Source of the DNA: Candidatus Methylacidiphilales bacterium
GTDB lineage: Bacteria; Verrucomicrobiota; Verrucomicrobiia; Methylacidiphilales; JANWVL01
Length of the DNA stretch: 61,408 nt
NCBI GenBank assembly: GCA_025056655.1
Contig: JANWVL010000112.1
Location: forward strand, 1-61,408
Direction: 5' to 3'
A model generated the notes under the pieces. That model was not told where the DNA came from. It was given only the letters and a program-made list of their open reading frames with translations, and searched no databases. Shown here in pieces: positions 1 through 61,408 of the stretch. A program made the position numbers and the translations under genes. Within the stretch, counting starts at the first letter, position 1, and each line of letters opens with the position of its first letter.

Positions 1-1
1 A

Positions 2-490
2 ACCCAAGGCATAGGAGTATCCCTAGAGGTAGTGCCAACAATATACCCAGACCGCAGAATAGACTTAGACTTAAAGCCAAGAGTCACTGATTTTGAGGGA
101 TTTATAGATTATGGTGCGCCAATAAATCAAGGTGACATCTATGACGACGATATCATTACACTGGTGCGGGGCAAAGTAAATTATCCGGTTTTTAACAATC
201 GATCAATAAGCACTAAAGTCCAAGTTGTTGACGGTCAGACTGTTGTAATGGGAGGTCTGATTCGAGAAGATACAGAAAAAATTAGGGACAAGGTGCCTGT
301 TCTGGGCGACATCCCTCTTGTTGGTCGGCTATTTAGAAGTGAAATCGATAAAAACGTTAAGCGAAATTTAATTATCTTCGTTACTGCTAACATCATTCGT
401 TCGACGGGCAAGCCATATTATGAATCAGTGAATCCCGAAGCGACTTTTGTGAGCGAGACAAGCACCAACATTGACTCCCTTCCTCAGTAA
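2..490 (+). CDS. Secretin-like outer-membrane protein, Amuc_1098 type (3' part only)
   Basis: This is the C-terminal end of a secretin-superfamily protein (GspD/PilQ fold), which would form an outer-membrane channel for a type IV pilus or type II secretion-like machine. The reading frame is open to the window edge, so the GTG at 32 is internal and the gene starts outside the window. Visible secretin hallmarks are an EVVPTIYPD strand, the VVMGGLIRED hairpin, the KVPVLGDIPLVGRLF segment and a final NLIIFVTANII strand. The last ~25 residues are hydrophilic. It lies 16 nt upstream of a full paralog and is surely co-transcribed with it. The family call is firm; the exact apparatus is inferred from similarity to Akkermansia Amuc_1098. 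Confidence 0.85.
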   Translation, partial: TQGIGVSLEVVPTIYPDRRIDLDLKPRVTDFEGFIDYGAPINQGDIYDDDIITLVRGKVNYPVFNNRSISTKVQVVDGQTVVMGGLIREDTEKIRDKVPVLGDIPLVGRLFRSEIDKNVKRNLIIFVTANIIRSTGKPYYESVNPEATFVSETSTNIDSLPQ

Positions 491-506
491 AAGTTAATGT
501 AAAATT

Positions 507-2843
507 ATGAAATACTTATTCTTTGCAGCCTATCTTCTCTGTGGTTTAGTAAATCTACATTCGCAACAGGCGAAGCCTAAGACTCAACCTATAGATCCCG
601 TTCAGCAAAGGGAAATCGTTAGAAAAAAAGAGGCGGTATTTTCGGCTGTTCAGTCTATAGAAAATGCTTCTATTAAAGAAAGAACGGGAAACTTAGAGGA
701 AGCCTTTGATCTTTATAATCGTGCTGCAGAAGTTTTTCGAACAACTCCTCAGGCAGAGGCTTACTACCAGCAAGCATTAGAAGGTATGCTGAGAGTTGGA
801 GAAAAACTATATGAACAAGCTAAAGAGAAAGGAGATCTAGAATTAGGTTCCAAAATTGTAAATCAACTTTCAAGCTTTGATGCTAACAATCCTAAAATTA
901 TAGAAATGAAACAGGCCTTAGATAAATCGCTAGCCAATCCTGGCAGCGGCGACTTTAAAGTTAATCCTGCCGTAACAGAAGCATTTAAAAATAAAGTCGA
1001 AAATGTTCAGCGACTTTTAGTTGAAGCGGAACAGTTTAGAAGAACGGGGCAATACGATGAAGCGGAGAAACGACTTAAAAAGATACTAAGTCTAGATCCT
1101 TACAATCTTGCAGCATTGCAGGCTCTTGAACGCATCTTCAATGAGAAACATGAATTTGCTGAGAAATATAGAGAAATGTCTAGAGAGCGCTCTCTTCTTG
1201 AATTGAAGCAGCGGTGGTCTGAGCCATATAGAAGATCAGAGTTTGAAGAGATTACTGAAGAGAGCATTACTCCAATGACTCGTTCTGTTCGATTCGATAC
1301 CAGCCGAAAACTCCGTTCTATAATTATACCCTCACTAAATTTCAATGATGCTAGCATTGATGAAGTAGCTGCTTTTTTAAATGCCAAGGCTCGTGAATTG
1401 GACCCAGAAAAGGTAGGGATTAATTTTATCGTTCAACCTGAAGCAGCTGTATCCGCTACGCCCGTTACACTTAATTTAACAAACATCCCGCTAGATGAAG
1501 CCTTGAGATACATAGCACAGCTTGCAAACGTTAAAACGCGTATAGAAGAATTCGGAGTGCTTATAGTTCCTCTTACAGCAGCCACCGATGTTTTGATACG
1601 GAGGACGTTCAATGTTCCCCCAAATTTCTTCCCTGCTACGATGGATGATCAAGAAGCTAATAACCAGCAGCAAGGTCAACGCCGTCGCCCTACTGGGACA
1701 GCCAACAGGGGTAACGTCCGAGTAGCAGGCAATCAGGATGTTCAAAGGTTTTTAGAATCTCAGGGTGTAGAATTCCCCGATCGAGCTAGTGCGGTCTATA
1801 TTCCTGCATCTGGAGTTCTCCAGGTTTATAATACACAGGAGCAAATTGATCTTATAGAAGAGTTAGTAAATGCCGTATCGGGACAGTCTCTGATTGTAGA
1901 AATCGAAGCTAAATTTGTAGAAATCAATCAAGAAGATTTGATGGATTTAAGTTTTAATTATTCACTGGATCCACGGTTTACATTCCTTGAAGCTATAACA
2001 CGTGGTAAATCACAAGGGCAACTTTATGTGCCCTCCGCTCAGACAGCACTTAGAGGTTCGCAAGGGTTTGCAGCAGATACTTTGGATAGTTTAATAGGGA
2101 GAAAAAATCTCCCCTCTGCACACCGTTTTGATGTTGCTGGTTTTCTTAACGGGCGTTTTTATTCAGCTGTTATTACAGCATTAAGTCAAAAGCGAAGTGC
2201 CGATGTCCTCGTCTCTCCGAGCCTTAGAGTAAAAAGCGGCGAGGATGCAGTGATCAATATGTCTCGCACATTTTACTATCCAACGGAGTTTGAGAAGCCT
2301 CGAACCATTTCGATTCCTATAAATACATTTGGTTCGCTAATTGTGGGGCCTGCTGTTGTGATCCCTGCCTTTCCAACCACTTTTGATAAGCGTGACATAG
2401 GGATCAAGATGAATATCAAGCCACAGGTTGGAGCAGATAACAAAACGGTAGATCTTTCGCTATTCCCTGAGTTAGTGGAATTTGAGGGATTTATAAACTA
2501 TGGTGACAGAATATTTATTCCTTCTAGCAGAGGTCCTGTTTTACTTTCAGAAAATAAAATTGAACAACCCGTATTTAACACGCGTCGAGTCAACACTAAG
2601 GTGCTAAATAAAGATGGTTATACCGTAGTTCTAGGCGGCCTTTTGAGGGAGGACGTTCAAAAGGTTAGTGATAAAATACCTGGATTAGGGGATATCCCGA
2701 TCGTTGGTCGATTATTCCGATCCGAAGCGGAAAGGACTCAGAAGAAGAATTTACTAATATTTGTGACCACGCGAATATTGAGGCCAGATGGCGAGCCGTA
2801 TAATCAGGTGAACATTGAACAGCTTTCTCAAGTAAACTTTTAA
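507..2843 (+). CDS. Secretin-like outer-membrane protein with N-terminal TPR region, Amuc_1098 type
   Basis: This 778-residue protein has a signal peptide ending near LVNLHSQQ, an alpha-helical TPR-like region at about 40-230, an STN/N0-like domain at about 265-360 and a C-terminal secretin domain at about 560-760 (VVLGGLLRED, KIPGLGDIPIVGRLF, NLLIFVTTRIL). The order TPR then secretin is that of the PVC pilus secretin family. It should assemble in the outer membrane as a pilus or secretion channel. A Q/R/P/N-rich insert at about 385-410 is probably a flexible linker. Its C-terminal third is clearly paralogous to the truncated gene just upstream. The ATG at 507 lacks a strong Shine-Dalgarno but is supported by the signal peptide. 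Confidence 0.85.
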   Translation: MKYLFFAAYLLCGLVNLHSQQAKPKTQPIDPVQQREIVRKKEAVFSAVQSIENASIKERTGNLEEAFDLYNRAAEVFRTTPQAEAYYQQALEGMLRVGEKLYEQAKEKGDLELGSKIVNQLSSFDANNPKIIEMKQALDKSLANPGSGDFKVNPAVTEAFKNKVENVQRLLVEAEQFRRTGQYDEAEKRLKKILSLDPYNLAALQALERIFNEKHEFAEKYREMSRERSLLELKQRWSEPYRRSEFEEITEESITPMTRSVRFDTSRKLRSIIIPSLNFNDASIDEVAAFLNAKARELDPEKVGINFIVQPEAAVSATPVTLNLTNIPLDEALRYIAQLANVKTRIEEFGVLIVPLTAATDVLIRRTFNVPPNFFPATMDDQEANNQQQGQRRRPTGTANRGNVRVAGNQDVQRFLESQGVEFPDRASAVYIPASGVLQVYNTQEQIDLIEELVNAVSGQSLIVEIEAKFVEINQEDLMDLSFNYSLDPRFTFLEAITRGKSQGQLYVPSAQTALRGSQGFAADTLDSLIGRKNLPSAHRFDVAGFLNGRFYSAVITALSQKRSADVLVSPSLRVKSGEDAVINMSRTFYYPTEFEKPRTISIPINTFGSLIVGPAVVIPAFPTTFDKRDIGIKMNIKPQVGADNKTVDLSLFPELVEFEGFINYGDRIFIPSSRGPVLLSENKIEQPVFNTRRVNTKVLNKDGYTVVLGGLLREDVQKVSDKIPGLGDIPIVGRLFRSEAERTQKKNLLIFVTTRILRPDGEPYNQVNIEQLSQVNF

Positions 2844-2884
2844 AGAAATAACAGGGTTGGCATAGAAAGTGCTAATTTTCGGGC

Positions 2885-3235
2885 ATGAATCTAGAATTTA
2901 CGAATAAGGAGTATTCAAGTGGGAAATTTAGATTGGTTGAATCTAATCTGATTAAGAAAATTTATTTAGCTCTAGCCTTAGGAGGGTGTTATTTGCATGC
3001 GTCGCTGACAATGGCATCGCAATACACCTCTCTAGCTGTGAAAGGCGATGTAACTTACACTGCGAAAGGGACAAGACATCTGCTAAAACCGGGTTTGACG
3101 CTATCGGTTGACACTATTATTATTTCAGGTGCAAATGGGCAAGCTATAATCCAACTTGGGCAGAGTTTTCAGGTTTTTCAGATCACGTCGAATACCAAGG
3201 CTAAGCTTGCTGCTACAGGGGTAGAAAAGCTCTAA
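2885..3235 (+). CDS. Small exported protein with FecR-like domain
   Basis: This 116-residue protein has a hydrophobic signal-like segment at about 25-45 (KIYLALALGG) followed by a beta-rich stretch: VKGDVTYTAKG, a KPG turn, VDTIIISGANGQAIIQL. That alternation resembles the FecR/DUF4347-type beta domain seen in many exported PVC proteins, so I call it FecR-like with moderate confidence. Function is unknown. It follows the secretin by 41 nt on the same strand and may be an accessory of that system. The N-terminus is long for a signal peptide, so the true start may be an in-frame TTG at 2933. It converges on the next gene with only 3 nt between them. Confidence 0.6.
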   Translation: MNLEFTNKEYSSGKFRLVESNLIKKIYLALALGGCYLHASLTMASQYTSLAVKGDVTYTAKGTRHLLKPGLTLSVDTIIISGANGQAIIQLGQSFQVFQITSNTKAKLAATGVEKL

Positions 3236-3238
3236 GCT

Positions 3239-5227
3239 TTAGCGTTTAGAATTGTCCTCATCTTGCGTCTCTTTTGCGGGGTTGTTTAGTAGGATGGCGC
3301 CATCCGGCAGTTTATCGCTAGCGCATCGAAAGCCGATCCAATTAGACATATAGTCCGCAGTGTGTCGACGGATGCGACGGGTTATATCAAGCTCCTTGTT
3401 GGTATAATTACCTCCTCGTATGACCGGGACATGCTCGGAGCTTATTCGTGAACTATTATCCCATGTATCCGTCCATTCGCTTAGGTTCCCAGCCATCGCA
3501 TACACACCATACGGACTTCGATCTTCAGGAAATGAGTCGACAGGGGCTGGGCCGGCATAACCATCTACATGACCTCCTGGTTGTTCTTGGGTAAAGCTGT
3601 AGTCAATTCCTGAGTTGGCTTTTTTTTCATCTGGGTCGTTTCCCCATGGAAATTTCTGCCCATCTGTTCCACGGGCAGCCTTTTCCCATTCGATCTCTGT
3701 TGGGAGACGTTTCCCTGCCCATTTTGCGTAGGCATACGCTGAATACCAGTCTACGTTGAAGACTGGGGAGTCCATAGTTAGCAATTGTCCATTAAAAGGT
3801 TTGCGTGCACGAATGCTTGATAGAATTTTATCCCAATCTTGGGGCACGTAGCTGCGATTTTTATCTACTAGGGATGAGTGGGCATAGTCCGAGGCATTTT
3901 TTTTGGTGGCAATATCTTCTAGAAATTTTTGATATTGACCTATGGTAACTTCGTATGCATCGATGTAGTATTTGTCTGTTGTTGCAGTATTCCCGTCTTG
4001 ATAAATGAAGTCTCCGGCTGGAATCTCGACCATGTAATTGAAATTTCTGCCGACAGGGTTGTATGTTATTTTTTGGATGATTATCCAGCTTACGAAGGCA
4101 CATGAAGCTAAGAGTAGAATAGCAAAGAGAGTGAGCTGGATATTTCGCTTTTTTTCAGCTTGCGCGGCTAGCTTTTGGGCACGTTCGTGTTCAGGTGTGA
4201 CAGCGATTTCCTTTTTAGGAGCTAGATCAATACAAATCTGTTGAGCTTGGGCTTGAATGGCCTGAATGTCGGGGTTTTCGACAGATGCTGAGACCAGGAG
4301 CTCCTGCACGCGTAGAACCGAAGGGTGGCTTGTGTTAAGAAGTTGACGGCATGTGTTAACGATACTTTGTAAACGGAGGGAAGCTCCCGGGGAGTCGGGT
4401 AAGTCTGGGTCGACGCAATTTTGTATTTTGACTACACCATCGTCAGAGAGATAGATTTGCTCATCGCTTATCGCGGGATGTTTTATTTCGAGTGATTTCC
4501 AGTGAAGAAGAACAGTCGTGAGCGTGTGTATGATCGTGGCAATTAATCGCGGTTCGAGTTTTTTTCCTGATCGTAAAATGTCACGCAGACTAGGGGCTTG
4601 CCAGTATTCGCGGACAATAGCTGGGCGTCCTGCAATCTCTGTGGCTTGATAAACGGCAAGAACATTAGGATGTGTGGCTTGTGCCATACTGGCAGCCGAT
4701 CGGATCAGGCGTGAGTGGGCGGCCTCGTCAGTTTTAGCAGGGAGTATGGAGAGAAGAACTTTTCGGTTGATGTTGCGTTGGGTTGCCTCGTAACATTCGC
4801 CCAACGAGTCATCGGGGAGTTTCTTTTCAATAAAGTAAGGGTTCCAAAATATACCTTCGAGAGTTGGGAAGAGGCTAGCGATAAAAATATCAAATAGGTT
4901 TTCCTCGCACGGCAGACCTAGAATAGGAAAGCCTTCTAGATAAGGGAGATAATCAGTAAGGTCATAAATACTCGTAACTAAAATCGGCACGCTTGGGTTT
5001 TGAGCACGAAAGTTGTAAAGAAACTCTAGGGTGTTGTTTGTCTGGAGATATACTTCTGTGAGGAGCAGGTCTATTTTTTTTTCTGTAGAGTTAGAGTTAA
5101 ATTCAGATAATCCCTCTTCAGTTCCGATAACTTCAACCGTCGCATCAGGCAGAAGAGCCTGTATGCGCTCACTCATGAAGGTTTGGTAGATTGGTTCGGG
5201 GTGAATGATCAGAACGAATCGAGACAT
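3239..5227 (-). CDS. Membrane protein: degenerate receiver + pseudokinase + TM + FGE/SUMF1-type domain
   Basis: This 662-residue protein has four parts. Residues 1-120 have receiver-like alternation, but the phospho-acceptor position reads LLLTEVYL (Glu58 for Asp), the acidic pair is HPEP and the usual Lys-Pro is LP. Residues 140-335 resemble a Ser/Thr kinase: a Lys in NRKVLLSIL fits the ATP lysine, but HRD is replaced by HPA and DFG by QNC, so it is probably a pseudokinase. One TM helix spans about 364-385. Residues 398-650 form an FGE-sulfatase domain ([45 protein letters not shown]). The expected topology is an intracellular N-half and a periplasmic FGE domain. FGE-type domains in such fusions usually do not act as true formylglycine enzymes. 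Target and signal are unknown. Confidence 0.8.
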
Positions 5228-5308
5228 ATCAAAAACTAATATGCTTGATGAGGGGAATATTCGCTAAGTGGCAGAGCCAGGAGGATGACCTTAGAATGAA
5301 TGAAACTG

Positions 5309-5605
5309 CTAGCGCTCTGTAGCATTATCCTCACTCCTTGTTCCTCCATACCTTCTATTAATCTGGGATTGAGGTTCTGAAAAGCTTTTTTTGCTGGACT
5401 CGTGCTTCGGGGTTGCCTCTACGGAATAAGACGAAGAGATTTTCGACATTTGAATGAAGTAATTTTTTACCCACGGTGAAATTAAGAAAAATAAGATTTG
5501 GAGAATTATCGCAATGGTAAATGCGATTACCGCGATGCGGTAGGTTTTTGGGCGGATGCGTTGAAATCCCGAGGGAGGGAGGGAAGGAAAGGCAGAGGGA
5601 TTCAT
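5309..5605 (-). CDS. Small single-pass membrane protein, unknown function
   Basis: This 98-residue protein has one strong TM helix (about 24-46, IAVIAFTIAIILQILFFLIS), a short N-terminal tail with Pro/Ser, and a ~50-residue Ser/Lys/Arg/Glu-rich tail. I do not recognise a family. Its ATG overlaps the stop of the preceding gene (ATGA, 4 nt), as that gene does with rlmN, which argues for a real, translationally coupled gene. It is the last gene of the subtilase-rlmN string unless the pseudokinase gene 81 nt downstream is also included. Confidence 0.6.
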   Translation of the reverse strand: MNPSAFPSLPPSGFQRIRPKTYRIAVIAFTIAIILQILFFLISPWVKNYFIQMSKISSSYSVEATPKHESSKKSFSEPQSQINRRYGGTRSEDNATER

Positions 5606-5847
5606 GCAGTGAATGGACTGTGCTTGAGGCCTGAGTAGTAGGATTCGAGCCAGTCAAGCGCTTTTTTGTAGCTTTTTCTCTCGAGATAGTGGCGAAGTTG
5701 TGGATGAGTCTCGGAAGGAGCTTGGGTTTCAAGGGTAGCGAGTGAGTGAAGGGAGCTTGCTATGCCAGTTGGATTTTGCGAGCGAATGGCTTGGTAGTAG
5801 CGATTAAGCTCTGCGAGTAAAGTCTGATAGTATTCCAAGCAATTCAT
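5602..5847 (-). CDS. Small helical hypothetical protein coupled to rlmN
   Basis: This 81-residue, soluble, probably all-helical protein is rich in Leu, Tyr, Ser and Gln, with two helix-like halves (LLAELNRYYQAIRS and HYLERKSYKKALDWLESYY). No family is recognised. It starts in an ATGA overlap with the rlmN stop and ends in an ATGA overlap with the next gene, so it is coupled on both sides. The size and charge pattern resemble small TPR-like or chaperone-like proteins, but that is only an impression. Confidence 0.6.
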   Translation of the reverse strand: MNCLEYYQTLLAELNRYYQAIRSQNPTGIASSLHSLATLETQAPSETHPQLRHYLERKSYKKALDWLESYYSGLKHSPFTA

Positions 5848-6926
5848 GGAGTGGTGCTAACATCAGAAGTTAAAAGTTGCTGATGGTTCTGCAACTGTTT
5901 TAGGCGTAATTGACCGCATGCAGCATCAATATCATGTCCCTTTTCATGACGAACCGTTGCAGAAACGCCATGCTGACGAAGAGTATGAAGAAATGCCTGG
6001 ATTCGATCAGGGGAAGGACGCCTCCATGGTAACGGATCCACTTTGTTATAAGGAATGAGGTTTATCTTGGCGCGAATCCGTTTAGCATGTTGAGCGAGTA
6101 AGGTGGCCTGTTCGAGTGAGTCGTTCAAATCTTCAATGAGGATGTATTCAAAAGTAATTAGGCGATTTTTCTTTTTCTGATAGCTTGCACAAGCTTCTAG
6201 CAAGAGAGAAAGTGGATATTTGCGGTTGATCGGCATGATTTTGTTTCGGATATCATCGGTGGCGGCATGAAGTGAAATGGCTAAAGCAAATTGTTCGGGA
6301 CGATCGGCGAGCTTCAAAATTTGAGGCACAAGACCGCTTGTGGAAATGGTGACATGACGGGCGCCAATGTTTAAGCCCCAGGGTGCATGAATAATCTCTA
6401 GAGCTCGCATGAGGGAATCGAAGTTAGCGAGAGGCTCGCCCATTCCCATAAATACAAGGTTATCAACACGTGTCTGTGTGAGAGCTTGTATCTGTAAGAT
6501 TTGGCTAACAATTTCTGCTGGCGATAAATTCCGTTTCCACCCCTCGAGTCCACTAGCACAAAACTTGCAACCGTAAGCACAACCGACCTGTGTTGATAGG
6601 CAAACTGTAAGACGTTTTGAACGTTGACCGTCCTGTCCAATATTTGCAGGGATCAGAACACTCTCGATATAGTCACCTGATCTCAGTCGCCATAAAAACT
6701 TCTGTGTAGAGTCGCTTGATCCTTGAATCTTGACTAAGGATAATGCGTTAAGCTCCCATTTGTCCTCCAGTGTGTGTCGGAAGGATAGAGGGAGATTGCT
6801 CATTTTCAGAAAACTCAATGTCGCTTTCTTGAAAATCCAATCTAACACCTGATCCTTACGATAAGATGGCTTATCCATTCCCTCCCATTCGTCTGGAAGG
6901 TGGTCGAGTAAAAACGGTTTCAACAT
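5844..6926 (-). CDS. rlmN: 23S rRNA/tRNA adenine-C2 methyltransferase
   Basis: This is a radical SAM enzyme that methylates C2 of A2503 in 23S rRNA and A37 of some tRNAs. At 360 residues it is of normal length. The radical SAM cluster motif is CAYGCKFC (C-x3-C-x2-C), preceded by LTVCLSTQVG. VFMGMGEPLANF, VTISTSGLVP and a C-terminal Cys in DAACGQL, the expected methyl-carrying cysteine, are all present. An N-terminal helical domain precedes the barrel. It sits 7 nt downstream of a subtilase gene and overlaps the next small gene by 4 nt. Confidence 0.96.
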   Translation of the reverse strand: MLKPFLLDHLPDEWEGMDKPSYRKDQVLDWIFKKATLSFLKMSNLPLSFRHTLEDKWELNALSLVKIQGSSDSTQKFLWRLRSGDYIESVLIPANIGQDGQRSKRLTVCLSTQVGCAYGCKFCASGLEGWKRNLSPAEIVSQILQIQALTQTRVDNLVFMGMGEPLANFDSLMRALEIIHAPWGLNIGARHVTISTSGLVPQILKLADRPEQFALAISLHAATDDIRNKIMPINRKYPLSLLLEACASYQKKKNRLITFEYILIEDLNDSLEQATLLAQHAKRIRAKINLIPYNKVDPLPWRRPSPDRIQAFLHTLRQHGVSATVRHEKGHDIDAACGQLRLKQLQNHQQLLTSDVSTTP

Positions 6927-6933
6927 ATCGGCA

Positions 6934-8619
6934 TCAAGGCTGTTTGAATTGATCGCGTGTAATGAGTGTCTGAAGCGTTTGCTTCTTTCCTCCGCTCCAT
7001 TGAGGCATATTTACGGTGGAGGTGAGCTCAATTTGGCCTCGTTGCTCTAAGTCACGACGGGGAATGAAGAGTGTCTGAGAGGCTGTTTGACCTATACCTA
7101 ACATGGGAAAATAAAGTCTTTGAGTCGGAAGCCATGACATGTTCACGTCCACATAGATGTTACTTTCAGAACGGGTGCCGCGGTTTTGAACGGAAATTTG
7201 GACAGGAATGAGATCTCCCACCTCGTCAGGGACGTGATGACTGACGATTGCGACATCGCGTAGGTTGGGGATATCCTGGTTTAGTAAGCGCATGATATTG
7301 ATCATTCCATGTCCGTATATCGGATCGTATCCGGGCGCGCCGGAATCGTCAGAGTAAGTTTGCAGCATCTGGATCAGGCTCTGTGGAGTGAGAGACGGGA
7401 ATTTGTTTAACAGGTGAACGATAGCTCCCGAGACTACGGGAGCAGCAGCTGATGTTCCTGAAAAACGCACAAAGGCCTCGTCTTTCCAAGCTGCGTTTAT
7501 TCCCCAACCCGGTGCGGTCAGCACAAGGTCATAGCCTGTATTTGAAAACGGCAAATGCTTTCCTGCTGCATCGACTGCGCCGACGGATAGAACGCCGGGG
7601 TATGCAGCTGGGAAGGCTACTCTCGGTTGTCCCTGGTTTCCAGCAGCCGCTACTACAAAGACCTTTCTTGCTAAAGCATCTGCGATAGCTTCGCGCAAAA
7701 GGCTGCTGTCTCCGGCGCTTCCTAGGCTTAGGTTGATAATCCTAGCGCCGCTCTGCAAGGCCATCTGAATCCCTTGTGCTAATGTAAACGAGTCTCCGTA
7801 ACCGTCATTGCCTAGCACTGGAATGCTATGGATGATACTCTGTGGTGCGATTCCTGGCACAAGCGGATGATTTCCGACTAAGATTGAGGCTATTGCCGTC
7901 CCGTGGCCTGAGGCTGCAGTTTCTGGTTGATTGAGCAAATCGCTCTTGGGTGGAGGCATGGAGATGACCCGCCCAGCTGGTATAGCACTATGGGGTCGGA
8001 TAGGCGTGTCTAATAATGCAATTATTATTGGAACATTTCGAGAGGCTTGGCTCAAATTCAAACCAAGCCAATCCACAAGGTTGTTGTGAAAAGATTGATA
8101 ATCGGCTGGATTAAACGATTTGTTTTCAGCGTTGCTAAATGGTGGGATTGAGATGCGGTAGTTAAAATCAATTCCTAATGGCTCTGGGGCTTGTTCTAAG
8201 ACGTTTCCAAACTGATATAAATTTTCAAATTCGACAGCGATTGCCCGATATGCGGATATCACCCCGATGGTCTTCAGCCCATACCTATCGGCTATTTCAC
8301 GAAATTGCTCCAGTTCTTCATCGGTAGCAAACCGCAAGACTCTTTGGTTTGGAATTGCTCCTCGAGGCAGTTGAGTTTCGTAGCGTTGTCCTTGAGGAGT
8401 CGCGCGCGATGTTTTTTGTGAGGCCTCCTGGTCTATGCTGTTGATTAGACCTTCAAAATTTAAGGCAAGCTCCGGGTCCCCGTGAGAAGTCCTTGCAGGG
8501 GAGTAAGGCTTTTTGGGATTCGGTTTGTAGAGAGTTTTTAATAGAAGAACCCCTAAAATTGCGAGCCCGCAGATTAACGCAAAACGAGGGTTCACCCTGA
8601 AAGCTTTGTGCATAATCAT
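6934..8619 (-). CDS. Membrane-anchored or exported subtilisin-like serine protease (S8) with C-terminal CARDB-like domain
   Basis: This 561-residue protein has an N-terminal hydrophobic segment (about 12-29) and a linker or propeptide-like region to ~190. The S8 catalytic domain carries all triad motifs: Asp204 in ALLDTPI, His239 in SGHGTAIAS and Ser390 in FSGTSAAAP, plus the oxyanion Asn in VAAAGNQG. The last ~110 residues form a beta domain of CARDB type (IPVQISVQNRGTRSESNIYV), typical of proteases acting at the envelope. It is probably active outside the cytoplasm; the substrate is unknown. It heads the operon with rlmN and is divergent from the next gene. Confidence 0.88.
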   Translation of the reverse strand: MIMHKAFRVNPRFALICGLAILGVLLLKTLYKPNPKKPYSPARTSHGDPELALNFEGLINSIDQEASQKTSRATPQGQRYETQLPRGAIPNQRVLRFATDEELEQFREIADRYGLKTIGVISAYRAIAVEFENLYQFGNVLEQAPEPLGIDFNYRISIPPFSNAENKSFNPADYQSFHNNLVDWLGLNLSQASRNVPIIIALLDTPIRPHSAIPAGRVISMPPPKSDLLNQPETAASGHGTAIASILVGNHPLVPGIAPQSIIHSIPVLGNDGYGDSFTLAQGIQMALQSGARIINLSLGSAGDSSLLREAIADALARKVFVVAAAGNQGQPRVAFPAAYPGVLSVGAVDAAGKHLPFSNTGYDLVLTAPGWGINAAWKDEAFVRFSGTSAAAPVVSGAIVHLLNKFPSLTPQSLIQMLQTYSDDSGAPGYDPIYGHGMINIMRLLNQDIPNLRDVAIVSHHVPDEVGDLIPVQISVQNRGTRSESNIYVDVNMSWLPTQRLYFPMLGIGQTASQTLFIPRRDLEQRGQIELTSTVNMPQWSGGKKQTLQTLITRDQFKQP

Positions 8620-8810
8620 ATCTTAAGCTGTTTTTCCAATTCTGCGAGATTTCATCGAGACGAGCCGACAGACTGACTGATTATAAAACTATATCTTTCC
8701 AACAGACAATAGGACTACTTTCTTCATTGCTAATAAATGTCCTCAATCCCAAACTATCATGCCAACATCCAGACGTTGACCGTGTAGATCACTTTGATAA
8801 GTTATGTCGC

Positions 8811-9974
8811 ATGCTCAGAGGCAGCTCGGTGGCGTCACTCCTGTTTTTAGGAGTGGCATTTACAACTTGGGCTCAGCGAGATTACATACTCCGTGAAGAT
8901 AACGGCCGGGTTATCCTTGTGCCCAAGACTCGACTTCAAAAAAAAGCAGAAAATCAAGCTGCTTCGAGGCTTGCAGAAGTCTCTCGCCCGATCAATGATC
9001 AGCGTCAGATACGTGAATTTCGCTCACCTCTTCCTATCACAAGCGGGGGGGCAACTCCTGCGCCACTGCCACAACGCACACCGGCCAATCCTAATGAATC
9101 ATATCCCCGAGAGCAGAGTGAATTCGGAGTTGGCCATCCACGCCGTCCTACGCAGACTTTACAGCCTGCTGATCCGGGAGCTTTAGAAATCGGCAGGCAG
9201 GAAACTGGGCGATTAACGTCCCCGGATGCAACTATTGATGGAGTCAGCGTAGAGATTATTGCCCCCAAAGTGGATGAAGTTTTAAGAACCAACGAAGCCC
9301 TTGTTTTTCTGAAAGTCAGCGGTTATCCAATCAGTCCCACCGCGTTTCGCGTAAAAGCGATCTTGGATAACGAATCGCCGAGGACGCTCGATAATATTCG
9401 GAAACCGATTATTTTTAATAACCTCTCACAAGGTGGGCATTTGCTTCGCGTCTACTTAGTCAAGCCCAATGGTCGTGTCGTAGATGATCCAGGAGCTTTT
9501 GCTATGAGACGCTTTTACGTAGGGCAGAAAGATTTTCGCCACCAGATTGATGCCTTAGCTCCGCTTCTGACGGTGAATGATCCAGTGGCGGGACGTATTG
9601 AGTTAAGCCCCGCGGGGCTGTTTTGGTTTGACTTTTTGACTCGCAATGCGCCCATCGGTGAGGGGGCTTACGGCATCCGATACCGCTTCAATAATGTCTC
9701 TGCGACGGTTTATAGTCCTAAACCGATCTTTTGGCGCGGTCTTAGAGAGGGCCGATATCAGTTCACTGCCGAGCTGATCGATCCGGAAGGAAATGTTGCT
9801 GCAGGCCCATTCAACCGCGTAGAGCGGGAGTTTGAAATTGTTATAAACCAACAAGCTGGTGGGGTGGCAGTCCAGAATGATCATCAAAAACTTCAACTTC
9901 AAAATCTTCAACCTACCTCACCATCAACCTCTGATGCTGATCCGCCTCTTGATATTGATATTCCGTCTCCATAG
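8811..9974 (+). CDS. Exported hypothetical protein with Ig-like repeats
   Basis: I place the start at the ATG at 8811 because it gives a clean signal peptide (SSVASLLFLGVAFTTWAQ); the open frame reaches back to a TTG at 8727. The mature protein has a Pro/Arg/Thr-rich disordered region to ~150 (ORF numbering), then two similar beta modules (about 175-270 and 285-375) with motifs such as SPTAFRVKAILD and GRYQFTAELIDPEGNVA, which look like tandem Ig-like folds. The C-terminus is Gln/Pro/Asp-rich. No enzymatic motif is seen. It is probably a periplasmic or surface structural protein, and no family is recognised. Confidence 0.7.
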   Translation: MLRGSSVASLLFLGVAFTTWAQRDYILREDNGRVILVPKTRLQKKAENQAASRLAEVSRPINDQRQIREFRSPLPITSGGATPAPLPQRTPANPNESYPREQSEFGVGHPRRPTQTLQPADPGALEIGRQETGRLTSPDATIDGVSVEIIAPKVDEVLRTNEALVFLKVSGYPISPTAFRVKAILDNESPRTLDNIRKPIIFNNLSQGGHLLRVYLVKPNGRVVDDPGAFAMRRFYVGQKDFRHQIDALAPLLTVNDPVAGRIELSPAGLFWFDFLTRNAPIGEGAYGIRYRFNNVSATVYSPKPIFWRGLREGRYQFTAELIDPEGNVAAGPFNRVEREFEIVINQQAGGVAVQNDHQKLQLQNLQPTSPSTSDADPPLDIDIPSP

Positions 9975-10030
9975 GGCTTTTGAAATAAGAGTTGCGGCGC
10001 ACTCATAAATCTCATAGGAAGAATATTACT

Positions 10031-10113
10031 GCCGGCGTGGCGAAATGGCAGACGCGATAGACTCAAAATCTATTATGGGCAACCATGTGTGGGTTCGAAT
10101 CCCTCCGCCGGCA
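10031..10113 (+). tRNA. tRNA-Leu (CAA)
   Basis: An 83-nt cloverleaf with acceptor stem GCCGGCG/CGCCGGC, anticodon loop CTCAAAA (anticodon CAA, reading TTG), a variable arm and T-loop GGGTTCGAATCC. CCA is not encoded. It lies 17 nt upstream of the next CDS. Confidence 0.95.
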
Positions 10114-10130
10114 TGGGAATAACAGCATTC

Positions 10131-10763
10131 ATGACGGCGAATCCACAAGAAGGTAAAGCCACTTCGCGATCAGATCCGCCTGCTTTGTGGCAAGTCTTGG
10201 GGCTGAATATCGTTCCCTTACTTGGGGTGCTGCTTTTCAAATGGGATGCAGGCACGCTACTCGCTGTATATTGGCTTGAAAATGTCGTTATCGGGCTTTT
10301 TCATGCCCTGCGACTTGCAACGGCGCGTGGGATTTTTTGGGAAAAACTTTTTCTTGTGCCTTTCTTTCTTATGCATTACGGCGGATTTTGCGCGGGACAC
10401 GGAGTGTTTATCGTAGTGCTGACACAAGGTGATAAAGCTTTGGACTTAGTCTTCCAAGGCCAGTGGAGTGAAGTGGAGACCATTATCTTTCATGGACAAT
10501 TCAAAGTGCTTCTTCTTGCTTATCTCATCATAAATGCGTCGGATTTCCTCTCATGGTATAAAAAACCTCGAACGGAGGCCGCTCGGGACATGATCGGCGC
10601 GCCATATCCTCGGATCATCTTCTTACATCTCGGCCTTGTGATTGGAGGAGGGATTGCGATGCTTTTCCAATCTGCGCTCTGGATTCTTTTGATTTTGGTC
10701 TTGGCCAAATGTTACTATGATTTGCGAGTCCACAAAATGCCTTGGGGAAAAGTAAAAAGTTGA
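10131..10763 (+). CDS. Multi-pass membrane protein, DUF6498-like
   Basis: This is a protein of about 210 residues with five or so hydrophobic helices. The open frame begins inside tRNA-Leu at 10089, so I chose the first ATG after the tRNA (10131). The sequence features YWLENVVIGLFHALR and FFLMHYGGFCAGHGVF, whose Trp-x-Glu-Asn and His-Tyr-Gly pattern matches my recollection of DUF6498 family proteins. Function is unknown. It is 15 nt upstream of ruvB and probably co-transcribed with it. Confidence 0.65.
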   Translation: MTANPQEGKATSRSDPPALWQVLGLNIVPLLGVLLFKWDAGTLLAVYWLENVVIGLFHALRLATARGIFWEKLFLVPFFLMHYGGFCAGHGVFIVVLTQGDKALDLVFQGQWSEVETIIFHGQFKVLLLAYLIINASDFLSWYKKPRTEAARDMIGAPYPRIIFLHLGLVIGGGIAMLFQSALWILLILVLAKCYYDLRVHKMPWGKVKS

Positions 10764-10778
10764 ATTTGGTTATCTTCC

Positions 10779-11795
10779 ATGAAATCCAGCACGCAGGATG
10801 AGCTTCATAAAAGGGATTTTCAATTTGAGAATACGCTGCGCCCATCTCTTCTTAAAGATTTCATCGGCCAGGAAAAGGTTAAGGAACGTCTGCAGGTTCT
10901 TATTCAAGCAGCTAAACTTCGTGGAAATCCGCTTGAGCATCTTCTTTTCAGCGGGCCTCCGGGGCTCGGTAAAACCTCCTTGGCTCACATCATTGCCCAT
11001 GAAATGGGGGCGTCTCTCAAATGCACATCTGGTCCTGTGATTGAAAAAGCTGGTGATTTGGCTGGTCTTTTAACTACGTTGCAGGAGGGCGACTTGCTTT
11101 TCATTGATGAAATTCATCGGCTTGACAAGACCATCGAGGAGTATCTCTATCCCGCTATGGAGGATTTTCGTATAGATATCATCATCGACCAAGGCCCGAA
11201 CGCACGAAGCATGCGGCTTAATCTTCCGCGTTTTACCTTGATTGGTGCAACTACGCGCAGCGGGATGATTAGCGCTCCGCTTCGCTCGCGTTTTGGAATG
11301 CACAATCGCCTAGACTACTATACGGCAGAAGAGCTTACCCGAGTCGTCTTGCGATCGGCACAAATTCTAGGTGTTTCCATTGAACATGAAGCAGCTTTTG
11401 AAATAGCTCGTCGCTCGCGAGGCACTCCACGGATTGCAAACAATCTGCTTCGCTGGGTCCGGGATTTTGCATTGGTTAAAAATGCTGGTCATGTGACAGT
11501 GGCGATCGCTGACGCAGCTTTGCAGATGATGGAAATCGATCAAGATGGGTTGGATGAGCTGGACACGCGTCTTCTCGAAACGCTGATTTTTAAGTATCAA
11601 GGCGGTCCGGTTGGATTACAGTCTCTTTCAGTCGCTGTGGGAGAGGAGGCGGGCACGATCGAGGAAGTGTGTGAGCCTTATTTAATCCTTTGCGGATTTG
11701 TTCATCGGACTCCACAGGGGCGGATTGCGACAGAGCGCGCTTTCAAAAAATTTGGAGTGACTCCTCCGAGCAGAACGGGGGATTTCTTTAGCTAG
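10779..11795 (+). CDS. ruvB: Holliday junction branch-migration helicase RuvB
   Basis: This AAA+ motor drives branch migration of Holliday junctions with RuvA and RuvC. At 338 residues it is of standard length. Visible elements are the opening [19 protein letters not shown], Walker [10 protein letters not shown], Walker [11 protein letters not shown], sensor 1 LIGATTRSG, the arginine-finger region APLRSRFG, and a C-terminal winged helix ([24 protein letters not shown]). ruvA and ruvC are not in the window. Confidence 0.97.
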
Positions 11796-11851
11796 GCTTT
11801 GTCTGTTGTAGGGTTTGACAGGAATAGTCGTGTAAGTAAGTTAACTACGTT

Positions 11852-12001
11852 ATGAATAAAATCATTCTATCTCTTGTTATGTTGGCCTTTGCAGTGAGCG
11901 CTTCGTTTGCTGCAGGCTGCGGTGGTTGTCCCAAGTCTAAGAAAGAGGGCAAGAAGGGAAAACCCAAGCAGGAAGAGAAACAGGAAAATCGGCAGTCCTG
12001 A
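11852..12001 (+). CDS. 49-residue exported Cys/Lys-rich peptide
   Basis: A short ORF with a textbook signal peptide (MNKIILSLVMLAFAVSASFA) followed by AGCGGCPKSKKEGKKGK and a Gln/Glu tail. The mature part is only ~29 residues, with a CxxC pair and strong positive charge. Its start is 56 nt after ruvB. No family is assigned; a CxxC next to a basic tail could bind a metal, haem or thiol partner, or cysteine 23 could be lipidated, although no perfect lipobox is seen. The clean signal sequence and stop make a real gene likely. Confidence 0.6.
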   Translation: MNKIILSLVMLAFAVSASFAAGCGGCPKSKKEGKKGKPKQEEKQENRQS

Positions 12002-12014
12002 TTAGGGCTTAGAA

Positions 12015-12050
12015 AAAAGACGAGCGGCTGTCAAAAGACGAGTGGCTGTC
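12015..12050 (+). repeat. Two tandem 18-nt repeats with hairpin potential
   Basis: AAAAGACGAGCGGCTGTC is followed directly by a second copy with a single C-to-T change. The second copy together with the following TTT can form a hairpin (AAAGAC / GTCTTT, loop of 8). It lies just after the 49-residue peptide gene and before a T6 run, so it may end that transcript. Confidence 0.6.
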
Positions 12051-12072
12051 TTTGAGGGTATTTTTTGCGAGC

Positions 12073-12105
12073 TAAGCCAGAGTTTTTTGTCTGCGCTCTG
12101 GCTTA
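12073..12105. terminator. Perfect 10-bp inverted repeat between convergent genes
   Basis: TAAGCCAGAG and CTCTGGCTTA flank a 13-nt loop. The right arm includes the stop codon of the minus-strand gene. It lies between the plus-strand ruvB group and the minus-strand BsuPI-like gene, so it could end transcription from both sides, but neither arm is followed by a good U-tract. Confidence 0.45.
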
Positions 12106-12615
12106 TGGGACAGAGAAGGCCTTTTGGGTGTTGAGGACTTCATGCTCGACTAGCTCGCCTTCGGCAACGTATTCGCCTGGAGGCAGAGATATGGTCTCTT
12201 CGTAGGTGGCGGAGTCGTTTGGGTTTATGGCAAGCGTGCCAAGGACTTGAGCGTAGAGCTTTCCAGCGGAGGAGTTGAAGATCGTTTTTCCCGAGCTATT
12301 TCGGACGCGGATTTCATATCTGCGGGCTGTAGAAAACGGTAGGGTGATTACTCGGCGGCTTTTGTTGGTGACGCTGAATGTTAATTTTACTCGGTGTTGA
12401 CCGAGTTTTTCGATGTTGAGGGTGGGCACGATTTGTTTGTAAGGGATTTCGTTTGCGCGATGGATGCGATTGACGTCTCCGCTCATTCTGAGCTTTTTGG
12501 GGTTCGGATTTCTAAATTTTTCGGGGACTGTTTTTTTGCTGGGAGAAACTTCAATAGCGCTGATGGTGGCGGCATTTATTAGTAGGCTGATGAGGGGGAT
12601 AAAGAACAGTTTCAT
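12103..12615 (-). CDS. Exported protein with BsuPI-like domain
   Basis: This 170-residue protein has a signal peptide (LFFIPLISLLINAATISA), a basic linker, then an Ig-like beta domain at about 70-165 with VKLTFSVTNKSRRVITLPF, RYEIRVRNSSGKTIF and SLPPGEYVAEGEL. This is the pattern of the BsuPI (intracellular proteinase inhibitor) domain, which in exported proteins is usually an uncharacterised beta-sandwich rather than a proven inhibitor. Partner unknown. Confidence 0.7.
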   Translation of the reverse strand: MKLFFIPLISLLINAATISAIEVSPSKKTVPEKFRNPNPKKLRMSGDVNRIHRANEIPYKQIVPTLNIEKLGQHRVKLTFSVTNKSRRVITLPFSTARRYEIRVRNSSGKTIFNSSAGKLYAQVLGTLAINPNDSATYEETISLPPGEYVAEGELVEHEVLNTQKAFSVP

Positions 12616-12661
12616 ATGGAGGGATACTACTAAGAAATAGGAATTGGCAAAGGCAAGTTGA

Positions 12662-13855
12662 TTATTGCGACTTTTGTGAAACTTCAGTGGGGTCGGATTT
12701 CTGGATAGTCTGCAGAGCCTCAGCGAGGAGGTCGTGTTGCCAGGGGGACCAACGGTAGGTATCGAGGAGGAGTTGTGGGGAGTGGTGCGGATCGCGGCTT
12801 AGAATGGTGAGAAGTTGCTTAGAGGCTATGAAAGATGGGGCTAAGTTGCATCGTGCGGCGGCGGAATCGCGGGCAGTTTTGAGGATCTGCATGTTTCTAT
12901 CGAAATGGGGATTGTGGGTTTTGGGCGAGGGTTTGGGAGGGTGAGCTTCGTCGGGGGCTGCTGAACGGGCGGTATGTATGATCTTGAGAAGTTGTTGTGC
13001 GATGTGGGGGTGCCGAGAGAGCCAACGGAGTGTGGGGGGCCATTGATCGAGGTGGCGCGTCTCAAGGCTCCAACGGACTAGGGTGAGGAGTTGCTCGTTG
13101 TTAATGACTTTGAAGACGGGCACATCTCTACGCTCTGCTTCTTTTTCGCGCCAAAACCATAGGGCTTTCAAGATCGATAGGCCTTCTTGTGGGAGGTTTC
13201 TTGATCCGCGGATGCGCCAACGGTCGTCGGTGTCGTTGTCGTCGAGGGTTCCCTCCTTTGAGCCAGAGTCGGCATTGGAAAAAGCAAGGCGCATTATGCG
13301 ATGGCATGTCTGTTCGTGCCATGATAAGCGATTGTGGGCAATGAGCTCAGCGCGCATTTTTTCTGCGAGTGGCTGTAGGTAGAAGACATCTGCTATTGCG
13401 TAGCGCAACATTTTTTCGGGCAGCGGTCGAATTGACCAATCGTCGCGTTGGCTGGATTTATTGAGACGGACTCCGAAGTAACGCTCGACCAGGGCTGCAT
13501 AACCGAAGGCTTGGATATTTAAAATCTGAGCGGCAACTGCGGTGTCGAATATGGCTTGAGGGGGATGCGCGCCGACTTGTCTTAGCATTTTGAGGTCATA
13601 CTCCATGCCGTGGAAAATCCAGGTGTGGCGTTGCCAGAGGGGCCAGATGGCAGACCAATTGTCTATGGCTAAGGCATCGATGAGGGCGTGTTGGGGGCCG
13701 TGTGCGAGGGCAATGAGGCATAGTTTCTCTCGATAGTGGTGCAGGCTGTCGGCCTCGATATCAAGGGTGAGGGGGATCTCAGGATTTAGGGAGCGTGAAA
13801 AGCGGATGAGTTCTTGGGTTGTGTGAATCCATTTGAATTTATCTGGTGGCTGCAT
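12662..13855 (-). CDS. rnd: Ribonuclease D
   Basis: A DEDDy-type 3'-5' exoribonuclease in tRNA and small RNA maturation. At 397 residues it is in the normal range. Exo motifs are LTLDIEADSLHHY (motif I), FHGMEYDLKML (motif II) and YAIADVFYLQPL (motif III, Tyr and Asp in place). An HRDC domain follows at about 230-300 (LKALWFWREKEAERRDVP, VINNEQLL). The C-terminal ~90 residues are less conserved. It stands alone, 46 nt upstream of the BsuPI-like gene on the same strand. Confidence 0.93.
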   Translation of the reverse strand: MQPPDKFKWIHTTQELIRFSRSLNPEIPLTLDIEADSLHHYREKLCLIALAHGPQHALIDALAIDNWSAIWPLWQRHTWIFHGMEYDLKMLRQVGAHPPQAIFDTAVAAQILNIQAFGYAALVERYFGVRLNKSSQRDDWSIRPLPEKMLRYAIADVFYLQPLAEKMRAELIAHNRLSWHEQTCHRIMRLAFSNADSGSKEGTLDDNDTDDRWRIRGSRNLPQEGLSILKALWFWREKEAERRDVPVFKVINNEQLLTLVRWSLETRHLDQWPPTLRWLSRHPHIAQQLLKIIHTARSAAPDEAHPPKPSPKTHNPHFDRNMQILKTARDSAAARCNLAPSFIASKQLLTILSRDPHHSPQLLLDTYRWSPWQHDLLAEALQTIQKSDPTEVSQKSQ

Positions 13856-13965
13856 TTGAATTTTTTGGAATAGGTTTAGCTTAGCTTAAAATTTCAATCA
13901 TGGTGTTTTTTAGGTGAAGAGGGATTTTTTATTTAATAAGTATCTTGGATGGCTAATATAGGGGT

Positions 13966-15156
13966 ATGAGCTTTATTCAACGGATTGCTGATGCGTATAC
14001 GGTGGTGGGTTTTAACAATGATGAGATCAAGCGATATGGGCGTCACTTGATCATGCCTGAGGTGACCTTGTCGGGTCAGCAGAAGCTTAAGTCGGCGCGA
14101 GTGCTTTGTATAGGGACTGGGGGGTTGGGGTCTCCGCTTTTGGCTTATTTGGCGGCTGCAGGGATAGGGAAGATCGGGATTGTGGATTTTGACACTGTGG
14201 ATTACTCGAATTTACATCGCCAGATCATTCACAAGACGCGGAACGTGGGGAAACCTAAGATTGAGTCGGCGATTGAGACGATCCGCGAAATTAATCCTTA
14301 CGTGCAGGTGCAGCCTTATCAGACGGCGTTGCGGTCGGAGAATGCGCTTGAGATTATGAAGGATTACGATGTGGTGGTGGATGGGACGGATAATTTTCCG
14401 ACGCGTTATTTGGTGAATGATGCATGTGTGTTGCTAGGTAAGCCGAATGTGTACGGGAGTATTTTTCGTTTTGATGGGCAGGCGACGGTTTTTTGGGCAG
14501 AGAGGGGGCCTTGTTATCGCTGTCTTTATCCTGAGCCGCCTGAGCCTGGGATGGTGCCGAGCTGTGCGGAGGGAGGTGTGTTGGGAGTGTTGCCTGGGGT
14601 GATCGGTGTGATTCAGGCGATTGAGACGGTGAAGTTAATTATTGGGGTGGGTGATTTGTTGATTGGGCGTTTGTTGCTTTTTGATGCATTGAAGATGAAG
14701 TTTCGTGAGCTCAAGATTCGTAAGGATCCGCGTTGTCCGATTTGTGGGCCGCAGGCGACGATCAAGCATTTGATTGATTATGATCAATTTTGTGGGGTTG
14801 TTCCTCAGCAGCAGAATGGGAGGGTTGATGGGGAGATAGGAGAGATGTCGGTTATGGAGTTGTATGAGGCTTTGAGGAGAGATCCTGGGAGTTTTGATCT
14901 GATCGATGTGCGTGAGGTTCAGGAGTGGGAGATTGCGCGGATTCCGGGGGCGAAGTTGATCCCGTTGAGTGTGCTGCCTGAGCGGATACATGAGTTGGAT
15001 AGTTCGCGTGAGATTGTGGTGCATTGTAAGTCGGGGGTGAGGAGTCTGAAGGCTTGTCGGTTGTTGTATCAGGCTGGTTTTCGGAAGTTGAGGAATGTGG
15101 TGGGGGGGATTGATGCGTGGAGTGCGGAGATAGATCCGTCGGTGCCGACTTATTGA
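13966..15156 (+). CDS. moeB: E1-like adenylyltransferase with rhodanese domain (MoeB/MoeZ/ThiF type)
   Basis: This protein activates the C-terminus of a small ubiquitin-like sulfur carrier (MoaD, ThiS or CysO) by adenylation and can pass sulfur through its rhodanese domain. Residues ~20-265 hold the E1 domain: GTGGLGSPLLAYLAAAG nucleotide loop, zinc cysteines in CYRCLYPEP and CPICG, and a candidate catalytic Cys in PSCAEGG. Residues ~290-390 hold the rhodanese domain with active-site Cys in VVHCKSGVRS. The two-domain MoeZ-like layout leaves the pathway open (molybdopterin, thiamine or cysteine). It is 2 nt upstream of clpS. Confidence 0.9.
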   Translation: MSFIQRIADAYTVVGFNNDEIKRYGRHLIMPEVTLSGQQKLKSARVLCIGTGGLGSPLLAYLAAAGIGKIGIVDFDTVDYSNLHRQIIHKTRNVGKPKIESAIETIREINPYVQVQPYQTALRSENALEIMKDYDVVVDGTDNFPTRYLVNDACVLLGKPNVYGSIFRFDGQATVFWAERGPCYRCLYPEPPEPGMVPSCAEGGVLGVLPGVIGVIQAIETVKLIIGVGDLLIGRLLLFDALKMKFRELKIRKDPRCPICGPQATIKHLIDYDQFCGVVPQQQNGRVDGEIGEMSVMELYEALRRDPGSFDLIDVREVQEWEIARIPGAKLIPLSVLPERIHELDSSREIVVHCKSGVRSLKACRLLYQAGFRKLRNVVGGIDAWSAEIDPSVPTY

Positions 15157-15158
15157 GT

Positions 15159-15461
15159 ATGGTGGAGTTGCCAGTGAAAAATTCGACGAGAGAGAAAGAA
15201 GGGATTCGTTCTCGCCCTTCGGAGGCTTTGGATAATGGGTGGTCGGTGGTTGTGTGGAATGATCCGGTGAATTTGATGAGCTATGTGACGTATGTATTTA
15301 TGAAGGTGCTGGGTATGAACCGTGCGATGGCTGAGCGGCATATGTTGGAAGTCCATGAAAAGGGGAAGAGTGTAGTTGCGCATGAGAGTAGCAAAGAGAG
15401 AGCGGAATTTATAGCTAGGCAGCTTCATAGTTATAATCTTCTGGCGACGATTGAGTCGTGA
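15159..15461 (+). CDS. clpS: ATP-dependent Clp protease adaptor ClpS
   Basis: ClpS delivers N-degron substrates to ClpAP or ClpCP. I chose the ATG at 15159, giving 100 residues, because an earlier in-frame start would lie inside moeB. The core is conserved: WSVVVWNDPVNLMSYVTYVF (Asn-Asp of the N-degron pocket), KVLGMNRAMAERHMLEVHEKGKS and ERAEFIARQLHSYNLLATIE. The ~25-residue N-terminal tail is unstructured, as is usual. It is followed at once by a DUF2017-like gene, an arrangement also known in Actinobacteria. Confidence 0.94.
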   Translation: MVELPVKNSTREKEGIRSRPSEALDNGWSVVVWNDPVNLMSYVTYVFMKVLGMNRAMAERHMLEVHEKGKSVVAHESSKERAEFIARQLHSYNLLATIES

Positions 15462-15462
15462 T

Positions 15463-15939
15463 ATGGAGCTAGGGGGTCAAAAGAAGGAGCTGCGGTTGGA
15501 TGCAGCGCAGTGTGCGGTGGCTGTGAGGGCTGGGGAGTTGTTGATGGAGTTGTATCGCCAGAGGGAGGTGGTTTCGACTTACGATGATGGATTTTTGGGG
15601 AGGAGTTGGGATGAGGAGTGGCTGGAGATGTTTGAGGATGAGCGGCAGGGGGAGTGGAACGAGGAGCGCTTGGATCGGTTGGAGGTTTGGCTTCGGAGGG
15701 TGAGGAGGGGGAAGGATGAGGAGGGAGCGGTGTTTGTTCTCGATAGTGAGTGTGTAGATTGGGCTTTGAGGGTTTTGAATGATTTAAGGCTTTCGTTGGC
15801 TGTGAAGTATAAGGTGACGGAGAGGGATATGTCTCTTCATCCGCTTAAGATTAGGGGGGCAGAGAGGAGAGAAGCTATGTTGTTGATTCATTGGTGTGCG
15901 GCTTTACAGCAGGCGCTTTTGGAGTCGGTGCAGGAATGA
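15463..15939 (+). CDS. DUF2017-like protein downstream of clpS
   Basis: This helical, acidic protein of about 158 residues starts one nucleotide after clpS (ATG 15463; a TTG at 15451 is also in frame). It has a Glu/Trp-rich middle (WDEEWLEMFEDERQGEWNEERL) and a C-terminal part with LRVLNDLRLSLAVKYKV and RREAMLLIHWCAALQQALL, resembling the DUF2017 proteins that follow clpS elsewhere. Position suggests a link to regulated proteolysis, but no biochemical role is known. It converges on prfA with 5 nt between. Confidence 0.65.
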   Translation: MELGGQKKELRLDAAQCAVAVRAGELLMELYRQREVVSTYDDGFLGRSWDEEWLEMFEDERQGEWNEERLDRLEVWLRRVRRGKDEEGAVFVLDSECVDWALRVLNDLRLSLAVKYKVTERDMSLHPLKIRGAERREAMLLIHWCAALQQALLESVQE

Positions 15940-15944
15940 GGGGG

Positions 15945-17042
15945 TTAGAGATGGGCGGTGGGTTCTGTTTCGAGCTGAGCGAGGCGCCGCTGGATGTCGT
16001 CTTGGAGTAGGGCTTGAAGGAGTGGTTCTATATCGCCATCCATGAATGCGGAGAGATTGTAGAGGGTGAAGTTGATGCGGTGGTCGGTGATGCGGTTTTG
16101 GGGGTAGTTGTAGGTGCGGATTTTTTCATTGCGATCGCCGGTGCCGACTTGTGCTTTGCGTGCGGATGCGTATTTGGCGGCTTCTTCGGATTGTTTTTTT
16201 TGGAGTAGGCGGGCGCGGAGGATGGAGATGGCTTTTTCGCGGTTTTTGATTTGTGAGCGGCTGTCTTGGCAACGGACGATCATGCCTGTGGGGATGTGCA
16301 TGACTTGCACAGCGGAGTCTGTGGTGTTGACGCCTTGGCCTCCTGGGCCGCTGGCGCGGCAGACTTCGATGCGGAGTTCTTCGGGTTTGATGACTAGGTC
16401 GACTTCTTGTGCTTCGGGGAGGACGGCTACGGTAGCTGTTGAGGTGTGGATGCGGCCTTGCGCTTCGGTGGCGGGGACGCGTTGGACACGGTGGACGCCA
16501 CTTTCGAAGCGGAGGGTTCTGAAGACGTCTTCTCCGTTGACTTGGAAGATGATTTCTTTGAAGCCGCCGAGGTCGGAGGGGCTGATGTCGTGAATTTCGA
16601 TTTTCCATCCTTTTCGTTCTGCGTAGCGGGAATACATTCGGAATAGGTCTGCGGCGAATAGGGCGGCTTCATGGCCTCCGGTGCCGGCGCGGATTTCGAG
16701 GATGGTGTTGCGTGATTCGTTTTCGTCTGGGGGGAGGATGCCGAGGAGGATGGCGGTGTGGAGTTGTTGGCGTCGGGCTTCGAGTGTGGGGATTTCTTGT
16801 TGGGCGAGCTCGGCGAGGTCGGTGTGGTGGGGGTCGTTGATGAGGGCTTTGGTTTTTGCGAGTTCGGATTCGGTCTGAAGGAGTTGTTCCCAATCGCGGA
16901 GGAGTTGTTTGATTTTGTTGTGTTCTTTGGTGAGGGATTGGGCGCGTTTGGGGTCGATGGTGAAGACGACGCCGGAGGCGAGTTCGTCTTCGAGTCGTGT
17001 GAGTCTTGCTTTTAGTCGCTGGATGTGTGGGGAGAGATCCAT
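15945..17042 (-). CDS. prfA: Peptide chain release factor 1
   Basis: RF1 reads UAA and UAG and triggers hydrolysis of peptidyl-tRNA. At 365 residues it is of standard length. The peptidyl-hydrolase motif GGQ is present in [17 protein letters not shown], and the codon-reading tripeptide is PAT ([16 protein letters not shown]), which identifies RF1 rather than RF2 (SPF). The N-terminal coiled coil and the C-terminal [21 protein letters not shown] are typical. It lies downstream of rpmE2 on the same strand, separated by a strong stem-loop. The usual prmC partner is not adjacent. Confidence 0.97.
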
Positions 17043-17090
17043 GGGGAGGAACGGGGTGGGGATATGTGAAGTGGGGATGGGTGGAAATAA

Positions 17091-17119
17091 ATAAGCCTAG
17101 GTGATTGACCTAGGCTTAT
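17091..17119 (-). terminator. Stem-loop between rpmE2 and prfA
   Basis: A perfect 12-bp inverted repeat (ATAAGCCTAGGT / ACCTAGGCTTAT) with a 5-nt loop. On the minus strand it follows the rpmE2 stop and is succeeded by TTATTTCC, so it is a probable terminator or attenuator of rpmE2 upstream of prfA. Confidence 0.7.
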
Positions 17120-17140
17120 GGGGTGATGGGGGAGGGGAAA

Positions 17141-17416
17141 CTAGTTGTTTTTTTTCTTTTTGGTGGCGGCGAGGGTGGTGGTGCCGTAGCGGCGTGAGAA
17201 TTTTTCGACGCGGCCAGCGGTGTCAACGAATTTTTGTTGTCCGGTGAAGAATGGGTGAGAGACTGCGCTGATTCCGAGGGAGACGACATAGTGCTCGACA
17301 CCGTTTATGACTTCTGTGCGGTTGGATTTCATAGTGGAGCGTGTGATGAATCGGGCGTCGCTGGCGGTGTCGACGAAGACTACGGGGTGTAGTGGGGGGT
17401 GGATGTTTTTTTTCAT
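17141..17416 (-). CDS. rpmE2: 50S ribosomal protein L31, type B
   Basis: A 91-residue ribosomal large-subunit protein. It opens MKKNIHPPLHPVVFVDTAS and has SAVSHPFFTGQQKFVDTAGR and VEKFSRRYG. The zinc-binding cysteines of type A L31 are absent, so this is the zinc-independent type B form. The start is the ATG at 17416; upstream in-frame residues are not conserved. A Lys-rich tail ends the protein. The preceding strand is C-rich and has no Shine-Dalgarno. Confidence 0.93.
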   Translation of the reverse strand: MKKNIHPPLHPVVFVDTASDARFITRSTMKSNRTEVINGVEHYVVSLGISAVSHPFFTGQQKFVDTAGRVEKFSRRYGTTTLAATKKKKNN

Positions 17417-17491
17417 AGGATGAGGGGGAGGATGCAAGATTTTGTTTGGGCAATCAATCAAAATTGTGTAGTAAGGTATGGCTGTTTGGAC

Positions 17492-17564
17492 GGCTCTGTA
17501 GCTCAACGGTTAGAGCAGAGGACTCATAATCCTTTGGTTCAGGGTTCGAATCCCTGCGGAGCCA
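17492..17564 (+). tRNA. tRNA with CAU anticodon (elongator Met or Ile2)
   Basis: A 73-nt cloverleaf with acceptor stem GGCTCTG/CGGAGCC, anticodon loop CTCATAA (CAU) and T-loop GGTTCGAATCC. Sequence alone does not separate elongator tRNA-Met from lysidine-modified tRNA-Ile2. CCA is not encoded. It is divergent from rpmE2. Confidence 0.93.
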
Positions 17565-17620
17565 GAATTCTTGGGGCGTGTGGGAGGTTGGGGGTGTTGG
17601 TTGAGGGGTGTGGATGGGGA

Positions 17621-19438
17621 TTATGGCTTTCGTTTCTTGGCTTGTTGTTGGAGGCGGCGCTGTTCTTCGAGGGCTCTTTGAAACATTTCGAGGCGGGAGT
17701 TGGGTTTGCGTTCGACGCGTTTGAGTTGGGGGATGGGTTTTTTGAGGTTGTGGTATGTCTGGATGATGGAGACGAGGTTGTTGACCGTCCAGTAGAGGGA
17801 GAGGGCTGAGGCGAATCCGTAGAAGAGGGGGATGAAGATGAGGGGTAGCCAGCGCATGATTTTGTATTGTTGGTTTTCGGCGGTGGTCGGGGTCATGTGC
17901 ATGATGTAGATGGAGGTGGCTGTCATGATGAGGGGGAGTGGGTTGATATCGAGGCCGATGATGGGGATGGTGAAGATGGTGTCGGGGCGGGAGAGGTCTT
18001 TTATCCAGAGGAATGAGGCGTGGCGGATTTCGATGGCGTGCTGGAGCATGGTGTAGAAGGCGATGAAGATGGGGATTTGGGGGAGGAGGGGGAGGCAGCC
18101 GCCGAGGGGGTTGACGCCGTAGTCGGTGTAGAGTTTCATTATTTCGGTTTGGAGTTTGGTGGGGTCGTCTTTGTATTTTTCTTGGAGCTCTTTCATTTTG
18201 GGGGCGAGCGCTTGGATTTTCTTCATGGATCGGTTTGCGGCGGATTGGAGGGGCCATAGGATGAGTTTGACGATGATGGCGAGGAGAGTGATGGCGAGGC
18301 CGTAGGATTGTATGGGAGGGAAGATGGCAAGGGTGTGGTAGATGGCGTTCATGGTGTGGAGGAGAGGTTTGACGAGCCAGCTGAAGAAGCCGAATTCCAT
18401 GATTTCTTCTGTGTGGAGGCCAAGTTTTTTGATGCGGTTGTATTCTTTGGGGCCGATGTAGAGGAGGAGCTTTTGTGTGATGGAGCCTCGGGGCGGAAGA
18501 ATGGACTCGGGGAGGGTGATGTCGGCTCGGACGCCGCGGGGTGGGAGTGAGTAGGGGGTCCATGGGGGAAGGACGAGTGGTCGAAATTCAGTGCGGGTGA
18601 GGTGGGGGTGGTCGAGCGGGAGGGCTACTGTTACGAAGTATTGGTTTTTGAGGGTTACCCAGAGAGGGGGAGTGGAGCCGGTGTCGGTCCAAGCTTTTGG
18701 AGGGGAGAGTGGGATGCCGAGGAAGTTGAAGCCGTCGAAGCTGTGAGCCATGGTTTTGTGATAGTGAGCTTGGGGGTCTAGCCATCCTGCACCGATGAAT
18801 TCTGGGCGGTCGTGGATGCATGTGGGGGCGGCATGGCCGAGGTGCCATTTGGATGCGGGAATGGTGATGGGTGAGGAGGTGGTGTTTTCAAGGGTCTGAA
18901 CTACTTGTAGGGCGTAGTCGTGTGTGAGGGTGAAGGTGCGACGGAGGAGTAGGCCGGGGAGGATTTCGGCATGTGCTTGGATGGTGGGGGTAGGAGCGTC
19001 GGCGGGCTTTGTGAGGGTGAAGAGCGTGGGGGTCTGGGGCGTGTCGTTGTTATATTGGGTGGAGAGTATGGCGGTGCCTTGTGTGGCGGTGAAGGTGATG
19101 TTTTCCTGGGTGGAGGTTTTGTGTTTTTTGAGGGTGGCTTTGTGTATGCCGCCGCCGTGGGTGGTGATTTGGAGGTGTAGGTAGTCGTTTTCGATGGTGA
19201 GGAGTTCTGCTGGGGGAAGGTTGGGTGGGGGGGGGGAGGCGCTCGAGGCAGCTGTGAGAATTGGAGGTGTCTTTTCTTGAAGGGGTGATGTGGCGGTCGG
19301 GTCTTGGCTGGAAGGAGGGGGTTGTGGAGGGGGTGTCTTGGTTGGGGGGGTGACGGGGTATTTTTGGGCGATGTAGAAATTCCATGCGATGAGAAGGATA
19401 ATTGAGATAAGGAGGCCTATCCAACTGGTACGGTCCAT
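17621..19438 (-). CDS. yidC: Membrane protein insertase YidC
   Basis: YidC inserts and folds inner-membrane proteins, alone or with SecYEG. At 605 residues it has the Gram-negative layout: N-terminal signal anchor (WIGLLISIILLIAWNFYIA), a Pro/Thr-rich linker, a large periplasmic beta domain at about 80-345, and a C-terminal five-helix core (YGLAITLLAIIVKLILWPLQ, GGCLPLLPQIPIFIAFYTML, ALSLYWTVNNLVSIIQTY). The Arg of the hydrophilic groove fits NRSMKKIQALAP. It is last in the conserved rpmH-rnpA-yidD-yidC cluster, 15 nt after yidD. Confidence 0.97.
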   Translation of the reverse strand: MDRTSWIGLLISIILLIAWNFYIAQKYPVTPPTKTPPPQPPPSSQDPTATSPLQEKTPPILTAASSASPPPPNLPPAELLTIENDYLHLQITTHGGGIHKATLKKHKTSTQENITFTATQGTAILSTQYNNDTPQTPTLFTLTKPADAPTPTIQAHAEILPGLLLRRTFTLTHDYALQVVQTLENTTSSPITIPASKWHLGHAAPTCIHDRPEFIGAGWLDPQAHYHKTMAHSFDGFNFLGIPLSPPKAWTDTGSTPPLWVTLKNQYFVTVALPLDHPHLTRTEFRPLVLPPWTPYSLPPRGVRADITLPESILPPRGSITQKLLLYIGPKEYNRIKKLGLHTEEIMEFGFFSWLVKPLLHTMNAIYHTLAIFPPIQSYGLAITLLAIIVKLILWPLQSAANRSMKKIQALAPKMKELQEKYKDDPTKLQTEIMKLYTDYGVNPLGGCLPLLPQIPIFIAFYTMLQHAIEIRHASFLWIKDLSRPDTIFTIPIIGLDINPLPLIMTATSIYIMHMTPTTAENQQYKIMRWLPLIFIPLFYGFASALSLYWTVNNLVSIIQTYHNLKKPIPQLKRVERKPNSRLEMFQRALEEQRRLQQQAKKRKP

Positions 19439-19453
19439 AGGTGAGGGAAGCGG

Positions 19454-19858
19454 TTAATTTGGGACTTTGTTTTCGATTTTGTTTTGGGCTGAGATGATGC
19501 CGAGGTTTGGGGTGGAGGCAAGTTTCGTTGTGGGATTGGTGTTGAGTGTGGGGTGGGGGGATGAGTTGAGTTGTTTTCGTGGGATGAGTCGGCGTTGTGG
19601 GTTGGATTTGTGGTGGGTTTGTTTTGGGGGTGGGACGGGGTCATATCCGTAGCCGCCCCAGGGGTGGCAGCGGAGGAGTCGGCGGAGTGTGAGGTATGTG
19701 CCTTTGATGAGGCCGTGTTGTATCAGGGCTTCTTCTGCGTAGTGGGAGCAAGTTGGAAGATAGCGGCACGTGTTGGAGAATCCGAGAAGAGTCTTGATGG
19801 GGTGAGCAAGGCTTCGGTAAAGGGTGAAGAGGTTGTTCAATAAATTACGATTATGCAT
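19454..19858 (-). CDS. yidD: Membrane insertion efficiency factor YidD
   Basis: A small membrane-associated protein that helps YidC-dependent insertion. The family core is clear: [36 protein letters not shown] and YGYDPVP. The first ~75 residues are the domain; a ~55-residue polar tail rich in Asn, Pro and Lys extends it to 134, longer than the usual 70-100. It lies between rnpA and yidC. Confidence 0.93.
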
Positions 19859-19889
19859 GGGTGGTGAGTTAGTTGGGGGTATTTTATCT

Positions 19890-20378
19890 TTATGTGGGCT
19901 GGAGAAAAGAAGTCATGAGTTCTTTGATCTGGCCTAGGGAGAGGGATGAAGCTGTGGGTTTAATGATCCAGAGGGTTATGGAGTTTTTGGGGTGGTGTCG
20001 TGGGATTTGACGCCAGGCTTCGCGGAACATGCGTCGAAGTCGGTTGCGGAGGACTGCTGTGGTGTTTTTTTTGGTGATCAGGAAGGCGACTTGTGTTTTG
20101 TGACGAGGGGAGGGGTGGGGAAGTAGTATGAGGGTGAAGTGAGGATGATAGATGCGGTGGCCTTGTGCGAGGGCTGTTTGGAGATGGGCGCGATGGCGTA
20201 AGATGCAGCTTCGCGGCAATCGGAGAGGTGGAAATGGGGTGGGTGTGGGATTAGGTGAGTCGGTGTTTGGCAAAGCGGCGAGAGGTATTTTTTGCGGCGA
20301 GACGTTTACGGCCGGCCCGGCGGCGGCGGGCGATGATGTCGCGGCCTTTGGCGGTTTTGAGGCGAGAGAGGAAGCCAT
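19890..20378 (-). CDS. rnpA: Ribonuclease P protein component (start uncertain)
   Basis: RnpA is the protein cofactor of RNase P in tRNA 5' maturation. The conserved part runs from about residue 50: [41 protein letters not shown] (RNR box) and REAWRQI. The open frame starts at an ATG at 20378, which lies inside rpmH and overlaps it by 128 nt; the extra residues are Pro/Ala-rich. In-frame TTG codons near the core give a shorter alternative start after rpmH ends. Nested rpmH/rnpA starts are known from Thermus. The function is secure; the N-terminus is not. Confidence 0.88.
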
Positions 20379-20424
20379 GTTGGCGTTTGCGGCGTTTGAG
20401 AGAGGGTTGGTATGTGCGTTTCAT
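20251..20424 (-). CDS. rpmH: 50S ribosomal protein L34
   Basis: A 57-residue, very basic ribosomal protein: [20 protein letters not shown], then [20 protein letters not shown], ending AKHRLT. All consensus positions of L34 are met. It is first of the rpmH-rnpA-yidD-yidC cluster and overlaps the rnpA frame. The dnaA gene often found upstream is absent; folP lies there instead. Confidence 0.97.
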
Positions 20425-20478
20425 AGGGATGTAAGTTAGGCGGAAGCCTTGTTTTCTTAGTGTGAGTGGCTTTTGTGC

Positions 20479-21381
20479 TCAAGTTTTTTTATCGAACAAA
20501 TTGATTTTAGTGGAACCAGAGAGGGTGCGACAAATCTGGGCAGCGATCTGAGCTTGGTCTGTGTTATGAACGCGCCAGATATGGGCGGCTTTTTTTAAGG
20601 TGAGGAGGGCGTTCAAGATTTGGGTAGCCTGATCGAGTTGAGAGAGGTGTTTGGTTTTGCGTGATTGGAGGGGGATGCCCAGAATTTCGCGCAAGAAACG
20701 TTTTCTTGAGAGACCTATGAGTATGGGTCTTTTGAGAGTCTTGAGATGCTGAAGTGAGTTGAGTAGGGTGAGGTTATGCTCGGTGGTTTTTCCGAAGCCG
20801 ATTCCTGGGTCTATCGCGACGCGATTAGGGTGTATGCCTAGGGAGGTAAGATGGGAAAGTTTTTTGTGGAGGTCTTGGACGACTTCTTGGACGACGTCTT
20901 GGTAGGTGGGGTTGATTTGCATGGTCTGTGGAGTGCCTTTTGAGTGGGTAAGGACGTAACCGCAGGAGGGGTGGCTGGCGATCACAGGCCATGTGTTGTC
21001 TTGGCACCAGTTGCCGCCACTGACGTCGTTGATGATGTCGGCACCGCATTCCAGCGCTTTTGCGGCAACATCCCCGTAGAATGTATCAACTGAAATAAGG
21101 CATTTGCCTTTGGCTAGGTCTACAGTTTTGCAAAGGATATGATGGATGCGCCGCCATTCTTCTTTGGCGGTGATTAGGGTAGCTCCGGGGCGCGTGGATT
21201 GCCCGCCGATGTCTATGATATCAACCTTTGCTGCGATCATGGCTTTTATGGAACGGAGGGCATGTTTTTCGTTCCAATTTCGGCCTCCGTCAGAAAAGGA
21301 GTCGGGAGTGATGTTGATGATGCCCATGATAAAGGGGCCGTTGGAGGTGTGGAGTGTGAGGGATGAGGTTGTCCACTTCAT
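20479..21381 (-). CDS. folP: Dihydropteroate synthase
   Basis: This enzyme condenses p-aminobenzoate with dihydropterin diphosphate in folate synthesis and is the sulfonamide target. At 300 residues it is of normal length. Motifs include GPFIMGIINITPDSFSDGG, DIIDIGGQSTRPGA, GADIINDVSGG, VAIDPGIGFGKT and GLSRKRFL. It lies 54 nt upstream of rpmH on the same strand and is divergent from the DksA-like gene. Confidence 0.96.
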   Translation of the reverse strand: MKWTTSSLTLHTSNGPFIMGIINITPDSFSDGGRNWNEKHALRSIKAMIAAKVDIIDIGGQSTRPGATLITAKEEWRRIHHILCKTVDLAKGKCLISVDTFYGDVAAKALECGADIINDVSGGNWCQDNTWPVIASHPSCGYVLTHSKGTPQTMQINPTYQDVVQEVVQDLHKKLSHLTSLGIHPNRVAIDPGIGFGKTTEHNLTLLNSLQHLKTLKRPILIGLSRKRFLREILGIPLQSRKTKHLSQLDQATQILNALLTLKKAAHIWRVHNTDQAQIAAQICRTLSGSTKINLFDKKT

Positions 21382-21450
21382 GATTTTGAATCTGAGGATT
21401 GTCGAAAAAATTTCTTGTAAAAAAACATATCGCTCCCAAGCTTTTCGACC

Positions 21451-22425
21451 ATGCCAAAAAAGAAAAAAAGCTCGTCTGTTGTAAAAAGTTCAACGGAAAC
21501 TAAGCGTTCTCGGGCGGCCCAACAAAGCATTTCAGATAAGATTGCTCAACAAGAAAAGAAAGGCGCTCAACTCAAAAGGAAAAGTGGAGTTGGCAATAAG
21601 ACTAATTCCTCGGCTAGCTCGAGCACTTTGGAAGCTCAACGGTCAAGGGGTGCTCGTAAAACAACGACCGTAAAGTCGGCAGAAAAGCGGAAGCAGACAA
21701 CGAAGGCTAAGGAGACGAAAAGTTCCTCTAAGGATCAAGTTAAAAAAAACACTAGATCAACTAGGAAGTCTTCACTTCAGGCACAGACGCAAGAGTTGTC
21801 TCCTTCTGCATCTAAAAAGTCATTGCCCATCCCTAAATCATTATCTCAGGAACTGAAGCCGATCAAAAGCCCAAAACCCAAGGAGGTAACTTCAATCGTC
21901 GAGTCAAAAACTCTGATACTTAAACCGACGAATCAACCTAAAAAATTTGAAGAACTCTCCCCCTTTCATCGTAAACAACTACAAAGACTAGAAGAATTAC
22001 GAGACCACATACTAGACCAAATGCAGAATCAAGAGCAGATTACTAGGCAACGAGCTGAGGGAAGCGAGGCATCTGCATTTGGAATGCATCAGGCGGACGC
22101 GGGGAGTGATTCCTATGATCGGGATTTTGCCCTTTCGCTTTTATCACAGGAACAGGATGCTCTCTATGAGATAGAGGAGGCTATTAAGAGGATTTATTAT
22201 GGAACTTACGGAATTTGTGAGATGTGCGGTAAGGAAATCCCTAAGGCAAGGCTTGAAGCCATACCTTACGCGCGGTTTACGGTGGAGTGTCAATCAATTA
22301 TTGAGAAAGAAAACAAGGGTCGGCGCCGATGGGACTCTAATACAACTGTATTTATGGAATCTCCTGACCTAGTTGATCAGGAAAGTGAGTCGTTGACTGA
22401 AGAGGAAGAAAATCGCAGGGAATGA
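21451..22425 (+). CDS. TraR/DksA-type protein with long Lys-rich N-terminus
   Basis: This 324-residue protein has two halves. Residues 1-~165 are low-complexity and rich in Lys, Ser and Thr, like a histone-like tail. Residues ~170-300 match the DksA/TraR fold: a coiled-coil hairpin (HRKQLQRLEELRDHILDQM, LLSQEQDALYEIEEAIKRI) and a zinc finger (YGICEMCGKEIPKARLEAI, ARFTVECQ). Only three of the four usual zinc cysteines are present; Thr replaces the third. DksA proteins bind the RNA polymerase secondary channel. Whether this one does is inferred, and the tail may bind nucleic acid. Confidence 0.78.
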   Translation: MPKKKKSSSVVKSSTETKRSRAAQQSISDKIAQQEKKGAQLKRKSGVGNKTNSSASSSTLEAQRSRGARKTTTVKSAEKRKQTTKAKETKSSSKDQVKKNTRSTRKSSLQAQTQELSPSASKKSLPIPKSLSQELKPIKSPKPKEVTSIVESKTLILKPTNQPKKFEELSPFHRKQLQRLEELRDHILDQMQNQEQITRQRAEGSEASAFGMHQADAGSDSYDRDFALSLLSQEQDALYEIEEAIKRIYYGTYGICEMCGKEIPKARLEAIPYARFTVECQSIIEKENKGRRRWDSNTTVFMESPDLVDQESESLTEEEENRRE

Positions 22426-22489
22426 AAAACTTCTTGTCATATGAAGTTTTCTTAAGTTAATAAGGAATTAATGATATGGACTTAATGAT

Positions 22490-22732
22490 ATGAGTGTAAA
22501 CAAGAACAAGAAAAATCTGAGGAAAGCTCCCAAACCTCGACGTGTGGCTCGAAAACGGCGTATTGATATAAATGCCGAGGCGATCGATATCCTAAACACA
22601 GAACTTCTGAAGAAATTTACGACTGAGAATGGGCGTATTTTGCCAAGGCGGGTCACAGGTATGCCGCTTAGACTTCATCGTAAACTAACTCGCGAGATAA
22701 AGCGCGCGCGCACTCTTCTATTGCTTAAATAA
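22490..22732 (+). CDS. rpsR: 30S ribosomal protein S18
   Basis: An 80-residue basic ribosomal protein with the S18 core: IDINAEAIDILNTELLKKF, GRILPRRVTGMPLRLHRKL and EIKRARTLLLL. It starts a short ribosomal cluster with rpmB 21 nt downstream. The usual partners rpsF and ssb are not adjacent. Confidence 0.94.
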   Translation: MSVNKNKKNLRKAPKPRRVARKRRIDINAEAIDILNTELLKKFTTENGRILPRRVTGMPLRLHRKLTREIKRARTLLLLK

Positions 22733-22753
22733 ATATTCAACGTATTGATTGTT

Positions 22754-23017
22754 ATGTCTAGACGATGTGAAGTAACTGGAAAGTCCCCACGCAAAGGCCA
22801 CATTATCTGCCGCAGCGGTAAGGCGAAAAAGAAAGGTGGCATCGGCACGCATGTTACTGCCAACACCCCGAGAGTTTTTTTGCCTAATCTTAAAAGAAAA
22901 AGGATCTACATACCAGAAATAGGCAAAACTGTATCCTTGCGTTTATCAACACGTGCTCTCAAAACCATCACACGTAAAGGAGCCTACGCGACTCTGAAGA
23001 AAGCAGGCCTGATTTAG
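22754..23017 (+). CDS. rpmB: 50S ribosomal protein L28
   Basis: An 87-residue protein beginning MSRRCEVTGKSPRKGH, with TPRVFLPNLKRKRIYIP and STRALKTITRKGAYATLKKAG, all typical of L28. I chose the ATG at 22754 over an in-frame TTG at 22745 because the family begins at this methionine. Confidence 0.95.
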   Translation: MSRRCEVTGKSPRKGHIICRSGKAKKKGGIGTHVTANTPRVFLPNLKRKRIYIPEIGKTVSLRLSTRALKTITRKGAYATLKKAGLI

Positions 23018-23038
23018 TAAAACGGTGATATTCGTAGT

Positions 23039-23245
23039 ATGCCATACAGTGTAGTCAGTAGTAAAAACGGAAAAACCTTTTATCTCCACTCACGTAAACA
23101 AAAACTGCGTGGCGGACATGAAGTTACGCTATTTTTCTTCAGCCCTCAAATACAAGAGGGTGCGATTGATCATCTTCCAGAAGGTTATCAAGTTTCTGAA
23201 AACACACGCACAGGGCTTCCCATTTTGAAGAAAATAAAGGCCTGA
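23039..23245 (+). CDS. Small conserved hypothetical protein next to rpmB
   Basis: This 68-residue protein lies 21 nt after rpmB, where many genomes have rpmG (L33), but it is not L33: there are no zinc cysteines and no basic L33 core. It reads KTFYLHSRKQKLRGGHEVTL, FFFSPQIQEGAIDHLPEGYQ and NTRTGLPILKKIK. The LRGG, EGA-D-LP-GY and RTGLP-LKK pattern recalls a small conserved family of unknown function seen in other phyla. Position suggests a ribosome or translation link, but that is only context. Confidence 0.7.
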   Translation: MPYSVVSSKNGKTFYLHSRKQKLRGGHEVTLFFFSPQIQEGAIDHLPEGYQVSENTRTGLPILKKIKA

Positions 23246-23289
23246 TCGCTCTCTGTTTCTGATAAGCCCTGACAACCGCCAAGAGAGCC

Positions 23290-24294
23290 ATGCGAAGCCT
23301 AGCAGTTCTAACATCAGGGGGCGATTCTCCAGGCATGAACCCGGCTATACGCTCTATCACAAGAGCTGCTTTGCATATCGGGCTTAGAGTGTGGGGCATT
23401 AAGAACGGCTACCAAGGCTTACTCGACGATGAGTTTATCCCTTTGGACGCCCTGGTGGTAAGCGGGAAAAACCGTGAAGGTGGGACATTTCTTCAAACAG
23501 CTAGATGTGCAGCGTTTCTTAGCGAAGATAAACAACGCGAGGCTGTCGAAATTCTTCGGCGTCGCAAAATAGATGGACTTGTCGTCATCGGCGGTGATGG
23601 CTCTCTCCATGGAGCTTTAGCACTACACAACCTAGGTTTCCCGACGATAGGAATCCCCGGCACAATTGATAACGACATTTATGGCACAGATGCAGGCATC
23701 GGAGTGGATACAGCCTTAAACACGATTATTTCCCTTGTGGATATGATCAAAGCTACAGCCTCATCACACAGACGATGTTTTGTGGTTGAAGTGATGGGAA
23801 GACAATGCGGTTATCTGGCTCTGATGACTACGATTTCTACTGGTTCGCAAGTTGCTGTTATTCCCGAATTCCCATACAACTTTCCTCGGATAATTGATAC
23901 TTTGGAAAAACGTTTTGCCAGTAAACACAACAACAGTGTCATCATCGTCGCAGAGGGAGTCATGAGTGGAGCAGAGTTTATGCGAAGGCTCAAAGAGGAA
24001 GCGCTTGCTATTGGCAAAACTGTGCGACAGGAACTTCGCCTTACTGTGCTCGGCCACGTCCAACGAGGAGGTAGCCCGACACACTTCGACCGTCTCCTAG
24101 CAAGTCGTATGGGAGAAATGGCTGTTCAAGCACTCATAAAAGGAGAAAGTGGAAAAATGACTGCCCTGCTTGGAAACACCATAATCCTTCAAGATTTGAA
24201 AAGCATATTAGGCCGCCCCAATCCATTGCCACCGGACGCAATTCGTGTTGCACAAAACTTGGGTATTGAAATTGGTGATGCGCCGCGGCCATGA
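23290..24294 (+). CDS. pfkA: 6-phosphofructokinase
   Basis: This enzyme phosphorylates fructose 6-phosphate to the 1,6-bisphosphate in glycolysis. At 334 residues it matches the PfkA family. Motifs are LTSGGDSPGMNPAIRS, VVIGGDGSLHGA, PGTIDND (catalytic Asp) and VEVMGRQCGYLAL. Gly in GGDGS, where pyrophosphate-dependent enzymes have GGDD, points to ATP as donor. LGHVQRGGSPTHFDR is the conserved substrate loop. It is 44 nt after the small conserved gene. Confidence 0.94.
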   Translation: MRSLAVLTSGGDSPGMNPAIRSITRAALHIGLRVWGIKNGYQGLLDDEFIPLDALVVSGKNREGGTFLQTARCAAFLSEDKQREAVEILRRRKIDGLVVIGGDGSLHGALALHNLGFPTIGIPGTIDNDIYGTDAGIGVDTALNTIISLVDMIKATASSHRRCFVVEVMGRQCGYLALMTTISTGSQVAVIPEFPYNFPRIIDTLEKRFASKHNNSVIIVAEGVMSGAEFMRRLKEEALAIGKTVRQELRLTVLGHVQRGGSPTHFDRLLASRMGEMAVQALIKGESGKMTALLGNTIILQDLKSILGRPNPLPPDAIRVAQNLGIEIGDAPRP

Positions 24295-24352
24295 AGTGAA
24301 TGATGCCGCTGTTGCACTTGTCAATTTTACAATCAAAGAATAAACTCTTGTC

Positions 24353-25054
24353 ATGAGTGGCATTCTCAGCATCTTACGGACACATTTGACCCGCGTTGTG
24401 GTATGTTCATTCATTACAAATTTCATTGCCTGGCAGACGTTATCATTTGCTCAGTCGGCATCCGATCCGGCTGCCAGCGAAGAAATTGAAGCTGCACGTC
24501 TGCGTCTACTCAAAGCAATAGATGAGATTGAAAACGTAAAGCTCAGCGACGAATCCCAACGAATCCAACTCGAGTCTCTTTACAAGGAAATACAACAACT
24601 GAAGGAAGAAAATCGCCGTCTTCGCTCCGATCTCAACGAACAACAAGCATTAATCCAGAAGCTCCGAGCCGATTTAGAACGGTCGGAAAAATCTCTCAAT
24701 GCTCAACGGGAAGTCCTTGTAAATGAAGTAAGCCGGCTTTCTGTCGAAGCACAAAAAAAGAATAAACCTTCCCAAAAAAGTTCAAAACACACAACCCGAG
24801 CAGTTTCCACGGACGAAGAATCTCTCCCTGAAGATTATCATCACGCCGACTCACAAAGACAATCTGGCCGTGAATATTACGTTCATGAAGTCAAAAAAGG
24901 ACAGACCCTATTTAGCATTGTCCAGGCCTATCGTCAGCAAGGGGCTACCGATGCAACGCTTGAAGAAGTTCTCGAGGAAAATAACCTTAAAAAAACAGAT
25001 ACCCTCGTAGCAGGTCAAAAAATCTACATTCCCAAGGCACCATCCAAACGCTAA
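24353..25054 (+). CDS. Exported coiled-coil protein with C-terminal LysM domain
   Basis: This 233-residue protein has an N-terminal hydrophobic signal region (VVVCSFITNFIAWQTLSFAQ), a long coiled coil at about 40-145 (EEIEAARLRLLKAIDEIE, KLRADLERSEKSLNAQRE), a polar linker, and a LysM-type peptidoglycan-binding module at about 175-228 (YYVHEVKKGQTLFSIVQAY, LVAGQKIYIPK). It probably sits in the periplasm on peptidoglycan. No catalytic domain is seen. Confidence 0.8.
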   Translation: MSGILSILRTHLTRVVVCSFITNFIAWQTLSFAQSASDPAASEEIEAARLRLLKAIDEIENVKLSDESQRIQLESLYKEIQQLKEENRRLRSDLNEQQALIQKLRADLERSEKSLNAQREVLVNEVSRLSVEAQKKNKPSQKSSKHTTRAVSTDEESLPEDYHHADSQRQSGREYYVHEVKKGQTLFSIVQAYRQQGATDATLEEVLEENNLKKTDTLVAGQKIYIPKAPSKR

Positions 25055-25069
25055 ACTTTTATTAATAAC

Positions 25070-25077
25070 AAGGAGGA
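25070..25077 (+). promoter_or_regulatory. Strong Shine-Dalgarno of the GYF-domain gene
   Basis: AAGGAGGA stands 9 nt before the ATG at 25087. It is one of the few near-perfect ribosome-binding sites in the window, where most starts have weak or no Shine-Dalgarno. Confidence 0.8.
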
Positions 25078-25086
25078 TATCCAATA

Positions 25087-25749
25087 ATGAAGGAACCAAC
25101 ACTACCACTCGAAGGAATCACTGACACCGCGCGTAATCAAGACGTATGGCGTTTGCGTAAAGGCAGTGACGGCCCGATCTATGGTCCAGTTAGCAAAGAG
25201 GAAATACGGAATTGGGCACAAAATTCCCAGATTGCTCCTGAAGACTATGTTGATCAAAACGACGACAACTGGAAGCCAGCACATGAGTATGCATTTCTTG
25301 AAATGGATTGGGAAGTTCAAATAGATCCTCCACACTTTTACGGTCCAACCACAATAGGAGCCATCGAGGAATTCTATCGTGAGGGACTGATCAAAGACGA
25401 GACGATTGTTAAGAATTTGAAGACCCATACGGTAAAAACGGTGGCTGAGCTTTTTGATAAATCCATACCTCTTCCAGATACATATTCAAAAAGCCATCAG
25501 CCTACGATGCACTATCAATCGGAGAGGGTATCTAACGAAGAACCTGTTCATGCCCGGCCTGTTGCCAGCGATGATGCAATGACGGGTCTTCCGATTCACA
25601 ATCCTAAAGATCAACAAATTCGCCAACTCGAGCAAGAGCTTCGGTTCCTCAAGAAAGATTATGACGAGTTGCTAGCCAAGTATCGTAAGCTCAATCAACA
25701 ATTCATAGAGGAACGCAATAAAAATACACGCCATGCAGAGTCCTACTAA
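25087..25749 (+). CDS. Cytoplasmic protein with tandem GYF-like domains and coiled coil
   Basis: This 220-residue protein has no signal peptide. Residues ~18-75 form a GYF_2 type module (VWRLRKGSDGPIYGPVSKEE), and ~76-125 look like a second, shorter copy (FYGPTTIGAIEEFYREGLIK). A polar linker and a C-terminal coiled coil (QIRQLEQELRFLKKDYDELL) follow. GYF modules bind proline-rich peptides, and the window contains several Pro-rich proteins. The partner is unknown. Confidence 0.75.
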   Translation: MKEPTLPLEGITDTARNQDVWRLRKGSDGPIYGPVSKEEIRNWAQNSQIAPEDYVDQNDDNWKPAHEYAFLEMDWEVQIDPPHFYGPTTIGAIEEFYREGLIKDETIVKNLKTHTVKTVAELFDKSIPLPDTYSKSHQPTMHYQSERVSNEEPVHARPVASDDAMTGLPIHNPKDQQIRQLEQELRFLKKDYDELLAKYRKLNQQFIEERNKNTRHAESY

Positions 25750-25827
25750 ACTCTGCTCATTCCTCGCTAAAAAATCTCAGATGGAAATGATTGACCGGCT
25801 GTATCGCCTCCTCTATACAGCCTGCTT

Positions 25828-26631
25828 ATGTTTCTTCTAGCTTCAGCACCAGACAAAGGACCTGTTCTCTCTCCCGGTGCACCCACGCTTTTTGAAATCG
25901 GTCCTATCCCCATCACCAATTCCATGCTTTACACGTGGGTCGTCGCAGCAGTCATCATTTTCGTGATTCGTCTTGGCACCCGAAACTTATCTGAAATTCC
26001 CACCAATCGTTGGCAAAATCTACTCGAGCTAGTCATAGACGGGCTTCGCAACTTGATGAATTCAATGCTCGAGCCCAAAGTTGTCCGATGGGTCTATCCA
26101 CTCATAGCAAGCTACTTTATATTTATCCTTATGTCTAACCTGATGGGACTGTTGCCCGGAGTCGGAAGCATAAAATACAATCACCAGCCTATATTTCGCC
26201 CACCTACCGCGGATGCAAACATGACTATCGCGCTCTCTGCTATATTCTTCTTCATGAGTTTGTGGTGGGCTCTAAAATACAACGGGGTCCTGGGACTTTT
26301 TCAACACATCTTTGGCGTAAAGGCCCCCACAAAAGGCCTGATGTATCTCTTCATGTCTTTAATCTTTTTCGGAGTGGGACTGATAGAAGTGGTTTCGTTA
26401 ATCATTCGCCCTGTTGCACTCTCCATGCGTCTCTACGGAAACATTTACGGCGGGGAAAGCGTGCTCACGGTCATGCTTGGAATAGGAGGGGGCCTGATAG
26501 CTCTCCCGTTTTACTTTTTAGAAATTATTGTCGCTATCGTGCAAGCGGTAGTATTCACAATGCTTTGCATTGCGTTTGTAGGCACTCTATGCTCGCATAG
26601 CGATTCTCATCACCAAGAGGCTCATGCATAG
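25828..26631 (+). CDS. atpB: F1Fo ATP synthase subunit a
   Basis: This is the Fo stator subunit that forms the half-channels against the c-ring. It has 267 residues with five or six TM helices. The essential arginine is in SMRLYGNIYGGE, preceded by VSLIIRPVAL; the last helix region is IIVAIVQAVVFTMLCIAFVG. The C-terminus is His-rich (HSDSHHQEAHA). It heads atpB-atpE-atpF. Confidence 0.95.
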   Translation: MFLLASAPDKGPVLSPGAPTLFEIGPIPITNSMLYTWVVAAVIIFVIRLGTRNLSEIPTNRWQNLLELVIDGLRNLMNSMLEPKVVRWVYPLIASYFIFILMSNLMGLLPGVGSIKYNHQPIFRPPTADANMTIALSAIFFFMSLWWALKYNGVLGLFQHIFGVKAPTKGLMYLFMSLIFFGVGLIEVVSLIIRPVALSMRLYGNIYGGESVLTVMLGIGGGLIALPFYFLEIIVAIVQAVVFTMLCIAFVGTLCSHSDSHHQEAHA

Positions 26632-26711
26632 GATGTAGAGAAATCCCTTTGCCTCGCTGGATCGTGCCAAAGAGCGCGAGAGCGAGACAAAACAACCCAA
26701 ACTACCAAAAT

Positions 26712-26948
26712 ATGAACCCAACATTAATCGCTGAAGCAATCAGCCAAATCAGTATCAACGGTAACCAAATTGCTGCGGGAATGGTCGGGCTTGGAGCCGC
26801 TTTCGGAGTTGCAATGGTGGCGGCTAAAGCTGCAGAATCCATTGGTCGCAATCCAGGAGCGTTCGGCAATATCTTTATCGTCGGACTCCTCGGAATGGCC
26901 TTTGTAGAAGGCCTAGCCATTCTGGCCTTCTTCCTATTAAGCAAATAA
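26712..26948 (+). CDS. atpE: F1Fo ATP synthase subunit c
   Basis: A 78-residue hairpin of two TM helices. The start at 26712 gives a normal length; the frame extends upstream to 26649 without conservation. The loop is AAESIGRNPGA, and the ion-binding Glu is in MAFVEGLAILAFF. Gly follows the Glu, and Val stands at the position of the sodium-ligand Gln, so proton coupling is expected rather than sodium. Confidence 0.95.
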   Translation: MNPTLIAEAISQISINGNQIAAGMVGLGAAFGVAMVAAKAAESIGRNPGAFGNIFIVGLLGMAFVEGLAILAFFLLSK

Positions 26949-26974
26949 CCCTCCTTACTCCAAGCCTCCCCATT

Positions 26975-27493
26975 ATGGACGCCATCGCAGAGATTCTCCA
27001 GAGGTTAGAGGTTAACTGGCCTAAACTCATAGCCCAAGCGGTGAATTTTGGGCTAGTGCTGCTAATCCTTTGGCATTTTGCATTCCGCAAAATCATTCGA
27101 CTTCTCGATGAGCGCCAACAAAAAATTGCTGAATCCGTTCGCAATGCCGAACGGATTCAGCAAGAATTAGCTCAAGCCGAGCAGCAGCGTAAAGACATCC
27201 TTTCCCGAGCGAACGAACAAGCCAACGCCCTCATCGCCGAAGCTATGAAGACAGCTGAAGCTCAGTCTCAACGCAAAATCCAAGAGGCCATACGATCTGC
27301 AGAGATCCTCATTCAAAAAGCCAAAGAAGCCATTGAGCTCGACCGGCAAAAAATGATGACTGAGCTAAAAGCAGAGATCGCGCGCCTAGTCGTTCAGACC
27401 ACCGCCAAAGTCGTCTCTATCACCCTCACCGAAGATGATCATCGTCGCTTACGAGAAGAAGCAGCTCGGCAGTTAGCCGAAACACTGCGCTAG
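26975..27493 (+). CDS. atpF: F1Fo ATP synthase subunit b
   Basis: This is the peripheral stalk subunit: one N-terminal TM helix (LIAQAVNFGLVLLILWHFAF) and a long charged coiled coil (LLDERQQKIAESVRNAERIQ, AQSQRKIQEAIRSAEILIQK). At 172 residues it is a standard b subunit with no fused delta. The expected next gene, atpH, is absent; aroK follows instead. Confidence 0.94.
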   Translation: MDAIAEILQRLEVNWPKLIAQAVNFGLVLLILWHFAFRKIIRLLDERQQKIAESVRNAERIQQELAQAEQQRKDILSRANEQANALIAEAMKTAEAQSQRKIQEAIRSAEILIQKAKEAIELDRQKMMTELKAEIARLVVQTTAKVVSITLTEDDHRRLREEAARQLAETLR

Positions 27494-27510
27494 CTCAAAC
27501 TTTCACTTTA

Positions 27511-28068
27511 GTGAATAACCCTACTCCTGATACCCCTCGCCATATCGCTCTGGTAGGCATGATGGGTTCTGGAAAGACAACTGTAGGACGTTACCTAGCC
27601 AAATTAATCCACTGGCCGTATCACGACATCGATCACATCATAGAGAGAGAGACTGGGCAATCTATCGCTGAGATCTTCGATACCATGGGGGAGGCCTTTT
27701 TCCGCAGACACGAGCTTGAGGTAATTGAGCGACTGCCAGGTTCAGAACTCAGTGTCGTATCAACTGGAGGCGGCCTATTCATTCAAGAACGGCCGCGTGA
27801 AATTTTACTCACCCACGCCTACTGCATATACTTACAAGCCTCTCCACAGGTGCTCTGGGAACGAGTGCGTTTCTCAGAAAATCGTCCACTTCTACAAAAA
27901 CCAGACCCCCAAAAAATTCTCGCTGATCTGCTTTCTAAACGTGATCCGATCTATCGTCTTGCCCACTACACTCTCAACATCGAAGGAAAAACCATCGAAG
28001 CGATTGCTCAGGAAATCGTGACTCATCTCCCCTTCAAAATCACGATCCCGCCCAGTAATCAGCAATAA
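27511..28068 (+). CDS. aroK: Shikimate kinase
   Basis: Phosphorylates shikimate in chorismate synthesis. The GTG start at 27511 lies 17 nt after atpF. Walker A is GMMGSGKTTVGRYLA; the substrate Asp is in YHDIDHIIE; VSTGGGLFIQERPRE and RPLLQKP form the shikimate and lid regions. At 185 residues it is standard. Its 3' end overlaps the convergent DUF456 gene by 29 nt. Confidence 0.95.
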   Translation: MNNPTPDTPRHIALVGMMGSGKTTVGRYLAKLIHWPYHDIDHIIERETGQSIAEIFDTMGEAFFRRHELEVIERLPGSELSVVSTGGGLFIQERPREILLTHAYCIYLQASPQVLWERVRFSENRPLLQKPDPQKILADLLSKRDPIYRLAHYTLNIEGKTIEAIAQEIVTHLPFKITIPPSNQQ

Positions 28069-28534
28069 AAATAAGCCCGAGCGTTACAGCAGCAGCTAGC
28101 TTGATTGCCGTGAGGATTAAAAACGATCCTCCAGCGCCGATGCCAACTTTAAAGGATTCAGGCAAGGAATTTCTTCCTGCCAAAAGTTCACCCCCGATAG
28201 CACCGATCATCGGTCCAAAGATAATTCCAATAGGAAAGAAGAAAACCCCGATAATCCCTCCTACCAACGCGCCCAGCATTCCCCACCGCGTGCCCCCGAA
28301 AAGCTTAGCTCCAAGCATCCCAGCAAAAAATTCAGCGACCCATAATCCTATCCACGCGACCGCCGCCGCCACAACTAGAATGTTCTCAATCCTGTCAGGC
28401 TGGAGCAGCTTCACAGCAGCGATCACAAAGAAAATCAACCCCAACCCAGGAATCATCGGCAAAAGTGTGCCAAGTATCCCTACACTGACTCCCAAGACGG
28501 CACATGCGAAAGTGAACCACGTCTCGTTGAGCAT
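28040..28534 (-). CDS. DUF456 family membrane protein
   Basis: This 164-residue, very hydrophobic protein has several Gly-rich helices: VGILGTLLPMIPGLGLIFF, WGMLGALVGGIIGVFFFP and GIIFGPMIGAIGGELLAG. The PxxPG motif after the first helix and the glycine-zipper repeats fit DUF456. Function is unknown. It lies 3 nt downstream of the FHA gene and probably shares its transcript. Confidence 0.85.
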   Translation of the reverse strand: MLNETWFTFACAVLGVSVGILGTLLPMIPGLGLIFFVIAAVKLLQPDRIENILVVAAAVAWIGLWVAEFFAGMLGAKLFGGTRWGMLGALVGGIIGVFFFPIGIIFGPMIGAIGGELLAGRNSLPESFKVGIGAGGSFLILTAIKLAAAVTLGLIFIADYWAGS

Positions 28535-28537
28535 ACC

Positions 28538-29356
28538 TCAACGCACGCAGACACCGCTGTAACCGGTTCCAAACTTTGAAAGCCGACCTCGTGCCGTGAG
28601 CCTTAGCTCCTCATTGCGACAATATTGCATCAAAAAGGTTGGTGTGGATACATGGATCGTGCGCTTGGGAAAGTCGGTCTCGTGATAGAAAAAATAAGGC
28701 AACCCCGGCTCATGACGCGGCATCGTAATCAGGGCCGACAAAAGCCCCATATTCTCTACATGAATCAATTCCCCAGCCATGAAATAAAGCACCGGTCCGA
28801 TCTTATTTTCCGGCTGGAGCAACATCACACCACTGAGTTTTTCATCATGGATAAATTGTATAATCCGAAACAGCGGCAAATCCGCCAACACACCCGAAAA
28901 ACGCAACCGCCGGTGTGTGGCATAGTGCGAACTCGGATTCAAGATGCGAATTGTCGTACGAAAATTAGAGAACGTCGGCCGCTCCCGACAAAGCTGAAGT
29001 TCATGCGACACAATGCAAAACATCTCCCCAAAATTCAGCACCTGATGATGCACCCGTTGGCCATCAATGTAAGTGCCGTGCGTGCTCGCTAAATCCACTA
29101 GGATCACCTCATTACCACTGTGCTTGAGCACTGCATGCTCGCGGCTCACGCGGTGATCATCGAAAACGATATCGTTGACTTCCAATCGCCCTATCCGAGC
29201 CGATGTAAACGGTTTCAACTCATATACCCGCACGCCATCAATCAAAAGCCACACCGAGTCCAGCGTTTTCTTTGGTATTTTTGATGACTCCTCAGATGCG
29301 AAATCGACGTCACCGGGTTGCTCAACTTCAGTGGAAGATAACTTCTGGGCGGACAT
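28538..29356 (-). CDS. FHA domain protein with DUF4388 (PATAN-like) domain
   Basis: This is a signalling protein of about 272 residues; I chose the ATG at 29356 over 29401. Residues ~35-125 form an FHA domain, a phosphothreonine reader: RIGRLEVNDIVFDDHRVSRE and DLASTHGTYIDGQRV keep the Arg, Ser and Asn/Thr binding positions. Residues ~150-255 match DUF4388 (FSGVLADLPLFRIIQFIHDE, KLSGVMLLQP, VLYFMAGELIHVE), common in bacterial regulators. The N-terminal tail is acidic and Ser-rich. A Ser/Thr kinase partner is not obvious in the window, unless it is the pseudokinase gene at 3.2-5.2 kb. Confidence 0.87.
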   Translation of the reverse strand: MSAQKLSSTEVEQPGDVDFASEESSKIPKKTLDSVWLLIDGVRVYELKPFTSARIGRLEVNDIVFDDHRVSREHAVLKHSGNEVILVDLASTHGTYIDGQRVHHQVLNFGEMFCIVSHELQLCRERPTFSNFRTTIRILNPSSHYATHRRLRFSGVLADLPLFRIIQFIHDEKLSGVMLLQPENKIGPVLYFMAGELIHVENMGLLSALITMPRHEPGLPYFFYHETDFPKRTIHVSTPTFLMQYCRNEELRLTARGRLSKFGTGYSGVCVR

Positions 29357-29496
29357 AAAAATCACTCGAATTATTACACTACACTGCAGAAAATCAAGCA
29401 AAAATCACTCATACAAGCAATTTTGTTAAATTTCGTTGACAATACAACCGATAGTTTTATCTCTGCACTGCCCTTAATCGTGCTAATCGTTTTGCA

Positions 29497-30042
29497 ATGT
29501 CAGCACTGTCTCCTTTCATAGATTGGCAAATCCAACCCCGCTCTCGTCGTTGTGCACTGACCCATAATCCTTTTCAGGAAGGAGAAATAGTTTACTCAAT
29601 TCTCGCCCGAGCATCAGCAAAAGAGAATTGGCATCGGCTCGATTATTCCGCGCAGGCATGGTCTCAACGCCCGTCTAACCTCGAAATCCTATGCCAATGG
29701 CAATCTCGCTACAAACTACCCCAAGAGCCTAAACCTGCTCCTTCATCGACAAATGGAGACCCTGAGGCCCTTGCGCGTTCGTTGTTATTATCCAAAGACC
29801 CCAACGATTACCCACTTTGCACACTTCTGGCTTTAATGTTGGAAAGAAAACGAAAGCTGAAATTTCTCTCTCGACAGCAGGATGAAAAAGGCTCCTGGCT
29901 ACTCTATGAGCATGTAGCAAGTGGTGAGACGTGGCTCATCCCTGAGGTGATCCCTCAAGAATCTGACTACCCCAAGCTCGAGATGGAAATTCGAAAACGC
30001 CTTTCAGTTTCTCAACCCGGCACTTCGACTTCGACGGGTTGA
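29497..30042 (+). CDS. Conserved hypothetical protein (PVC-type)
   Basis: This soluble 181-residue protein has an N-terminal beta part (WQIQPRSRRCALTHNPFQEG, EIVYSILA, WHRLDY, AQAWS) and a helical C-terminal part (LCTLLALMLERKRKLKF). I recall similar small proteins in PVC genomes that open with an Arg-Cys pair and a 'G-E-x-Y-S' strand, but know no function. Its last 31 nt overlap the convergent mqnE. Confidence 0.6.
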   Translation: MSALSPFIDWQIQPRSRRCALTHNPFQEGEIVYSILARASAKENWHRLDYSAQAWSQRPSNLEILCQWQSRYKLPQEPKPAPSSTNGDPEALARSLLLSKDPNDYPLCTLLALMLERKRKLKFLSRQQDEKGSWLLYEHVASGETWLIPEVIPQESDYPKLEMEIRKRLSVSQPGTSTSTG

Positions 30043-31118
30043 TACCACGTATCCCTCCGCACAGGCCTAAAACCAGCTTCCAGAATTGCTTGGCGCAACT
30101 CTTCCGCGGTCTGCTCCTGTGGCGTCCTAGCACCGGCCATGTGAAAGATCCGCTCGACCGTTATCGTGCCATGCAAATCATCTGCGCCATAATAGAGAGC
30201 GATCTGTGCCAACGGCAATCCTAAGCTGATCCAGTAAGCTGTGATGTGGCGGATATTGTCGAGATATAGGCGAGCCACGGCAATATTCCGCAAATCTTCG
30301 ACTGCAGTGCATCGTTTGATGTGTGAAAGAGCGTTATTTTCGGATTCAAACGCAAAAGGTATGAATGCCGTAAAGCCTCCTGTCTCGTCTTGCAAGTCAC
30401 GCAGCCGCCGTAAATGATCAACACGATGCTGCAGGGTCTCCACATGCCCGTATAGCATTGTGCATGTGCTTCGGCCTCCCATTTGATGCCAAAGCCGATG
30501 CACCTCCAGCCACTCCTCTGCACTCTCTTTTCCTCTACAAATCTGATCACGCACTGTTGCATCAAAAATTTCTGCTCCACCTCCTGTTAATGAACCTAAG
30601 CCACAATCTTTTAATTCGCTCAGGACTTCGCTCACCGGTTTTCGAGCAATGCGATCTGCAAGATGTCGGATTTCGATCGCTGTAAAGGCCTTGATCCACA
30701 TCTCTGGACAACTGGCTTTTATCCCGCGAATCATCTTCGTATAGTAATCCCAAGGCAAGTTTGGGTGTAATCCTCCGACAATGTGCACTTCGCGGACCCC
30801 GTGTTCATAAGCCTCGCGAGCTTGTTGAATAATTTCCTCAATTTCAAAAGTGAAAGCTCCTGGAGCATTTTTCTTCCGTGCAAATGCACAAAACTGGCAG
30901 GACAAAATGCATACATTCGAATAGTTGATGTAGCGATTCAGCACATAAGTCGCTGAGTCACCATTCAGACGGCGGCGTGCTATCGTAGCGAGATAGCTCA
31001 GCGCAGGAAGGTTGGGACAACGATAGAGTTTCAATGCGTCTTCCTCACTAAGCCGAGATCCTTCAAGGACTTTCCAGTAGATTTCATGAAGGCCGATTTG
31101 CTTCAAGAGAGAATCCAT
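30012..31118 (-). CDS. mqnE: Aminofutalosine synthase MqnE
   Basis: A radical SAM enzyme of the futalosine route to menaquinone; it joins a SAM-derived adenosyl radical to 3-(1-carboxyvinyloxy)benzoate. The cluster motif is CILSCQFCAF (C-x3-C-x2-C), then REVHIVGGLHPNLPWDYY and GGGAEIF, characteristic of the MqnE/MqnC/CofH family. At 368 residues and beside a UbiA-type gene, MqnE is preferred over MqnC. The start overlaps the upstream mqnP by 16 nt. mqnA, mqnB, mqnC and mqnD are elsewhere. Confidence 0.9.
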   Translation of the reverse strand: MDSLLKQIGLHEIYWKVLEGSRLSEEDALKLYRCPNLPALSYLATIARRRLNGDSATYVLNRYINYSNVCILSCQFCAFARKKNAPGAFTFEIEEIIQQAREAYEHGVREVHIVGGLHPNLPWDYYTKMIRGIKASCPEMWIKAFTAIEIRHLADRIARKPVSEVLSELKDCGLGSLTGGGAEIFDATVRDQICRGKESAEEWLEVHRLWHQMGGRSTCTMLYGHVETLQHRVDHLRRLRDLQDETGGFTAFIPFAFESENNALSHIKRCTAVEDLRNIAVARLYLDNIRHITAYWISLGLPLAQIALYYGADDLHGTITVERIFHMAGARTPQEQTAEELRQAILEAGFRPVRRDTWYQPVEVEVPG

Positions 31119-31945
31119 ACTTCAAGGATTGTCGCCGCGAGAAACAGGTGGCTGATGATGATGTTGCAGTAGAAAAAAGCGCGTTGGATAGATGCTGGCG
31201 TTCTGTTTTGTGCCCAATAATGCTGAGCGATGAGCACTATCCCTACTGCAGTCCATATCCCATAATATGCTTCATGAAAATCGCCGTTCAACCCGACCAG
31301 TAACCCAATCAGCCATGCCATTAGATGCAAAACTCGCGCAATCCATAGACTCCTCTGCCAGCCGAACCGTGCCGGTATGGAATGCAGTTTCAAAGCTCGA
31401 TCACTCTCGATATCCTGGGTGGCGTAGATAATATCAAAACCAGCAACCCAGAAGATCACTGTTGCTCCGATCAGCCATGGAAGCGGATCCCACGCATGCC
31501 CTTCGACTGCAATCCACGCGCCGATCGGCGCGCAAGACAATGCTAAACCAAGAACGAGATGACTCGCAGATGAAAAACGTTTCATCAACGAGTAGACACA
31601 AAAAATCATCACAGCCAGTGGACTTAGCACAAAGCAAAGTAGGTTAATTGCCGCAGCACAAGCGATAAAAAGAACGACACTGACGCTGAAGAGGACTGCA
31701 AGTTGTCTTCGCGTAGCAAGCTTTGCTCGATTAGCTGTTCGGGGATTGGCTTGATCTAGATGCCAATCGGCCCAACGGTTGAAAGCCATGGCCGCAGTGC
31801 GCGCAAAAATCATGCACAGCACAATCCACAGGCCGACCCAGCCCCTAGGCCATCCGCCACTTGCCAAGAGCATTGATGATAAAGCGAAAGGAAGAGCAAA
31901 AAGAGAGTGACTAAATTTTATCAGAGTTAAAAGTCGAAGAATCAC
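31103..31945 (-). CDS. mqnP: UbiA-type prenyltransferase, likely MqnP
   Basis: A membrane prenyltransferase of about 280 residues with eight or so TM helices. The first Asp-rich motif is NRWADWHLDQANPRT and the second DIIYATQDIESDRA, both of UbiA type. Next to mqnE it most likely attaches the polyprenyl tail to the futalosine-route naphthoate (MqnP role), rather than to 4-hydroxybenzoate. It uses a GTG start at 31945, inside the 3' end of speA (35-nt overlap). Confidence 0.86.
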   Translation of the reverse strand: MILRLLTLIKFSHSLFALPFALSSMLLASGGWPRGWVGLWIVLCMIFARTAAMAFNRWADWHLDQANPRTANRAKLATRRQLAVLFSVSVVLFIACAAAINLLCFVLSPLAVMIFCVYSLMKRFSSASHLVLGLALSCAPIGAWIAVEGHAWDPLPWLIGATVIFWVAGFDIIYATQDIESDRALKLHSIPARFGWQRSLWIARVLHLMAWLIGLLVGLNGDFHEAYYGIWTAVGIVLIAQHYWAQNRTPASIQRAFFYCNIIISHLFLAATILEVWILS

Positions 31946-33974
31946 AGTGAAAACGTAGATATGTGTTGTCTTGAAGGCCTTTCTCGTAGGCTTCTAAAAG
32001 CTTCATACCTTCATTCGGGCGTAGATGGTCTTCTTTAATCAGCTTGTCAATTTGCTCTTTCATTTCACGAACCAAAAAACTGCTATCGTATTGCACATCT
32101 TCTAAGACTTTCGCAATGGTGGCAGCGGGGATGGTTTCCTCGATGTAGTAGCCCTCCGGCTCGTCTTCATCTAGGAAAATGTGAGCTTCATTCACACGCC
32201 CGAAGAGGTTATGCATATCACCCATTATGTCCTGATATGCACCCATGAGAAAGATACCAAGGTAGTAAGGTTTGCCCTGTGGATGATGAAGAGCGAGTGT
32301 AGGATTAACTTTATCTTCGCCAGAGACAAATCGAGAAATTCTCCCATCCGAGTCGCAGGTGATGTCCACTAATGTGCCTCGATAGCTTGTCGGCTCAGAA
32401 AGACGATGAATAGGGACTATGGGGAAGAGTTGGCCAAGCCCCCAATGATCGATCAATGATTGAAAAATAGAAAAATTGCATAGAAACTGTGCTGCTAGGG
32501 AGGCGCGGAGTGCCTTCACTTCATCTGGCACGGTTTTTGCTTGATCGTAGGAGCGGACAATTGCTTCGGCTAACAACCAATAGAGAGTCTCGATGGCTGC
32601 CTTCTCGTGGAGATCAATAATGCCAACATTAAACCGCGACTCTACGTCCTCCTTGATCTCATTTGCATTATGAAAATATTCGCGACGATTCTTTTTATTC
32701 AATGTCGAAAGCATAGAGCGCAACTCGCGAACGTATTTTTCCACTGTTGAAGAATTCTGCCCTCTCTGAATCTCATCAATTTGAATAATGTCGCTTGTGC
32801 GGGTCCTGGTTTTTTCGATAAATCCAAATACATCTAAAATCAAAACTGAGTGATGAGCGACTGCTGCGCGACCGCTCTCACTCACGATGTCGGGAACGCT
32901 AACGCCCTCCTCAGCGCAAATGTCTCTGATGTGGCTCACGACCGACCGCGCATATTCCTGCAAGGTGTAGTTCGTGCTATTCTCAGTCATCGAACGCGAA
33001 CCATCGTAATCGATGCCTAATCCTCCTCCGACGTCGAGGTAATTTAATTTATCGAAACCTAACTTTCGGATTTTCGCGTAATAACGAGCGCCTTCTCGGA
33101 CTGCTTTGCGTAGGATTGAAATGTCGGGCACCTGTGAGCCAATATGAAAATGCAGTAATCGAAAATTGTCTCTCATGCCGTGATTTTCCAATAGTCGGCA
33201 GGCCTCTAGAACGTCAGCAGTTGAAAGTCCGAACTTAGCATCTTCTCCGCCGCTTAAAGCCCATTTACCGGCGCCTCGAGTTGTAAGACGGACTCGGATT
33301 CCAATCATCGGATTGACCTGCATCGCTTCGCTCAAGGGGATTATCGTCAATAGCTCTTCTAGTTTCTCAACTACAAGAATCACTTTCTTGCCCAATTTAC
33401 GGCCAAGGAGAGCCATGCGGATGAAAGCTTCATCTTTATAGCCGTTGCATATTAAAAGGCTTTCTGGATCACGATGTAAGGCCAGGGCAGCAAAAAGCTC
33501 AGGCTTACTTCCGACTTCTAAGCCAAAATGATATTCGGCGCCTGCGCTGATAACTTCCTCGACCACTTCCCGAAGTTGGTTGACTTTAATTGGAAATACG
33601 CCGCGATACTGCCCAGCGTAATTTAGTTCTTGTATCGCTAGCCGAAAGGCCTCGTTGATTTGTTGAACTCGGTGTCTCAGTATGTCTTGAAAACGAACTA
33701 ACATCGGCAGCGATAATCCTAAATCCAGCGCTTCGTTAACGATCTTATACAGGTCCAGCTCACGGCTTCCTGGTCCGAGAGGGCTGACTACAATGTGTCC
33801 CTCTGCGTTTACGTGGAAATAGCCTGCTCCCCACATTTCAAGTGCATATTCCTGCTGTGTGCGGCGAACGATCTCTTCATGAGGCATACTATTGCTCGTC
33901 GTGAGATTTGCGGCAGTGGGAGCGCTAGCTTGAGCCATTTGCACGGAATATAAGTAAGCCGCCATGAATGGCAA
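31911..33974 (-). CDS. speA: Biosynthetic arginine decarboxylase
   Basis: A PLP enzyme that makes agmatine from arginine for polyamines. At 687 residues it matches SpeA. The PLP lysine is in GVFPIKVNQLREV; further motifs are LEVGSKPELFAALAL, LLHFHIGSQVPDI, YLDVGGGLGIDYDG and ITCDSDGRISRF. The N-terminal ~35 residues are poorly conserved, so an in-frame Met near 33887 (MPHEEIVRR) may be the true start. It heads the overlapping speA-mqnP-mqnE group and is divergent from a lysR gene. Confidence 0.95.
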   Translation of the reverse strand: MPFMAAYLYSVQMAQASAPTAANLTTSNSMPHEEIVRRTQQEYALEMWGAGYFHVNAEGHIVVSPLGPGSRELDLYKIVNEALDLGLSLPMLVRFQDILRHRVQQINEAFRLAIQELNYAGQYRGVFPIKVNQLREVVEEVISAGAEYHFGLEVGSKPELFAALALHRDPESLLICNGYKDEAFIRMALLGRKLGKKVILVVEKLEELLTIIPLSEAMQVNPMIGIRVRLTTRGAGKWALSGGEDAKFGLSTADVLEACRLLENHGMRDNFRLLHFHIGSQVPDISILRKAVREGARYYAKIRKLGFDKLNYLDVGGGLGIDYDGSRSMTENSTNYTLQEYARSVVSHIRDICAEEGVSVPDIVSESGRAAVAHHSVLILDVFGFIEKTRTRTSDIIQIDEIQRGQNSSTVEKYVRELRSMLSTLNKKNRREYFHNANEIKEDVESRFNVGIIDLHEKAAIETLYWLLAEAIVRSYDQAKTVPDEVKALRASLAAQFLCNFSIFQSLIDHWGLGQLFPIVPIHRLSEPTSYRGTLVDITCDSDGRISRFVSGEDKVNPTLALHHPQGKPYYLGIFLMGAYQDIMGDMHNLFGRVNEAHIFLDEDEPEGYYIEETIPAATIAKVLEDVQYDSSFLVREMKEQIDKLIKEDHLRPNEGMKLLEAYEKGLQDNTYLRFHCDSSTFNSDKI

Positions 33975-34028
33975 TCTTCGTAATGAAGTTCTGGATTATA
34001 ATTTAAGTTAAAAATAAATAATCCTTGC

Positions 34029-34038
34029 ATTAGCTAAT
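34029..34038. promoter_or_regulatory. Candidate regulator site between speA and lysR
   Basis: ATTAGCTAAT is a perfect 10-nt palindrome followed by CTAAT, in the 106-nt A/T-rich gap between divergent speA and lysR. LysR-type regulators often bind such A/T-rich dyads in shared intergenic regions. No binding is proven. Confidence 0.35.
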
Positions 34039-34080
34039 CTAATGTTCATTTTTTTTGAGTAGAGGGTCCTGTCCGAAGCT

Positions 34081-34974
34081 ATGCAAATTGAAGCCTGCAA
34101 AATTTTTCGAGACCTGGTTGATACAAAAAGCTTCAGTAAGGCTGCCGCGCATAATTCGATTACGCAGTCAGCCGTGAGCCAGCAGTTGCGCGCTCTAGAA
34201 GCGCGTTTCCAAGTGCCTCTGCTCGAACGGTCGAGCAAACGATTTGCATTGACTCGTGAGGGTGAGCTTTTCTACCAAGCTGCGCGTAGAATTATCAAGG
34301 AATATACAGATTTTTGTAATGTCCTGTCAGAGCTTCGTAAAGTCGTGTCAGGTTCGCTTCGTGTGGCTACCGTTTACAGTATCGGGCTTCACGAACTGCC
34401 GCCATATTTGAAAAAATTCTTGCGCGAGTATCCTCAAGTAAAGGTGCATGTCGAATATCGGCGTTCCAATCAAGTGTATGATGATGTATTAGAGGGAGCC
34501 AGCGATATCGGCCTTGTCGCTTATCCGACAGGCAGAAAATCTCTCAAAATTGAGCCGTTTAGAGAAGATCGTCTGGTCGTCATTTGTGCTCCCCAGCATC
34601 CTCTTTCAAAACATCAAGAGATTACATTAAGTGCCTTGAGACCCTATAAACTTATTGGCTTTGAACCCGACATCCCGACACGTCGTGCCGTGGACAAGAT
34701 CCTACGGGCCGAGAACATTGAAATCCAGACCGTAATGGAATTTGATAACATCGAGACGGTCAAGCGCGCCGTTGAGATAGATGCAGGCATTGCTATTGTG
34801 CCGCGCGCGACAGTTGAACAAGAGGCTAAAAACGGCACGTTGCACATCATTGAATTCAAAGGTAAGCCCTATTATCGACCGCTGGGTATAATTTATCTTT
34901 CAGGTCGAGTCTTATCTCCTGCGATGCGTAAGTTTATTGAGACTTTGCAAGGGCCTGCTCCAGTGGATATGTGA
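34081..34974 (+). CDS. LysR-type transcriptional regulator
   Basis: This 297-residue protein has an N-terminal winged helix-turn-helix (KAAAHNSITQSAVSQQLRAL, LLERSSKRFALTREGELFYQ) and a periplasmic-binding-like co-inducer domain from ~90 (GSLRVATVYSIGLHELPPYL, DIGLVAYPTG, AGIAIVPRATVEQEAKNGTL). The effector is unknown. Divergent placement suggests speA or the mqn genes as targets, a common but not certain rule. Confidence 0.88.
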   Translation: MQIEACKIFRDLVDTKSFSKAAAHNSITQSAVSQQLRALEARFQVPLLERSSKRFALTREGELFYQAARRIIKEYTDFCNVLSELRKVVSGSLRVATVYSIGLHELPPYLKKFLREYPQVKVHVEYRRSNQVYDDVLEGASDIGLVAYPTGRKSLKIEPFREDRLVVICAPQHPLSKHQEITLSALRPYKLIGFEPDIPTRRAVDKILRAENIEIQTVMEFDNIETVKRAVEIDAGIAIVPRATVEQEAKNGTLHIIEFKGKPYYRPLGIIYLSGRVLSPAMRKFIETLQGPAPVDM

Positions 34975-35022
34975 ACGACTCATCATTGCCTTAGCGGATG
35001 AAGCTGCTAACTTGCGGCCTTC

Positions 35023-35982
35023 ATGAGCGATGTCGTTATCTCAACCTTTTACATATTTCTAGGGCTCTTTTTTCTTTATCTTGGTGGGGAAGGATTGATA
35101 CGCGGAAGTAGTGCTTTGGCATTCCGCCTTGGTCTCTCGTCTCTGGTGATTGGATTAACAGTAGTAGCCTTTGGCACAAGTGCTCCGGAGCTCTTTGTCA
35201 GCGTGCAAGCAGCCTTAGAGGGGAATGAAAACATCGCAGCGGGTAACGTCGTAGGGTCGAATATTTTTAACATCGCTTTTATTTTGAGTATCACTGCTTT
35301 GATCCATCCGCTGCGGATACAGTTGCAACTTCTACGTTTCGATGTGCCGATCCTTGTTGGAGTCACTATACTCTTTCTGGGTCTTTTTGGAGATCGAGGC
35401 ATTTCACGATGGGAAGCTATGATTTTGTTTTTAGGGATCGTTATTTACACGGTGGTTGTTATTCGAATGGCAAAACGCGAAGAAGACAAAAAAGAGATTG
35501 TTAAAGAATTTGAAGAAGGCCTTGAAAAACCAGTAGGCACCATATGGCTAGACATCGGCTACGTCATAGGAGGATTGGCGCTTTTGGTGGGGGGATCGCA
35601 TTTTTTAATTAATGGAGCGTCCTCTGTTGCTCGTTATTTTGGTGTATCAGAAGCAGTGATTGGTTTAACAATCGTGGCTGCCGGAACGAGTCTTCCTGAG
35701 ATGGCAACTAATGTGGTGGCTGCATTAAAAAAGGAGCCAGACATTGCGCTTGGGAACATTGTGGGTTCCAACATCTTCAACATCCTCGCAATCATGGGAA
35801 TTGCCGGCTTGGTAGTCCCGTTTCGTGCATCGGAAATTACAATTTTCGATCTCACGACTATGCTCGTTTTTGCAATAGCGCTTTTAGCAATTGTGCTTTC
35901 TGGCAAGGAAATCAACCGCTGGAAAGGTAGCCTTTTGCTCTGCGGATACGCTGTCTACCTCTACTATATATGGCCGAAGTAA
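35023..35982 (+). CDS. CaCA-family cation exchanger (YrbG type)
   Basis: This 319-residue antiporter has two inverted alpha-repeats: FGTSAPELFVSVQAAL with GNVVGSNIFNIAFI, and AGTSLPEMATNVVAAL with GNIVGSNIFNILAI. A short charged loop (KREEDKKEIVKEFEEGL) joins the halves. It should exchange Ca2+ (or K+) for Na+ or H+ at the inner membrane. It is 7 nt upstream of mnhA, so probably in one unit with the Mrp system. Confidence 0.9.
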   Translation: MSDVVISTFYIFLGLFFLYLGGEGLIRGSSALAFRLGLSSLVIGLTVVAFGTSAPELFVSVQAALEGNENIAAGNVVGSNIFNIAFILSITALIHPLRIQLQLLRFDVPILVGVTILFLGLFGDRGISRWEAMILFLGIVIYTVVVIRMAKREEDKKEIVKEFEEGLEKPVGTIWLDIGYVIGGLALLVGGSHFLINGASSVARYFGVSEAVIGLTIVAAGTSLPEMATNVVAALKKEPDIALGNIVGSNIFNILAIMGIAGLVVPFRASEITIFDLTTMLVFAIALLAIVLSGKEINRWKGSLLLCGYAVYLYYIWPK

Positions 35983-35989
35983 GATCATC

Positions 35990-38284
35990 ATGCTGATTTT
36001 CATAGCGCTCATTTTCTGTGGTGCTTTTGTGTCTCCATGGGTCTACAGAGTTTGTAGAAAGTGCACAGGGCATCTTCTGGCTCTGATTCCCGCTACACTG
36101 TTTTTTTATCTTCTCAGTCTACTTCCCCAAATTAGCGCGAGGCAGGTCCTTATTGAAAGTTACCCATGGGCACCAACCTTGGGTCTTAACCTATGTTTCC
36201 GCGTGGATGGATTGAGCTATCTTCTGCTTCTTATCGTCAGTGGAATCGGCATGCTTATCGTTTTATACGGTGGAGGCTACCTCAAAAATCATCATCATGA
36301 AGATCGCTTCTACGCCTTCATTCTTCTCTTCATGGGATCAATGCTTGGAGTAGTCTGCGCCGATAATCTCTATCTCTTATTCATTTTCTGGGAGATGACG
36401 AGTCTAAGCTCCTATCTCCTTATCGGATTTAATCATGAGAGAAAAGAAGCCCGGCAAGCTGCATTACAAGCTCTTCTGATTACGGGTCTAGGCGGTCTAG
36501 CTTTATTGGCGGCTATCATCATCATTGAGGTGCGGACGGGCGTTGTCACAATCACGGATCTTTTGAATTATCCCTCATCTCTTACCCAAGATTCATACTA
36601 CCCATACCTATTAGCCTTAGTTCTAGTCGCTGCTTTTACAAAATCAGCTCAGTTTCCTTTTCATTTCTGGCTTCCATCAGCGATGGCTGCACCGACTCCC
36701 GTCAGCGCCTACCTTCATTCTGCTACAATGGTTAAAGCGGGAGTATTTCTTCTAGCACGGCTTTATCCTGTCCTCTCAGGCTCTCTCGCATGGAAGTATA
36801 GTCTCACGATATTTGGTGGTTTCACAATGCTGCTTGGTGCTTTCTCGGCCTTGAAGCAGACCGATCTCAAAAAACTGCTCGCCTATTCCACGGTTAGCAC
36901 ACTCGGGACTCTAATTCTTCTTTTAGGGGTGGGCAACACACTTGCATTAAAAGCTGCCGTGCTCTTTCTTCTTGTTCATGCCTTGTATAAAGGGGCTCTG
37001 TTTATGGTCGCCGGCACAATCGACCATGAGACAGGCACCCGTAATGTCCACTACCTCGGTGGATTGGGGAGAAAAATGCCGATTACAGCAACAGCGAGTT
37101 TTCTAGCAGCTTTTTCTATGGCTGGCATACCTCCTTTTCAAGGGTTCATCAGCAAGGAGATCATCTATGAAGCTAATCTTCAAAGTGGCGCCTATGCTCT
37201 TTGGTTAGTGATTGCAGGTGTGTTGACATTTAGTTGTATGATTGCAGTAGCCTTTATTTGCGGATTGCGTCCTTTCATCAGTCGGCACCTCATCACGCCT
37301 AAAATTCCCCATGAGGCGCCTTATTCATTATGGCTTGGGCCATTGATTCTTTCTGTTTTAGGTTTGATATTTGGGCTATGGCCACAGTGGATAGACGATT
37401 CCCTCTCTTCAGCCGTCACGCATCTTTCAGGCATTCCACACACAGTAAAGCTTTCCCTTTGGCATGGCCTCAATCTTTCCCTTGGGCTTAGCCTGCTCAC
37501 CCTTCTCATCGGATTTACAATTTACAAAATGCGCCACCGCCTTCGTTCTTGGCATCTTCCTCGCTCGCTATTTCACTACATTACTCCAGCCCATCTCTAT
37601 GAAGTGATTTTGCACTACATGCTTAGAGTAGCAGAAAGCCTGACCGCCATTATCCAACACGGCTTACTTCGGCGTTATTTGATGGTGTTCGTCTCCATCT
37701 TACTTGCGGGGCAATTATGGGCAAATTTCACAGCACAGACCTTCACCTTACCATGGACTGGGACACATTCGATAGCATGGGGCGAATTCATTCTTATCGC
37801 CCTCATGCTGCAGGCCGCTCTTGCAGCTTGTGTTCTGCAATCCCGACTGATGGTTGTAATTGCCCTAGGATTTATCGGTTACGGCGTAGCTTTGATATAT
37901 GCCTTTTACGGGGCTCCAGATCTGGCCATTACGCAAGTTTTAGTTGAAACATTGACCCTCGTTTTGCTTCTGATTTTGCTCTCCAAAGTCTCCCCGTTTA
38001 CTCAGAAATCTAGCACATATCAAAAGATGCGCGACGCAATCACTGCATTGACCGTAGGCATCATCGTCGCTTTTACGGTCAATCAAGCGCTCCAACTGCA
38101 AACGTATCCTTCGATCTCCAAATGGTTCTCAGAAAATAGCCTACTTGCTAAAGGGCATAACGTAGTAAACGTCATCATCGTAGATTTTCGAGCACTCGAC
38201 ACTTTGGGTGAAATCACGGTCCTAGTCCTCGCCGCGATTGGCGTTGTTGCGCTGCTCAAAAAAACTACTTCCACTACCTCATGA
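35990..38284 (+). CDS. mnhA: Mrp/Mnh Na+/H+ antiporter subunit A
   Basis: The largest Mrp subunit, homologous to complex I NuoL. The ATG at 35990 gives 764 residues; the frame opens further upstream inside the CaCA gene. Key residues: Glu in [18 protein letters not shown], Lys in [20 protein letters not shown], and the [16 protein letters not shown] loop. The C-terminus carries the DUF4040/MrpB-like part ([39 protein letters not shown]). Overlaps mnhB by 4 nt. Confidence 0.94.
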
Positions 38285-38706
38285 ACTCAGATCTCTTTCG
38301 CATCTCGCTTCGCTGGGTCATGCCCTTACAACTCCTTCTCTCCATCATTCTTCTTCTTCGCGGGCACAACGAGCCTGGTGGAGGCTTTATCGGCGGCCTT
38401 CTAGCCGGATGCGCTTTTCTGATCTATGCCATGGCTTATTCCCCGGAAAAAGCGCGAGCCTTGCTTCGCATAGATCCGATTCTTTACATGACGCTCGGAC
38501 TCGCTGTAGCTGCCCTCAGTGGCGCACTGGCTTGGGCGCAATCACAGCCTTACTTTACTGGGCTTTGGCTCGACCTCAGCATCCCGACTATTGTTGTTGG
38601 TCATTTGAAAATCGGCACTCCACTGGTTTTTGACATTGGAGTCTATCTCGTTGTCTTAGGAGTCAGCACAAATCTTGTTTTTCATTTCTGGGAGGCTCAG
38701 AACTGA
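38281..38706 (+). CDS. mnhB: Mrp/Mnh antiporter subunit B
   Basis: This 141-residue subunit has four TM helices and the family motif [19 protein letters not shown], plus [20 protein letters not shown] and [17 protein letters not shown]. Its start overlaps mnhA (ATGA) and its stop overlaps mnhC (TGATG). Confidence 0.94.
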
Positions 38707-39053
38707 TGGAAACTTACTACGCTATACTCATCGGCGGCCTTTTCGCCGCTGCGACTTACCTCATTCTTCGACGAAGTCTGCTCAAAATCATACTTGGCCT
38801 CATTCTTTTGAGCCAGACGGCTAACGTGATCGTTTTTGTTTCCCCCGGACTCATCCGTGCGACCGCACCACTCATTGCTGAAGGAGAGGCTCAACCTCCC
38901 ACTCCTCACGCCGATCCTCTTCCTCAAGCGCTGATTCTCACTGCTATCGTAATTGGCTTTGGTGTGGTGGCGTTTGCCATGGCCTTAGTTTACCGAACAC
39001 AAAAAGAATTCACCACTGACGACGCCGATCAGATAAAGGAGTGCGACTCATGA
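38706..39053 (+). CDS. mnhC: Mrp/Mnh antiporter subunit C
   Basis: This 115-residue NuoK-like subunit has three TM helices: GGLFAAATYLILRRSLLKII, LGLILLSQTANVIVFVSP, then a polar loop with HADPLPQALILTAIVIGFG, the typical MnhC signature. A short charged tail ends it. It starts in TGATG with mnhB and overlaps mnhD by 4 nt. Confidence 0.93.
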   Translation: METYYAILIGGLFAAATYLILRRSLLKIILGLILLSQTANVIVFVSPGLIRATAPLIAEGEAQPPTPHADPLPQALILTAIVIGFGVVAFAMALVYRTQKEFTTDDADQIKECDS

Positions 39054-40552
39054 CCGATCTACTGATAGCTCTGCCCCTTCTGATTCCGTTGACGATCTTT
39101 GTCTTACAAATTCTACTAAGAGAACGTCCACAGTTGGTCGACCTCATTTCCTTATTAGGTAGCGGTGCGCTGTTGCTCACGTGCATCCTGCTCGCGTCAA
39201 GGGTCTTCTCCGATGGCGCACAATTTATGCAACTCGGCGCATGGAAAGCGCCTTTCGGTATTACCTTTGTTGCAGATCCTTTATCGGTAACGATGCTGAC
39301 GGTAAGCAACCTCATCGTTTTTGTGATCGCAATTTATCGGCTTGGAGACTCTCCCGATGAAAGACGATCACCGTATGCTCCAGCTTTAACCCAAGGCCTT
39401 ATCTTTGGTGTGAACGGTGCATTTTTGACGGGTGACCTATTCAATCTTTTCGTCTGGTTTGAAGTCATGCTCATGGCTTCTTTCGCCCTTTGTGCCCTAG
39501 GAAGCAAACGTTCACAGCGTGAGGCAGCTCTCAAATATCTCGTTCTCAATTTTCTCTCCTCTGCTTTTTTCCTGATTGGAGTCGGTCTTCTCTATGCGCA
39601 AATAGGCACGTTAAATATGGCAGATCTCGTTGAAAAAATACGACAACTCCCTGCCTCCAACTCTCTACTTCCGCCCGCGTTCTTTCTCTTTGTGGCATTT
39701 TCGATCAAGACGGCTCTTTTCCCTCTATTCTCCTGGCTCCCGGCAAGTTATCCCACCTTGCCCGATGCGCTTGGAGCCCTATTCGGTGGCCTATTAACCA
39801 AAGTCGGTGTGTATGTTTTTTATCGAGTCTTCGGCATGATTATTCCTTTGCACGAGCTTGCGCTTGACGACCTCTTACTTTGGATCTCTGTAGCGACGAT
39901 GGTGATCGGTGTTCTCGGCGCTGCAGCACATTATGAAATGCGAAAAATACTCTCTGTGCACATCGTCAGCCAAGTCGGCTATATGACCTTAGCGCTCGCG
40001 TGGGGCACGCCTACAGCACTTACTGCGGGCATCCTCTACACCCTTCACAACATGATTGTGAAAACAAACCTTTTTCTTGTTTGCGGCACCGTGCGGCAAA
40101 CAAAAGGCACGGCTGAACTTAAGCTTCTCGGCGGCATATACGCTCAACTGCCGTTTATCTCTGTCCTATTTGCACTCTCAGCTTTCTCCCTAGCTGGGTT
40201 GCCGCCCCTTTCCGGATTTTTTGCTAAATTTACCCTGATCCGCGCTGGATTAAGCATTGAAGCCTATCTAACGACTACGGCTGCAATGCTCGTCGGAGTC
40301 TTAACCCTCTTCTCTATGACGAAAATTTGGGCAGAGGTCTTCTGGAAAAATCCCACAACTCAAGGCCCCAGCACAGAGAAAAAACAAACCCCCATCTTCC
40401 ATCGCCTCGCAATCAGCTTGCTGACACTTGCAATGCTCTCCTTCACGTTGCTTCCGCATTCCATTTGGAATATGTGCGAACGCGCCGCCGAATCGCTAAT
40501 TCACCCTCGCTCTTACTCCAAACCTATCCTTACTTCTCACGACCGACTTTGA
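39050..40552 (+). CDS. mnhD: Mrp/Mnh antiporter subunit D
   Basis: This NuoN/NuoM-like antiporter subunit is of 500 residues with about 14 TM helices. The ATG at 39050 overlaps the mnhC stop; a GTG at 39041 is also in frame. Motifs: Glu in LFNLFVWFEVMLMASFALCA, Lys in FSIKTALFPLFSWLPASYP and the later Lys in MIVKTNLFLVCGTVRQTKGT. ALSAFSLAGLPPLSGFFAKF is conserved in all members. Confidence 0.94.
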   Translation: MTDLLIALPLLIPLTIFVLQILLRERPQLVDLISLLGSGALLLTCILLASRVFSDGAQFMQLGAWKAPFGITFVADPLSVTMLTVSNLIVFVIAIYRLGDSPDERRSPYAPALTQGLIFGVNGAFLTGDLFNLFVWFEVMLMASFALCALGSKRSQREAALKYLVLNFLSSAFFLIGVGLLYAQIGTLNMADLVEKIRQLPASNSLLPPAFFLFVAFSIKTALFPLFSWLPASYPTLPDALGALFGGLLTKVGVYVFYRVFGMIIPLHELALDDLLLWISVATMVIGVLGAAAHYEMRKILSVHIVSQVGYMTLALAWGTPTALTAGILYTLHNMIVKTNLFLVCGTVRQTKGTAELKLLGGIYAQLPFISVLFALSAFSLAGLPPLSGFFAKFTLIRAGLSIEAYLTTTAAMLVGVLTLFSMTKIWAEVFWKNPTTQGPSTEKKQTPIFHRLAISLLTLAMLSFTLLPHSIWNMCERAAESLIHPRSYSKPILTSHDRL

Positions 40553-40555
40553 TTT

Positions 40556-40879
40556 ATGAAAATTCTTCTAAGCCTCAATTTTCTCCTCTTCTATCTTCAA
40601 GAATTTCTCCTCTCGAATCTGCGCGTTGCAAAAGATGTGCTTTCGCCACATCCACAGATCGCCCCAGATTTCATCGAGCTCCCGCTTGATTTGCAAAACG
40701 ACGTAGCAATATTCCTCCTCGCAAACCTCATCACCATGACGCCAGGCACCCTCACCGTTGATTTATCCGAAGATAAAAAAACACTCCTGATCCACTCCAT
40801 TTATGTTCACGACCCCGTCGCACTAAAATTAGATCTCAAGCAGAACTTCGAACGCCGCATAGCGCGGCTTTTTACCTAG
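40556..40879 (+). CDS. mnhE: Mrp/Mnh antiporter subunit E, N-terminally short
   Basis: This 107-residue protein has the conserved C-terminal part of MnhE: YLQEFLLSNLRVAKDVLSP, LLANLITMTPGTLTVDLSED and KKTLLIHSIYVHD. Typical MnhE is about 160 residues with two more N-terminal helices, so this one lacks ~50 residues. The mnhD stop lies 3 nt before the ATG, leaving no room for an extension, so the short form is real. Shorter forms occur in other lineages. Confidence 0.88.
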   Translation: MKILLSLNFLLFYLQEFLLSNLRVAKDVLSPHPQIAPDFIELPLDLQNDVAIFLLANLITMTPGTLTVDLSEDKKTLLIHSIYVHDPVALKLDLKQNFERRIARLFT

Positions 40880-40883
40880 TTTC

Positions 40884-41162
40884 ATGCCTACCACACTATT
40901 TTTTCTTTTAATGACCCTTTTCGGAATAGGTTTAATTCTTGCCGTCCTCCGGCTTTCGCTAGGCCCGATTTTAGCGGATCGCGTGGTGGCTCTCGATCTC
41001 ATAGGCATCATCGTGGCAGGCATGTTATGTCTCTATGGAGTCTATCACCAAAACGCGGTGTATCTTGATATCGTCGTAGTTATCGCAATGATCCTTTTTT
41101 TTAGCACGGTTGCATTTGCAGCTTACATCGAGAAACAAAAAACAACAGACAAGGAACACTAA
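40884..41162 (+). CDS. mnhF: Mrp/Mnh antiporter subunit F
   Basis: This 92-residue, three-helix subunit has the family core VLRLSLGPILADRVVALDLI and AVYLDIVVVIAMILFFSTVA. It starts 4 nt after mnhE. Confidence 0.92.
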   Translation: MPTTLFFLLMTLFGIGLILAVLRLSLGPILADRVVALDLIGIIVAGMLCLYGVYHQNAVYLDIVVVIAMILFFSTVAFAAYIEKQKTTDKEH

Positions 41163-41165
41163 GCC

Positions 41166-41498
41166 ATGCGCGATCTTTTTGTCTCCATATTGATGACACT
41201 TGGCGTGATATTTATGGTAATCGCTGCACTCGGCATACTTCGCTTCCCCGACCTCTTTTCCAGAATGCATGCCGCTTCTAAGGCAAGCACTCTCGGCATT
41301 AGTCTTGTTCTGTTGGCATTTGCACTCAGCCAGCCGACCCCTCAGACCTTTATCAAAGCTGCACTAGCGATGTTATTTATTTTTTTAACTACGCCTGTGG
41401 CCTGTCATCTGCTGAGTCGCGCAGTCTTGCGACGACAACGCACAGGCACGCAAACGCATAACCGCCTAACACCAAACAAACAGCCTTCTAACTCCTGA
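41166..41498 (+). CDS. mnhG: Mrp/Mnh antiporter subunit G
   Basis: This 110-residue, three-helix subunit shows GVIFMVIAALGILRFPDLF, SRMHAASKASTLGI and LFIFLTTPVACHLLSRAVLR, the MnhG hallmarks. It ends the operon, 19 nt from the convergent leuS end. Confidence 0.93.
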   Translation: MRDLFVSILMTLGVIFMVIAALGILRFPDLFSRMHAASKASTLGISLVLLAFALSQPTPQTFIKAALAMLFIFLTTPVACHLLSRAVLRRQRTGTQTHNRLTPNKQPSNS

Positions 41499-41517
41499 TT
41501 GCGTCTAGATGCCAGTT

Positions 41518-43992
41518 TCAGCCCACGATCAGATTTAAAATTTTCCCCCCCACATAAACGGTTTTCTTTAAGGACTTCCCTTGGAGCCAAGACTCAAGCT
41601 CTTTTAGAGCGTAAGCTGATTTTACAGCCTCTTGCTCAGTAGCATCAGGCGCTATGACGATACGAGCGCGCACCTTGCCGTTGATCTGAACAGGAATTTC
41701 AACCGTATCCTGTTTCAAATATCTTGGGTCGGCCTTAGGCCAAGGCTCATAAGCAAGAGAATGCTCATGCCCGAGCTGCCGCCACAACTCTTCGGCTATG
41801 TGCGGAGCAAAAGGAGACAAAAGCAAGATGAGTGGCTCAATCACAGATCGAGGATGGTGGTCAGCTTTTGTTAAATCGTTCACCAAAATCATCAGCTGCG
41901 CGATGGCGGTATTGAAACTAAGCTTTTCAATATCATCAGTGACCTTTTGAATTGTGAAGTGAAGGGAACGAAGGAGTGCCTCAGTAGGCGGCGAATCAGT
42001 GAGTTTTGAATTCAGCTCCCATTCTCCATCGGCGTTCTCTTGCATAACAAGTCGCCACACTCGTCCCAGGAAACGATACACTCCTTCGACGCCCTTAGTG
42101 CTCCAAGGTTTCATTTGTTCGAGCGGTCCCATAAACATTTCAAAAAGCCGCACTGCGTCTGCACCGTATTCAGCGACGATTTCATCTGGATTGACGACAT
42201 TGCCGAGGGACTTAGACATCTTTTGGTTGTCCTCACCTAAGATGAGTCCTTGATTAACGAGCTTATGGAACGGCTCAGGTGTTGACACGATACCGATATC
42301 ATAAAGCACTTTGTGCCAAAACCGCGCATAGAGCAAATGAAGCACGGCATGTTCAGCACCTCCTATGTAGAGATCTACCCCGTGGTCTCCGAGCCAGTAT
42401 TTTTCTGCCTCAGGAGAGATAAGTGCTTTATCATTTTGTGGGTCGCAGTATCGCAAGTAATACCAACATGAGCCCGCCCACTGGGGCATGGTATTGGTTT
42501 CACGCAGTGAACCGTCTGGCAGATGAACCCATTCCTGAGCTTTGCTTAGCGGCGCTAGGCCGGTCGAGGAGGGGCGGAAATCTTCTAGTTCAGGCAGTTC
42601 AAGAGGAAGCTCAGACTCGCTCAACGGATGCGGTTCCCCGTTTTTCCATACGATCGGGAACGGCTCACCCCAGTATCGTTGCCGTGAAAAAAGCCAATCG
42701 CGTAGCTTGTATTGGACTTGACGTTTGCCGACAGCTCGTTGTTCAAGCCATTCGATCATGACTCGCTTAGCTTCTTTCGTCGGCAAGCCATTGAGAAAGC
42801 CAGAGTGGATAGCGAAGCCATCGCCGGTGAAGCATTGCGGTGGCTCTTCAGAAGAGGAACTAGAGGAGAGGTCAGGTTTTACAACTTCTCGAATAGGTAA
42901 GCCATATTTCTGCGCGAAGGCAAAATCTCGCTCATCATGAGCGGGCACGGCCATGATCGCGCCAGTGCCGTAGTTGATCAAAACGTAATCTGCGATCCAG
43001 ATCGGAATTGGCTCTTGGTTTACCGGGTTTATGGCGTAGGCACCGGTGAAGACTCCGCTCTTTTCTTTATTTAAGTCCGTGCGTTCCAGATCTGACTTTT
43101 GTGAACAGAGTTTCTGGTAATTTGTGACGGCTGCGCGCTGGTCCTCTGTGACAATTTTTGAGATCAGAGGATGCTCTGGGGCAAGCACCATGTAGGTGGC
43201 GCCAAAAAGTGTATCAGGTCGTGTGGTGAAGACCTCGATGTAGGTCTCGGGAAGATTTTGGATATCGAAACGAACGAGTGCGCCCTCTGACTTGCCGATC
43301 CAGTTTCGCTGCATTTCTTTCAAGGACTCTGGCCAATCCAAGGTGTCTAAGTCCTGCAGGAGACGCTCAGCATAGGCTGTGATACGGAGCATCCATTGGC
43401 GGAGTGGACGGCGCTCTACGGGATGATTGCCTCTCTCGGAGCGCGGTCCTTCAGGGGTGGAGAGCACTTCTTCGTTTGCCAGCACAGTGCCTAGAGCTGG
43501 ACAATACCACACGGGGGCTTCACTGACGTAAGCGAGGCCACGTTCAAAAAGCTTTAGAAAAATCCATTGCGTCCAGCGATAGTAGCGTGGGTCAGTGGTA
43601 TCAATTTCTCGTGACCAATCGTAAGAAAATCCCATGGCTTGGATTTGGCGTTTGAAGTTAGCGATGTTGCGCTGCGTCGTGATGCGTGGGTGTGTGCCAG
43701 TGGCGATGGCATGTTGCTCTGCTGGTAATCCAAATGCGTCCCATCCCATGGGGTGTAGGACGTTGAAGCCTTGCATACGCTTGTAGCGCGCGATGATATC
43801 TGTGGCTGTGTAGCCTTCTAAGTGACCGACGTGCAATCCTGCGCCGCTCGGGTATGGGAACATATCGAGGACGTAGTATTTAGGTTTTTCGGAGCCGGGT
43901 TCTCCAGGGTTTGCGGCGCGGAAGGTTTGATTTTCGAGCCAGTAGCGTTGCCAGCGCGGCTCGAATTCATGAAAGGGAAACTGTTTGCGCAT
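41518..43992 (-). CDS. leuS: Leucyl-tRNA synthetase
   Basis: This class I synthetase charges tRNA-Leu. At 824 residues it is standard. The HIGH signature reads [12 protein letters not shown] after [10 protein letters not shown], and the KMSKS loop is [15 protein letters not shown]. The CP1 editing domain is present ([26 protein letters not shown]), as is the [14 protein letters not shown] segment. The C-terminal anticodon and Leu-specific domains are intact ([12 protein letters not shown]). It stands alone, opposite mnhG and divergent from rdgB. Confidence 0.97.
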
Positions 43993-44100
43993 AGAAATCT
44001 CCGGTGCTTCGTGTAGCGGTGAAACCTAGCACTCCTCGTGGATTGCTGAAGTCTAAAGATGAGGTGGACGTGGCGTTGTTTGAGACTAGAAGACGAAAGA

Positions 44101-44697
44101 ATGAAGAGGATCGTGATAGCAACGACAAGCACTGGGAAAGGAAAAGAATTGCGTGCAAGGTTGGCTTCAGAATGGGTGATCTGGACGCTTCAGGAGGCTG
44201 CACAGTATTGGGGAGAATATCCTGACGTGAAGGAGGAGGGGGAGACTTTTATGGAAAATGCACGGGGTAAGGCTGTGGCTTATTCACTGTGGGCAAAGGG
44301 GGAATGGGTATTGGCCGATGACTCTGGATTGTGTGTAGATGCGCTGAGGGGGGCGCCGGGGGTTCGTTCGGCTCGTTATGCTGGTGAGCCTAGAGACGAT
44401 GGTAAAAATTTGGAGCTCGTGTTGGATCAAATGAGGGGCGTAAAAAATCGTGCTGCAGCATTTTATTGTGCATTAGTCCTGGCTAAGAACGGAGAGGTTG
44501 TGGCTGAGGTAGAGGGGCGTTGTCATGGGACTTTGGCTCTTTCTCCTAGAGGGACGCACGGGTTTGGTTATGATCCTATTTTTATTCCTGAAGGATATTC
44601 AGAGACCTTTGGGGAGCTGCCCGAATCTGTCAAAGCTCGGATTAGTCATCGGGCCAAGGCGTTGGAGAGCATGGTTGAGATTTTGAAGTCGATATAA
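44101..44697 (+). CDS. rdgB: XTP/dITP diphosphatase (RdgB/HAM1)
   Basis: This enzyme removes non-canonical purine nucleotides (ITP, dITP, XTP). I chose the ATG at 44101, giving 198 residues beginning MKRIVIATTSTGKGKELR; the frame extends upstream without conservation. Conserved: TFMENARGKAVAYS, WVLADDSGLCVDALRGAPG, GVRSARYAGE, HGFGYDPIFIPEGY and ISHRAKAL. Confidence 0.95.
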   Translation: MKRIVIATTSTGKGKELRARLASEWVIWTLQEAAQYWGEYPDVKEEGETFMENARGKAVAYSLWAKGEWVLADDSGLCVDALRGAPGVRSARYAGEPRDDGKNLELVLDQMRGVKNRAAAFYCALVLAKNGEVVAEVEGRCHGTLALSPRGTHGFGYDPIFIPEGYSETFGELPESVKARISHRAKALESMVEILKSI

Positions 44698-44713
44698 AAA
44701 CGCTTGCCCTTTT

Positions 44714-45307
44714 ATGGAGAGACGGAAGCATTCGCGTATGGTGAGTTGTGTTTATAAATCTCATTTTGTTAGAGCTAGGCGTGCCTTTTCATTGACTGAG
44801 CTTCTTGTTGTCGTGGCGATTGTAGCGGTATTGGCCTCACTTGTGGTAACAGGTGTGCCGTTAGCTTTGAATAGAGCCCGCATGTCGAAAGCACAGACTG
44901 ACGTCGCTTCGATTTCTACAGCATGGAGGCATTATTTTGCGGAATACAACTCGTGGCCTATGTCTAACACTTCTGTGGTAGGCGATGGGCTGCCTCGGGA
45001 AATGGGGCAAGAGGCTTGCAACATCCTTACTGGACTTGACCTTGCTGATAATCCCAGAGCACTTCCTTTTATTGAAATTTCGCTTAAGGATCGAGAAAAC
45101 AAAGCGCCGGGAGTGCCTCCGAATTCGCGTGGGCGGTTTATGGATCCATGGAAGCGGCCGTATTATTATGCCCTTGATCATGATTTGAACGATCGGGTGG
45201 TTGTCTTTGGAATTGAGATCCCTGCGCCCGTGGCAGCTTGGTCTCGCGGTCCCAAGAATCAGGATCCTATTCCTGAAAATGCGACGCGCACTGTGAGGAG
45301 CTGGTAA
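44714..45307 (+). CDS. Type IV pilin-like (pseudopilin) protein
   Basis: This 197-residue protein has a prepilin leader and N-terminal methylation helix: RARRAFSLTELLVVVAIVAV, with the processing site before FSLTE and Glu at +5. The rest is a globular domain with a DPWKRPYYYALD strand, as in GspG-type pseudopilins. It could serve the pilus or type II-like machinery whose secretins open the window. It follows rdgB by 16 nt. Confidence 0.88.
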   Translation: MERRKHSRMVSCVYKSHFVRARRAFSLTELLVVVAIVAVLASLVVTGVPLALNRARMSKAQTDVASISTAWRHYFAEYNSWPMSNTSVVGDGLPREMGQEACNILTGLDLADNPRALPFIEISLKDRENKAPGVPPNSRGRFMDPWKRPYYYALDHDLNDRVVVFGIEIPAPVAAWSRGPKNQDPIPENATRTVRSW

Positions 45308-45386
45308 GGTGCTCAAGACTTGGGTGGGGACGGTAGAGGGGAAAGCAGGGGGGGTGACTTATTTACGGGTGCGGCTTTGGAGGCCT

Positions 45387-47087
45387 TCAAGATTGCTTGC
45401 TTGCGGTTGTAGCTTGGGATGCGGTGGTGAAGTATTGGTTTAGCAACGATTCGATTGTTTTGCGGTCGGGGCGTTGTGTGGTTGAATCGACGGGGAGGGA
45501 GAGGGCAAGCACTTCGACGCTAAATCGGCGTTGCGCTTTGCGGATGAAGGTTGTGATGAGTTCTCTTTGCAAGTAGACAAAGCGGTTGAAATCGATGTCG
45601 ATGTTTTCGTTGTCTGTCAGTAATCCCCAAAACATCAATGCGTGCTGTCCTGAGGCAGGGTGAAAAAAGTTGAAGACATACCAGTCGATCTCTTTTCCGG
45701 CGATGGTGTAGCGTTCACGCGTGACTTTTCCTTTGGCTTGCCAGCCTACGCCGGGCATGCAAACGTCGGGGCGGTGCGTCAAAGCTCGACCGTTGGCGCG
45801 TGAGGTCTTCCAGAAAATGTGATAGCCCATGGGGCAGGGGAGATCGTTTTGTGGGACAAGGCAGCGAAACGATTTGCCATAGTCTGAGAGCAGAATTTTT
45901 TGGCTTTCAGGCTCGAGCTCGTTGATCTGGACGTTGGAGGTCTCTCTTAGTGCGTAATAGGGCTGTTGAAAGCCAGGATATAAAGCTTCGTGCACCAGAT
46001 ACCATAGGTGAGATAGGCCAAATAGTATGCTTGCGGTTGCAAGAAGGGGTTTGATTTTTTGTATCTTCGAAAATGGACTGGAACTCAATGTGGTTATCCA
46101 TTCTTTGAGTTGGGGAGGGACTGAAGTGGCTCCAGTTGGGGGGCTGACGGGGTTTTCTCTGCCGAGTATGCGACTGATTCCTAGTGCTAGAGCGGCTGCG
46201 GAGAGGATTAGGATGCCGAGGAATACGTAGCCGACGGTGTCGTGCCAGGTGTTGATGGCGTCTAGTCCTTGGTAGTTTGCAATGAGGCAAAGCGTGAGTG
46301 TGCGGAGAAGATTTATTGGAAATGTGATCAGGAGCGCGGCGATGAAGAAGGCGAGGCGTGCGAGAAGTTTCAACGAGAAAAATTCTCCAAAGACAAATCC
46401 GAGCATGACTGCTGTCTGTAGGGAGCGAATTCCGCTGCAGGCTTCATCTATACCTACAGGGCCTACAGCTAGGTGCACAATCTGTCCTTGAGCTTGAGCT
46501 GGGATTCCTAAGATATTGAGGACTTCGGCGGCGTTGGCCGCAACATGAAGCATCAAGGATTGCGTTAGGCTTACTTCGAGGGCGCTTGGCCATGGCACTG
46601 CTGTGAAGAAGAGGAGCATTGGGAAACACATTATACTCCACAGTTTTCTGCCTCCGATAGCCCATAAATAAAGGGATGTGAGGCTGAATGCGATTCCTGC
46701 GATGAGCCAGTTCAGCGGTCTCCAATAAATCGGCGTCTGCCGCACAAGCTCGATCAAAGGCACAAGAAAGACGGTGCCGGCGCTCGTTGCGAGAAAGAGC
46801 AACATGGCTTGTGGCGATGGTTCATATGTTGGCAGCTGTTGTCCGCGATCTGTCCAGCGTCGCCAGCCAAAGTAAGCGCAAAAAAGCGGAACAAACCAGC
46901 CGTATGAGTAGGCTTCTGTGTTTTCCCAATCGCCTGCGCAGGCCCAAGCTGCCCATAGCCACCAGGCGGCTAGCCACAGTAGGGGGTAGGATTGATTTTG
47001 GAGTAGGGAATTGTCTGCTGGTGCTTTTTTAGTGGTTTCCGCGGGTGGGGATGGGGAGGGTTGGGGGTTGGCGGAGTTTTGTGGCAT
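45387..47087 (-). CDS. Exosortase with C-terminal EpsI-like domain
   Basis: This 566-residue multi-pass protease/transpeptidase is predicted to process proteins bearing a PEP-CTERM-like sorting tail. The active-site Cys217 is in GIDEACSGIRSLQTAV, Arg262 in NLLRTLTLCLIA, and His282 in WHDTVGYVF, the exosortase triad. After the TM core (~30-310), residues ~385-545 resemble EpsI (FRCLVPQ, THRPDVCMPGVGW, YVFNFFHPASGQHALMFW). The first ~30 residues are Pro/Ser-rich and cytoplasmic. No sorting substrate is seen in the window. Confidence 0.9.
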   Translation of the reverse strand: MPQNSANPQPSPSPPAETTKKAPADNSLLQNQSYPLLWLAAWWLWAAWACAGDWENTEAYSYGWFVPLFCAYFGWRRWTDRGQQLPTYEPSPQAMLLFLATSAGTVFLVPLIELVRQTPIYWRPLNWLIAGIAFSLTSLYLWAIGGRKLWSIMCFPMLLFFTAVPWPSALEVSLTQSLMLHVAANAAEVLNILGIPAQAQGQIVHLAVGPVGIDEACSGIRSLQTAVMLGFVFGEFFSLKLLARLAFFIAALLITFPINLLRTLTLCLIANYQGLDAINTWHDTVGYVFLGILILSAAALALGISRILGRENPVSPPTGATSVPPQLKEWITTLSSSPFSKIQKIKPLLATASILFGLSHLWYLVHEALYPGFQQPYYALRETSNVQINELEPESQKILLSDYGKSFRCLVPQNDLPCPMGYHIFWKTSRANGRALTHRPDVCMPGVGWQAKGKVTRERYTIAGKEIDWYVFNFFHPASGQHALMFWGLLTDNENIDIDFNRFVYLQRELITTFIRKAQRRFSVEVLALSLPVDSTTQRPDRKTIESLLNQYFTTASQATTASKQS

Positions 47088-47298
47088 GGCTCTTGAGAGC
47101 TTTGGTTGCTAGCTTATGCGTTCTTTTGTGCTAGGCAATGAATCCGTTTTGTGGGCGGTTTGGGGGTGTTTTGGGTGGGTGTGTTGTGGAGTTTCTGGAA
47201 GTTACAGGTGGTGAGGGGGGGTGGGTTTGGGTTGTGGTTTGTGTTGCAGGTGAAGCTTGACGGTGATTTTGAGAGGGGGTAGGTATGTGTTTTTGTGT

Positions 47299-47387
47299 GG
47301 AGCTGTGGCTGAGAGGCCGAAAGCGGCGGTTTGCTAAACCGTTAGACGGGTAAAACCGTCTCGAGGGTTCGAATCCCTCCGGCTCCG
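47299..47387 (+). tRNA. tRNA-Ser (GCU)
   Basis: An 89-nt cloverleaf with a long variable arm (GACGGGTAAAACCGTC), acceptor GGAGCTG/CGGCTCC, anticodon loop TTGCTAA (GCU, reading AGC/AGU) and T-loop GGTTCGAATCC. CCA is not encoded. Confidence 0.96.
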
Positions 47388-47591
47388 ATTGTTTGGGGTT
47401 GTTTTGAGGTGTGTGGGGGGGGCGTTGTCGTTGTGGTGTGTTGCGAAAATGGGGCTTGGGTATTTGTTGGGGAGTAGGTTTGTGGTGGGTTGTTTATGGG
47501 TTTGCTTGGTTTTGAGGAGTGGAAAGGAAGATGGGGGTGTTGTGTGTTGGGGTTTTGATGTGTTGTTGGTTTGGGTTTTGTGGAGTGGGGG

Positions 47592-47670
47592 TGGTGGGCC
47601 CTACAGGGCTCGAACCTGTGACCTTCTGATCCGTAGTCAGACGCTCTGAATCCGACTGAGCTAAGGGCCC
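47592..47670 (-). tRNA. tRNA-Arg (ACG)
   Basis: Minus-strand cloverleaf: acceptor GGGCCCT/AGGGCCC, anticodon loop CTACGGA (ACG, needs TadA inosine) and T-loop GGTTCGAGCCC. Unlike the other tRNAs here it carries an encoded CCA (47592-47594). It faces tRNA-Ser; the ~200-nt G/T-rich gap between them shows no gene. Confidence 0.95.
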
Positions 47671-47789
47671 GTGTGTGTTCGAGTTTAGATTAGGAGTTAG
47701 AAGGCTTGCTGTAAATTGTTAAATTGTTTGTTGAGGGGTTTTGGGGTGTGTGGATTGTAGGCATTTGTGGGGGGTGTGGGCAATGGTTT

Positions 47790-48707
47790 TTATTCGGTGT
47801 CGGGTTGGGGGGTGATTTTGACTTGGTCGAGCTCGTATCGGGCTTGGCGGAAGTAGGTTTTGTCGCCGATGACTGTGGCTTGGATGTAGGCGGAGTAGTT
47901 GTAGTCGTCGGCGATGAGCATGGTGTTGGCGTCTAGGGTGAATTGGCTGATGCCGCGGTAGACGAAGGCGGCGTTGGTTTTTTTGGAGAGGATGGCTTCT
48001 TCGGCTTGGTTTTGTTTGGCGGCTTCGAGGAGGGTTTCGATTTCGTCGGGGTCTGTGGAGGAGGCTGTGATGAGGGTGATCCAGGGGCGACCGTCTTGGA
48101 TTTTGGCTTTTTGGATTTCTAGGGTGAGGGTGTAGGTGACGTCGGGGAGGCCTGGGAGGGGGAGTTGGCGTTGGATGCGTTGGCCGATTTTGAGTGTTTT
48201 TCCGGCGAGGTAGCCGAGGCGGCGGTCCCATTCTTCTTTTTGGTTGGTGAACATTTTTTGTGGGGTGTTTTCTGCGCGGAAGGCTTCGCGGTCGGCTTCG
48301 GGTATGGCTTGGAGGGCTTGTTGGAGGAGTTGGTCGTTGCCGTGGACTTCGAGGAGGGAGCCGTGGGGGTCGATGATGTAGGTGAGGGTGATGCCTTGGT
48401 AGAAGGAGCCTGCTGGGGTGGTGACGGGTTTGTTGTCTTGTTGGGCGGTGATGGATTGGACGGTGCGGATGAGGGCGAAGTTGTCGGCTTCGCGTTCGTG
48501 GTGGAGGAGGGTGCGCCAGGTTTCTTGGTAGGTGGATGTGGTGATGCCGTTGTCGGTGATGACTCGGCGGGTGCGTTCTTCGATGAATTTTTTGTGTAGG
48601 GGTGGGTTGAAGCGGAATTTGATGTTTTGTGGGTATGCGGGGGTGCTTAGGAGGAGTGGGATTGTGAGGATGAGGGTGAGTGGGGGGATGGGATTGGGTC
48701 GTGGCAT
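47790..48707 (-). CDS. Exported hypothetical protein
   Basis: This 305-residue protein has a signal peptide (IPPLTLILTIPLLLSTPAYP) and a beta-rich body with KFRFNPPLHKKFIEERTRRV, TLTYIIDPHGSLLEVHG and LEIQKAKIQDGRPWITLITA. It resembles exported beta proteins of the DUF6263 kind (repeated long strands with a WTLE-like core), but this match is weak. It is last in the purD operon, 4 nt after the fusion gene. Role unknown. Confidence 0.7.
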   Translation of the reverse strand: MPRPNPIPPLTLILTIPLLLSTPAYPQNIKFRFNPPLHKKFIEERTRRVITDNGITTSTYQETWRTLLHHEREADNFALIRTVQSITAQQDNKPVTTPAGSFYQGITLTYIIDPHGSLLEVHGNDQLLQQALQAIPEADREAFRAENTPQKMFTNQKEEWDRRLGYLAGKTLKIGQRIQRQLPLPGLPDVTYTLTLEIQKAKIQDGRPWITLITASSTDPDEIETLLEAAKQNQAEEAILSKKTNAAFVYRGISQFTLDANTMLIADDYNYSAYIQATVIGDKTYFRQARYELDQVKITPQPDTE

Positions 48708-48711
48708 GAGT

Positions 48712-50874
48712 TTAGAAGGGGAGGGGGAAAGATTTCGCGAGCTGGATGACTTCTTGGCGGATGGACTGGAGTGAGTGGGGGTCGTGGCGGTGGTGGATTG
48801 CGCTGTGGATGAGGTGGGCGATTTGGGTCATTTCTTTTTGTTTGAAGCCGCGGGTGGTGACGGCTGGTGTGCCGAGGCGTATGCCGCCGCTTTTGATGGG
48901 GGGTGTGGGGTCAAAGGGGATGGTGTTTTTGTTGACGGTGATGCAGACGGTGTCGAGGAGTTCTTGGACTTCTTTACCGGTGAGGCCTGTGGGGCGGAGG
49001 TCGACGAGGATGAGGTGGTTTTCTGTGGTGCCTGAGACGATGCGGTAGCCGAGGTTTTTTAATTCTTGGCAGAGGGTTTGGGCGTTGAGGAGGACTTGTT
49101 GTTGGTAGGATTTGAATGATGGGGATAGTGCTTCTTGGAGGCATACGGCTTTGGCGGCGATGACGTGCATCAGGGGGCCGCCTTGGATGCCGGGGAAGAG
49201 TTGGGCGTCTATTTCTTTGGCGTATTGTTGGCGGCAGAGGATGAGGCCGCCGCGGGGGCCGCGGAGTGTTTTGTGGGTGGTGGTGGTGACGAAGTCGGCG
49301 TAGGGGACGGGGTTGGGGTGAAGGCCTGCGGCTACGAGCCCGGCGATGTGGGCCATGTCGATGAGGAGGAGGGCTTGCACGGATTGGGCGATGTGGGCGA
49401 GGCGGGGGAAGTCGATGATGCGGGGGTAGGCTGAGGCGCCGGCTGTGATGAGGCGGGGGCGGTGTTGATGGGCGAGTTTTTCGATGGTGTCGTAGTCGAG
49501 TGTTTCGTCATCGGGGCGGACGCCGTAGTGGATGACGTTGTAGAAGCGGCCGGAGAAGTTCATTTTGTGGCCGTGGGTGAGGTGGCCGCCGTGGGAGAGG
49601 TCCATGGTGAGGATGGTGTCGCCGGGTTTGAGGAAGGCGAAGTAGACGGCCATGTTGGCTTGGGAGCCGGAGTGGGGTTGGACGTTGACGTGTTCGGCGC
49701 CGAAGAGGGCTTTGGCGCGGTCGATGGCGAGTTGTTCGGCTTGATCGACGTGTTGGCAGCCGCCATACCAGCGGCGGCCTGGGTAGCCTTCGGCGTATTT
49801 GTTGGTGAGGCAGGAGCCTTGGGCTTCCATGACGGCGCGGCTGGTGAAGTTTTCAGAGGCGATTAGTTCGATGTGGGTGAGTTGGCGTTGGTGTTCGTTT
49901 TGGATGATGTCGAAGAGGGTTGGGTCGGTATGGCGTAGGGTGGGTGTGGATGAGTGGCAGGAGGACTCGATGTGGTGGATTTTTTCGATTCGTCGGGTGT
50001 GGCGACCTTGGGCGAATGGGGTGTTGAGCCAGGTGTTGAGGATGTCGGGGAGTTCTTTGGGTTTGATGAAGTCTGCGCCGAGGCAGAGGATGTTGGCGTT
50101 GTTGTGTTCTCTGGCGGAGGCGGCGGTTTTTGGGGTGTAGGCGACGGCGGCACGGATGCCGTTTATTTTGTTGGCTGCGATGCTCATGCCGATGCCGGAG
50201 CGGCAGATGAGGATGCCTGTTTGAGCTTGGCCTTTGACGATGGCTTGTGCGACGGCTTGGGCGTAATCGGGATAGTCTACGGAGTCTTCGGAGTGGGTGC
50301 CGAGGTCGAGGTAGGGGATTTGGTTTTTTTGGAGCCATTCGATGATGCGTTGTTTGATGGGATAGCCGGCGTGATCGGCTCCGATGGCGAGTGAGGTGGC
50401 GGTGCTTGAGTGGAGGGATTGGAGGATGTTTTTTTTGATGTGGTGTAGTGCTTCTTGGATTTCATCGCGGCAGGCGCGGTAGGCGTCGAGGGATTGGCCG
50501 ATGGGGTCGTTGACTTCGGGGTTCATTGAGGGGTGGGCTTCGGATTGATGTTCTTTGAGGAGGGCGATTTTTTCTGAGGCTTCGGGGAAGAGTAGTAGGA
50601 GTGTGTCGTAGTGGGAGTAGGTCATGGCGTAGATTTTATCGGCTTCGGCGATCATTTGTGGATCGATGGGGCGGCTGCGGAAGTGGCTGATGTCGATGCC
50701 GATTTCTTTCATGGCAGTGATGGCGTGGCTGCTGGGGGGTTGTCCTTCGGCGGCGGCTAGGCCTGCTGAGGAGACTTTGATTTCTGGGTGGTCGCGGAGG
50801 AGTTCGCGCATTAGGCCTTCGGCCATTGGGCTACGGCAGATGTTTCCGGTGCAGACGAAGAGGATTTTTTTCAT
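48712..50874 (-). CDS. glyA: Three-domain fusion: LMW protein phosphatase - RpiB - serine hydroxymethyltransferase
   Basis: The start at 50874 ([10 protein letters not shown]) gives 720 residues; the frame is open further upstream but only as Pro/Ser/Thr/His-rich nonsense. Residues 1-152: low-molecular-weight phosphatase, P-loop C8TGNICRS and the late acid in NPEVNDPIG. Ile12 stands where the arginine phosphatase YwlE has Thr, favouring phosphotyrosine. Residues 160-302: RpiB, with ADHAGYPIK, Cys224 in [14 protein letters not shown] and His257 in REHNNAN. Residues ~318-720: GlyA, with [33 protein letters not shown] and the PLP Lys535 in [14 protein letters not shown]. The domain order equals the gene order ywlE-ywlF-glyA in Bacillus subtilis. 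All three active sites look intact. Confidence 0.93.
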
Positions 50875-50890
50875 TGGGTGATAGTGGTAT

Positions 50891-51937
50891 CTAAGAGCGG
50901 GATGGGGATGTTGGCAATGGTGGAGTCGGGGGTGTGTGGGGTTGGGAGGGGGGTGGGGGTTGGGTGGGTGTGGGGGTGAGGAGTGAGAGGGCTCGGAGGC
51001 TGTCCCATGCGATAAGAAGGGCTTGATCGGTGTGGATTGGGGTGGTGGGGGTGTTGGGGGGGATGGGTTTTTGTGGGTGGGTAGGGGGTGTGTAGAGGAA
51101 TAGGCGGCGGACTTGGCCTGTTTCGATGAGGTGTAGGCTTTGGGTGAGTTGTGAGAATGTTGTGTCGATGTTGTGGTGGGGTAGGATGGGTTTGTTGTAG
51201 GGGAGGGTGTTTTGGCGCCAGATGAGGGGACGGTGTGCGATGCTGATGAAGTCGCCTGAGGGTAACGCATACTCTTTGTAGGCTGCGACTCGTCCTGGGG
51301 TGGGTTGGCCGATGATCTGGGTGTGTGTGGGGGGAAGGATGTGGATGATTGCTTCGTATAGGCCGCTGGTGTGTTCGCTGGTGAGGATGCGGGTGGGGAT
51401 GGGGTTGGGTTGTGGGGTGGCGTGGACGAGGATTTTGTTTTTATCCCATTGTAGTGTGGCGGGGCCTTGGCCATCGAGTATGGCGAGGACTTTTGCATAG
51501 GTCTCTGTAGGGGTGCCTCCTTGGAGTCCGCGTAGGTCGATGATGAGGCCTTGGACTTTTCCTGAGCGCCAATATTGGAGGCGGCGTAGGGCGGAGGTTG
51601 AGAAGGTGGAGTCGAATGCGCGTGGTCGGAAATAGGCGATTTGTTGGGGGAGCATGGCTAGAATGGGGGGTAGGGAGGCGGGGCGGGATGCGAAGCGACG
51701 GATGAAGGCTCCTCCGCGGAGTGAGCGGATGAAGGTTTGCATGCGGAGGGCTGTGAGGGGTGGGCGGAGGGTTTGTGGATCGATGTAGTGGTCGGCGAGG
51801 ATTTTTTTGGCGAATTCGAGGTCGTTGATTTCGCGTTGGGAGATTGTTGTGGGGTCGGCGTGTGTTGGGTTGGTGATGAGGAGTATGCAGAGTAGGAGGG
51901 TGGGGATGGTAGGGGGAGGCGTGAGGTTGTGCGTCAT
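50891..51937 (-). CDS. Degenerate S41 (C-terminal processing) protease-like protein
   Basis: This 348-residue exported protein has a signal peptide ([17 protein letters not shown]). The middle resembles the S41 core: [19 protein letters not shown], then [16 protein letters not shown] and [20 protein letters not shown]. In active S41 enzymes these read (T)ASASE and GxxTxGK; here the serine position appears as Gly and the lysine as Arg, so it is probably inactive. The tail is a Pro/Thr-rich run. It overlaps purD by 4 nt and is 16 nt from the fusion gene. Alignment by eye only. Confidence 0.68.
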
Positions 51938-53190
51938 AGGTTTTGGGCGATGTCCTTGCGGTAGTGGCTTTTGGGGATCTGGATGGAACGAGCTAAGGCG
52001 TATGCGGTTTCACGCGCTTCGCGTAGGGATTGTGCCCATGCCGTGGCGGTGAGGATGCGGCCTGCAGCTACGCGCAGTGTGCCATCGGGGTGGCGGCGTG
52101 TCCCTGCATGGAAGATTGCGGTGGATGGGGGGAGGACGGTGGGGAGGGTGATGGGTGTGTGGAGGGTAGGTTGGTGGGGATAGCCTTCTGCTGCGATGAC
52201 GATGGCGGTGGAGGCGCGGGCGGGGTGGAGGCGGAGGGGGATTTGGTTTAGTGCGGCGTTTGCCGTGGCGTGGAAAAGTTCGTCGAGGGGTGTGGCGATG
52301 AGGGGGAGGATGGCTTGGGTTTCGGGGTCACCGAGGCGGACGTTGAATTCGAGGACTTGGGGGCCTTGGTCGGTGATCATGAGGCCTGCGTAGAGGATGC
52401 CGCGGTAGGAGATGGAGCGGTGTTGGAGTGTTTGGAGTAGGGGTGTGAAGATGGTGTGGTGAATTGTTTCGAGGATGGATGGGGTGAGCCAGGGAGCAGG
52501 TGCATAAGCACCCATGCCGCCGGTGTTGGGGCCGAGGTGATGGTCGTAGAGGCGTTTGTAGTCTTGTGCTGGTGGGAGATAGCGTAGAGTTGTGCCGTCT
52601 GTGAGGGCTATGATGGAGATTTCTCGGCCTTCGATGCGTTTTTCGATGAGCACTTTGTCTGCGGCTGAGCCGAGGATGCGTTGGTTGAAGAGGGCATCGA
52701 GGATGGAGTCGGATTCTTGATTATCTTTGGGAAGGAAAACGCCTTTGCCTGCGGCGAGGCCATCGGCTTTGATGACGTAGGGGGCGTTGAGTTGGCGTAT
52801 GGCTGAGCGGGCTGAGTGGAGGTCGGTGCAAGGGATGGCTGGGGGTGTGGGGATGTGTGCTTGGGTGAGGAGTTCTTTGCAGTATGTTTTGCTTGTTTCG
52901 AGGCGAGCGGCGGATTGATCGGGGCCAACGGTGGGGATGTTTAGGGCGCGGAGGCGGTCGGCTAGGCCCAGGCTGAGGGGGAGTTCGGGGCCGATGACAG
53001 CGAGGTCGGGGCGGTGTTGTGCTGCCCAGGTAGTGATTGAGTCGATTTGGTCTGGGTTGTAGGGGAGTGAGGTGGCGATGGATTCGGTGCCGGGGTTTCC
53101 TGGGGCGATGTAGAGGGAATGGTGTGGGTGGGAGAGAAAGTGGGCGATGGCGTGCTCGCGTGCGCCCTGTCCGATGATGAGGATTTTCAT
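51934..53190 (-). CDS. purD: Phosphoribosylamine-glycine ligase
   Basis: This GAR synthetase, step 2 of purine synthesis, joins phosphoribosylamine with glycine. At 418 residues it is standard. ATP-grasp features: KILIIGQGAREHAIAHFL, IAPGNPGT, YVIKADGLAAGKGVFL, YKRLYDHHLGPNTGGMGAY, GILYAGLMITDQGPQVLEFN and RLGDPETQAILPL. It consumes glycine, which the fused GlyA downstream can supply. It overlaps both neighbours by 4 nt. Confidence 0.96.
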   Translation of the reverse strand: MKILIIGQGAREHAIAHFLSHPHHSLYIAPGNPGTESIATSLPYNPDQIDSITTWAAQHRPDLAVIGPELPLSLGLADRLRALNIPTVGPDQSAARLETSKTYCKELLTQAHIPTPPAIPCTDLHSARSAIRQLNAPYVIKADGLAAGKGVFLPKDNQESDSILDALFNQRILGSAADKVLIEKRIEGREISIIALTDGTTLRYLPPAQDYKRLYDHHLGPNTGGMGAYAPAPWLTPSILETIHHTIFTPLLQTLQHRSISYRGILYAGLMITDQGPQVLEFNVRLGDPETQAILPLIATPLDELFHATANAALNQIPLRLHPARASTAIVIAAEGYPHQPTLHTPITLPTVLPPSTAIFHAGTRRHPDGTLRVAAGRILTATAWAQSLREARETAYALARSIQIPKSHYRKDIAQNL

Positions 53191-54065
53191 GGTTTGAGTG
53201 GTTCAGTGTGGGGAGGGGGGATGAGGGTTACGATAGTAGTGGTGTCGGGGAGGAGGTCTGGTCCGATGAGGAAGCCGTGTTCTTCTATGGGGACGATGTT
53301 TTTTTCGTATTTTAGAAAGGGTGCTGCGGGTCGTAGTTGGCTTTTTTGGTCGTGGGGGCGGAGTGCGTATTCGATGGGGATGACGATGGCAGGGTCGAGG
53401 TCGTAGATGATTTTATCTATGTCTTCTAGGCTAAGTTTGCGGTTGCCGATGGGAACGAAGAGGATGTCTGCACGACCTATGGTGGAGATTTCTTTTGGGG
53501 TGAGTGAATGACCGAGGGAGCCTAGGTGGACAATTTTCATTCCGTCTAGGGTGAAGAAGAATATGGTGTTGTGATCGGTGTGTGGGTTAGATGATTTTTG
53601 TTGACGGGTTGCGATGCCGTTAAAGATTATGCCAGAGGCGCGGTGAGTGCCGACGGCAACTGGGCCTCGAAAGATGAGGGGGTTGCCTGAGAGGAGTTCG
53701 GCGCCATCGTGGACTTTGTTTGAGTCGGAGATGAGGACGACGTCAGCTGCTAGGCCGTGTGGGAATTGGTATCCTGGTGTGCCTGGAGGAAAGGGGTTGA
53801 TCGCTATGCGGACTCCGGATGAGGAGGTGAGGTAGACGAAGGAACGGCCATACCATTCGATTTGGAGGCGTTTTTTGAGGATGGGTCGGTCTTTTTTGAA
53901 TGCGGTGGAGGGATGCGGGGTTTGAGCGTGGATCGTGGGGAAATGTTGAAGAGGTAGGAAGAGTAGAACTAGGGTGAGGATGGTATGGGATTTTCGATGT
54001 GTGGTGTTGTGTTGAAGGGTGGTGAGAGGGGTTTGACAATTTATGTTTAAAAAATTAAAAAGCAT
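53187..54065 (-). CDS. Exported MBL-fold-like protein lacking zinc ligands
   Basis: The frame opens at 54164; I prefer the ATG at 54065, which still leaves a 30-residue lead before the signal segment ILTLVLLFLPLQHFPTIHAQ. The body resembles UPF0173/YtkL-like MBL proteins (QIEWYGRSFVYLTSSSG, INPF, AADVVLIS, KIVHLGSLGHSLT, ILFVPIGNR). The expected THxHxDH reads SDSNKVH and the GD after the third ligand is GS, so most zinc ligands are missing. It is first in the purD operon and its start lies 2 nt from the divergent gene. Function unknown. Confidence 0.65.
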   Translation of the reverse strand: MLFNFLNINCQTPLTTLQHNTTHRKSHTILTLVLLFLPLQHFPTIHAQTPHPSTAFKKDRPILKKRLQIEWYGRSFVYLTSSSGVRIAINPFPPGTPGYQFPHGLAADVVLISDSNKVHDGAELLSGNPLIFRGPVAVGTHRASGIIFNGIATRQQKSSNPHTDHNTIFFFTLDGMKIVHLGSLGHSLTPKEISTIGRADILFVPIGNRKLSLEDIDKIIYDLDPAIVIPIEYALRPHDQKSQLRPAAPFLKYEKNIVPIEEHGFLIGPDLLPDTTTIVTLIPPPHTEPLKP

Positions 54066-54067
54066 CG

Positions 54068-55072
54068 ATGTTTTTGTGTGGTTTTTTCCGTGTGCTGGGG
54101 ATGGGTTGTTTTTGGGCATTGAGTGGGTTGGTATATTTTGTAGGGATGGGTGGAGATTGCGCAACTCATTCTCGTAGTGTGACGCGCAAAGGAGGGATGG
54201 AAGTGTGTGTGAAGAGTGTGGTTGAGAAGGAGGCTGTGTGCGATGAAGCAGAAAGTGCGAGGAATTCTGGTGGGGGTAAGGTGGCCTTATCTATGGAGAA
54301 AAAGAATTTGGGCAGGAGCATCAATAGAGGTGATTTTTATCATGGGATGAGGTCTGAGTCTGAAAAGGTTATTGTTGAGAGGCAGGTTTTGAAGGAGAGA
54401 CTGAGGCAAGAGAGTCGTGTATTTGAAAGGGATGGGAAGATGTTGCTTGATCCAAAGGCGATGATTGATGTAGGGCTGAGGGATGAGGAAGTAGAAGCAC
54501 GGGACATTGTGAAAGATAAAATGGTAGGACAACTTCGCGAGGATGCGGTGACTGTTGAGTGGGGGATGGGGATATTGTCTTCGCTGTATCCTGTAGAATG
54601 GAATGATGCTAACTACACGTTGTTGCCTTTGATGATGACGATCGGCTGGCAGCTGGACGAAGTGAGCGGAGAGGGTTGGTGGCGAGGTAACACGCAGTTT
54701 AATTTTGTCCCGCATTGGGTGCAGGTTGTGCATGGGTTTGAAAATCGGTTTGTGGGGTTTATGGTAGGTCCGCAATACAACTTTGCTCCGAAAGGGTCAC
54801 GCTTTGGGCCTTTTGTGGGAGCGTTGGTAGGATTTAGTTTTGTAGATAGTGATCTGGTGGGGGAACCGGGCAGATACGGAGGGCAAGGACAAGATTTTTG
54901 CTTTACATTTTCTGTTAGGCTTGGGGCTAGGTATCTGATTTCAGATAGGTGTGCATGTGGCGCTGCGATATATTATCAGCATTGGTCGAATGCTGGTTTG
55001 TCTGAACCTGATCAAGAGAATAATGGGCTGGACGGAATAGGGCCGATGGTGTTTTTAAGCTATACGTTTTGA
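54068..55072 (+). CDS. PagL-like lipid A 3-O-deacylase with charged N-terminal region
   Basis: This 334-residue protein has an N-terminal hydrophobic segment (LGMGCFWALSGLVYFVG), ~120 highly charged residues (about 35-155), then a beta-barrel of ~175 residues (VEWGMGILSSLYPVEWND, FVGFMVGPQYNFAP, FCFTFSVRLGARYLI, final FLSYTF). The motif YYQHWSNAGL near the end matches the PagL catalytic His and Ser (here His305, Ser307), so it probably removes an acyl chain from lipid A in the outer membrane. The charged stretch is not part of known PagL. Divergent start from the MBL gene. Confidence 0.75.
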   Translation: MFLCGFFRVLGMGCFWALSGLVYFVGMGGDCATHSRSVTRKGGMEVCVKSVVEKEAVCDEAESARNSGGGKVALSMEKKNLGRSINRGDFYHGMRSESEKVIVERQVLKERLRQESRVFERDGKMLLDPKAMIDVGLRDEEVEARDIVKDKMVGQLREDAVTVEWGMGILSSLYPVEWNDANYTLLPLMMTIGWQLDEVSGEGWWRGNTQFNFVPHWVQVVHGFENRFVGFMVGPQYNFAPKGSRFGPFVGALVGFSFVDSDLVGEPGRYGGQGQDFCFTFSVRLGARYLISDRCACGAAIYYQHWSNAGLSEPDQENNGLDGIGPMVFLSYTF

Positions 55073-55722
55073 TGACTTCTATTTTGAAATTCGGAGAAAG
55101 CGCTTGGGCATAGGGATGCCAATGAGCATAGATGGCATAGGGGACGGCGAGCTTTACAGCAGCGACGGCCATGCCAGATGATTTGGTGCGAGAGGCGGGT
55201 CCAGGATTCTTGCGGGAAAAGCCGGATTAGGTCGCGCTCGATTTTTTCGGGTTGATGATGGCGCGTTAGCCGCCAACGCTTGGAGAGGCGCGCGATGTGG
55301 GTATCTACGACAAATCCGGCGTTGATGTTGAAAGCATTTCCTAGGATTACGTTGGCTGTTTTCCTACCCACACCAGGAAGCTCGATAAGGGATTGGAGGT
55401 CAGATGGAACTTGGCCTTGGTAACGCTCTACGAGTATTGCGCAACAGGATTGGATGTTTTTAGCTTTATTGCGGTAGAGGCCGATTTTGCGGATATCGTT
55501 TTCCAGCTCTTTTAAGGGAGCTTGGGCATAGGCCTTGGCGTCTGGATATTTGCTGAAAAGGTGAGGTGTGACTTGGTTAACGACAGCGTCGGTGCACTGG
55601 GCGGAGAGAATTGTGGCGATGAGGAGTTGAAGAGGATTGGAAAAGTTGAGTTCGCAGTGTGCTGTGGGATAGAGTTGATCAAGAGCTTGAGCAATGAGGT
55701 GTGCACGTTCAGTGCGTTTCAT
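55060..55722 (-). CDS. nth: Endonuclease III
   Basis: A bifunctional DNA glycosylase/AP lyase for oxidised pyrimidines. The ATG at 55722 gives 220 residues. Conserved: ILSAQCTDAVVNQVTPHLF, helix-hairpin-helix IELPGVGRKTANVILG with catalytic Lys, VVDTHIARLSKR with catalytic Asp, and the 4Fe-4S motif CKARRPLCHLCSLASLC (C-x6-C-x2-C-x5-C). It overlaps the upstream TPR gene by 4 nt and the convergent PagL-like gene by 13 nt. Confidence 0.96.
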   Translation of the reverse strand: MKRTERAHLIAQALDQLYPTAHCELNFSNPLQLLIATILSAQCTDAVVNQVTPHLFSKYPDAKAYAQAPLKELENDIRKIGLYRNKAKNIQSCCAILVERYQGQVPSDLQSLIELPGVGRKTANVILGNAFNINAGFVVDTHIARLSKRWRLTRHHQPEKIERDLIRLFPQESWTRLSHQIIWHGRRCCKARRPLCHLCSLASLCPSAFSEFQNRSHQNV

Positions 55723-58700
55723 TGTGGGAGACGGCTGAGCGCTTCCTTGCCTTTTGCATACCAAGGAGTGGCTCGATAAGCTGGAGTATCCGTTAGACGT
55801 AGGAGAATTTCTTTGGCTTTAGAGAGGTTGTTTTTCTTGATATTGATTTGTGCGGCAAGGAAAAGGCCTTCTGCAGATAGATTTGGAACAGATTCGCGGA
55901 AGAATGCATCGGGCTGAAGGTAGAAGGATTCAGCGTTTGGTTCGTTGCTTTGCGGAATAGGTAAGAGTTTATTTTGATTTTCAAGAATTTTCCCGCTGGC
56001 AATCATCGCGCGAGCTTTAAGCTCAGGTGTAGAGACGTTACTCATGATGACGGTGCGATAACGATCAAGCGCTTCTTCAAACTTCGATGCAGCCTCGTCA
56101 GCCATAGCGAGGGCAAACTCAGCTTCCATAATTTTCTCTGACCATGGATATTTGGATTTCAGTTCTTCAAAAAAAGGAATGGCCTTTTGTAATTCTCCTT
56201 GAGCAAGGTAAGCCGCGCCTAGACCGTAAGTGGCGTTAGCTTGGGCACGAGGATCACGAGAAAATTCCTTTTGGATTTTTAAGAAGACCTCCGCTGCTTG
56301 AGACGGCTTATTGTTGGTTAAGAGTAGTGTGGCGTAGCGGTTCCAATCTTCAGCCCCTAGCGAAGCATCAGGATATTTTTCAATGAGTTTTTGAAAAGTA
56401 TCATAAGCAGCTTGAAGTTTGTTTTTTTGGAACAAGAGGCCTGCTTGTGCTGCCAGAATTCTTGGTTGTGCGATAGGGGAATCGAATTCGGAAGCCATTA
56501 TGCTGAAATAATTTTCGGCTTCTTCCTCTGCCATCTGCTGTGCTTCGTTTTTGACTCGTAGCATGACGATCAACTCATCTAGTGCCTGTGGGACTTCAGG
56601 GCTGGAAGGAAATCTTCTGATCAGCTCTTTAGCGGCTTTTTCACACTCAGTGAGGTAACTGTGCCATTGTTTCTTTTCCTCTTCAGTGATAGCCGAGTAA
56701 GCTCCAAGTGATCGCGCTGCCTTTAGCCACATGGAAACTTTCGCTTGTAACGCAGATGGTGCGAAAGAATTTTCCGGATCATTAGCAATCACATCATATT
56801 TCTCTGCAGCCTCTTGGAAACGAGCTTGCCGTTCAAAATTTCGTGCAATCATAAAATAGCCTGTCGAGGCTTCTTTACTTTTGGGAAAAAGCTCAATCAG
56901 TCTCTGATAAACAACCACCATTTCGTCAAACAATGCTCTGGCGTTGAGTTGGCGTCCTACATAATCCAGTGCAGCAGGTGCAAAATTCGAAGCTGGAAAC
57001 TTCTCCGCTAGTGCTTCGGCTGACTTCTTTGCTTCATCAATTTTGTTGTTCTTTTCATGACTCACCACCAGAAAGTAATAGGCCTGTGGTGTAGAGTTAT
57101 GCTGTGGAAATAGGGTAACAAAATTCTGAAAACCTTCTGCAGCCTCTTTCCAGTTGCTAGCAAGATAATGAGTTGCTGCGATTTGATAAGCAGCAAGCGC
57201 TTGGTGTTCTCCGGCCTTAGGATTTTGTGCAAGTTCCTGATAGATTTTAATAGCAAAGTCAAATTGTTTTGTCTGTGCATAGATATTCGCCAGTAAAAAT
57301 TGTGCCGCATGCACAAGCGGGTCTTCTCCATTGGATGAGATGAACTCCTGCAGTGCTTGAATTGCCTCATGGGTTTTGCCTAGTCCGATGAGAGCTTCTG
57401 CGCGTTTAATTCTCGCCGTGTTAGCATTTCGTCCGTTTGGGTAGTCCCTGAGGCTCTTATCGAATTGTTCGAGTGCAGCGGCATAAGATTTACGCTCGAG
57501 CAAATTGATTCCGATCTGTAGGCTCACCGAATCGGCTTGTGTGTCATTAGGATACTTTTTGCGGTAATTCTCAAACAACGCATCAGCTTCTTCCACTGCG
57601 CCTTGGATCGCGTAAGTGAGTATGCGAACGAACTCCGCGCTCTTCGCCTGCTCCTCCGTTGTGTGTGGCAAAATATGGCTCATCACAACTCGTGCCTCAT
57701 CCCATTTCCCCAGGCGAAAATAACTTTGCCCGATAACTAACCATGCTCGCACGATCGGGTCGGGCTTTCGTTTAATTTCCTCGAGTTGAGAGCGACGACG
57801 ATTGATGCGAAGCTGCAATGCATCAGCAAGTCGAAGATTCCTGGCAAGGTTTGCCTCTCGAAAATCTGCCTTAAGTTTATCTATTGCCATTTCAAGTTGT
57901 CTTTGCATCTGATCCTTACTCATCACCTCACGCGCAATCTCGATAGCTTTCTCTGCAGGTTTGGGGTCTCTTTCGTCGGCCATAGCAAGCATTAGCTCTG
58001 CGTTGAGTAGGCGAGCTTCGTTGGCAGCCATCACGTATTCTGGTGAAGCCTCCTTTATCTCTTGCAGCACGGATAGAGCTTTCTCAGCGTGACGCTCGAT
58101 CTCCTCTTGTGACCGTTTATTGTTTATGGCTTTGAAAACTTCTTGCGCATAGATGCTGCCCAGGAGTAAGCGGTAGTCTGCAATATTTGGGCTGGTAGCA
58201 AAATTTTTAATCAATCGCTCTAAATCCTTTTCGGCATCGTTAATCTTCTCGAATGTAAAATTCGCGACAGCTCTTCCGTAAATCGCATCCTCAAGTAGCG
58301 TTGAATCGGGAAATTCCTCAATCAGTTGACTAAAATTTTTGATAGCACCTTCCAAACTACTTCGATACTTTGGATCGTCCTTAGGCAAATTTCCCAGAAA
58401 CCCCAACTGAGCTTGAGCCTTATAAAATATAGCCGCTTCGCGAATCTCACGCGGGGCTGTCGATGCACTAGCTCGATCAAACGACACAATCGCATCACTA
58501 AATTTTCCAGAAAACAGTTGCGCTAAACCCAGATTCAAATTCACGCTATCAATGATTGGCGACGTCGGAAAATCTTTGATCACCTGCTCAAAACGTTCGA
58601 TTGCCTTGTCATATGCCTGCCCGTTCAACGCCGCTCTTCCCTCTTCAAACAAGCTATTGGCGTCCTGTCCCCATAATCCCATCCCTCCTAAAATGTAAAT

Positions 58701-58754
58701 GTAAATGACTCCAGCCAACCACTCCCACTGTGCAAAAAGACGATTTCGTTTCAT
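55719..58754 (-). CDS. Exported long TPR protein
   Basis: This protein of about 1011 residues (start ATG 58754; the frame opens at 58808) has a signal region (LAGVIYIYILGGMGLWGQ). Almost the whole length is helical TPR repeats, e.g. AYDKAIERFEQVIKDFPTSP, AAEGFQNFVTLFPQHNSTPQ and AYDTFQKLIEKYPDASLGAE, with the YPD/FP spacing of BamD/YbgF-like outer-membrane assembly TPRs. It is likely a periplasmic scaffold. Partners are unknown; nth overlaps its stop. Confidence 0.85.
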   Translation of the reverse strand: MKRNRLFAQWEWLAGVIYIYILGGMGLWGQDANSLFEEGRAALNGQAYDKAIERFEQVIKDFPTSPIIDSVNLNLGLAQLFSGKFSDAIVSFDRASASTAPREIREAAIFYKAQAQLGFLGNLPKDDPKYRSSLEGAIKNFSQLIEEFPDSTLLEDAIYGRAVANFTFEKINDAEKDLERLIKNFATSPNIADYRLLLGSIYAQEVFKAINNKRSQEEIERHAEKALSVLQEIKEASPEYVMAANEARLLNAELMLAMADERDPKPAEKAIEIAREVMSKDQMQRQLEMAIDKLKADFREANLARNLRLADALQLRINRRRSQLEEIKRKPDPIVRAWLVIGQSYFRLGKWDEARVVMSHILPHTTEEQAKSAEFVRILTYAIQGAVEEADALFENYRKKYPNDTQADSVSLQIGINLLERKSYAAALEQFDKSLRDYPNGRNANTARIKRAEALIGLGKTHEAIQALQEFISSNGEDPLVHAAQFLLANIYAQTKQFDFAIKIYQELAQNPKAGEHQALAAYQIAATHYLASNWKEAAEGFQNFVTLFPQHNSTPQAYYFLVVSHEKNNKIDEAKKSAEALAEKFPASNFAPAALDYVGRQLNARALFDEMVVVYQRLIELFPKSKEASTGYFMIARNFERQARFQEAAEKYDVIANDPENSFAPSALQAKVSMWLKAARSLGAYSAITEEEKKQWHSYLTECEKAAKELIRRFPSSPEVPQALDELIVMLRVKNEAQQMAEEEAENYFSIMASEFDSPIAQPRILAAQAGLLFQKNKLQAAYDTFQKLIEKYPDASLGAEDWNRYATLLLTNNKPSQAAEVFLKIQKEFSRDPRAQANATYGLGAAYLAQGELQKAIPFFEELKSKYPWSEKIMEAEFALAMADEAASKFEEALDRYRTVIMSNVSTPELKARAMIASGKILENQNKLLPIPQSNEPNAESFYLQPDAFFRESVPNLSAEGLFLAAQINIKKNNLSKAKEILLRLTDTPAYRATPWYAKGKEALSRLPQ

Positions 58755-58832
58755 ATCTAAATTCCTATAACTAAATTGCCACATTTGCCTGCCAAGCTTC
58801 AAACTCATCTCGCGCCCCTAGCTTTTTTGAGC

Positions 58833-60848
58833 TCAAAATTTATCTCTTCTCACCCGGTAGATCATCCATCCCTTGCCAAGCTCTTGGAAACGGATCCACT
58901 CCAATCCCCCTCCTTCCATCAGCTCGAGATAATCTGCCTGCCTCACCAATGCTTGAATCAATGCAACACCTCGCACAGCTTCCACACTCATTCTTCGCCC
59001 ACTCAGCGCATAGCTAGCGTCGATCACTTCACGCGACATAATCGGTGGCGGCGGTGCCAGCAAGTAATCCACAGTGCGCTCTTTCAACAACTGCTTAAGG
59101 CGCTCCTCAGAAAACGTGCTGAAAATTTCATGATTGGCTTTTAATCCAGCTATGTTCGACCAATAAGCCGATCCCACAGTGCGCACTTCCCCATGGCAGA
59201 TCATTCGAGGCGTCAAATGCCAAGGGGCTACAACCACTGCACCCTCACGCCGAGCGTCTTTTACAATCAGCCTTGAGGCAAGTTGCATGATGCCAGACTC
59301 AACATACCTTCCCCTCACACTCTGATTTTCAATCACCCCAGTCGCAATCGTTTGCCAGCAAGGGAAACACAAAGCCATCATTCCTAGCGCCAGCCATCCC
59401 CGCCATTTGTAGAATACCGCTTGCGCTGCCAATCCAAGCACAATCACAAACACAATCACAAAAAAAGTCCCCCACCGCGCTTGATGCCAACACAAAAAAA
59501 ACAAAACTCCCACTCCAACGCACGCCCACACCTCAAGACTACCTCGACGCACATAAGGCCACAATACCCATAAAAACAACACCGGCAGAAGTCCATAACA
59601 CCACCACACTCGATGTAGAAGCCCCATCCATCCTCGATCCGTAGTCCACCACCCTTGCATCTCTGCAGCAGTGCTCCAGTGCGTCCAATAAAAACCGTCT
59701 TGAGCCACGTGCAAAGCTCCCCACTGCCAATCCCGTAACCATCCCGCAAGCAGAACCAAAATCAAGCCGCTCACCCCCAACGCTACCCACCCTAGCGCAT
59801 TATCTTTAAACCGCACCTGCCCCTCTACACACCACCACCCCAAGAGCGCAGCGACCACGTGCCACACAGATAAAAGCTCAAGCTCTCGTCTCCACAAGTC
59901 AGGCCAATACTCATAAAGATAAGCTATCAAAACAGTTCCCACTAAACTTCGCGCACAAACCAACCAAAAATATTTTCTCCCATCCATTCCCTGAAATGTG
60001 GACGGATTTTCAATTTCCTTCTCGCTTTCTGTGCGCTTCAGGCCTCGCCCCATTGAAGTATGCACTCCGGCATTCCCCTTAACCTTCTTATCTATTGCGG
60101 AAAAAGGCCACTTCGCGCGAAAACTCGGCGCTATCCACAGATCGTAAAAACCAAGCGAAAATACAAGCACCACCAGTGGCAGACATTCAGTCGCACTCGA
60201 CCAAAGAGCGAATCCTGCAGCGATACCAGTAATAATTCCCTCTTGTGTAAGGAAACGCTTACCACTAGCCACTCCCAACTCGTTTGCTCGCTGACGCGCA
60301 CTATACACCGACAAAAACATCACCACGAGCAACACCTGATGCAGACTATGATAATCTGGATTTCCAAGCCGAGTCATTTGAAAAAAATCTGGCAAAGGCT
60401 GCCATGCCACTAACCAGCAAGCCGCAAGACTCCATCCTCCCAGACGCCACCCATACCAAGCAGCGACCGTCAGCAAAATCAAGCCCATCACCGCACCCAT
60501 CCAGACTCCACTCACTCCCCAAGCCTCCTTCAACGACCATCCCAGTGCTTTTTGAACCCCCCACGTCGCCCATGCGCCGATCTGCGTCATCGGAGACGTC
60601 CATTCGTTCATCCGACCATACGGCGCATTATCCTCCCTCATCCACCGAATCCGCGAGCCTTCTCCCTCCAAAGCGCGTCGGACGAGTAGCCAACGCATGG
60701 AGCCATCGTTATCCGCAAAAATTCTACCCAATGGCCCATATGTCAAAGGTTCTTCGTATCGACGAATCCCAATAAACACAAGACAAGCCAGCAACCAGAC
60801 CCCGATGATTTTCCAAACATCCCTACCAGTCAGCACACCGCAATTCAT
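58833..60848 (-). CDS. GT-C-fold membrane protein, STT3-like
   Basis: This 671-residue, Trp-rich protein has about 11-13 TM helices. After the first helix is an acidic motif IFADNDGSMRWLLVRRALEG, and later NAPYGRMNEWTSPMTQI and RLGNPDYHSLHQVLLVVMF; D-x-D and D-Y-H at these places recall oligosaccharyltransferase STT3/PglB and related GT-C enzymes. The C-terminal ~150 residues are soluble. This suggests lipid-linked sugar transfer to proteins or lipids outside the membrane, but no acceptor or lipid-linked-oligosaccharide gene is in the window. It sits 12 nt after parA. Confidence 0.65.
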   Translation of the reverse strand: MNCGVLTGRDVWKIIGVWLLACLVFIGIRRYEEPLTYGPLGRIFADNDGSMRWLLVRRALEGEGSRIRWMREDNAPYGRMNEWTSPMTQIGAWATWGVQKALGWSLKEAWGVSGVWMGAVMGLILLTVAAWYGWRLGGWSLAACWLVAWQPLPDFFQMTRLGNPDYHSLHQVLLVVMFLSVYSARQRANELGVASGKRFLTQEGIITGIAAGFALWSSATECLPLVVLVFSLGFYDLWIAPSFRAKWPFSAIDKKVKGNAGVHTSMGRGLKRTESEKEIENPSTFQGMDGRKYFWLVCARSLVGTVLIAYLYEYWPDLWRRELELLSVWHVVAALLGWWCVEGQVRFKDNALGWVALGVSGLILVLLAGWLRDWQWGALHVAQDGFYWTHWSTAAEMQGWWTTDRGWMGLLHRVWWCYGLLPVLFLWVLWPYVRRGSLEVWACVGVGVLFFLCWHQARWGTFFVIVFVIVLGLAAQAVFYKWRGWLALGMMALCFPCWQTIATGVIENQSVRGRYVESGIMQLASRLIVKDARREGAVVVAPWHLTPRMICHGEVRTVGSAYWSNIAGLKANHEIFSTFSEERLKQLLKERTVDYLLAPPPPIMSREVIDASYALSGRRMSVEAVRGVALIQALVRQADYLELMEGGGLEWIRFQELGKGWMIYRVRRDKF

Positions 60849-60860
60849 GTTGACAGCCTT

Positions 60861-61408
60861 CTACCCTCGCTGCTCAACCCGTTCGAGAAACTCTCTCGCA
60901 AGCTGATCATAAACTCGAGCCCCGACACCGTTTGGATCATAACTAAAAATACTCTTCCCATGGCTGGGCGCCTCAGCAAGGCGTATAGACCGCGGAATGA
61001 TCGTCTTAAAAACTTGCTGTGGAAAATAACGGTTCACATCCTCCACGACTTGCTGGCTCAACCGAGTCCGTGCGTCAAACATCGTCATCAATATCCCCTC
61101 TAACCTCAAGTTGTCTTGTTCTGTAGCCGCTCGAATTTGCTCTATGAGCTGAAGAATTTTCGACAACCCCTCCAAAGCAAAATATTCGCATTGAATCGGC
61201 ACAATCACACCATCAGCCGCGGCCAGCGCATTGGTCATTAAAATTCCCACCGAAGGCGGACAATCAATAAAGCAAAACCGAAAGCCTCCTACCTCCCGAA
61301 ATTGGTGCAAGACCTCCCTCACACGAGTCAGATGATTAGGCAAACGCGCGATTTCAACCTCACTACCTGCCAAATCAATTTCAGCAGGGATCATCGCTAA
61401 ATTCTCCG
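60861..61408 (-). CDS. parA: Chromosome-partitioning ATPase ParA/Soj (5' end cut by window)
   Basis: This Walker-type ATPase works with ParB in segregation. The frame is open to the window edge, so the ATG at 61394 is internal (preceding codons read ENLA). Visible motifs: MIPAEIDLAGSEVEIA, FCFIDCPPSVGILMTNALAA and DGVIVPIQCEYFALEGL, then FDARTRLSQQVVEDV. The C-terminus is intact. parB is not seen in the window. Confidence 0.93.
   Translation of the reverse strand, partial: ENLAMIPAEIDLAGSEVEIARLPNHLTRVREVLHQFREVGGFRFCFIDCPPSVGILMTNALAAADGVIVPIQCEYFALEGLSKILQLIEQIRAATEQDNLRLEGILMTMFDARTRLSQQVVEDVNRYFPQQVFKTIIPRSIRLAEAPSHGKSIFSYDPNGVGARVYDQLAREFLERVEQRG

Follow-up and report, generated by a model that had tools for sequence, protein, structure and literature searches.

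A role is known for only a few bacterial pseudokinases. In the type VII secretion system the transmembrane pseudokinase EssB acts as a scaffold, and MviN, another pseudokinase, restrains peptidoglycan synthesis by recruiting FhaA (PMC12599244). The Hanks-type kinases StkP/PknB combine a kinase, a transmembrane helix and an external domain, and the fold of the formylglycine-generating enzyme (FGE) occurs in SUMF1, in EgtB and in PorK/GldK, ring-complex lipoproteins that put this fold to a non-FGE use. Each of these modules is known singly, and PDB names such as 7spq and 5nxl point to fusions of a kinase with an FGE domain. Here we describe gene B, which lies at positions 3239-5227 (minus strand) of the window, the whole 61,408-nucleotide stretch of a Candidatus Methylacidiphilales contig that was analysed, and encodes a 662-aa membrane protein consisting of a receiver, a pseudokinase, a transmembrane helix and an FGE-fold domain.

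MviN/FhaA of Mycobacterium tuberculosis (ActPs3 family) is like gene B in being a membrane protein whose kinase is dead in all three motifs and has a reduced activation segment; its cell-wall connection is plausible for gene B, and the FHA recruitment shown for MviN is a candidate function (PMC12599244), whereas it has no receiver and no FGE domain and belongs to another phylum. EssB/YukC shares the single transmembrane helix and the cytoplasmic pseudokinase scaffold (PMC12599244), but it has neither receiver nor FGE domain, and its secretion system was not found beside gene B. Compared with StkP/PknB, the gene B product is catalytically dead, has a receiver added and carries an FGE domain instead of PASTA; compared with SUMF1, it lacks the catalytic cysteine pair, and its FGE domain is placed outside the membrane behind a pseudokinase. 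We found no description of the receiver-pseudokinase-transmembrane-FGE architecture, its class-wide operon or the receiver-DUF4388 slot exchange described below in the open-access literature. Published families of bacterial pseudokinases include ActPs1-3, GLW, CP1, DYD and DLHK; in a review of bacterial pseudokinases, Verrucomicrobia, FGE and receiver are not mentioned (PMC12599244).

The three-part membrane ORF is confirmed as real. It has an ATG start, and it is more than a chance frame because full-length relatives occur across families of its order and across the class, with low dN/dS in six of seven close pairs. Pfam places an FGE-sulfatase domain (PF03781, E 1.4e-44) at residues 399-636 (3320-4033, minus strand, as for all features of gene B) and a PK_Tyr_Ser-Thr match (E 5.5e-9) at residues 135-269, within a pseudokinase domain that spans residues 128-335 (4223-4846); the Pkinase match (E 1.5e-7) falls narrowly under its cut-off, and the Response_reg match at residues 18-89 (E 0.0025) is weak and below the cut-off. 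The original prediction had called for structure prediction of the cytoplasmic half, and both expected folds were obtained from an AlphaFold2 model of residues 1-346 computed with 11 relatives (pLDDT 84). Residues 4-119 form the (beta-alpha)5 fold of PF00072 in the order E-H-E-H-E-H-E-H-E-H, within the pseudo-receiver domain at residues 1-119 (4871-5227), and the kinase part comprises a five-stranded N-lobe, helix C, helices D and E and then just three helices, so that the C-lobe is reduced in the model. Foldseek matched this part to Aurora/PknB kinases in the PDB (E about 1e-11, probability 1.00), and the best kinase matches by sequence are Hanks kinases of the StkP/PknB type.

A single transmembrane helix at residues 365-384 (4076-4135) is predicted from hydropathy and falls within a helix at residues 345-389 of the full-length model. 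The Lys/Arg cluster N-terminal of this helix suggests that the C-terminal FGE domain lies outside the membrane. The full-length model is weaker (pLDDT 74) and is poor at residues 525-568, which may result from the shallow alignment of 12 rows (the window sequence and related loci) used for the structure predictions; the FGE fold is assigned from Pfam and from sequence matches to SUMF1 structures in the PDB (E about 1e-25).

Comparison of aligned columns indicates that all three modules look non-enzymatic. The window receiver does not carry the PF00072 catalytic set of acidic pair, phospho-Asp, Thr/Ser and Lys: it has H-P in place of the acidic pair D-D, Glu at the phospho-Asp, Ser at the Thr and Leu at the Lys. 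The receiver was thus rightly predicted to be dead in this protein; all five positions are intact in seven relatives (L083, L084, L085, L088, L090, L093 and L097), and at position 57, 25 of 53 rows have Asp and 24 have Glu. In the kinase, whose columns were set by alignment with active kinases encoded in the window genome and elsewhere in the class, Ser replaces the VAIK Lys, HPA replaces HRD and NCV replaces DFG, most of the Gly-rich loop is missing, and the protein does not qualify as an active Hanks-type kinase, as had been predicted. The loss extends through the family: the HRD Asp is present in none of 56 evaluable rows, the DFG Asp is changed to Asn in 51 of 60 family rows, two of which (L042 and L043) have no kinase, and the VAIK Lys is kept in seven. 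With the kinase dead in every evaluable row and the receiver intact in seven relatives, the pseudokinase state is ancestral, whereas the receiver decay is lineage-specific; intact homologs leave the claim of a dead kinase standing and confine that of a dead receiver to particular lineages. A kinase fold with degraded motifs that is kept by selection, the selection being measured in relatives, identifies the domain as a pseudokinase.

The FGE domain had been described as well kept. Its fold signature, GNxSEW and GFRC, is indeed retained, but the catalytic cysteines corresponding to SUMF1 C336/C341 are absent from all 58 aligned family rows, the window included, and the domain has the fold of a formylglycine-generating enzyme without its catalytic pair. 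An active receiver, kinase or FGE was accordingly rejected as a reading of the window protein, in which the catalytic residues are lost.

The triple architecture, noted beforehand as unusual, is no isolated case: it defines an undescribed family distributed throughout the GTDB class Verrucomicrobiae. The window protein belongs to it by domain order, dead kinase and common descent, and named copies come from Candidatus Methylacidiphilales and related Verrucomicrobia. Matches were obtained in 44 of 60 relatives within the order, many of them full length and from several families, and confirmed members occur outside the order within the class. The receiver-kinase half is matched at E <1e-20 in 141 of 286 class genomes; weaker matches include ordinary kinases. 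The same domain order, which the original prediction proposed to look for in other genomes, therefore recurs across the class; no full-length member was found outside it at E 1e-40 in one phylum sample, which gave only a match to the FGE part (G445). Most of the genomes are drafts, and that of the window is 96% complete with 3.1% contamination, so that absences are soft.

A tree of 52 members mostly follows taxonomy, and in it the window protein groups with family f9, which belongs to its own order (support 100/97). Inheritance is mostly vertical, and gene B is an ancient pseudokinase transmitted across a whole class. The relatives are under purifying selection: dN/dS is 0.03-0.17 in six of seven close pairs and 0.46 in the seventh, which is at low divergence; where the receiver and kinase parts allowed an estimate, their values are low. 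Conservation is highest in the FGE domain. Variants include family f3 (L042 and L043), in which the kinase part is absent, family f11 (L094-L096, L123 and L124), in which the receiver is absent, and proteins with long Pro/Ala/Val-rich linkers (L036, L090 and L097). The intact, Glu-substituted and missing receivers constitute a natural series in which two-component gating is lost and the scaffold is kept.

Elsewhere in the class, gene B is flanked by two genes that are its best-evidenced partners. The product of gene A, directly upstream, has a transmembrane segment, a proline-rich linker, TPR and a conserved C-terminal part; that of gene C, directly downstream, has an apparent signal peptide and no Pfam match, as a secreted protein. 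Outside the window order, 61 of 64 genomes listed have A next to B on the same strand, and 46 of 66 have B next to C, counts made among the matches listed in related genomes, which are not independent events. In nine of the genomes listed without B, A and C are immediate neighbours, 57-95 nt apart. An Amidase_3 N-acetylmuramoyl-L-alanine amidase follows C in L088, L097, L124, L155, L157, L174 and L176. In six genomes of family f17 (L142, 1576-5285, and L169-L173) the order is A, receiver-DUF4388 protein, C and Amidase_3, with the receiver-DUF4388 protein of about 225-250 aa occupying the slot of gene B. From this slot exchange, the fusions described below and the adjacencies, we conclude that receiver, DUF4388, pseudokinase-FGE, A, C and amidase are one evolutionary neighbourhood. 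To judge by their transmembrane segments and signal peptide, A, B and C would all meet in the periplasm. The place of gene B in a defined operon, beside uncharacterised partners and frequently a cell-wall amidase, makes its function genetically testable.

Gene A has work of its own, since it is present in all genomes searched of family f8 of the order (G007, G013, G031 and others), which have neither B nor C. At L132, L133, L138 and L140 (families f2, f3 and f4 of the order), gene A follows genes for an ABC-2 membrane protein, an ABC_transp_aux (GldG-like) protein and a DUF4340 protein, the Pfam basis for these neighbours being L132; this neighbourhood gives A a second setting, apart from B. 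Gene C occurs in 211 of 286 class genomes, in nearly all of these as a single copy, and at L154 (5501-7537) the next gene downstream of it, on the same strand, is MreB-like.

The original prediction had suggested that the cytoplasmic side of the protein binds other regulators, perhaps an FHA protein. The FHA-DUF4388 protein at 28538-29401 (minus strand, Pfam) is the sole DUF4388 match in the window genome and is a candidate partner only. Three relatives (L088, L093 and L098) carry a fused DUF4388 that separates receiver from pseudokinase, and these fusions together with the f17 slot protein give the idea of a DUF4388 connection support at the level of the family. An obligatory DUF4388 partner was rejected, as the f4 genomes have gene B and no DUF4388. 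The PATAN-receiver regulators PixE, PixG and PilG of Synechocystis show the same pairing of a receiver with DUF4388, which we take to be PATAN, as the relatives of gene B and the f17 slot protein. Their domain order is reversed relative to the relatives, the window protein itself lacks DUF4388, and a pilus link for gene B is a candidate. DUF4388 is expanded in families f2, f5 and f9 (up to 14 matches per genome), compared with zero in f4 of the same order.

Within the window order the operon is mostly dispersed, with A and B together in one genus only, and in the window gene B has neither a full A directly upstream nor C directly downstream. Gene C is present in the window genome as a single copy on another contig (G000:C132:26605-27384; L147:6576-7571); a full-length gene A was not found in that genome, and no amidase was seen beside gene B in the window. 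Directly upstream of gene B, a 98-aa ORF at 5309-5605 (minus strand) is probably a truncated gene A of which the N-terminal RPKTY-transmembrane segment alone is left. This reading is drawn from its position and from an alignment to gene A of L026, in which its start, QRIRPKTYRIAVIAF followed by the transmembrane segment, aligns with KRLRPKTYSIALYLA. The alignment score was reached by none of 5000 shuffles of the whole ORF and by about 1 of 5000 when shuffled segment-wise (p about 2e-4 or lower); against the profile of A, the ORF is not significant alone (E about 0.06 among the window ORFs).

Pfam, the aligned columns, AlphaFold2 and Foldseek agree in describing a non-catalytic three-part membrane protein, for which the originally suggested scaffold is the simplest reading. 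We propose, giving the proposal an even chance, that gene B encodes a transmembrane scaffold without enzymatic activity, part of a Verrucomicrobiae envelope complex that plausibly acts on peptidoglycan; it is probably a structural relay between cell interior and envelope rather than an enzyme. The cytoplasmic receiver and pseudokinase would serve as binding and conformational modules, joined by the single transmembrane helix to a periplasmic FGE-fold docking domain, and the ancestral partners would be the membrane TPR protein A and the secreted C, joined in many lineages by a peptidoglycan amidase. In the ancestor, a receiver that was still intact, whether or not it came with DUF4388, may have switched the periplasmic assembly through its phosphorylation, amounting to inside-out control of the wall or of surface machinery. 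With the change of the phosphosite to Glu, the shrinking of A and the splitting of the operon, the window lineage might have been left with a constitutive or phosphate-independent scaffold. We infer complex formation, the direction of signalling and the effect on peptidoglycan alike. Counting against the scaffold-complex proposal are the mostly dispersed operon in the window order, the location of the window's C on another contig, the f4 lineage with gene B and without DUF4388, the occurrence of A without B or C in family f8, and the restriction of the adjacent amidase to part of the lineages, the window gene not being among those with it. A bolder version, which we regard as possible although doubtful, is a class-wide inside-out system in which the receiver, with or without DUF4388, drives the pseudokinase-FGE scaffold, which together with A and C would switch a periplasmic amidase, the phosphomimetic Glu locking the window lineage on; by analogy, it would be a counterpart of FtsEX-EnvC built from dead signalling enzymes.

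Signalling may also run in the opposite direction: the FGE domain would bind a ligand in the envelope, and its state would be relayed by pseudokinase and receiver to DUF4388/FHA regulators that act on type IV pili or on similar machinery of the surface. The pilus motor PilB of Synechocystis is a binding target of PATAN response regulators (PMC10519157). Gene B adjoins an Amuc_1098-like type IV pilus secretin gene in the window, and DUF4388 is either fused to its cytoplasmic half or fills its slot. Such an outside-in receptor is nevertheless unlikely, considering that no secretin lies beside gene B in the relatives inspected, that f4 has secretin and gene B yet no DUF4388, and that the PilB argument requires DUF4388 to be equated with PATAN. 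A further alternative keeps chemistry in the FGE domain, which would work as an oxidase or maturase through a different active site and be regulated by the cytoplasmic half; this would agree with the strong conservation of the domain and with the enzymatic versatility of the fold family (PDB matches EgtB, SenA, OvsA and CalU17). The loss of both SUMF1 cysteines in every aligned member, the failure to find an extra EgtB-type domain with Pfam and the use of the same fold as a structural part of the PorK/GldK ring make it quite improbable.

Two readings have still less to recommend them. Pseudokinases such as SelO and SidJ have AMPylation or glutamylation activity (PMC12599244), and the VAIK Lys kept in some relatives would be consistent with a non-canonical activity of this kind; with that Lys, most of the Gly-rich loop and the DFG Asp missing from the window protein, the C-lobe shortened in its model and the whole kinase domain absent from family f3, we consider it very improbable. 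It is hardly more credible that gene B is decaying in the window lineage and on its way out. The apparently truncated A and the split operon would fit decay, but the 662-aa frame is open and aligns with relatives end to end, dN/dS among the relatives is mostly 0.03-0.17, and gene B is present in many genomes from several families of the order.

Two consecutive genes for Amuc_1098-like type IV pilus secretins are located at 2-490 (cut by the contig end) and 507-2843 on the plus strand of the window. The Amuc_1098-like secretin is widespread in the order, and paired genes of this type recur there; a link between secretin and gene B was looked for, but the secretin does not lie beside gene B in the neighbourhoods of relatives that were inspected. 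At 12103-12615 (minus strand) the window also encodes a BsuPI domain protein (intracellular proteinase inhibitor family) with an apparent signal peptide.
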